35,717 bases of DNA from an uncultured Bacilli bacterium (GTDB lineage Bacteria; Bacillota_I; Bacilli_A; RF39; UBA660). The notes under the pieces were generated by a model, which searched no databases, was not told the origin of the DNA, and saw nothing but the letters and a program-made list of their open reading frames with translations. Position numbers and translations under genes: made by a program. The stretch is from assembly GCA_944358455.1 (NCBI GenBank), contig CALVRE010000031.1, positions 1 to 35,717 of the forward strand. The letters are read 5' to 3'. Positions within the stretch are counted from its first letter, which is position 1, and each line of letters starts with the position of its first letter. This document shows, in pieces, positions 1 through 35,717 of this stretch.

Positions 1-1245
1 CTTTACGTGAATGATGATAAAACGATTTATTATGAATATCCAACACAACTTCAAACAGTGGGAAGTATTGCACAAACTTTGTTAGATAGTCATGAAACTT
101 ATACGTATATGGGTGGAACTTATTTAAAAGGTGCCCAAGATAACAATTACATTTGGCTATCAGGAAACTTATATCGTATTATGGGACGTGACGAAAATGA
201 AAATGTGCGATTAATTAGCGAAGGAAATATTACCGTAATTCCATATGATGATACATCAAATGTCTTTGAAACGAGTCATGTATATGAATGGTTAAATAGT
301 TATTTTTATAGCCATTTAGATAGTAATTTACAGAGTAAATTGGAAATGACTTCTTACTGTAAAGACGTTACTGATGATTCCAGTTCTGCAAAAACAACAT
401 GTTCATCAAGTGGAAGTACAAGGGTATCGTTAATGTCATTAGATGAATTTAATTTGGCGGGTAGTGCTTCTTATTTTAAGGATTCGCAGAGAGATGGATG
501 GTGGTCTTTAACACCTAATACAGATAGTTCTAATACTCGAAATTTATCTTATAATGGGAATGTATATAGTGTTGCAGTAACAAATATATATGGTGTTCGA
601 CCTATTATTACTGTTTCTTCCAATTTAGTTATTCTTGTTGGAAACGGTAGTCAGGGTAGCCCATATCAAACAAGTGAAAAAATAGGAAATGGTAATTTAA
701 ACGATGTATCAACAAGTGGAGAATATGTAAGATTAGATGGAAATCTCTATCGAGTAATAGAAAAAACAACAGAAGGTACCAAGATCGTGTTGGATGGATA
801 TTTATATGCAGATGGAATTACATATAGTGATATGTTGACACGAATGCAGAATGGAACTACTTTAAATGAGTTAGTAACAAGTGCTAATCAATCAAAAGTG
901 GCAACCGTAACATGGAATCATGGTCAATCATTTGATTATGGGAATCATTATAATATATCGTTGGATAATAGTGGAACAGATACATTTGCAGCTAAAGTTG
1001 GAACAGTGCGAATCGGAGAGATGTATGCAGCGCCTAGTGATTCTGTGTTAGGCTCTAATCGTATGACTTATAGTTGGTCCTTAACTAAGAGGGATGTCTC
1101 TTATTCTTGGCGTATCTATGCAAATGGTACTGCATATGTCGATACTATGGCCAATACTAATGGAGTTCGTCCAGTATTAGTAATTGCTCCAGCTGTGACA
1201 GTAACAAATGGAAATGGAACTCTTAGTGCTCCATATGAAATATAA
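1..1245 (+). CDS. Repetitive DUF6273-like surface protein, 5' end outside window
   Basis: The reading frame is open from base 1, so this is the C-terminal 414 codons of a longer protein; the GTG at 7 is probably not the start. It contains two related units. Each has a 'LSGNLYRI' or 'LDGNLYRV' strand early, a Trp-Ser-Leu-Thr segment (WWSLTP, YSWSLTK) followed by a GVRP motif, and a closing Gly-rich 'GNG-PY' motif (GNGSQGSPYQ at about residues 214-223, GNGTLSAPYE at the end). The WW-LTP/GVRP pattern resembles DUF6273-type domains of Gram-positive surface proteins, by my recollection of the family. The first unit has two Cys about 14 residues apart. No sorting signal or membrane segment is seen in this part, so any signal peptide or anchor must be upstream. 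The exact function is unknown. Confidence 0.7.
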   Translation, partial: LYVNDDKTIYYEYPTQLQTVGSIAQTLLDSHETYTYMGGTYLKGAQDNNYIWLSGNLYRIMGRDENENVRLISEGNITVIPYDDTSNVFETSHVYEWLNSYFYSHLDSNLQSKLEMTSYCKDVTDDSSSAKTTCSSSGSTRVSLMSLDEFNLAGSASYFKDSQRDGWWSLTPNTDSSNTRNLSYNGNVYSVAVTNIYGVRPIITVSSNLVILVGNGSQGSPYQTSEKIGNGNLNDVSTSGEYVRLDGNLYRVIEKTTEGTKIVLDGYLYADGITYSDMLTRMQNGTTLNELVTSANQSKVATVTWNHGQSFDYGNHYNISLDNSGTDTFAAKVGTVRIGEMYAAPSDSVLGSNRMTYSWSLTKRDVSYSWRIYANGTAYVDTMANTNGVRPVLVIAPAVTVTNGNGTLSAPYEI

Positions 1246-1247
1246 TG

Positions 1248-1280
1248 AAAGTACTATACGTCAAGTATAGTATTTTTTTG
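1248..1280 (+). terminator. Intrinsic terminator after the surface protein
   Basis: TACTATAC (1252-1259) pairs perfectly with GTATAGTA (1265-1272) around a five-base loop, extended by A-T pairs and followed by seven T. Confidence 0.9.
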
Positions 1281-1289
1281 TCTCTTTTC

Positions 1290-1318
1290 TTGTCAATGGA
1301 TATGATTTGTTATAAAAT
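1290..1318 (+). promoter_or_regulatory. Promoter of pgk
   Basis: TTGTCA (1290-1295), 17-base spacer, TAAAAT (1313-1318), between the upstream terminator and a strong AGGAGG ribosome-binding site ahead of pgk. Confidence 0.7.
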
Positions 1319-1338
1319 AAAAGAAGATAGGAGGATAT

Positions 1339-2523
1339 ATGAAAAAGACGATTCGAGATTATGATTTGTCTGGTAAAAAAGTCATGATTCGCTGTGATTT
1401 TAATGTTCCTATGCAGAATGGTAAAATTACAGATGATAATCGCATTGTGGCGAGTTTACCAACGATCGAGTATGCAATTCAAAATGGAGCAAAAATCATT
1501 TTGATGAGTCATTTGGGTCGTATTAAGACAGAAGAAGATAAGAGTAAAAATAGCTTAAAAGAAGTAAGTATACGATTAAGTGAATTACTCAAAAAGGACG
1601 TAATTTTTATTCCATTTACACGAGGAAAAGAATTGGAAACGGCTATTTCAAATTTAAAAGATGGCGATGTATTATTGATGGAAAATACACGTTTTGAGGA
1701 TTTGGACGGCAAGAAAGAAAGTGGCAATGATTCAGAATTAGGTCGTTATTGGGCAAGTTTAGGAGATATCTATATCAATGATGCTTTTGGAACTGCTCAT
1801 CGTGCTCATGCTTCTAACGTTGGAATCGCAAGTATTTTGCCAAATGGGGTTGGCTTTTTAATAGAAAAAGAGTTAAACGTTATGAAGAAAGCAATCGATG
1901 ATCCGGAACGTCCCTTAACCGTTATTTTAGGTGGGGCTAAAGTAGTAGATAAGATACCGGTTATTGAAAATCTTGTCAAAATAGCAGATCATATTTTAAT
2001 TGGTGGTGGAATGGCATTCACATTCTTAAAAGCAGAGGGATACGAAATTGGAAAGTCTCTTTTGGATAGTGAAAATATTGAATTTTGCAAGCGCATTTTA
2101 GGAGAAAATAAAGATAAAATTATTTTGCCAGTCGATGTTGCTTGTGGAACGGAAATGGATAATGATGTCGAGTGTCGTTATACTTCTATCGATGATATTC
2201 ATCCGAATGAGATGGGATTGGATATCGGAGAAGAGACCGTTCAATTATTTTGGAAGTATATCAAGGATTCTAAAACGATTATTTGGAATGGACCAGTTGG
2301 ATTATTCGAATTGGATAAATTTGCAAAGGGAACTCGTACCTTATGCAAAGAGTTAAAAGAATCCGGAGCAATTACGATTATTGGTGGAGGCGATACAGCA
2401 AGTGCTGTAATCAACATGGGATATGGAGAATATATGACGCATATTTCGACTGGTGGAGGAGCCTCTTTAGAATTATTAGAAGGAAAAGAATTACCAGGTA
2501 TTGCCTGTATAAACGAAAAGTAG
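1339..2523 (+). CDS. pgk: Phosphoglycerate kinase
   Basis: Phosphoglycerate kinase makes ATP from ADP and 1,3-bisphosphoglycerate in cytosolic glycolysis. The 394 residues match the usual bacterial length. Family signatures are in order: RCDFNVP (18-24), SHLGR (57-61), the RFED substrate-binding loop, GTAHRAHAS, GGAKVVDKI, GGGMAFTFLKAEG, the nucleotide-site WNGPVGLFE, and GGGDTA followed by STGGGASLELLEGKELPG near the end. The start follows an AGGAGG site with normal spacing. It has its own promoter and a terminator that overlaps its stop. tpiA lies 2.4 kb downstream, separated by two membrane-lipid genes. Confidence 0.98.
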   Translation: MKKTIRDYDLSGKKVMIRCDFNVPMQNGKITDDNRIVASLPTIEYAIQNGAKIILMSHLGRIKTEEDKSKNSLKEVSIRLSELLKKDVIFIPFTRGKELETAISNLKDGDVLLMENTRFEDLDGKKESGNDSELGRYWASLGDIYINDAFGTAHRAHASNVGIASILPNGVGFLIEKELNVMKKAIDDPERPLTVILGGAKVVDKIPVIENLVKIADHILIGGGMAFTFLKAEGYEIGKSLLDSENIEFCKRILGENKDKIILPVDVACGTEMDNDVECRYTSIDDIHPNEMGLDIGEETVQLFWKYIKDSKTIIWNGPVGLFELDKFAKGTRTLCKELKESGAITIIGGGDTASAVINMGYGEYMTHISTGGGASLELLEGKELPGIACINEK

Positions 2524-2541
2524 TGTAAGACTACTTTTTTC
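2516..2541 (+). terminator. Intrinsic terminator overlapping the pgk stop
   Basis: AAAAGTAGT (2516-2524) pairs with ACTACTTTT (2530-2538) around GTAAG, followed by T residues. The pgk stop codon lies in the left arm. Confidence 0.85.
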
Positions 2542-2638
2542 TTGTTTTTTCTTTCCGTTTATTATACAATGAAGAAGGTTATAAAACGAAACATAGTAAG
2601 AGAGTAAATGACAAAGTTGTAATATTTTGAAACATTCC

Positions 2639-2667
2639 TTGCATAAATCTACAAACTATTATAAAAT
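2639..2667 (+). promoter_or_regulatory. Candidate promoter of the flippase-like gene
   Basis: TTGCAT (2639-2644), 17 bases, TAAAAT (2662-2667), in a 176-base gap after the pgk terminator. The -35 is weak; an overlapping TATAAA starts at 2660. Confidence 0.5.
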
Positions 2668-2699
2668 GATAATAGTGAAAATAGAAAACGAGAGGCTTT

Positions 2700-3719
2700 A
2701 TGAAAAAGAAATCTGATATAAAAGGTAAAATTAATATCGTTATTTTAATAGCAATTACTCTTCTTGTGTTGTATTTTGCATTAAAAGATAATTTTGAAGC
2801 GACGATCAATCAAATATTGACTTTGAATATTTGGTGGTTTTTAGTTAGTATTTTACTTTTTTTAGGTTCTATTTTTTTAAGAAGTATCGCTTTATTTAAG
2901 TTGACTTGTCATTTTAAACCAGATTATACATTTCGTCAATCGATGAAATTATCACTTACAACTCAGTTTTTTAATGGAATTACACCATTCGCTACTGGAG
3001 GACAACCGTTTCAAGTATATCAATTAAAGAAAGATGGCGTGACTCTGGCAGATGGAACAAACATTATTGTTCAAAATTTTATCGTTTATCAGATTGCTTT
3101 AGTATTGTTAGGATTAGTAGCAGTTGTATCGAATTATTTTTTTCATTTTTTTAAAGAAGTTAGCATCTTACAACGATTGGTGACATTAGGTTTTTTGGCC
3201 AATACTTTAGTCGTAATTGCGTTACTTGTTTTGGCCTTTGCCAAGAAGACAAATAAGCGAATACTCCGCTTTATCATTCGTATTTTAAAAGAAATGCGTA
3301 TTATTAAAAATGCAGAAAAAACTTATAAACGTTGGGATGAATCACTCGATCGCTTCCATAAAGGAGCTCGTTTACTGATCGATAATAAAAGGCTTACGTT
3401 GGAAACGATTTTTCTCAATATAATGGGATTATGTGCACTTTATATTATTCCTCTTACAGTTGCGTATAGTATGGGATATTATCATAGTTTTGATGGTCTT
3501 TTAGCAATCATTTCAAGTGCATATGTTATGTTGATTGGAGCATTTGTACCAATTCCAGGTGGTACTGGTGGACTAGAGTATAGTTTTATTCAATTCTATG
3601 GTAATTTTGTTACCGGAAGTGCTCTTAGTGCCATGATGTTAATATGGCGTTTTATCACTTATTATTTTGGAATGATTGTTGGTGCGATTGCTCTTTATGT
3701 AAAGGGAAAGAAGGATTAA
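2700..3719 (+). CDS. Lysylphosphatidylglycerol synthase TM-region / flippase-like membrane protein (UPF0104)
   Basis: This is a 339-residue polytopic membrane protein. Hydrophobic segments fall at about 10-28, 43-65, 120-145, 155-180, 235-255, 265-290 and 310-335. The motif FFNGITPFATGGQP (about 90-103) and the late PIPGGTGGLEYSF are hallmarks of the YbhN/AglD2/MprF-N-terminal family, whose members are lipid flippase-like proteins or the transmembrane half of MprF. There is no aminoacyl-transferase domain, so it is not a complete MprF. The stop is one base before the start of the glycosyltransferase, so the two are surely co-translated. A role in moving or handling membrane glycolipid is an inference from that pairing. 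Confidence 0.85.
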   Translation: MKKKSDIKGKINIVILIAITLLVLYFALKDNFEATINQILTLNIWWFLVSILLFLGSIFLRSIALFKLTCHFKPDYTFRQSMKLSLTTQFFNGITPFATGGQPFQVYQLKKDGVTLADGTNIIVQNFIVYQIALVLLGLVAVVSNYFFHFFKEVSILQRLVTLGFLANTLVVIALLVLAFAKKTNKRILRFIIRILKEMRIIKNAEKTYKRWDESLDRFHKGARLLIDNKRLTLETIFLNIMGLCALYIIPLTVAYSMGYYHSFDGLLAIISSAYVMLIGAFVPIPGGTGGLEYSFIQFYGNFVTGSALSAMMLIWRFITYYFGMIVGAIALYVKGKKD

Positions 3720-3720
3720 T

Positions 3721-4953
3721 ATGCGAATTGGAATTTTTACCGATACCTATCCTCCTTATATCAATGGAGTATCGACTAGTATCGTGATGTTACAGCATGC
3801 CTTAGAAAAAAAAGGGCATCAAGTGTTTGTGGTTACCGTGAATAGTGAACAGTACAAATTTGAAGAAAAAGATAATGTTATTCGTATTCCTGGTATTCCA
3901 ATTGGCATTTATGATTATCGTCTAACAGGTATCTATCCTTTAAAAGCAATCAATAAAATTAAAAATTGGAATTTGGATATCATTCATTCTCATACGGAAT
4001 TTGGGGTAGGAACGTTTGCCCGTATTATTGCCAAACAATTAGATATTCCTCTCGTTCATACTTATCACACGATGTATGAAGATTATGTTCATTATATTAC
4101 TCATGGTTATTTTAATCGTTCTAGTAAAAAAATCGTCGAATATCTAACGAAATTTTACTGTGATAAGACTGCGACAGAGTTGATTGTTCCAACGAAGAAA
4201 ACTTACGATTTATTTAAGGAAAAGTATCATGTTGATCGAAATATTCATATTGTCCCAACGGGGATTGAAATCGAACGATTTTATCAAGAACAATTTAAAA
4301 AGCGCGATATCGACGATTTAAGACATAAATACGGAATTTCCAAGGATGATTTTGTTATTCTATTCGTAGGACGTTTAGGAGACGAAAAAAATGTTGATTT
4401 ATTAATCGATGGTCATATTGGACTTTCTCGTAAATATCCTCATTGCAAGTTAGTGATCGTGGGAGATGGACCAGATGCGGATTCTTTTAAGAAAAAAGTA
4501 AAACATTTTAAAATGGAAAACAATGTTATTTTTACGGGAAAAGTACCTTGGGATAAAGTTCCTCTTTATTATCAATTAGCGACTGTTTTTGCGACTGCAT
4601 CCTTAACAGAAACACAAGGACTTACCGTCATTGAAGCAATGGCTGCTTCTAAGCCAGTAGTCTGTGCGGATGATGAAGCGTTTAATAGTGTTGTTATCGA
4701 AGAGTTAAATGGGAAACTATTTACCAATCGCCGTATGTATAAAAAGAAGATGATCGATTTAATCGAGCACCCTGAAAAAGTAGAAGCGATGAGTAGGCAA
4801 GCACGTATTAGTGCGGAGCCTCATTCTGCTAAATACTTTGCTGAAAAAGTATTAGATGTCTACCATACAGCTTTAGGAGAACGTGGTGAAAAAGGAAAAA
4901 CCTTTTTCGAAAAAATGAAACATGTAGTAAAGAGGGGATTCTATGGAAAATAA
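3721..4953 (+). CDS. GT4 glycosyltransferase, probable 1,2-diacylglycerol glucosyltransferase
   Basis: This 410-residue GT-B enzyme of family GT4 probably transfers a sugar from a nucleotide sugar to diacylglycerol on the inner membrane face. Visible features are the N-terminal acceptor loop FTDTYPPYINGVS (6-18), the HSHTEFG segment near 89-95, the donor-site FVGRLGDEKN (R218, K223), and the E297-X7-E305 motif in TETQGLTVIEAM. The overall pattern resembles the Acholeplasma/Streptococcus alMGS/LafA type; the acceptor itself is inferred. The tail is Lys-rich, which would suit binding to acidic lipids. It overlaps tpiA by 11 bases and directly follows the flippase-like gene. Confidence 0.88.
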   Translation: MRIGIFTDTYPPYINGVSTSIVMLQHALEKKGHQVFVVTVNSEQYKFEEKDNVIRIPGIPIGIYDYRLTGIYPLKAINKIKNWNLDIIHSHTEFGVGTFARIIAKQLDIPLVHTYHTMYEDYVHYITHGYFNRSSKKIVEYLTKFYCDKTATELIVPTKKTYDLFKEKYHVDRNIHIVPTGIEIERFYQEQFKKRDIDDLRHKYGISKDDFVILFVGRLGDEKNVDLLIDGHIGLSRKYPHCKLVIVGDGPDADSFKKKVKHFKMENNVIFTGKVPWDKVPLYYQLATVFATASLTETQGLTVIEAMAASKPVVCADDEAFNSVVIEELNGKLFTNRRMYKKKMIDLIEHPEKVEAMSRQARISAEPHSAKYFAEKVLDVYHTALGERGEKGKTFFEKMKHVVKRGFYGK

Positions 4954-5674
4954 AAAAATTGTCGTTGGTAACATGAAAATGAATTTGACCGCTGAAGAAA
5001 TTAGTGATTACCTAAAAGAAATCAATGGTCAAGTGGGGAGTAATCGTGTTGTCATTTGTCCTACTAGTATCTATATCCCTTATTTTTTAAAACAGGACTA
5101 TTTAGTGGGCTTACAGAATACCTTCTTGCACGAGAGTGGAGCTTATACGGGGGAGATTTCTCCTAAACAAGCTGCCAGTATGGGGATTGCTGTTACGATT
5201 ATTGGACATAGCGAAAGAAGAATGTATTTCGATGAAAAAGATAAGTTGATCAATGAAAAAGTAAAAGAAGCGATCAAACAAAATTTAAGGGTGATTCTCT
5301 GCATTGGAGAAACCGCTGAAGAACGCAATATGATGCGTACGGAAAAAGTGTTACGTAAACAAATTTTGGGTGGTTTGCGTGGCCTCGAGAAAGATATGTT
5401 CGATAATGTTATTCTTGCTTATGAACCAATCTGGGCAATCGGAACAGGTGAAGTTCCAACCAATGAAGAAATAACCAAGACGATTGGTTATATTAAATCA
5501 TTAGTGTTAGAAATTTATGATTATGAATCGATACCAGTATTATATGGTGGTAGTGTTACCGATAAAAACATTAAGGAATTAAATAAGATTCCCAATGTAT
5601 CAGGGTTTTTAGTTGGTGGTGCTTCCACAAAGCCAAAGAAGTTTTTGAAGATTATAGAAGTTGCTGTAAAATAG
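4943..5674 (+). CDS. tpiA: Triosephosphate isomerase
   Basis: This enzyme interconverts dihydroxyacetone phosphate and glyceraldehyde 3-phosphate in glycolysis. The 243-residue length is typical. Catalytic residues are all present: N10 and K12 in GNMKMN, H89 in IIGHSERR, and E161 in AYEPIWAIGTG. The phosphate-binding LYGGSV and the late GFLVGGAS are also present. The start lies inside the end of the glycosyltransferase gene and is preceded by GAGGGG within that gene, so translation is likely coupled. The overlap ties this glycolytic gene to the glycolipid genes in one transcript. Confidence 0.98.
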   Translation: MENKKIVVGNMKMNLTAEEISDYLKEINGQVGSNRVVICPTSIYIPYFLKQDYLVGLQNTFLHESGAYTGEISPKQAASMGIAVTIIGHSERRMYFDEKDKLINEKVKEAIKQNLRVILCIGETAEERNMMRTEKVLRKQILGGLRGLEKDMFDNVILAYEPIWAIGTGEVPTNEEITKTIGYIKSLVLEIYDYESIPVLYGGSVTDKNIKELNKIPNVSGFLVGGASTKPKKFLKIIEVAVK

Positions 5675-5688
5675 TAACTTTTTTTTAT
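5657..5688 (+). terminator. Intrinsic terminator after tpiA
   Basis: AGTTGCT (5659-5665) pairs with AGTAACT (5673-5679), with one G-T pair and a seven-base loop, followed by a run of T. It ends about 22 bases before the first Spo0A gene, for which I see no clear promoter. Confidence 0.7.
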
Positions 5689-5710
5689 TTTATAAGAGGA
5701 GAGAATAAAA

Positions 5711-6481
5711 ATGGGAAAAATTAGAGTAGCGGTTGTAGATAATGAAAGTAGTTTTGTAAGTATGTTAAAGGAGTATTTTCAAACTAGTAAATATGTAGAA
5801 ATCTGTTATGAAGCAAGCGATGGTTTAGAAGGATTTAAGATGATTCAAAAAAATCAAGATGATATTGACTTAATTTTACTTGATTTAATTATGCCTCATT
5901 GTGATGGAATTACCTTGTTAGAAAAACTAAGAGAAGAAAAAATTACGAAAAAAACAATTGTACTGACTGGTTATCAATCGAGTGATATGGTTACAGAGGT
6001 ATTGGAATTTGGCGTTAATTATTTTATGTTAAAACCATTTTCTCTATCTGATTTAGAAAGAAGAATTTTAAAAATTTTTGAAGTAAAAGAACATAAAGTA
6101 TTAGATTTGCAAAGTCAGACGTTACAGATGCGTATTACGGATATGCTTCATAATCTTGGAATGCCTTCTAATGTCAAAGGATATCACTATATTCGTGAGG
6201 CGATTCTTTTAATTGTGGAAAAACCTGATTTGCTAGGAAGTGTTACGAAAGAGTTATACCCAGAAATTGCAGAACGCTTTTACTCGACTGCTTCACGTGT
6301 CGAACGTTCGATGCGTCATGCGATCGAAATTAGTTTTACGAGGGGAAATTTAGAAGTGATAGAAGATATTTTTCGCTTCAGCATGGATAGTGAAAAAGCC
6401 AAACCGACAAACTCAGAATTTATCAGTATGATCGCGGAACGAATTCAATCGGATTTGGAACAAGAGTCATTCCAATTCTAA
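5711..6481 (+). CDS. Spo0A-type response regulator, divergent copy
   Basis: This 256-residue protein has an N-terminal receiver domain (1-120) and a C-terminal Spo0A DNA-binding domain (about 138-250). Receiver residues are D10, phosphoacceptor D58 (LILLDLIMP), T86 and K108. The usual second acidic residue is Asn (VVDNES instead of DDN), so Mg binding or phosphorylation may differ. The C-terminal domain keeps the Spo0A core: [21 protein letters not shown], the recognition helix ASRVERSMRHAIE, and [10 protein letters not shown]. It lies 114 bases upstream of a second, more canonical Spo0A. The start has a GAGGAGAG site. It could be a second master regulator, or a paralogue tuning the first through shared 0A boxes. 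The Spo0A fold is certain; the role of the duplication is not. Confidence 0.9.
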   Translation: MGKIRVAVVDNESSFVSMLKEYFQTSKYVEICYEASDGLEGFKMIQKNQDDIDLILLDLIMPHCDGITLLEKLREEKITKKTIVLTGYQSSDMVTEVLEFGVNYFMLKPFSLSDLERRILKIFEVKEHKVLDLQSQTLQMRITDMLHNLGMPSNVKGYHYIREAILLIVEKPDLLGSVTKELYPEIAERFYSTASRVERSMRHAIEISFTRGNLEVIEDIFRFSMDSEKAKPTNSEFISMIAERIQSDLEQESFQF

Positions 6482-6491
6482 ATGGAAGAAA

Positions 6492-6498
6492 ATCGACA
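6492..6498 (-). promoter_or_regulatory. Near-match 0A box upstream of second spo0A
   Basis: ATCGACA matches 6 of 7 bases of the reverse-oriented 0A box TTCGACA. It lies about 30 bases upstream of the -35 region of the second spo0A copy. In B. subtilis, Spo0A regulates its own promoter; here that is only a possibility. Confidence 0.3.
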
Positions 6499-6528
6499 AT
6501 CATAGACAAAACTAGCTAATTTTCACTC

Positions 6529-6557
6529 TGGCAAGTAACCGTCAAGTGTAGTATAAT
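6529..6557 (+). promoter_or_regulatory. Promoter of the second spo0A
   Basis: A perfect -10 TATAAT (6552-6557) has a poor -35 (TGGCAA, 6529-6534, 17-base spacer). A weak -35 would fit an activated promoter. AAGGAG follows just before the ATG. Confidence 0.6.
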
Positions 6558-6595
6558 AGACCTATAATCAAGCAGTACTAAGAAGGAGAGAAAAG

Positions 6596-7366
6596 ATGAA
6601 AAATATAAGAGTACTTATGATCGACGACAATGTTAACTTGGTTAACATGGTAAAGGAGTATTTTAGTAATCACAGTAGTATTAGTATTGATTTGTGTGCG
6701 TATAATGGAGAAGAAGGAATTGAGTTAATCGAAAAAGAAAAAGACCATTACGATGTGATCGTCCTCGATCTCATTATGCCAAAGAAAGATGGCATTTATG
6801 TATTAGAAGAAATGAAAAAACGTCACATCGAGAAAAAAGTCATTGTTGCGACGAGTTACAATGCATCTGAAGTAATCCGTCAAGTATCGGAATTTGGAGT
6901 TAGTTACTTCATTTTGAAACCATTTGAACTTACGGATTTAGAAAAGAGAATACTAGAACTTAGCAAAAAGAAAGATTTAAATAGTAAAAATTTAGATTTA
7001 TATCATAACAACTTACAGATTTCGATTACCAAAATTTTACATGAGCTAGGAATTCCTTCTCATATTAAAGGTTATCAATATATCAGAGAAGCAATTAGTG
7101 TCATCTATGAAAGACCAGAAATGATTGGTGGAATTACCAAGGAACTTTATCCGGAATTAGCAGGTACTTTTGATACCACGGTTTCGAGAGTCGAACGTGC
7201 GATTCGTCATGCGATCGAAGTCAGTTGGAATCGTGGTAATTGGGATCTGATGGAAGAGATTTTTGGACATAGTGTCGATATCGATAAAGCGAAACCAACT
7301 AATAGTGAGTTTATTGTAACAATTGCTGATAAACTTCGCTTAGAAACACATAAAGTGGGTAGTTAA
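6596..7366 (+). CDS. spo0A: Stage 0 sporulation protein A, canonical copy
   Basis: Spo0A is the master regulator of entry into sporulation; phosphorylated Spo0A binds 0A boxes (TGTCGAA). The 256 residues are typical. The receiver has the full acidic pair D10-D11, phosphoacceptor D58 ([11 protein letters not shown]), T86 and K108. The C-terminal domain is close to Bacillus Spo0[28 protein letters not shown], recognition helix [20 protein letters not shown], and [11 protein letters not shown]. It follows a related but more divergent copy and has its own promoter and terminator. The usual partner spoIVB is not adjacent. Its presence suggests a spore-former, or a lineage that kept Spo0A for other uses. 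Confidence 0.95.
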
Positions 7367-7380
7367 CACTTTTTTATTTT
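7352..7380 (+). terminator. Intrinsic terminator overlapping the spo0A stop
   Basis: AAAGTG (7352-7357) pairs with CACTTT (7367-7372), followed by TTTTTATTTT. The spo0A stop codon lies in the loop. Confidence 0.7.
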
Positions 7381-7406
7381 GCATTTTAATAAAAACAAGG
7401 TATAAT
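7379..7406 (+). promoter_or_regulatory. Promoter of the lipid kinase gene
   Basis: TTGCAT (7379-7384), 16-base spacer, TATAAT (7401-7406). The start would be near 7413, just before a GGAGGAG site. Confidence 0.65.
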
Positions 7407-7429
7407 AGGTGCCATATGGAGGAGAGTTT

Positions 7430-8374
7430 ATGACTGTCAATTTAGAAAGTGTTCGTCATCGTCAGAGTTGTATTGTCATCAATCGTCAGATTTTAGAACG
7501 AAAAGATGGAAATCTTTTAAGATTGCTCCAAAATCGTCTAGCTTTCGTAACTGGTAAGGAGCCTCTCACGCTCATTACCGAAAATAAAGAAGAGGCACAG
7601 TTAAAAACAGAACTATTAGCGCAACAAAAAGAACCTTATAATTTGTTTGTGGTTGGTGGAGATGGTACTTTACATTCAGCCATAAATGGGGTGATGAAAG
7701 TACCGAATCATCGATCGACATTACTTCATGTGATCGATTTAGGAACTGGTAATGATTATAAACGAACGATCGATCATTATGATAATATTTTTAAAACGGA
7801 TTTGATCAAGATCGTCAGTGATCATCAAACCATTCATGGTATCAATAGTTGGTGTATTGGGTTAGATGCTGATATTGCAAACGATTTAAATCGTTTTCGA
7901 GGGAAAAATAAAGATCCCTATTTAAAAAGTATGATGTATCATTTTTGTCATTATCGACCTTATTCCATATCTTATAATGTCAATGGTGACTGGGAAGATC
8001 ATAAGATTACAATGTTGGCTATTTTAAATGGAATGTATTATGGCAACGGTCGAAAGATTGCTCCCCATGCCTATTTGACGGATGGTACTTTAAATTTTTA
8101 TACGGTCGATGATTTAAATAAGTTAAAAATTGCACGTTTATTTTGTCTATTAGAATTAGGAAAACACGAAGGAAATCCTCATGTTCATGCTCGTAAAATT
8201 TCGGAAATAGTGGTAGAAAGTCCAAATGGCTTACTGAATGCCAATATCGATGGAGAATCCTATTCTTTTAAAAATTGTCATATCAGTGTAGAACATAACA
8301 ATGGAATTTATGTTTGTCCTGGGGATCCTTTTGCCATAAAAGAAGATATCAAAAAATACATATTACATAAATAA
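7430..8374 (+). CDS. Diacylglycerol kinase family lipid kinase
   Basis: This 314-residue protein belongs to the DgkB/YegS/sphingosine-kinase-like family, which phosphorylates lipid alcohols such as diacylglycerol with ATP at the inner membrane face. The nucleotide-binding GGDGT (76-80) and the GTGND motif (105-109) are intact, and a C-terminal beta domain has the usual NIDGE segment. The start at 7430 is chosen because GGAGGAG (7418-7424) sits at correct distance; an upstream in-frame ATG at 7415 would overlap that site. A small Lys-rich gene follows 24 bases later. It could recycle diacylglycerol released by glycolipid or lipoteichoic acid synthesis (inference). Confidence 0.9.
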   Translation: MTVNLESVRHRQSCIVINRQILERKDGNLLRLLQNRLAFVTGKEPLTLITENKEEAQLKTELLAQQKEPYNLFVVGGDGTLHSAINGVMKVPNHRSTLLHVIDLGTGNDYKRTIDHYDNIFKTDLIKIVSDHQTIHGINSWCIGLDADIANDLNRFRGKNKDPYLKSMMYHFCHYRPYSISYNVNGDWEDHKITMLAILNGMYYGNGRKIAPHAYLTDGTLNFYTVDDLNKLKIARLFCLLELGKHEGNPHVHARKISEIVVESPNGLLNANIDGESYSFKNCHISVEHNNGIYVCPGDPFAIKEDIKKYILHK

Positions 8375-8398
8375 AAAATGAGATGAGAAGGAGAATTT

Positions 8399-8545
8399 AT
8401 GGAGAAACGTGATTATCAAAATTTAATAAATGGTCATTTAACAGAAGAAAATGGGACATTCATCTTTACTTTTACAAAAGAAGAAGAAAAAGAAAAAAAG
8501 AAGAAAGTAAAAAAAGAGAAAAACAAAAATAAGTCATCAAAATAG
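8399..8545 (+). CDS. Small Lys/Glu-rich hypothetical protein, 48 residues
   Basis: This short gene runs ATG 8399 to TAG 8545. A good ribosome-binding site, GAAGGAGAA, sits a few bases upstream. The product begins MEKRDYQNLINGHL, has a short hydrophobic patch (TFIFTFT), and ends in an almost uninterrupted charged tail of Lys and Glu (about residues 27-48). There is no recognisable domain. It lies 24 bases after the lipid kinase gene and is probably on the same transcript. A nucleic-acid, ribosome or membrane-associated role would fit the tail, but nothing proves one. Confidence 0.6.
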   Translation: MEKRDYQNLINGHLTEENGTFIFTFTKEEEKEKKKKVKKEKNKNKSSK

Positions 8546-8590
8546 ATATATTTTTGCATTGGATCGAATATCATGTACTGAGGTGATGAT

Positions 8591-8965
8591 ATGGATTTTT
8601 TATCACGCGGATCACGATTTGATGAACCATTTGATCTATTTGGTAGTTCTGATCCTATTCACTCCGATTATTATGAGACGAATGATGAATACATATTAGA
8701 AATCGATTTACCAGGTTATCAAAAGGAAAATATGAACATTCATTATCATAATGGATATTTGAGTGTGATGGCAAATAAAGAGGAGACAAGACAAAACGTC
8801 CATTTTTTGAGAAAGGAACGTTATGTTGGAAATTATGAAAGAACTTTTTATGTGGGATCGATCGATGACAGAAAGATGAAAGCATCTTATCAAAATGGGA
8901 TTCTGATCATTCATATGCCAAAAGTGAAGATCGAATCAAAAGAAAAAAGTGTTCGCATCGATTAG
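8591..8965 (+). CDS. Hsp20/alpha-crystallin small heat-shock protein
   Basis: This 124-residue small heat-shock protein is an ATP-independent holdase that binds unfolding proteins. The alpha-crystallin domain spans about residues 25-118: DEYILEIDLPGYQKENMNI at its start, then the L-V-A strand, FLRKERYVGNYERTFYVG, and the closing QNGILIIHMPK. The N-terminal arm is short. The start has an AGGTGAT site. No standard promoter is clear in the 45-base gap upstream, and no CIRCE-type heat-shock operator is seen. In a Spo0A-carrying organism it could be stress- or spore-related, but the sequence does not decide this. Confidence 0.9.
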   Translation: MDFLSRGSRFDEPFDLFGSSDPIHSDYYETNDEYILEIDLPGYQKENMNIHYHNGYLSVMANKEETRQNVHFLRKERYVGNYERTFYVGSIDDRKMKASYQNGILIIHMPKVKIESKEKSVRID

Positions 8966-8984
8966 TTGTTATGACGTATGAAAT

Positions 8985-9019
8985 AAAGAGCGATTACATT
9001 TGTAATGGCTTTTTTTTCT
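8985..9019 (+). terminator. Intrinsic terminator after hsp20
   Basis: AGCGATTACA pairs with TGTAATGGCT across a two-base turn with one G-G mismatch, followed by a run of T. Confidence 0.8.
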
Positions 9020-9023
9020 TTGC

Positions 9024-9052
9024 TTGTCATGATCTTTTATTTCTAGTATAAT
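9024..9052 (+). promoter_or_regulatory. Promoter of dusB-lysS-ackA cluster
   Basis: TTGTCA (9024-9029), 17 bases, TATAAT (9047-9052). It is the only clear promoter before the closely packed genes that run to the terminator after ackA. Confidence 0.8.
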
Positions 9053-9067
9053 GAAAGAGGTGGTTTT

Positions 9068-10036
9068 ATGTGGAAAATCGGAAATGTCGAAATTGCAAAC
9101 CAAGTTGTTTTAGCACCCATGGCTGGCATATGTAATAGCGCTTACAGAAGAATTATCAAAGAGATGGGCTGTGGCCTTATTACTTGTGAGATGGTCAGTG
9201 ATAAAGCAATTTATTATGGTAGTAAAAAAACGATTGATATGTTAGCCATGACGGAGATGGAACGTCCTATTTCTCAACAAATTTTTGGAAGTGACACGGA
9301 ATCGTTCGTCGTTGCTGCTAAGTATATTTATGAACATATGAAACCAGATATTATCGATATTAATATGGGTGTCCAGTGCCCAAAGTAGTAGTGAAAAGTC
9401 AGGCTGGAAGTGCTTTACTTAAAAATCCTGAAAAAGTAAAAGAAATCGTCGAAGCAGTGGTAAAAAGTGTACCCATTCCTGTCACGGTTAAGATTCGTAG
9501 TGGTTGGGATCAAGACAGTATCAATGCTGTTTCGATTGCAAAGATTTGTGAAGAAGCAGGAGCGTCTGCCATTACGGTTCATGGGAGAACAAGAAGTCAA
9601 GGATATAGTGGTAAAGCAGATTGGAATATCATCAAACAAGTGAAAGAAGCTGTTTCAATTCCTGTCATCGGGAATGGAGATATTCTAAGTTGTTACGATG
9701 CCAAGCGAATGTTAGAAACGACGGGTTGTGATGCCGTTATGATTGGAAGAGGTGTACTAGGAAATCCTTGGTTGATAAAAGAATGTGTTGATTATTTAGA
9801 ACATGGAATCGAGCCAAAAAAAATAACCAAAGAAGAAAAGATCGCGATGATCAAGCATCATATGGATTATCTATTAGAATTAAAACCAGAAAAAGTGGCC
9901 ATCTTAGAACTTCGTAGTCATGCTGCTTGGTATTTAAAAGGAATTCCTCATACGACGGAATTGAAACAAAAATTGTTTCAAGCAAAAACGAAGATGGATG
10001 TCTTAACATTATTGGAAGAATGGGAAGGGGAAAACA

Positions 10037-10053
<17 letters not shown>
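9068..10053 (+). pseudogene. dusB: tRNA-dihydrouridine synthase B, split by a one-base frameshift
   Basis: Dus enzymes reduce uridine to dihydrouridine in RNA using FMN and NADPH. The N-terminal part (9068-9388) has the FMN-site LAPMAGICNSAYR and the QIFGSD segment, then reads DINMGVQCPK and stops. The C-terminal part continues in the -1 frame (to 10053) with AGSALLKNPE, PVTVKIRSGWD, ITVHGRTRSQGYSG and the second FMN site VIGNGDI and MIGRGVLGNPW. One extra T after GGT (9368-9370) restores DINMGCPVPKVVVK, the family motif with the catalytic Cys. The missing base is therefore in the Cys codon itself. Everything else looks intact. It is either a very recent mutation or a sequencing/assembly error. 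The position upstream of lysS matches B. subtilis yacF/dusB. The C-terminal frame overlaps the RDD gene by 17 bases. Confidence 0.9.
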
Positions 10054-12124
<2,071 letters not shown>

Positions 12125-12125
<1 letters not shown>

Positions 12126-12658
12126 TGAAAGTATATGTTGTAAGACATGGCGAAACGAATGAAAATATTGGTAACATTATGCAAGGCAATATGGATACCG
12201 TTTTAAACGATAAAGGAAAAAAGCAAGCACGTTTGGCCAGAGAACAAATAAAAGATAAAGGGATTGATATTATTATTGCATCTCCGAAGGCGAGAACAAA
12301 AGAAACAGCTGAGATCATCAGCGATGGGAAAATCCCCATCATCTACGATGAACGCTTGAAAAGTCGTAACCACGGAGAATTCGAAGGAATGAGTCGTCTT
12401 GATATGGATTTAAAAACATATTGGAATATCAATATCAATAAACAATATGAAAAAGCAGAATCGGTAGGGGCACTCTATCATAGGGTGAGCTCTCTACTTG
12501 AGATGGTGAAGCGCTTTTATCCAAACAAGACGGTTTTACTTGTCACTCATAGTGGCGTTTGTCGCATTCTTTATTACTATTTTAATGGAATTCCTAGCGA
12601 TGGAGATCTTACCGCTTATGAAGCACATAACGGATTAGTAGAAGAATACGAGTTATAG
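12125..12658 (+). CDS. Histidine phosphatase family protein (phosphoglycerate-mutase-like)
   Basis: This 177-residue member of the histidine phosphatase superfamily has the phospho-acceptor VRHGE (R7, H8), a second Arg in ASPKARTKET, an acidic NHGEFEG loop, and the late VTHSGVCR with the second catalytic His. Length and motifs fit small broad-specificity phosphatases (PhoE/CobC type) better than a true cofactor-dependent phosphoglycerate mutase. The substrate is unknown. Its ATG overlaps the lysS stop by one base with no strong ribosome-binding site, so it likely depends on translational coupling. ackA begins 13 bases downstream. Confidence 0.85.
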
Positions 12659-12671
12659 AAAGAGGGAAAAT

Positions 12672-13850
12672 ATGAAAGTATTATCAGTAAACTGTGGTAG
12701 TTCATCTTTGAAGTTTCAAATGTATGAAATGCCAGAAGAAAAAGTATTGATTTCAGGAGTATTCGAAAGAATTGGAATCGATGGAAGTTTTTATACGATC
12801 AAATTAAATGGTGAAAAAACCAAAAAGGAAGTTGCACTCCCTAATCATGATGTTGCAGTAAATTACTTAACAGAAGAGTTACTATCGAATCATGTAATTG
12901 AATCATTAGATGAAATCAAAGGAATTGGACATCGTATCGTAGCCGGTGGTGATAAATTCGATAAAACGGTTGTCATCGATGACAAAGTGTTAGCGGATAT
13001 CGATTATTTGAGTCTACTCGCACCACTTCATAACCCTGCTGCTGTAGTAGGTATTAAAGCATTCCGAAAGGCAGTACCAAATGCGGTTGCAACAGCGGTT
13101 TTTGATACGGCCTTTCATCAAACGATGCCAAAAGAAAACTATCTTTATCCAGTACCAGAAGAATGGTATACGAAATATTCTGTTCGTCGCTATGGAGCGC
13201 ATGGCACAAGTCATAAATATGTGTCAGCACGTATGAATGAAATTTTGGGAAGAACGGATACGAAACTTATTACTTGTCATATTGGAAATGGTGGAAGTAT
13301 CAGTGCTGTTTTAAACGGAAAATGTTTAAATACTTCGATGGGATTCACACCAAATGCTGGTATTATTATGGGTAGTCGCTGTGGGGATATGGATGCTACT
13401 ATCGTAACCTACATGATGGAACAAACTGGTATGTCACCAAAAGAAATGGACAATGCTTTAAATAAACAAAGTGGATTACTAGCGGTCAGTGGTATCAGTA
13501 GTGATTCAAGAGATATCGAAGATGGCATTAAAGCAGGAAATGCAAAGTGTGCATTAGCGCAAAAAATGTTCGTCAATCGTATTGTCGATTTCATTGCGAA
13601 ATATTATGTAGAACTAGGTGGATGTGATGCGATCGTATTTACGGCTGGTATCGGAGAAAATTCGATCAGTACTCGTGCTGAAATTATCGAAAAACTAGCG
13701 GTTTTAGGCGTAAAATTAGATGCATCTGCAAATGATGTACGCGGCGTAGAAAGATGTATTACAGCAAAAGATTCTAAAATTCCATGTTGGATTATTCCAA
13801 CCGATGAAGAATTGATGATTGCTAGAGATACTTATGAATTAGCAAAATAA
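12672..13850 (+). CDS. ackA: Acetate kinase
   Basis: Acetate kinase interconverts acetyl phosphate plus ADP and acetate plus ATP, the last step of acetate fermentation. The 392 residues are typical. Motifs are NCGSSSLKFQ (7-16), GHRIVAGGD, the catalytic VFDTAFHQTMP, RRYGAHGTSHKYV, CHIGNGGS, NAGIIMGSRCGDMD and FTAGIGENS. No phosphotransacetylase gene is adjacent. Acetyl phosphate can also phosphorylate response regulators in some bacteria; any link to the Spo0A pair here is only a thought. The start follows AGAGGGA. Confidence 0.98.
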   Translation: MKVLSVNCGSSSLKFQMYEMPEEKVLISGVFERIGIDGSFYTIKLNGEKTKKEVALPNHDVAVNYLTEELLSNHVIESLDEIKGIGHRIVAGGDKFDKTVVIDDKVLADIDYLSLLAPLHNPAAVVGIKAFRKAVPNAVATAVFDTAFHQTMPKENYLYPVPEEWYTKYSVRRYGAHGTSHKYVSARMNEILGRTDTKLITCHIGNGGSISAVLNGKCLNTSMGFTPNAGIIMGSRCGDMDATIVTYMMEQTGMSPKEMDNALNKQSGLLAVSGISSDSRDIEDGIKAGNAKCALAQKMFVNRIVDFIAKYYVELGGCDAIVFTAGIGENSISTRAEIIEKLAVLGVKLDASANDVRGVERCITAKDSKIPCWIIPTDEELMIARDTYELAK

Positions 13851-13875
13851 GAGGGATTCCTCTTATTTTGTTTTT
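13844..13875 (+). terminator. Intrinsic terminator after ackA
   Basis: AATAAGAGG pairs with CCTCTTATT around a GATT loop, followed by TTGTTTTTA. It overlaps the ackA stop. Confidence 0.9.
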
Positions 13876-13923
13876 ATAGTGATATTTTGATGCCACTTTC
13901 ATAAAATACTATGAGGTGGTTAT

Positions 13924-14832
13924 GTGTATCCAATTTATACGATGCTAAGAAGAGAACAAATTTGTAAAGAAGTGAATATTGCTTTTCCTCCCCAACATCA
14001 AGAATGCCAGCCAGGTTTGGAGAGTCAAATGACACCAACCCCCATTAGTGATAATATGGAATATATAGGAAGTGGAAAACTAAAAGATAAGGTAGCGCTC
14101 ATTACCGGAGGAGATTCAGGAATTGGAAGGGCTGTTGCTACTTTATTTGCAAAAGAAGGTTGCGATGTAGCAATTGCATATCTCTATGAAGATGAAGACG
14201 CGACCTTAACGAAACAGTATGTAGAAGAATATGGTAGAAGTTGTTACTTGATAAGAGGCGATCTATGTTCGGAAAAGACTTGCCAAAATACGATCGAACT
14301 CGTCATAAAAGAGTTTGGTAAGCTAGATATTTTGGTCAATAATCATGCGGTTCAATTTATTGCAAAAAGCATTGAGGATATTACCGAAGAACAATTAGAA
14401 ATTACCTTTCGAACCAATATCTTCTCTTATTTTTTCTTGGTGAAAGCTGCTCTCCCATATTTAAAGGAGGGAAGTTCCATTATCAATACTGCTTCTGTTA
14501 CCGCTTATGCGGGAGAAAAGAACTTGTTAGATTATAGTGCTACAAAAGGAGCAGTCGTATCATTTACGAGAAGTTTATCACAGGCTTTAGTAGGTAGAGG
14601 AATTCGTGTCAATGCAGTTGCACCCGGACCTATTTGGACACCACTCATTCCTTCTAGTTACAGTGCCGAAGAAGTAGAGACATTTGGTACTTATACTTCA
14701 GAAGTACCGATGGGACGCGCCGGACAGCCATTTGAAGTAGCCCCATCCTATCTGTTCCTTGCTAGCAATGATTCTAGATATATGACAGGCCAAGTATTGC
14801 ACCCTAATGGAGGAACGATCGTAGGAAGCTAG
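13924..14832 (+). CDS. SDR family oxidoreductase (YhdF/YdaD-like)
   Basis: This 302-residue short-chain dehydrogenase uses NAD(P). A roughly 45-residue N-terminal extension (with PPQHQECQPGLESQM) precedes the Rossmann domain, as in the B. subtilis YhdF/YdaD group of stress- and spore-associated dehydrogenases. Motifs are ITGGDSGIGRA (cofactor binding), NNHAVQ, the Ser of INTASV, catalytic YSATK, and VAPGPIWTPL. The start is taken as GTG 13924, five bases after GAGGTGG. No standard promoter is clear; AATACTA (13905-13911) weakly resembles a sporulation sigma-G/E -10. The substrate is unknown. Confidence 0.88.
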   Translation: MYPIYTMLRREQICKEVNIAFPPQHQECQPGLESQMTPTPISDNMEYIGSGKLKDKVALITGGDSGIGRAVATLFAKEGCDVAIAYLYEDEDATLTKQYVEEYGRSCYLIRGDLCSEKTCQNTIELVIKEFGKLDILVNNHAVQFIAKSIEDITEEQLEITFRTNIFSYFFLVKAALPYLKEGSSIINTASVTAYAGEKNLLDYSATKGAVVSFTRSLSQALVGRGIRVNAVAPGPIWTPLIPSSYSAEEVETFGTYTSEVPMGRAGQPFEVAPSYLFLASNDSRYMTGQVLHPNGGTIVGS

Positions 14833-14861
14833 CTTTTTAGAGATAAAAACACGAGAATTCG

Positions 14862-14890
14862 TTGACATAAAAGGAATTTTATGATATTTT
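14862..14890 (+). promoter_or_regulatory. Promoter of secE-nusG
   Basis: TTGACA (14862-14867), 17 bases, TATTTT (14885-14890). The leader downstream contains a hairpin, GTGTTTTT (14911-14918) with AAAAACAC (14926-14933). Confidence 0.75.
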
Positions 14891-14957
14891 GTATGTAGAC
14901 ACGAACAAAAGTGTTTTTATTTTGAAAAAACACATAAGATGAATAGTAGGTGGATAT

Positions 14958-15137
14958 ATGAAGAAAATGAAAGAATTTTTCAAAGGTGTCAAAAAAGAAA
15001 TGAAAAAAGTGCGTTTTCCTGATAAAAAGGAAATGCTGAAATATTCTACCGCAACCATCGCTTTTATTCTTTTTTTCGCAGTCTTTTTCTCTCTTACCGA
15101 TTTAATTATTGCTGGACTTAAGATGTTGGTGAGATAA
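14958..15137 (+). CDS. secE: Preprotein translocase subunit SecE
   Basis: This 59-residue gene encodes the small essential subunit that clamps SecY in the protein-export channel. The product has a charged amphipathic N-terminal half with KGVKKEMKKVRFPDKKEM, the SecE signature around 'V-W/F-P', then one membrane segment (about 32-55). A single-span SecE is the Gram-positive form. The start has a GTAGGTGG site. The stop overlaps the nusG start (TAATG). The order secE-nusG-rplK is conserved; rpmG, often just upstream, is not seen here. Confidence 0.93.
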   Translation: MKKMKEFFKGVKKEMKKVRFPDKKEMLKYSTATIAFILFFAVFFSLTDLIIAGLKMLVR

Positions 15138-15670
15138 TGCAAAAAGAATGGTATGTAGTAAATACTTACTCTGGACATGAGAATAAGGTAAAAGAGAAAT
15201 TAGAGATGCGTGCAAGTTCGATGGGAATGGAAGATTATATTTTCCGTGTCGTCGTTCCTGAACAAAAAGAAGTAGAAATTAAAGATGGCGTTAAGAAAGA
15301 AAAAGTAAAAAAGATGTTCCCAGGATATATTCTAGTAGAGATGATCATGAATGATGAAGCATGGTTTATCGTACGTAATACGCCGGGAGTAACTGGATTC
15401 ATTGGATCGTCAGGTAAAGGAGCAAAACCGTTTCCATTAGCTCCAGCAGAAGTCGATAAGATTTTAGGAAGCATGGGAATGAGTCGTTTAGAAATTGGTA
15501 ACGAACTCAATGTCGATGATATGGTGAAAGTGATCGCTGGACCATTTGCGAATATGTATGGTAAAGTGAAATCAATCAATAAAGAGAATGCGAAATTGGA
15601 AGTTGCGCTGGATCTATTTGGACAGGAGACAATTGTCGAATTAGACTTGACGGAAATTGAGCGTGCATAG
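15137..15670 (+). CDS. nusG: Transcription termination/antitermination factor NusG
   Basis: NusG binds RNA polymerase and affects pausing and Rho-dependent termination. The 177 residues comprise an NGN domain (KEWYVVNTYSGHE at the start, MFPGYILVEM, and WFIVRNTPGVTGFIG) and a C-terminal KOW domain (about 122-177, VKVIAGPFANMYGKVKSI). Length and order are standard. Its ATG overlaps the secE stop by one base, so the two are coupled. Confidence 0.97.
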   Translation: MQKEWYVVNTYSGHENKVKEKLEMRASSMGMEDYIFRVVVPEQKEVEIKDGVKKEKVKKMFPGYILVEMIMNDEAWFIVRNTPGVTGFIGSSGKGAKPFPLAPAEVDKILGSMGMSRLEIGNELNVDDMVKVIAGPFANMYGKVKSINKENAKLEVALDLFGQETIVELDLTEIERA

Positions 15671-15699
15671 TTTACAAAAAAAGGAAATTGTGCTATTAT
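15671..15699 (+). promoter_or_regulatory. Promoter of rplK-rplA
   Basis: TTTACA (15671-15676), 17 bases, TATTAT (15694-15699), with an upstream TGC that forms an extended -10. It starts right after the nusG stop. Confidence 0.65.
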
Positions 15700-15731
15700 G
15701 AATACGCTATATTATGAATTTTAATATAGAA

Positions 15732-15780
15732 AGTGGGAGGCAAGAAGCATTATGAAAAGCGGTATGCTATTTGGACCACT
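15732..15780 (+). ncRNA. Candidate L1-binding leader upstream of rplK
   Basis: AGTGGGAGG (15732-15740) can pair through AGTGG with CCACT (15776-15780). Inside is a second helix, AGCAT (15746-15750) with ATGCT (15764-15768). A similar GTGGGAGG...ACCAC element recurs before rplA. By known regulation in other bacteria, L1 or L11-L1 operon leaders mimic the 23S rRNA site of L1; assignment here is inference. Confidence 0.5.
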
Positions 15781-15808
15781 CGCGAAAATATTATAGGAGG
15801 TGTTTTTC

Positions 15809-16234
15809 GTGGCAAAGAATGTTACTAAAGTAGTAAAACTTAATATCGATGCAGGAAAAGCTACACCAGCTCCTCCAGTAGGAACGGTGTTAGGACCAGC
15901 CGGAATTAATTTACAAGAATTCTGTACGAAGTATAATGATGCAACAAGAGATAGAATGGGGGATATTTTACCAGTTGAAATTACTATTTATGAAGATAGA
16001 ACGTTCGATTTTGTAATTAAGACTCCACCAGCTTCATTCTTGATCAAGAAAGCTGCTAAAGCTAAGAAAGGTTCTGCAAAAGGATCAAAAGAAGTTGTTG
16101 CTACTATTACTCGTGAACAATTGAAAGAAATCGCTGAAACAAAGTTGCCGGATTTAAATGCATACGATGTCGAAAGCGCTATGAAGATTGTTGAAGGTAC
16201 AGCTACTAACATGGGTGTTAAAGTAGAAGATTAA
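15809..16234 (+). CDS. rplK: 50S ribosomal protein L11
   Basis: L11 is part of the GTPase-associated centre of the 50S subunit. The 141 residues are typical: [19 protein letters not shown] at the start, the [12 protein letters not shown] loop, and a C-terminal RNA-binding domain with [17 protein letters not shown] and late EGTATNMGV. The GTG at 15809 is the start, since GGAGG sits at correct spacing. An upstream in-frame GTG at 15800 overlaps that site. Promoter and structured leader precede it. Confidence 0.97.
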
Positions 16235-16253
16235 TAAATAGGATTTTTTATCC

Positions 16254-16286
16254 TGTGGGAGGAACCGCACTTCCGTAAATACCACG
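16254..16286 (+). ncRNA. Candidate L1-binding element upstream of rplA
   Basis: GTGGGAGG (16255-16262) pairs via GTGG with CCAC (16282-16285); an inner helix joins GGAA (16261-16264) and TTCC (16271-16274). A small hairpin AGGAT/ATCCT lies just before. It resembles the element upstream of rplK and sits next to the rplA ribosome-binding site, as expected for feedback by L1 (inference). Confidence 0.5.
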
Positions 16287-16300
16287 TAAGGAGGAAAAAT

Positions 16301-16996
16301 ATGAAAAAAGGTAAGAAGTATGTAGATGCTGCCAGCAAAGTAGAAAAAGGGCGTGCATATACAATTGAAGAAGCAGTGAAATTAGTAAAAGAAATTGCTC
16401 CTGCAAAATTTGATGAATCAGTTGAACTCGCAATGAGATTAAATCTGGATACGAAAAAAGCTGATCAACAATTAAGAGGCGCAACTGTTCTCCCTAATGG
16501 AACTGGAAAGACGAAAAAAGTCTTGGTTATTGCCAAAGGCGACGCTGCTAAAGCTGCTAAAGAAGCTGGAGCAGACTATGTTGGAGATGTTGATATGATC
16601 GACAAAATCGCCAAAGAAAATTGGTTTGATTTTGATACGATGATTGCAACTCCAGATATGATGCCTGCATTAGGAAAGATTGGTAAGCTTTTAGGACCTA
16701 AAGGTTTAATGCCAAATCCTAAGACAGGAACTGTTACGATGGATACAAAGAAAGCTGTAGAAGATGTAAAACGCGGACGTGTTGAATATCGTGCTGATAG
16801 TTTCGGTAATGTAGCAGTTATTGTTGGAAAAGTTTCGTTTGATGAAGCAAAATTAGTTGAAAATGTAAAAGCCTTTATTTCATTAATTTTAAAAACAAAA
16901 CCATCTGTAGTAAAGGGAGACTATGTTTTAAATGTTAGTGTTTCTTCTACAATGGGACCTGGTGTTAAAATTGATGTAAAAAGCTTTGACTTTTAA
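16301..16996 (+). CDS. rplA: 50S ribosomal protein L1
   Basis: L1 forms the mobile stalk of the large subunit and in several bacteria represses its own operon. The 231 residues are of typical length. Visible blocks are [72 protein letters not shown] and [12 protein letters not shown] near the end. The start follows TAAGGAGG. The promoter for rplJ-rplL overlaps the end of this gene. Confidence 0.98.
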
Positions 16997-17014
16997 TTAA
17001 CGTTGTGTTATAAT
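16986..17014 (+). promoter_or_regulatory. Promoter of rplJ-rplL, overlapping the end of rplA
   Basis: TTGACT (16986-16991), 17 bases, TATAAT (17009-17014). The transcript would start near 17021, just before the L10 leader. Confidence 0.8.
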
Positions 17015-17041
17015 CAATTTGTCTTCAAAAAAATATAATTT

Positions 17042-17090
17042 AGTACCGTAGACAGTAGGAGCGTAATGCTTAATCTTTCCTACCGAGGAA
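17042..17090 (+). ncRNA. Ribosomal protein L10 leader
   Basis: The segment CCGTAGACAGTAGGAGC (17046-17062) followed by CTTTCCTACCGAGG (17075-17088) matches the conserved L10 leader of Bacillota, which binds the L10-L12 complex. GTAGG pairs with CCTAC to form the core stem. It is followed by an attenuator terminator, so excess L10-L12 should cause premature termination. Confidence 0.88.
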
Positions 17091-17108
17091 CTTATCAAAT
17101 AAGTCTTT

Positions 17109-17149
17109 GAATCCTTATGGTACTTTGTGTAGTCATAAGGATTTTTATT
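17109..17149 (+). terminator. Attenuator in the rplJ leader
   Basis: AATCCTTATG (17110-17119) pairs perfectly with CATAAGGATT (17134-17143), followed by TTTATT. It lies between the L10 leader and rplJ, so it is probably a conditional terminator. Confidence 0.85.
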
Positions 17150-17174
17150 ACGGTAAAATACGAGGAGGTGTAGG

Positions 17175-17672
17175 ATGGCAAATCAAAAGATTTTAGCAAA
17201 GAAAAAAGAAGTCGTAGACGAGATCGCTACTAAAATTAAAGAATCCGCTTCTGTAGTTGTATTTGAATACCATGGTTTGACAGTTGCAGAGACAAACGAA
17301 TTAAGAAGAAAATTACGCGCTGGTGGTTCTGATTTAAAAGTTTACAAGAATACATTGGCAAAGCGTGCTTTAGATTCTCTTAATATCGATTTAGGAGAAG
17401 AACTAACGGGACCAAAAGCAATTGCCTTTGGAACCGATGCGATTGCTCCAATCAAAGTGTTGAGCGATTTTGCAAAAGATCATCCCGCTTTAGAGTTGAA
17501 AGTTGGATATGTTGATGGAAGTGTCGCTGATATCGAATTACTTAAAAAATATGCTTCCATTCCATCACGTGAAGGATTGCTTACGATGGTGGCAACTGGA
17601 CTTATGGGAGCTGTTCGCGATTTTGCGATTTGTGTAGATTTATATAGTAAAAAATTAGAAGAAAATAATTAA
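17175..17672 (+). CDS. rplJ: 50S ribosomal protein L10
   Basis: L10 anchors L7/L12 dimers to the ribosome stalk base. The 165 residues fit the family: ASVVVFEYHGLTVAETNELR in the N-terminal RNA-binding domain, YKNTLAKRAL, and a C-terminal helix with SREGLLTMVATGLMGAVRDFA. The start ATG follows GAGGAGGTG. It is preceded by the L10 leader and attenuator and followed 16 bases later by rplL. Confidence 0.97.
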   Translation: MANQKILAKKKEVVDEIATKIKESASVVVFEYHGLTVAETNELRRKLRAGGSDLKVYKNTLAKRALDSLNIDLGEELTGPKAIAFGTDAIAPIKVLSDFAKDHPALELKVGYVDGSVADIELLKKYASIPSREGLLTMVATGLMGAVRDFAICVDLYSKKLEENN

Positions 17673-17688
17673 TAAGGAGGAATAGAAA

Positions 17689-18057
17689 ATGGCAAAGTTA
17701 AGTGCAAAAGAAATTATTGATTCGCTAAAAGAAATGACAGTTTTAGAACTTAAAGAAGTAGTAGATTTAATGAAGGAAGAATTAGGTGTAGATCCAAGTG
17801 CAGTTGCAGTTGCTGCTCCTGTAGCTGGTGCTGCTGTAGAAGAAGGACCAAGTACAGTTGATGTAGTACTTGTAAATGCTGGTGCTTCTAAGTTAGCTGT
17901 TATCAAATTAGTTCGTGAAATCACTGGATTAGGACTAAAAGAAGCAAAAGACCTTGCTGATAACGGTGGTGTCGTTAAAGAAAAAGCATCTTCAGATGAA
18001 GCGAATGAATTAAAAGCTAAATTCGAAGAAGCTGGCGCTACAATCGAATTAAAATAA
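17689..18057 (+). CDS. rplL: 50S ribosomal protein L7/L12
   Basis: L7/L12 is the multicopy stalk protein that recruits translation GTPases. The 122 residues include an N-terminal dimerisation helix (SAKEIIDSLKEMTVLELKEV), an Ala/Pro/Val hinge (about 44-54), and a C-terminal domain with KLAVIKLVREITGLGLKEAK and EEAGATIELK. The start follows AAGGAGG. It is normally made in excess over L10. Confidence 0.98.
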   Translation: MAKLSAKEIIDSLKEMTVLELKEVVDLMKEELGVDPSAVAVAAPVAGAAVEEGPSTVDVVLVNAGASKLAVIKLVREITGLGLKEAKDLADNGGVVKEKASSDEANELKAKFEEAGATIELK

Positions 18058-18071
18058 CAAAATATAAATAG

Positions 18072-18109
18072 GGTGGCCTGTACTGAAAAAATCAGTATGG
18101 GCTTTCACC
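18072..18109 (+). ncRNA. Structured rplL-methyltransferase intergenic RNA
   Basis: There are nested helices: GGTG (18072-18075) with CACC (18106-18109), GCC with GGC, and TACTGA (18081-18086) with TCAGTA (18092-18097) around an A-rich loop. There is no T run, so it is probably not a terminator. It could be an RNA-processing site or a brake between the abundant rplL and downstream genes. Confidence 0.5.
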
Positions 18110-18128
18110 GTATTTAAAAGGTGGTAGG

Positions 18129-18716
18129 ATGACGCATTATTTTACGAATGATCCAAACCTGAAAAGTGATGAGAAAAAGATCACTACTTATATCGGCAAT
18201 CAAGAATTTACATTCTTTACAGATCGTGGTGTTTTTTCCAAAAAAGGTCTAGATTTTGGAACGAGATGTTTGCTAGAAACGATCGATCTAACAAGCATTA
18301 AGGGAAAAGTTTTGGATTTTGGATGTGGATATGGACCAATTGGAATCTATATAAAAAAGAATACGGATGCTCTAGTGGATATGATCGATATCAATCATCG
18401 TAGTCTACACCTAGCTTCTTTGAACGCCAAAGAAAATGGTGTCGATGTTCATATTTTTGAGAGTAATACCTATGATCAGGTGACGGGTCAATATCATTTT
18501 ATTATTACGAATCCGCCGATTCGCGTAGGAAATGAAATTTTATATCAAATTTTATTAGGAGCAAAAGAACATTTAGTAAGTGGTGGACAACTTATTTTTG
18601 TAATGAATAAAGATCAAGGAGCTAAAACGGCCATCAAGCGATTAAGTGAAAGCTATGAGGTCGAAGTTTTAGATAAAAAGAAAGGTTTTTACATTATTTG
18701 TTGTACAAACAATTGA
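18129..18716 (+). CDS. Class I SAM-dependent methyltransferase (RsmC/YbxB-like)
   Basis: This 195-residue methyltransferase sits between rplL and rpoB, where B. subtilis has ybxB. It has the SAM-binding motif LDFGCGYGPIGIYI (about 57-70), an acidic residue after strand 2 (VDMIDIN), and the NPP motif in ITNPPIRVG, typical of RsmC-like N-methyltransferases acting on RNA bases. RsmC itself methylates a guanine of 16S rRNA; the target here is assumed. It starts after GGTGGTAGG. The rpoB promoter -35 overlaps its stop region. Confidence 0.88.
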   Translation: MTHYFTNDPNLKSDEKKITTYIGNQEFTFFTDRGVFSKKGLDFGTRCLLETIDLTSIKGKVLDFGCGYGPIGIYIKKNTDALVDMIDINHRSLHLASLNAKENGVDVHIFESNTYDQVTGQYHFIITNPPIRVGNEILYQILLGAKEHLVSGGQLIFVMNKDQGAKTAIKRLSESYEVEVLDKKKGFYIICCTNN

Positions 18717-18741
18717 CAAGTTGCAAGATTTTCGGTAAAAT
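18713..18741 (+). promoter_or_regulatory. Promoter of rpoB-rpoC
   Basis: TTGACA (18713-18718), 17 bases, TAAAAT (18736-18741). The -35 overlaps the methyltransferase stop. Confidence 0.75.
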
Positions 18742-18813
18742 TATAAATTGCCGACATGTACTTTTAATAAAAGGGATGTTCTTTGTAGAAAACTAGTTTA
18801 TAGGGGTGAAATT

Positions 18814-21800
18814 GTGGCTTATACAGTTAAAAAATTTGGTGATCACCGAGAAAGAAGAAGTTACGCAAAAACGAAAAATGCGATTGAGTTAGCGAACTTA
18901 CTTGAAATTCAAAAAAAGTCTTATAATTGGTTTATCGACGAAGGAATAAAAGAAGTGTTTGAAGATATTTTTCCAGTAGAAAGTTTTACTGGAAATTTGT
19001 CGTTGGAATTAGGAAATTATTCTTTCGATGAACCTAGATATTCCATCAAGGAGTGTAAAGATCGTGATGCGACTTATGCCGCACCGATTAAAGTAGAAGC
19101 AAGATTATTTAATCATGAGACAGGGGAAGTCAAAGAACAAGAAATTTATCTTGGTGACTTACCGATCATGACAGATGGTGGAACGTTTATTATCAATGGG
19201 GCAGAACGTGTTATCGTATCGCAATTAGTACGTTCTCCAAGTGTTTATTTTGGCCACGAAGTGGACAAGAATGAACGTACCGTTATTACTTCACAAATTA
19301 TTCCAACTAGAGGTACTTGGTTAGAGTATGAGACGGATGCTAGAGATGTTATTTATGTACGTATTGACCGTACGAGAAAGGTACCAATTACAACGCTTTT
19401 GCGTGCTCTTGGATTATCGAACGATCAGGATATTTTAGATCTATTTGGAGAAGATGATTATTTAAAACGTACGATCGAAAAAGATACGAATAAAAATACT
19501 GATGAAGCACTGATCGATATCCATTCTAAATTACGTCCAGGAGAACCATCTACTTTAGATAGTGCGAAGAATCAATTGATTACTCGTTTCTTCGATGCTT
19601 TCCGCTATGATTTAGCGAAAGTTGGACGTTATAAATTCAATAAAAAATTGAATGTTTGTGATCGTTTAATCGACTGTGTTCTTGCTGAAGATATCGTCGT
19701 TGATAAAAAAGTATTATACCCAAAGGGAACATTGATCACAAAAGATATATTAGAAGAATTAAAACCAATCTTTGCTCAAGGATATGGTGTCGTAGAAGTA
19801 CCAATCAATTTAGAATTAGATACTTATAATAAAGTACAAATCGTAAAAGTATATTCAAAACGTAATCCGGAAAAAGTTGTTAAAGTAATTGGGAACGATC
19901 AATCAATCGACATTAAACGTCTTACGATTTCTGATGTTTATGCTTCTGTTTCTTATTATTTAAATCTTTTAGAAGGAATTGGCTCTTATGACGAAATCGA
20001 CCATTTATCAAATCGTCGTGTACGTCAAGTAGGAGAATTATTACAAAATCAGTTCCGTGTAGGAATTAGTCGTATTGAAAGAGTGATTCGTGACCGTATG
20101 TCAACTCAAGAGGTGACAGAGGTAACCCCTAAAACTTTAATCAATATTCGACCTCTTACTGCTGCTATTAAAGAATTCTTTGGTAGTAGTCAATTGTCAC
20201 AATTTATGGATCAAACGAATCCGATTGCCGAGCTTACGAATAAACGTCGTTTATCAAGTTTAGGACCTGGTGGACTTTCTCGTGATCGTGCTGGTATGGA
20301 AGTACGTGATGTTAATCCATCACATTATGGAAGACTTTGTCCAATTGAGTCACCAGAAGGACCAAATATCGGACTTATTACATCTTTATCAAGTTATGCT
20401 AGAGTCAATGATTATGGATTTATTATGACACCATATCGTAAAGTTGAAAATTGCAAACTTACGGATGAAATTGTCTATATGACGGCTGATGAAGAATTAG
20501 AATACTATATTTCACAAGCAACGGTTCAAGTAAATGAAAATGATGAAATTGTTCCAGAACGTGTAACCGTTCGTTACCGTGGTGAAAACTTGATGGTCGA
20601 AAAAGAAAAAATCGATTATATCGATGTTTCTCCACAACAGATCGTATCGATTACAACCAGTGCAATTCCATTCTTGGAACACGATGATGGAAAACGTGCC
20701 CTCATGGGATCTAACATGCAACGTCAAGCTATTCCACTTCTCAAAGCCGAAGCACCACTTGTAGGAACTGGTGTAGAAGCGATTGCGGCCCGTGATTCTG
20801 GTGCTGTTGTGATTGCGAAGGCAGATGGAATTGTCGACTATGTTGATGGACGTAAAATTGTTGTAAAGAATGCTAAGGGATATGACACTTACTATTTAAG
20901 TGGATTTGAACGTAGTAATGCTAGTACTTGTTACCATCAAATTCCAATTGTAAGAGTAGGTGATTCCATTCACATGGGTGAAGTAATTGCCGATGGACCA
21001 AGTACGGATAAAGGTGAAATAGCTTTAGGTAAAAATGTTACCGTCGCATTCATGAACTTTAATGGATATAACTATGAAGATGCGGTTATTTTAAATGAAC
21101 GTTTAGTAAAAGATGATGTTTATACATCGATTCATATCGAAGATTATGAAATTGAATGTCGTGATACGAAATTAGGACCTGAAGAATTTACTCGTGATAT
21201 TCCAAATGTTGGAGAAGAAGCTCGTAAGAACTTGGATGAAAACGGAATTATTCGCATTGGTACAGAAGTACATGATGATGATATTCTAGTTGGAAAAGTA
21301 ACGCCAAAAGGAATGGCTGAACTAACGAGTGAAGAAAAATTATTACATGCTATTTTTGGAGAAAAAACACGTGAAGTACGTGATACATCTCTTCGTGTAC
21401 CTCATGGTGGAGAAGGAATTGTTCACGATGTCAAAATCTTTACAAAAGAAGATTGTGATGAACTTCCTGCTGGTGTTTCTAAGAAAGTACGTATTTACAT
21501 TGCTCAAAAACGTAAGATCAGCGTTGGAGATAAAATGGCTGGACGCCATGGTAATAAAGGTGTTATTTCCTTAATTTTACCGGAAGAAGATATGCCATAT
21601 TTACCAAATGGAGAACCAGTGGATATCTTGCTAAATCCACTTGGTGTACCATCTCGTATGAATATTGGTCAGATATTGGAGATGCATTTAGGAATTGCAG
21701 CTGATAAATTAGGTATCCATGTAGCGACACCGGTTTTCGATGGTGCGACTCGTGAAGAAATTATCGATGCCTTAAAAGAAGCAGGACTTCCTGAAGACGG

Positions 21801-22428
21801 AAAGACTGATCTATACGATGGACGTACAGGAGAAAAATTCGATCATCGTATCAGTGTTGGTGTTATGTATATGATCAAATTGAATCACATGGTCGATGAT
21901 AAATTACATGCTCGTAGTACTGGTCCATATTCACTTGTTACGCAACAACCACTTGGTGGTAAAGCACAAATGGGTGGACAACGTTTCGGAGAAATGGAAG
22001 TTTGGGCACTTTACGCTTACGGTGCAGCTCATGTTCTTCAAGAAATGATGACGATTAAATCAGACGATCAAGTTGGTCGTGTAAAAGTATATGAAGCTTT
22101 AGTAAAAGGAACACCACTTCCAAAATCAGCAGTACCGGAATCATTCCGTGTATTGATCAAAGAGTTCCAAGCTTTAGGACTCGATATTACCGTACTCAAT
22201 CCAGAAGGTAAATATGTCGAATTAAAAGATTTGGAAGAAGCAGATAAAGATGCTTATTTGAGTACAGATGAAGTAGAAGAAAGTTTAACATTACCTGCAG
22301 AAGTGGAAGAAACGGAAGAAAAGACTGACGAACAAGAATATGAAGATGACTATGAAGAAGAATTCGAAGATAGTTTAGATGAATTAGAACCAACAGAAGA
22401 AGATTTAATGGAAGGGGATGAGGATTAA
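18814..22428 (+). CDS. rpoB: RNA polymerase subunit beta
   Basis: This is the beta subunit of RNA polymerase. From GTG 18814 (after AGGGGTGAA) it has 1204 residues; an upstream in-frame ATG at 18748 has no ribosome-binding site and lies by the promoter. Blocks seen are [34 protein letters not shown], the rifampicin region [20 protein letters not shown], and the C-terminal [19 protein letters not shown]. Residue 476 (codon 20239-20241) is Asn where E. coli has His526, the residue tied to natural rifampicin resistance in Mollicutes. The C-terminus carries a long Asp/Glu-rich tail of about 50 residues. The stop overlaps the rpoC start by one base. Confidence 0.98.
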
Positions 22429-25400
22429 TGAATGTTGATCAATTCGAAGGATTAAGAATTGCCATTGCCTCACCTGAAAAAATCAGATCATGGTCTTATG
22501 GAGAAGTAAAAAAAGCAGAAACGATTAACTATCGTACCTTAAGACCGGAACGTGATGGATTATTCTGTGAAAAAATCTTTGGACCTACCAAAGACTTTGA
22601 ATGTGCTTGTGGAAAGTACAAACGCTTAAGATATAAAAATATTATTTGTGATCGCTGTGGTGTAGAAGTTACGCGTTCTAAAGTACGTCGTGAACGTATG
22701 GGACATATCGAACTTGCTACCCCAGTGTCACATATCTGGTTCTTCAAAGGAGTACCATCTCGTATGGGACTTGTTCTTGACATGAGCCCACGTGACTTGG
22801 AAGAAGTACTTTACTTTGTAAGTTATGTCGTATTAGATCCGGGTGCTGCTCCTCTTGAGAAGAAACAGACGATCAGTGATAAAGAATATCGTGCTTACTA
22901 TGAAAAATATGGAAATAGTTTCCGTGTTGGTATGGGAGCCGAAGCAATAAAAGAATTGTTAGAACAAGTTGATTTGGAAAAAGAAGTAGCTGAAATTAAG
23001 AAAGAAATCGAAGAGATCAAGGATAGTGCTAGTCAAAAACGTGTTCGCTTGATCAAACGTTTGGATGTATTATCTGCTTTCTTAGAGTCAGGAAACCGTC
23101 CAGAATGGATGATTTTGACAGCTCTTCCTGTTATTCCGCCAGAACTTCGTCCAATGATTCAATTAGATGGTGGAAGATTTGCAACGAGCGATTTGAATGA
23201 CTTATATCGTCGTGTTATCAATCGTAACAATCGTTTAAAGAAATTAATGGATTTGGGAGCACCTTCTATCATTATTCAAAATGAAAAACGTATGCTTCAA
23301 GAAGCAGTTGATGCTTTATTCGATAATGGCCGTCGTGGACGTAATATTACTGGAGCAGGAAACAGACCATTAAAATCGTTAAGTAGTATGTTAAAAGGAA
23401 AACAAGGACGTTTCCGTCAAAACTTACTTGGTAAACGTGTCGATTATTCTGGTCGTTCTGTTATCGTTGTTGGACCAAGTTTAAAGATGTACGAATGTGG
23501 TATTCCAAAAGAAATGGCTTTGGAACTCTTTAAACCACATGTTATCAACGGATTAGTAGAAAAAGAAATCGCTTCTAATATCAAAGCTGCAAAACGTATG
23601 ATTGAAAATCAAGATCCTCGTGTATGGGACGTAGTAGAAGAAAAAATCAAAGAACATCCTGTTATGTTAAACCGTGCCCCAACACTTCATAGACTTGGTA
23701 TTCAAGCATTTGAACCAAAATTAATTGGTGGACGCGCAATTCGTTTGCACCCACTGGTTTGTACCGCATTTAATGCCGATTTCGATGGGGACCAAATGGC
23801 AGTCCATGTTCCAATTAGTGAAGAAGCACAAGCAGAAGCTCGTATTTTGATGTTAGGTGCAAATAACATTCTTTCACCAAAAGATGGAAAACCAATTGTA
23901 ACGCCGGGACAAGACATGGTTTTAGGAAACTATTACATTACACTTGAAAAAGCTGGACTTCCTGGTGAAGGTCGCGTATTTAAAGATCCAGATGAAGCAT
24001 TGATGGCATATGAAAGAAGAGAAATTACTCTCCATACTCGTATTGCTTTACCAGTGCGTGGTTTTAGACATAAGATCTTCCCAGATACTTATCAAGACAA
24101 ATATTTAGTAACGACGCCAGGAAAACTTTTATTCAACGAAATTTTCCCGGATACGTTCCAATATATTAACGATGCAAGTGACGAAAATATTGAACGCTTG
24201 ACACCATCAAAATATTTCTTGGATCGTGGAACGAATATCAGAGAAGCGATTAAAGAAATGCCTCTTGTAACCGCTTTAAACAAAGGTGCTCTTGGAAAGT
24301 TGATCGCTCAAATCTATAAACGTTATCAGACGACAGAGACCTCTGTTATGCTCGATAAATTGAAAGACTTAGGATTTAAATATTCGACTTTATCAGGAAT
24401 TTCGATTGCGATCAGCGATATTCAAGAAAGCAAGAGTAAAAAACAAATCGTCGAAGAAAGTCAAGCAATGGTCGATACGGTAAACAAACAATTTAAACGT
24501 GGTTTAATTACCGATAAAGAACGTTACGAAAAAGTTGTTGAAATCTGGAATGGAGCGAAAGATAAAGTTACGAAAGAATTGGAACAATGGTTAAAAGATA
24601 ATCCAGATAACTCTGTCGCTATGATGATTTCATCAAAAGCGCGTGGAGATATTGGATCATTTACCCAATTAGTTGGTATGCGTGGATTATTCGCAAAACC
24701 ATCTGGTGGATATGTCGAAATTCCGGTTGTTTCTTCGTTCAGTGAAGGTATTTCTATTAGTGAATTCTTCTTATCGACTCACGGTGCTCGTAAAGGAGCA
24801 GTCGATACTGCCTTAAAGACAGCAGAAGCTGGTTATTTGACTCGTCGTTTAGTAGACGTTGTTCAAGATATCATCGTAAAAGAAGAAGATTGTGGAACAG
24901 AACAAGGTGTCGTTGTAGAAACTTTTGTCAATGAAGCAGATGGAACGATTATCGAAACATTGAAAGATCGAATTGTTGGTCGTTATACAAGTAGAAAGGT
25001 ATTACATCCAGAAACGAAAGAAGTGCTTGCAGAACGTAATACCTATATTACGGAACAATTGGCTGACAAGATAATAAAAGCAGGAATTACGAAAGTACCT
25101 ATTCGAACAGTTCTTACTTGTAAAACACATCAAGGTGTTTGTAGAAAGTGTTATGGTCGTAATCTTGCAACTGGTCATATCGTGGAAACTGGTGAAGCAG
25201 TTGGTATCATGGCTGCACAATCAATTGGAGAACCTGGTACACAACTTACGATGCGTACCTTCAATACCGGTGGAGTTGCCGGAGACGATATTACACAAGG
25301 TTTACCACGTGTTCAAGAAGTATTTGAAGCTCGTAATCCAAAAGGAAAAGCGACGATTTCGGAAATTAATGGAGTCGTTTCCAATATCGAAGAAGAAAAT

Positions 25401-26063
25401 GGTAAATTTATTATCAGTGTTAAAAACGATGTGGAAACAAGAGAACATACTTCTAACTATGGTTCAAAACTAGCAGTCGAAGTAGGACAAGAAGTAAAAG
25501 CTGGAGATCGTCTTACCCATGGTGCGATTTCACCAAAAGAATTATTGGTCGTTACCGATCCAATTACGGTTCAACAATATATTTTATTAGAAATTCAGAA
25601 AGTTTATCGTAGTCAAGGTGTCGATATTTCTGATAAACACGTAGAAATTATGGCAAAACGTATGATTTCTAAGATTAAAATTGTCAATTCTGGTGATTCT
25701 TATTATTTACCAGGTACGATGGTTAATATCAATGACTTTACAAATGTCAATCAATCATTGATCCTAGAAGGTAAACGCCCAGCTACTGGTCGCCCTGTCT
25801 TACTAGGTATTACCAAGGCATCTTTAGAGACGGATTCATTCTTATCAGCCGCATCATTCCAAGAGACAACAAGAATTTTAACGGATGCTGCTATCCATGG
25901 TAAGGTTGATCACTTGAATGGTCTTAAAGAAAATGTCATCATTGGTAAATTAATTCCAGCTGGTACTGGTGCTAAAAAATATCGCCAAGTAGACTATACA
26001 TTAGAAAATGATATTCTAAATGAAGAACCATTGGAAGCACTAGAACAAGAATTGATGGATTAA
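22428..26063 (+). CDS. rpoC: RNA polymerase subunit beta'
   Basis: This is the beta' subunit, 1211 residues, of usual Bacillus-like size. The N-terminal zinc ribbon has C59, C61, C74 and C77 (CACGKY...CDRCGVEV). The catalytic [12 protein letters not shown] holds the Mg with D451, D453 and D455. The bridge-helix/trigger-loop regions follow ([38 protein letters not shown]), and a second zinc site has C-X6-C-X2-C ([11 protein letters not shown]). It is coupled to rpoB by TAATG and ends at a strong terminator. Confidence 0.98.
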
Positions 26064-26067
26064 TCCC

Positions 26068-26096
26068 AATACCCAAGATAATCTTGGGTATTTTTT
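26068..26096 (+). terminator. Intrinsic terminator after rpoC
   Basis: AATACCCAAGA (26068-26078) pairs perfectly with TCTTGGGTATT (26082-26092) around TAA, followed by T residues. Confidence 0.95.
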
Positions 26097-26139
26097 GTAG
26101 GAAAATATCGAAAAAATCTGATTTCTATAAAAAAAATAA

Positions 26140-26168
26140 TTTGCTTTTCGACAACATCGTGTTATAAT
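26140..26168 (+). promoter_or_regulatory. Promoter of the orphan gene at 26191
   Basis: TTTGCT (26140-26145), 17 bases, TATAAT (26163-26168), followed by an AAAGGAGG ribosome-binding site. Confidence 0.7.
26147..26153 (-). promoter_or_regulatory. 0A box inside the promoter spacer
   Basis: TTCGACA is the exact reverse complement of the 0A box TGTCGAA. On the - strand the context reads TTGTCGAAAA, close to the extended Spo0A consensus. It lies just after the -35, so bound Spo0A would be expected to block polymerase (inference). Confidence 0.45.
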
Positions 26169-26190
26169 AAAAAACTAAAAGGAGGTCACT

Positions 26191-26712
26191 ATGAGGTATA
26201 GACAGAATCCCGATGGCATTACAGAAAAGTTTCTTCAAGAGTTTTATTATTCCTATTTGGACCCTTTTTCTATGGACTCTAAGGTTTCATCAATCAAAGA
26301 TTTCCGCATTAACTCTTTACCTGGATGTTCTAATTTTTCGTTTTATCGTATGGTTGAAAATCGTGTTTATGAAACGAAAGGAATTCTGTACGAAATGAAA
26401 GAATTAAATGTTTTAATGATCGAACTAGATGAAGTAGAAAAAAATGGATTTGACTCTTTTGGAAGCAAAGTACGTATATCCGTGGATGGAGAAACATTAA
26501 TATTTTCGTTAGCCAAAGAAGCATTTTCTGATCTCGATCATGTCGTCAGCACAGAAAATATTTCCGACACGCCAGAAAAAGGTAGATATTTTTCGAGAAC
26601 AGAAGAACTCAAGAAGATACCAGTTACCAAAGGCTTTAAGGTGTCTAATGTAAAACGTGACTTATCTATTTTAGAGACACCTAAAGTGAAGACATTAATA
26701 AGAAAATATTAA
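26191..26712 (+). CDS. Hypothetical protein, 173 residues, possible Spo0A target
   Basis: I do not recognise this protein. It is soluble-looking, with no signal peptide or membrane segment, starts MRYRQNPDGITEKFLQEFYY, and mixes acidic and basic stretches. The middle (about 80-115) looks like beta strands (ELNVLMIELDEVEKNG, VRISVDGETLIFSL). The C-terminus is basic. It has its own strong ribosome-binding site, a promoter with an embedded 0A box, and its own terminator, so it is a real single-gene unit. Its place between rpoC and the str operon is unusual. Confidence 0.75.
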   Translation: MRYRQNPDGITEKFLQEFYYSYLDPFSMDSKVSSIKDFRINSLPGCSNFSFYRMVENRVYETKGILYEMKELNVLMIELDEVEKNGFDSFGSKVRISVDGETLIFSLAKEAFSDLDHVVSTENISDTPEKGRYFSRTEELKKIPVTKGFKVSNVKRDLSILETPKVKTLIRKY

Positions 26713-26720
26713 GAAGGGTA

Positions 26721-26750
26721 GAAGAAAAAGATATTGTCTTTTTCTTTTAT
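26721..26750 (+). terminator. Intrinsic terminator after the orphan gene
   Basis: AGAAAAAG (26723-26730) pairs perfectly with CTTTTTCT (26738-26745), followed by TTTAT. Confidence 0.75.
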
Positions 26751-26778
26751 TGACAATTTTTTGGTTGTTTCTTATAAT
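26750..26778 (+). promoter_or_regulatory. Promoter of the NrtR-like gene
   Basis: TTGACA (26750-26755), 17 bases, TATAAT (26773-26778): a full consensus promoter. Confidence 0.9.
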
Positions 26779-26813
26779 ATAAGTGTGAATAAAACACAAA
26801 AGGGGTGGATTTT

Positions 26814-27485
26814 GTGATTGAAGAATCTATCGATTATAAGAACTATCATGAATCGATTATTAGTCTTTTTACCATTGATAAGGGAAAAGTAAAAATTTTA
26901 CTTGTTCGTAAACAAACAGAACCATATCGTGGATATTGGATTTTACCTAGTGATTTCGTACCGGTTAATCAAACATTAGAAGGTGTTTTACAAGAACTAG
27001 TATATGATAAGATTGGCTATCAGGACTTTTATATGGAACAATGTCATACGTTTAGTCGTTTGGATCGTGATCCTGATGATCGTGTCATTGCGACCTCTTA
27101 TATTGGTCTTCTTGATAGTACAACGGCCATACTCAAAAGAGAAGAACGACCTGAAGTGGAAAGTGCTTGGTTCGATATCAATGAAATTCCAAAAGTTGGA
27201 TACGATCACGAGGAAGTGATTCGTTACTCGATCGATCGTTTACGTTCAAAGATTGTGAATAGTACGGTTTTAAAAAGTCTATTTCCGAGTGATTTTACCC
27301 TTCCTGAAATACAGAAAGTATATGAAGAAATACTGGGCGTTCATCTAGATAGAAGAAATTTCAGAAAGAAGTTTATCAATCTTGGTCTCATTGAAGATAC
27401 GGGATATAAAAATGAAGGAATGAATGGAAGACCAGCAAAATTATATCGTTTTAAAGAAAATGTCAAAGAAAGAAATTTGTTTTGA
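26814..27485 (+). CDS. NrtR-like Nudix-domain transcriptional regulator
   Basis: This 223-residue protein has an N-terminal Nudix-fold domain (about 10-140) and a C-terminal winged helix (about 150-215, with LPEIQKVYEEILG, DRRNFRKKFINLGLIEDTG and GRPAKLYRF), the NrtR layout. NrtR proteins repress NAD or sugar metabolism genes and sense ADP-ribose-type ligands. The Nudix box is degenerate: LPSDFVPVNQTLEGVLQELV followed by YDK, where hydrolases have GG, RE and EE. It probably binds ligand without hydrolysing it. The start is GTG 26814, correctly spaced after AGGGGTGG; the in-frame GTG at 26805 lies within that site. The regulated genes are unknown. Confidence 0.82.
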   Translation: MIEESIDYKNYHESIISLFTIDKGKVKILLVRKQTEPYRGYWILPSDFVPVNQTLEGVLQELVYDKIGYQDFYMEQCHTFSRLDRDPDDRVIATSYIGLLDSTTAILKREERPEVESAWFDINEIPKVGYDHEEVIRYSIDRLRSKIVNSTVLKSLFPSDFTLPEIQKVYEEILGVHLDRRNFRKKFINLGLIEDTGYKNEGMNGRPAKLYRFKENVKERNLF

Positions 27486-27498
27486 AGGGAGAATGAAT

Positions 27499-27924
27499 AT
27501 GAATAATCGTGGTTGGGGACTTGCAACAATGCTTGTGCTATGTGCTATTTTAGCGTTCGCTCTTATCATATCAGCTATTATCTATGAACAAACATTTAAC
27601 GATGCTTTGCTTCCAGAGGATAATACGAGTGGTCAAGTAGAAGGAACCGAGGAATATCATACATTAGAATCCCAAGTAAATGATGCTGCCATCACATATT
27701 TTGAAAAATATTATCCAACGCTTCCCGACGGAGATAAAGTTTATGTGAGTGTAAAAAAATTACAAGTGGAAAAGATGTTAGATACCTTAACAGATGATAG
27801 TGGTAACGATTGTTCAGGATATGCTTCTTATCAAAAAGTAGATGGTTCTGCTCATTATCAAGCATATATTAAGTGTGGACGCCGTTATACGACGAGTGGA
27901 TATCGTAGCGAATTTGATGATTGA
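27499..27924 (+). CDS. Small membrane-anchored extracellular protein, function unknown
   Basis: This 141-residue protein begins MNNRGWGLATMLVL with one N-terminal hydrophobic helix (about 7-30) and then a soluble, acidic domain. The start at 27499 is chosen because AAGGGAG lies seven bases upstream; longer starts read through the end of the NrtR-like gene. The soluble part has ITYFEKYYPTLPDGDKVYV and a late C-SGYASY...YIKCG pair of Cys that could form a disulphide. The short polar leader followed by a helix recalls pseudopilins, but the usual Glu at +5 is absent. It is probably co-transcribed with the regulator, 13 bases upstream. Confidence 0.7.
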   Translation: MNNRGWGLATMLVLCAILAFALIISAIIYEQTFNDALLPEDNTSGQVEGTEEYHTLESQVNDAAITYFEKYYPTLPDGDKVYVSVKKLQVEKMLDTLTDDSGNDCSGYASYQKVDGSAHYQAYIKCGRRYTTSGYRSEFDD

Positions 27925-27964
27925 AAATTCTCGAAAAGAGGATAAAAAAAGTGTATATAAATAG

Positions 27965-27994
27965 TTGACAATCATAGAATAAAAGTGGTATATT
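27965..27994 (+). promoter_or_regulatory. Promoter of the str operon
   Basis: TTGACA (27965-27970), 18 bases, TATATT (27989-27994), upstream of the structured rpsL leader. Confidence 0.75.
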
Positions 27995-28003
27995 AATACT
28001 GCA

Positions 28004-28040
28004 TTTAATTAAGGTTTACCTCGGTAAATCTTTAATTAAG
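28004..28040 (+). ncRNA. Leader hairpin upstream of rpsL
   Basis: A long stem joins TTTAATTAAGGTTTAC (28004-28019) and GTAAATCTTTAATTAAG (28024-28040) with a four-base loop CTCG and one bulged T. No T run follows, so it is not a simple terminator. It lies between promoter and ribosome-binding site and could be an S7- or S12-responsive leader. Confidence 0.6.
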
Positions 28041-28086
28041 GACAAAAATGAAACACCTGGAAGTGTGTATAAGAAAGGAGAACAAT

Positions 28087-28506
28087 ATGCCTACAATTAA
28101 CCAATTAGTTAGAAAGAGAAGATCTGACAAAACGAGAAAAAGTAAATCTCCAGTTTTAAATATTGGATACAACAGCAAAGAAAAGAAACAAACTGTTCAA
28201 AATTCACCACAAAAACGTGGAGTATGTACTCGTGTTGGAACGATGACACCTAAGAAACCAAACTCAGCATTACGTAAATATGCTCGTGTTCGTTTAAGCA
28301 ATGGTATGGAAGTAACTGCTTACATTCCTGGAGAAGGACACAATTTACAAGAACACAGTGTGGTATTAATTCGTGGGGGACGTGTTAAGGACTTAATCGG
28401 AGTTCGTTATCATATCATTCGTGGTACAATGGATACTGCAGGTATTGAAAAACGTCGTCAAGGTCGTTCTAAATACGGAACGAAAAAACCAAAAGATAAG
28501 AAATAA
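28087..28506 (+). CDS. rpsL: 30S ribosomal protein S12
   Basis: S12 lies at the decoding centre. From ATG 28087 (after GAAAGGAG) it has 139 residues and is very Bacillus-like: [51 protein letters not shown]. The Lys residues tied to streptomycin resistance (K56/K57 and the RVKDL Lys) are wild type. However, the normally invariant Pro in RVKDLPGVRYH is Ile here ([11 protein letters not shown]). The in-frame ATG at 28048 is not used: it has no ribosome-binding site. Confidence 0.97.
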
Positions 28507-28528
28507 TAGATAAGTAAGGAGGATAATT

Positions 28529-28996
28529 ATGCGTAAAAAGCGTGCAGTAAAAAGAGACGTTTTGGCAGATCCAATTTATAATTCAAAATTAGTAACCAAA
28601 CTAATTAATACGATCATGAAAGATGGTAAAAAAGGAACTGCGCAAACGATTTTATATGATGCTTTTGATATGATCAAAGAAAAGACTGGTTCAGAACCAC
28701 TTGAAGTATTTGAAAAAGCATTAGAGAATATCAAACCACAACTCGAAGTAAAATCTCGTCGTGTTGGTGGAGCTAACTATCAAGTACCAGTAGAAGTAAA
28801 AGCAGATCGTGCTCAAGCTTTGGGATTACGTTGGTTAGTAAATTATGCAAGACTTAGAGGTGGACACTCTATGGCCGAAAATTTAGCGAATGAAATTATC
28901 GACGCTAGTAACGGTGTAGGGGCTGCTGTTAAGAAACGTGAAGATACCCACAGAATGGCAGAAGCGAATAAAGCATTTGCTCATTATCGTTGGTAA
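28529..28996 (+). CDS. rpsG: 30S ribosomal protein S7
   Basis: S7 organises the 16S 3' domain near the E site. The 155 residues are standard: [67 protein letters not shown], and the C-terminal [18 protein letters not shown]. The start follows TAAGGAGG, 22 bases after rpsL. Confidence 0.98.
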
Positions 28997-29023
28997 TAGA
29001 AAAATAAGAAAGGAAAAACAGAT

Positions 29024-31099
29024 ATGGCTCGTGAATATAGTTTAGAAAAAACACGTAACTTTGGAATTATGGCACATATCGATGCAGGTAAAACAACTTG
29101 TACCGAACGTGTTTTATTCCATACTCATAAGATCCATAAAATTGGAGAAACCCATGATGGTGCTTCTCAAATGGACTGGATGGAACAAGAAAAAGAACGT
29201 GGAATTACCATCACTTCAGCCGCTACTACTGCTTTCTGGAAAGGAAATCGTTTAAATATCATCGATACCCCAGGACACGTTGACTTCACGATCGAAGTTA
29301 GTCGTTCCCTTCGTGTACTCGATGGTGCGGTTGCTTTACTAGATAGTCAAGCAGGTGTAGAGCCACAAACGGAAACAGTATGGCGTCAAGCTAGTGAATT
29401 CAAAGTACCTCGTATGATTTTCTGTAATAAGATGGATAAGATGGGTGCTAGCTTTGAATATAGCTTAAGTACGATCAAAGATCGTCTTGGTGTTAATGCC
29501 AAACCAATTGAATGGCCAATTGGTGCTGAAAATGAATTCCATCAAATTATCGACTTATTAACTCGTAAATTATATATTTATGATGGAAAACCAGAAGAAG
29601 AACCAGAGGTAGTCGATGTTCCTGAAGAATATCAAGCAATTTGTGAAGAAAAACGTAATGAGTTGATCGAAGCAGTTGCTGAATTCGACGATGAATTAAT
29701 GGAAAAATATTTAGAAGGAGAAGAAGTAAGCATCGATTTAATCAAACGTGCCATTCGTAAAGGAACGCTTGCTGCTGAATTCTTCCCAGTATTATGTGGT
29801 ACAGCACTAGGAAATATCGGAGTTAAGTTATTACTTGATGCAGTTATCGATTACTTACCTGCACCAACAGATATTGCTTCTATTAAAGGAGTCGATTTAG
29901 ATGGTAACGAAATTGAAAGACATCCAAGTGATTCAGAACCATTTGCTGCTTTAGCATTCAAAATCATGACTGATCCATTCGTTGGAAGACTTTCTTTCTT
30001 CCGTGTTTATTCAGGTCATTTAAGTAGTGGTTCTTATGTGTTGAACGCAACGAAAAATACGAAAGAACGTATTGGACGTTTACTTCAAATGCATGCGAAT
30101 AATCGTACGGAAATCTCAGAAGTATTTGCTGGAGATATCGCTGCTGCGGTAGGACTTAAGAATACGACGACAGGAGATACGTTATGCGATGAAAAGAAAC
30201 CATGTATTTTGGAATCTATGACATTCCCAGAACCTGTTATCGAACTTGCTGTTGAACCAAAATCAAAAGCAGATCAAGATAAGATGGGAATCGCGCTTCA
30301 AAAACTTGCGGAAGAAGATCCAACTTTCCGTGCAAGTACAAATCATGAAACTGGTCAAACGATCATCGCTGGTATGGGTGAACTTCACTTAGATGTTATC
30401 GTCGATCGTATGCGTCGTGAATTTGGTGTAGAAGCAAATGTTGGTAAACCACAAGTATCTTACCGTGAGACCATTACGCAAGCTGCTGAATGTGAAGGTA
30501 AATACATTAAACAATCTGGTGGACGTGGACAATATGGACATGTTTGGATCAAATTTGAACCAAATCCAGATAAAGGTTATGAATTTGTCGACGCAATCGT
30601 TGGTGGAACGGTTCCTCGTGAATATATTCCAGTAACGGATAAAGGACTTCAAGATGCAATGAAAACTGGTGTATTAGCTGGTTATCCAATGGTAGATATC
30701 AAAGCTACTTTATTCGATGGATCTTACCATGATGTCGATTCATCAGAAATGGCTTATAAGATCGCTGCTAGTATGGCATTAAAAGCTGCTAAAGAAAAAT
30801 GTAAACCAGTACTTCTTGAACAAATCATGAAGGTACAAATCGTCGTACCAGATGAATATCTAGGAAACGTTATGGGAGATATTACTTCTCGTCGTGGACG
30901 TCCACTAGGTCAAGCTTCTCGTGGTAACGCTCTTGCCATCGATGCAATGGTACCACTTGCTGAAATGTTTGGTTACGCAACTTCTTTAAGATCAAATACA
31001 CAAGGACGTGGAACGTTTATTATGGAATTCGATCACTATGAAGAAGTTCCTAAAAATATAGCAGAAGACATCATTAAAAAGAATGGTGGAAACAACTAA
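29024..31099 (+). CDS. fusA: Elongation factor G
   Basis: EF-G is the GTPase that drives ribosomal translocation. The 691 residues are normal. G motifs are AHIDAGKTT (17-25), RGIT in the switch, DTPGHVD and NKMD. Domain IV has [12 protein letters not shown], and domain V has the late [18 protein letters not shown]. It sits 27 bases after rpsG. A large hairpin follows before tuf. Confidence 0.98.
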
Positions 31100-31105
31100 T
31101 AAATC

Positions 31106-31155
31106 GGTATTAGATGGAGAATTTGATTGATCGTCAAATTCCTCCACTATTTACC
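31106..31155 (+). repeat. Large inverted repeat between fusA and tuf
   Basis: GGAGAATTTGA (31116-31126) pairs with TCAAATTCCTCC (31134-31145) with one bulged C, and outer GGTA (31106-31109) can pair with TACC (31152-31155). It is strong but lacks a T run, so it may be an RNA-processing or partial termination site. tuf has its own promoter just downstream. Confidence 0.7.
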
Positions 31156-31183
31156 AAAAAACAGGGAATTTAATGAAAAATAC

Positions 31184-31212
31184 TTGCTATTTTTCATTGG
31201 TTCATATACAAT
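31184..31212 (+). promoter_or_regulatory. Promoter of tuf
   Basis: TTGCTA (31184-31189), 17 bases, TACAAT (31207-31212). It allows tuf to be expressed above the rest of the str operon. Confidence 0.6.
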
Positions 31213-31247
31213 ATAAAATGTAGATAAATAAGAAAGGAATGAATATT

Positions 31248-32432
31248 ATGGCAAAACAAAAATTTGATCGTACTAAAACACATATGAATATTGGTACAAT
31301 CGGACACGTAGACCATGGTAAAACTACTTTAACAGCTGCAATTACGAATTATTTAGCAAAAAAAGGTCAAGCTGAATTCAAAGATTATAGTCAAATCGAT
31401 GCAGCTCCAGAAGAAAGAGAACGTGGTATTACAATCAATACAGCTCACGTAGAGTATGAAACTGACAAACGTCACTATGCTCACGTAGACTGCCCAGGAC
31501 ATGCTGACTATGTTAAAAACATGATCACAGGTGCTGCTCAAATGGATGGAGCAATCTTAGTTATTGCTGCAACAGATGGACCTATGGCACAAACTCGTGA
31601 ACATATCTTACTTTCTCGTCAAGTTGGAGTACCTCGTATGGTTGTATTCATGAACAAATGCGACATGGTTGATGATGAAGAATTATTAGACTTAGTTGAA
31701 ATGGAAATTCGTGAATTATTAAACGAATATGGATACGATGGAGACAATACTCCAATCATTCGTGGTTCTGCTTTAAAAGCTCTTGAAGGAGATCCAAAAT
31801 GGGAAGAAAAAATTGGTGAATTAATGGATGCTGTAGATACTTGGATTGAAGATCCAGTTCGTGATAACGACAAACCATTCTTAATGCCAATCGAAGACGT
31901 ATTCACAATCACAGGACGTGGAACAGTTGTTACTGGACGTGTTGAACGTGGTATCTTAAAATTAAATGACGAAGTTGAAATCGTTGGTATTCGTCCAACT
32001 AGAAAATCAGTTGTTACAGGAATCGAAATGTTCCGTAAACAATTAGACTTTGCTGAAGCAGGAGATAATGCTGGTGTATTACTTCGTGGAATTAACCGTG
32101 AAGATGTAGAACGTGGTCAAGTATTAGCTAAACCAGGTTCAGTTACTCCACATACTAAATTCAAATGCCAAGTTTATGTACTTAGCAAAGAAGAAGGTGG
32201 ACGTCATACTCCATTCTTCAGTAACTATCGTCCACAATTCTATTTCCGTACTACAGATGTAACTGGTGTAATCGAGTTACCTGCTGGTGTTGAAATGGTA
32301 ATGCCTGGGGATAATGTTGAAATGACTGTAGAATTGATTCACCCAATCGCTATCGAAAACGGAACGAAGTTCTCAATTCGTGAAGGTGGACGTACAGTTG
32401 GTTCAGGAAATATTTCTGAAATCATTAAATAA
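31248..32432 (+). CDS. tuf: Elongation factor Tu
   Basis: EF-Tu is the GTPase that delivers aminoacyl-tRNA to the ribosome. The 394 residues start at ATG 31248, correctly spaced after AAAGGA; the earlier in-frame ATG at 31239 is too close to it. Motifs are [10 protein letters not shown] (P-loop), [22 protein letters not shown] and SALKALEG. The gene shows the most uniform codon choice in the window, as expected for very high expression. Confidence 0.99.
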
Positions 32433-32435
32433 TCG

Positions 32436-32466
32436 AAAAGACAATCTTTGGATTGTCTTTTTTTTA
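32436..32466 (+). terminator. Intrinsic terminator after tuf
   Basis: AAAAGACAATC (32436-32446) pairs perfectly with GATTGTCTTTT (32451-32461) around TTTG, followed by T residues. Confidence 0.95.
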
Positions 32467-32578
32467 TAATAAGTTCTTATATAAATCAGTTCTTGGTTAG
32501 AATAATTCGTATGAAAATGGAAAGACTATGGATGGATAGATAAAATTGTTACTTTCTGTAAACTTTTATGATTTTTTT

Positions 32579-32585
32579 TGTCGAA
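32579..32585 (+). promoter_or_regulatory. 0A box adjacent to the -35 of the NPDTG-protein promoter
   Basis: TGTCGAA is an exact Spo0A box in the context TTTTGTCGAATATT, ending two bases before the -35. A site abutting -35 suits activation by contact with sigma-A, but repression is also possible. Confidence 0.5.
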
Positions 32586-32587
32586 TA

Positions 32588-32616
32588 TTGACACTGTCCA
32601 AATCAAATTGTATAAT
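32588..32616 (+). promoter_or_regulatory. Consensus promoter of the NPDTG surface protein
   Basis: TTGACA (32588-32593), 17 bases, TATAAT (32611-32616): perfect consensus at both boxes. A GGATAGGAG-type ribosome-binding site follows. Confidence 0.92.
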
Positions 32617-32648
32617 GAAACTATAAGAATAGGATAGGAGATAAGGAT

Positions 32649-33893
32649 ATGAAGAAAATTGGAATTTTAATGATTACTGTTCTATTATCGATATTAGGAA
32701 TGAGTGGTGTAAGTGCAGCACCAGCTTGGACTAATATGGATAATGCGACTTATCAATTTGTCGATGATGGAACGGGACTCGGTTATTTTGATCTAGCTAT
32801 TTTAGGCGCTTTTGATCAAAGTCATACTTATGATGTGTATTTTGCACGTTCAGCATCTGATGCACCAGATGTAAATACTAGTAGTTTTATTAAAACGACA
32901 GCTAATTCAAGTTCATTGAGAGTAAACTCAGTCAATATTGCTAATAGTCTTTTTGAAGAAGCTGGAGATATCTATGTATGGGTTCGTGAAACGATCGGTA
33001 GCGATAAGCAATTAATTGCTTCTGCTGTCAAAGTGGAAAGACCTGATATCATGTTAAGTAAAAGAATTCAAACGAACTTCCTTTATGACTATACGAGAGT
33101 GAATATTCTATACCCAAGTGATACAAATAATGCGAATCGAACTGTAAAATATAAAATTGGTCGTGTCACGGATTTAAGTATTGTAAGAGCTATGAACACA
33201 ACCGATGAAACACAATTGAAAGCTGCTTTAAATCGTTTACTTGCTTATGCAAAAGCAGATGCTGGTATGCATCAAGGAGAAGTTCAAACTGGACAAACAG
33301 AATCTATTACTAGATATATGCTTGATTTAGAAGATGATGTTTATTATTATGCATATTTAGAAGTAGATACGGAAGATGGTAAATATTATGCGATCGAAGA
33401 CGTCAACTTATATCAAGGTCTTAACTGTGAATTAAATCCTAGTTTAAATAATTATACACTTCCAGAATTTAAATGGCCTGATGATTATAGTTGTGAAATT
33501 GTTGATGGTGTATATTATGATAAAGAAGGTAATGTTGTAGATGAAGAGACTTACAACAGAGAATGTAACCCAGTAGAAGAAAAACATGTATGTGAAATCG
33601 TCGATGGTAAATATTACGGAAAAGACGGTGTAGAAGTATCTGAGGATGTTTATAATGAAGAATGTGGTGAAGTAACTCCACCTATCTGTGAAATTATCGA
33701 CGGAAAATACTATGGAAAAGATGGTGTTGAAATCGATAAGGAAACATATGATAAAGAATGTGGAACTGATGAACCAGTAGATAACCCAGATACAGGAATT
33801 TATATTGGTTATGGAATTGCCGCAATTGGTGTCTTAGCTGGTGTTGGAGCTTATTTACACTTTAAAAAAGAAGGAAAATTCCCACAAGCCTAA
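32649..33893 (+). CDS. Sortase-anchored surface protein with NPDTG signal and three Cys repeats
   Basis: This 414-residue secreted protein is predicted to be attached to the cell wall. A signal peptide (1-24, ending SGVSAA) is followed by a soluble domain (25-280) that I do not recognise. Three tandem units start at C282, C315 and C347, with pattern C-EI-DG-YY-K-G-(12-13)-C and one Cys at each end. The C-terminus has NPDTG (379-383), a hydrophobic stretch (about 384-404) and a Lys-rich tail: a complete sorting signal of the NPxTG type used by class B-like sortases. The sortase gene follows directly. The promoter is near perfect with an adjacent 0A box. The repeats probably form a disulphide-braced stalk. 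Confidence 0.85.
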   Translation: MKKIGILMITVLLSILGMSGVSAAPAWTNMDNATYQFVDDGTGLGYFDLAILGAFDQSHTYDVYFARSASDAPDVNTSSFIKTTANSSSLRVNSVNIANSLFEEAGDIYVWVRETIGSDKQLIASAVKVERPDIMLSKRIQTNFLYDYTRVNILYPSDTNNANRTVKYKIGRVTDLSIVRAMNTTDETQLKAALNRLLAYAKADAGMHQGEVQTGQTESITRYMLDLEDDVYYYAYLEVDTEDGKYYAIEDVNLYQGLNCELNPSLNNYTLPEFKWPDDYSCEIVDGVYYDKEGNVVDEETYNRECNPVEEKHVCEIVDGKYYGKDGVEVSEDVYNEECGEVTPPICEIIDGKYYGKDGVEIDKETYDKECGTDEPVDNPDTGIYIGYGIAAIGVLAGVGAYLHFKKEGKFPQA

Positions 33894-33896
33894 TAT

Positions 33897-33928
33897 AAAA
33901 GACTTCCAATAATTTGGAAGTCTTTTTC
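33897..33928 (+). terminator. Intrinsic terminator between surface protein and sortase
   Basis: AAAAGACTTCCAA (33897-33909) pairs perfectly with TTGGAAGTCTTTT (33914-33926) around TAAT. The sortase start is only 15 bases further on, so the sortase probably depends on readthrough. Confidence 0.92.
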
Positions 33929-33942
33929 TAGAAAGGAGTATT

Positions 33943-35538
33943 ATGAAAAAAATATTAATTTACTTGCGAAAAGATACTCTTGTTTTTTCCGACTGTCAAG
34001 ACAAAATCGATGAAAAAAATCTGAATAATACGAATGTAATTGATACTGAAAGATTGGTTTTTAGTGAAGATTATATTTTATCAAATCTGAACCTAGTGGG
34101 ATCCTTTCTAAAACTAGTTGCCATTAAGAATAATATTACAAAAGCAATCATTAAGAAAATGAATGTTACTATCATCAGTCTCAATTTACTAAAAGATGTG
34201 AATGTTATAACAAGTGTTACAATGGAAGAAGATCAAAAATTAACTTATGAAATGATCGAATTATTGATGGATAATCCACATTTAGAGAAGATTAATTGTT
34301 ATTATATGCCATCTTTTCTATTTGAACGTTTGACGATTTATTATCATCGAACTGTTGAGTTACGTAGTGAGAACTTTTTCATAAGTGAGTTTATGGAACA
34401 AAATCATCTTGTAACTTATTCTGATATTTTTTATAAGAAAAAATTGACTATTTGTTGTCCTTTCCGAGAAGAAGACTACGAAGAATTAAAAACTTTTTTT
34501 CAAATAAATAATTGTTTAAAAGAAATTGTTTTTTGTGGATATTCCCACAATTTATTAGTTTCGGTATTATCCTATCTACCACCACGAGTGAAAAATCTTA
34601 AAATTACAATTACACAAATGGATAGTGATGATCTTACTTTCTTAAATGAAATTACTTTTTTAAAACAACTCGAAAAAAAGTATCCGGTTTCGATTCATAT
34701 CCGTTATTCCAAGGCATATAAAGAAAAAAATATTTTAAAGCAAATCAATCTACAGTTTGTAAAGTTCTTTTGTCTGTTTGTTGTAGTCGTAGGATTGTGT
34801 TACTTTTTAGGATATCGTTATCATGAAACAAAAGAAATGGGCCATGTAGAAGCTATTAAAGAGGAATTAAAAGTAATTACAGAAGAAGCTACGGAAGTTA
34901 TCGAGGAGCCAGATCCCGAAGAACCTTCGATCGATTCTTCAGACCCAACGACGAATGCTTATTATACGAATTATACAAGAGTATTATCAGAATTAAAAAA
35001 ACAGAATCAAGATGTAGTTGGTTGGATTAAAGTAGAGAATACCAATATTGATTATCCGGTTTTACAAACAGATGACAATTTATATTATCTCAATCATTCG
35101 TTCGATGGTAAAAAATCTCTATATGGATGGATTTTTGCTGACTATCGCAATCAATTTGATGAGCTAAGTCAAAATACTATTATCTATGGACATAATGTGC
35201 GAGGTACCAACTTATTATTTGGAAGTTTAAAAAATGTATTAGAACCTAGTTGGTATCAAAATGAACAAAATCAAATTTTGAGTTTCCATACTGAAAATGG
35301 AACTTATCGAGGTGAAATTTTCTCTATTTATACGATACCAGTTACCAGTGATTATTTAGTGACTACTTTTTATAGTGATCAATCTTTCAATCAATATGTT
35401 GAAAAGGAAAAAGAGCGTAGTATTTATGATTTTGAGGTTTCAGTTGAACCAGGAGATCATATTTTAACTCTTTCTACTTGTTATCAAGGTGGCGATAATA
35501 GACTAGTCGTTCATGCTAAATTAGTGAAAATAGATTGA
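33943..35538 (+). CDS. Class B-like sortase with a large N-terminal cytoplasmic domain
   Basis: Sortases cut a C-terminal sorting signal and join the protein to the cell wall. The catalytic domain (about 345-531) has class B features: VGWIKVENTNIDYPVLQ, the YGHN His (H417), STC Cys (C513) and NRLVVHAKL Arg (R520). Before it come a membrane segment (about 272-290) and an acidic linker (300-340). Unusually, 270 residues precede the membrane segment, with no signal peptide; they have repeated Leu/Ile-spaced strand-helix units that recall leucine-rich repeats. Typical sortases are about 200-250 residues, so this one is twice that at 531. The natural substrate is probably the NPDTG protein just upstream. 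AGAAAGGAG precedes the ATG. Confidence 0.88.
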   Translation: MKKILIYLRKDTLVFSDCQDKIDEKNLNNTNVIDTERLVFSEDYILSNLNLVGSFLKLVAIKNNITKAIIKKMNVTIISLNLLKDVNVITSVTMEEDQKLTYEMIELLMDNPHLEKINCYYMPSFLFERLTIYYHRTVELRSENFFISEFMEQNHLVTYSDIFYKKKLTICCPFREEDYEELKTFFQINNCLKEIVFCGYSHNLLVSVLSYLPPRVKNLKITITQMDSDDLTFLNEITFLKQLEKKYPVSIHIRYSKAYKEKNILKQINLQFVKFFCLFVVVVGLCYFLGYRYHETKEMGHVEAIKEELKVITEEATEVIEEPDPEEPSIDSSDPTTNAYYTNYTRVLSELKKQNQDVVGWIKVENTNIDYPVLQTDDNLYYLNHSFDGKKSLYGWIFADYRNQFDELSQNTIIYGHNVRGTNLLFGSLKNVLEPSWYQNEQNQILSFHTENGTYRGEIFSIYTIPVTSDYLVTTFYSDQSFNQYVEKEKERSIYDFEVSVEPGDHILTLSTCYQGGDNRLVVHAKLVKID

Positions 35539-35619
35539 TTTTCTTTGATGGAAATGTTAAAATGAAAACAGAATGAAATAATAATATTGTAGGGAATTTG
35601 TCAAATATTTGGACACATA

Positions 35620-35654
35620 GTAGAGGGGGTTTTAACCCATCTCTACTTTTTTTT
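35620..35654 (+). terminator. Terminator in the IS end, facing the sortase
   Basis: GTAGAG (35620-35625) pairs with CTCTAC (35641-35646) and GGGT with ACCC inside, followed by eight T on the + strand. It would stop transcripts coming from the sortase gene and shield the transposase. Confidence 0.75.
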
Positions 35655-35717
35655 CAAATTGATCAGGGGAAAGATACCCGATGGAAGAGTGAATTCGGAC
35701 AGGATTGTAAAACCCTT
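35632..35717 (-). CDS. IS3-family transposase (OrfB), C-terminal fragment
   Basis: Read on the - strand, the last 27 codons give FYNPVRIHSSIGYLSPDQF followed by EKKVEMG and a TAA stop at 35632-35634. The YN-VRIHSSIGYLSP-QFE pattern is the C-terminal signature of the DDE transposase OrfB of IS3-family elements. The catalytic domain lies beyond the window edge, so whether it is intact is unknown. Confidence 0.88.
   Translation of the reverse strand, partial: GFYNPVRIHSSIGYLSPDQFEKKVEMG

Follow-up and report, generated by a model that had tools for sequence, protein, structure and literature searches.

The closest described relatives of the protein analysed here are the class B sortases (SrtB, TIGR03064), such as those of Staphylococcus aureus and Bacillus anthracis. 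In sortases with a single N-terminal transmembrane helix the catalytic domain faces outward, and of the tail that ends the substrate's sorting signal little more is usually said than that it is positively charged and cytoplasmic; it is regarded as a retention stop. The SrtB of B. anthracis, which recognizes an NPKTG motif, requires an aspartate in the P2' position after the motif (PMC11987632). Two further systems bear on the membrane and cytosolic side of sorting. According to the accounts given in later papers, a cytosolic part of the sortase has a function in Enterococcus faecalis (Kline et al. 2009, cited in PMC11326707 and PMC10107303), and in Streptococcus gordonii a membrane-retained remnant of the substrate is read by another protein, a histidine kinase, via a transmembrane part (Hall et al. 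2019, described in PMC11502775 and PMC11326707).

The uncultured order RF39 keeps srtA/B, which the related uncultured orders RFN20 and ML615J-28 do not possess (PMC10868615). We analysed a stretch of 35,717 nucleotides from an uncultured bacterium of this order (family UBA660; contig CALVRE010000031.1), referred to as the window in the following. It encodes a class B sortase with a 270-residue N-terminal part, here called the N-domain, and next to it a putative substrate.

The sortase and its N-terminal domain

The open reading frame at 33943–35538 on the forward strand codes for 531 amino acids. It starts with ATG and is preceded by a Shine–Dalgarno-like sequence, AGAAAGGAG, at 33930–33938. 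By sequence the product is a class B sortase: the NCBIfam family TIGR03064 matches residues 345–523 (E 2.4e-49; 167.8 bits at a cut-off of 153.75), SrtB crystal structures match residues ~286–531 in phmmer searches, and together with the alignment these matches delimit a catalytic domain at 34972–35535. The catalytic triad H417 (35191–35193), C513 (35479–35481), and R520 (35500–35502) is invariant in the alignment of the relatives. Residues 272–290 (34756–34812) are the only strong hydrophobic segment (mean Kyte–Doolittle value 2.39) and are also helical in a single-sequence model; a signal peptide was not found at the N-terminus. Between this transmembrane helix and the catalytic domain lies an acidic, presumably extracellular linker (residues 291–343, 34813–34971), which varies among the relatives. 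The protein shares the catalytic domain, the triad, the predicted single N-terminal transmembrane helix, and an NPxTG-type motif in its putative substrate with class B sortases such as those of S. aureus and B. anthracis.

What differs is the part in front of the helix (residues 1–270, 33943–34752), where class B sortases usually have only a short cytosolic tail. The cytosolic part of the E. faecalis sortase is likewise reportedly a short basic tail, as opposed to a folded domain of 270 residues. Since the usual short N-terminus is not found, we set the protein apart as an SrtB variant, the short N-terminus being the usual architecture and not a strict criterion. The first-pass annotation, which had described a 270-residue domain preceding the membrane segment of a class B sortase, was correct on this point. 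It had also placed the domain inside the cell. As sortases of such topology face outward, the first 270 residues should indeed be cytosolic; this placement comes chiefly from what is known of sortases, the positive-inside rule giving modest support with an N-in orientation favoured in 41 of 61 proteins.

No family in Pfam, NCBIfam, or the PDB was found that accounts for the N-domain, and Pfam and NCBIfam gave no match to a nucleotide- or ligand-binding family. The sub-threshold Pfam matches, among them PF18405 SLC25_like (E 0.03), were taken as chance. In agreement with the earlier statement that no such arrangement was known, neither these databases nor the open-access papers searched yielded a matching sortase extension, and no sortase with a large domain in the cytosol was described in those papers. 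The domain is conserved among its relatives, which are 23–38% identical and always fused to a sortase: R141, N154, F185, N189, I195, and Y255 are invariant in these relatives, and an alignment of 61 sequences has 25 positions with conservation of at least 90%, including N31, N48, C119, R141, N154, S160, K165, N189, Y255, Y259, and N263.

The fold of the N-domain may be alpha/beta, possibly LRR-like. AlphaFold2 models, calculated without an alignment from the window sequence only, had mean pLDDT values of 57.7 and 56.5. Strands and helices alternate at residues 167–254 as in LRR proteins, and a continuous helix of residues 257–295 (pLDDT mostly 74–97) runs into the membrane. With these low-pLDDT models Foldseek found no match at E below 0.001. 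The family profile of the N-domain gave a weak match to designed LRRs (E 8e-4 over 53 columns), which a narrower profile (A4) did not reproduce. In contrast to LRR proteins, none of 15 N-domains matched a Pfam LRR family at E up to 1 (Recep_L_domain reached E 0.46 in one of them), and no significant internal repeats were detected by hhalign self-comparison. The sole internal similarity was a duplicated 12-residue motif, hx[FY]SxxYhxxN, with copies at residues 37–48 (34051–34086) and, just before the transmembrane helix, at residues 252–263 (34696–34731; self profile alignment, E 0.01). The earlier designation of the domain as LRR-like is therefore not established.

Distribution of the fusion

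When residues 1–270 were searched in 60 related genomes, matches of 26–38% identity were obtained in 14 of them, and all matches continue into a long open frame. A profile of 15 N-domains (A1) was then used at four taxonomic levels. N-domain sortases were detected in 134 of the 386 sampled genomes of the host's family. The order-level search was positive for 170/385 genomes, with the same family for every positive among the matches listed, and the class-level and phylum-level searches (22/395 and 7/392 genomes) were positive exclusively within the host's family. No match to the N-domain was found in viral contigs, and PADLOC gave no match to a defence system.

The first-pass annotation had proposed to look for the domain in other proteins. 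In all 61 distinct N-domain reading frames, a sample biased toward the best-scoring matches, the sortase active-site motif is present; an N-domain standing alone or joined to another C-terminal partner was not found in the sampled genomes. Copies without the sortase or without part of the N-domain are situated at contig edges or are among a few weak, ambiguous matches; two of the sortase-less copies (G360:C67 and G521:C57), for instance, are cut off by the end of the contig. As one continuous reading frame covers both parts in considerably more than a hundred genomes, an artefactual fusion by gene calling can be ruled out. The idea that the N-domain is a mobile module was rejected within the sample, as the positives occur only in the host's family and have no other C-terminal partner.

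In one genome of the same genus as that of the window (G001; 89% complete, 5% contaminated) no match was found to an N-domain sortase or to a substrate with the KFPQ tail described below, while an ordinary SrtB and its NPSTGD substrate are present. This suggests joint loss of sortase and substrate, or missing sequence.

Other SrtBs of the family also bear large cytosolic extensions. In L092 (G025:C47) and L102 (G006:C3) the extension is a domain unrelated to the N-domain, in L102 apparently in tandem; L084 has a coiled-coil extension, and L096, L103, L105, and L106 have long charged segments. SrtBs with enlarged cytosolic parts seem to be a recurring feature of the host's lineage.

The adjacent substrate gene

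Directly upstream of the sortase gene and on the same strand, a reading frame at 32649–33893 encodes a protein of 414 amino acids with a signal peptide, three Cys-bounded CEIVDGKYYGKDG-type repeats, a sorting motif, a transmembrane segment, and a basic tail. It stays below the curated family thresholds of Pfam and NCBIfam. Its sorting signal (33783–33869) was found by a profile with E 2.2e-10, the window sequence itself being part of that profile. The signal opens with an NPDTG motif (33783–33797), which is not followed by an aspartate, and the protein ends with the tail KKEGKFPQA-COOH (33864–33890). From these sequence features we regard the protein as the putative, NPxTG-type substrate of the sortase.

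A sigma-70-type promoter sequence, TTGACA-17-TATAAT (12/12 consensus positions; consensus match only), lies upstream of the substrate gene at 32588–32616. The gap between the two genes (33894–33942) contains a 13-bp hairpin followed by a T-run (33897–33926; –17.6 kcal/mol, z –6.9). This terminator- or attenuator-like structure was not listed by the terminator scan; it suggests attenuated read-through into the sortase gene. Perfect promoter and intergenic hairpin would fit a high expression of the substrate and a lower expression of the sortase.

A gene coding for an xPxTG motif, a transmembrane segment, and a tail is present within 400 bp of the sortase gene in 48 of the 61 loci. The two genes are mostly divergent; they are arranged in tandem in the window and in L069, G200:C1, and G340:C5. 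For the other 13 loci no adjacent substrate was seen, partly owing to contig ends, and in G007 a substrate of the N-domain-sortase type is located near the end of another contig. Genome-wide, the sorting-signal profile gave significant matches mostly in genomes with an N-domain sortase, from which it was partly built. The substrate ectodomains have no recognizable Pfam domain. Cys-bounded repeats of the form C(E/K)IVDGKYYGKDGxEVxxxxYxxEC precede the sorting signal in the window (33483–33770) and also in L014, L010, and L137, and are possibly a stalk module shared by several unrelated substrates.

A conserved C-terminal tail

The last nine residues of the 48 substrates follow the pattern [RK]-[KR]-x-x-K-hydrophobic-Y-[KR]-[IV]. 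Lysine occupies position –5 in 47/48, tyrosine position –3 in 32/48, and isoleucine or valine position –1 in 40/48; the window substrate has a KFPQ variant of this K-hydrophobic-Y-K-I tail. Such a conserved tail distinguishes these substrates from those of class B sortases as described. It also distinguishes them from the substrates of the family's ordinary SrtBs, one of which is encoded in the genome of the window (G000:C13:26213-26908). These enzymes have the same catalytic domain and adjacent substrates too, whereas their N-terminal parts are short or unrelated and their substrates carry NPxTxD motifs and short variable basic tails. The 22 sorting signals found beside them read NPxT(S/G/A/Y/F/I)D with tails such as KKIHE or KKLINN, and the neighbour of the ordinary SrtB in the window's genome ends with KKWNYEN. 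A broad version of the tail motif is present in 42 of the 48 substrates at N-domain loci and in none of these 22 (Fisher p 4e-13); the motif, the classes of tails, and the control loci were all chosen once the data had been inspected.

The sorting motif differs as well. An aspartate follows the motif in one of 48 substrates at N-domain loci as opposed to 20 of the 22 beside ordinary SrtBs, so that the N-domain sortases seem to have dispensed with a contact outside the cell, the one that the B. anthracis enzyme needs. The glycine at motif position 5 in 48/48 substrates is not evidence, because the neighbour search in the N-domain loci required T/S-G.

The tails are ~41% identical, whereas the ectodomains are ~27% identical, which is near the value obtained by global alignment of unrelated sequences. 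Where one genome has several N-domain sortases, the adjacent tails differ. The three paralogues of G142 are accompanied by the tails RKKKLHKI, RKNNKFNKV, and RKSNKVYKI, the two of G340 by RRNNKLYKI and RNKSKFPQI, and in G332 and G200 there are likewise two N-domain sortases with a different tail beside each.

Statistical coupling of the tail to the N-domain

We compared the distances between tails with those between the two parts of the enzyme by partial Mantel tests, which are known to be liberal. Tail distances were correlated with N-domain distances given the sortase domain (r 0.55, p 0.0005) and not with sortase-domain distances given the N-domain (r –0.06). The distances of the substrate transmembrane segment and ectodomain showed no preference for the N-domain over the sortase domain, and this speaks against an explanation in which the N-domain is simply the better clock. 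The preference of the tail persisted with ranks and after dereplication (30 loci, r 0.59). Without the divergent loci it was weaker (r 0.29, p 0.001), and the 11 divergent loci taken by themselves gave no significant result.

Mapped onto trees, the tail classes require six changes on the N-domain tree (mean of shuffled classes 17) and seven on the sortase tree. Enzyme and substrate are encoded by neighbouring genes and inherited together; the two values reflect this shared history and hardly separate the two domains.

Proposed recognition on both sides of the membrane

The reading that we favour, tentatively and at slightly less than even odds, is that the N-domain docks the cytosolic tail of the sortase's dedicated substrate, so that recognition takes place on both membrane faces. 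The enzyme would have its sortase domain outside the membrane and the N-domain inside, and would serve one or few dedicated substrates, usually encoded adjacent to it. After export the substrate would stay in the membrane by its transmembrane segment and tail, and the N-domain would bind the basic C-terminal tail left in the cytosol, in the window the KFPQ variant. Docking would keep the substrate next to the enzyme while, on the outer face, the NPxTG motif comes into the active site, where the sortase domain would cleave NPxT-G. It could stand in for one element of the recognition outside the cell on which ordinary SrtBs rely, namely the aspartate after the motif, and keep the pair apart from other SrtB–substrate pairs of the same cell. 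We infer physical binding and a role in specificity from the tail data. The average net charge of the N-domain is +6 and not acidic, which counts against docking of a basic tail; eight positions carry an acidic residue in 75% or more of the rows despite this average. The first-pass annotation had suggested that an intracellular signal or partner controls the extracellular transpeptidase. The idea of a partner survives, with the evidence pointing to the substrate's own tail as the likely candidate. Unlike the S. gordonii system, the candidate reader would then be fused to the sortase and situated in the cytosol.

Part of these observations could be explained differently. The N-domain could serve for localisation or as a scaffold: a partner in the cytosol or at the membrane (Sec/YidC, divisome, or elongation machinery) would tether the sortase and would bind the tails too, hence their conservation. 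Short N-terminal or cytosolic sortase parts have been linked to localisation in the accounts of E. faecalis (Kline et al. 2009), and the different cytosolic extensions of the family's other SrtBs would be expected if each enzyme were placed differently. A universal partner would, however, predict neither a tail that varies inside a single genome according to the subtype of the N-domain nor a tail correlation specific for the N-domain. No candidate partner gene was identified, and we consider this explanation unlikely, though one to be reckoned with. Along the lines of the intracellular signal suggested earlier, a small molecule or signalling protein in the cytosol might act on the transpeptidase by way of the membrane helix, which is less probable still. 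The conserved polar and charged residues N31, N48, R141, N154, K165, N189, and N263 could form a ligand site and one long helix joins N-domain and transmembrane segment in the single-sequence model, but no ligand-binding family was matched, no conserved signalling gene was noticed adjoining the sortase, and the conserved tail would be left unexplained.

The tail–domain correlation would also result if the N-domain sensed the by-product of the reaction, the leftover peptide of transmembrane segment and tail (C-peptide), which might inhibit the enzyme or report the flux of surface proteins. For S. gordonii, sensing of a leftover C-terminal peptide by a histidine kinase has been described in the accounts cited above (Hall et al. 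2019). In the present protein there is no output domain besides the sortase, and the link by a single helix offers no obvious switch; we rate such sensing as improbable, marginally more so than a cytosolic signal. Finally, enzyme and substrate genes are neighbours with a shared history, and the N-domain could be a lineage-specific stabilising extension without a specific role, with tails conserved by common descent of the substrates only. The 25 highly conserved N-domain positions and the higher identity of tails than of ectodomains speak against this, and we regard it as very improbable.

If docking of the tail by the N-domain is accepted, the N-domain sortases might, to put it a little more cautiously, form a sortase class that recognizes its substrate on both membrane sides, the motif outside and the tail inside via a docking domain. 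The sorting signal's tail in the cytosol would then be a specificity determinant, and sortase specificity could be set inside the cell. Several SrtB–substrate pairs could be insulated pairwise in one small genome, which would account for the separation of substrates in cells that have several similar class B sortases, and a route toward building orthogonal sortase–substrate pairs would be given.

Other features of the window and its genome

The contig ends (35633–35717, reverse strand) in what looks like the C-terminal end of an IS3-type transposase (GFYNPVRIHSSIGYLSPDQFEKKVEMG), so that the downstream neighbourhood of the sortase gene is cut off. Elsewhere in the same genome, L214 (G000:C18:5398-5973) and L216 (G000:C27:30293-30568) represent proteins of ~500 amino acids with type IV pilin-like N-termini (GFTLIELLAVIIILAVIALIATPLVMNIIE) and BspA-type surface repeats; both have LRR_5 matches over the cut-off.
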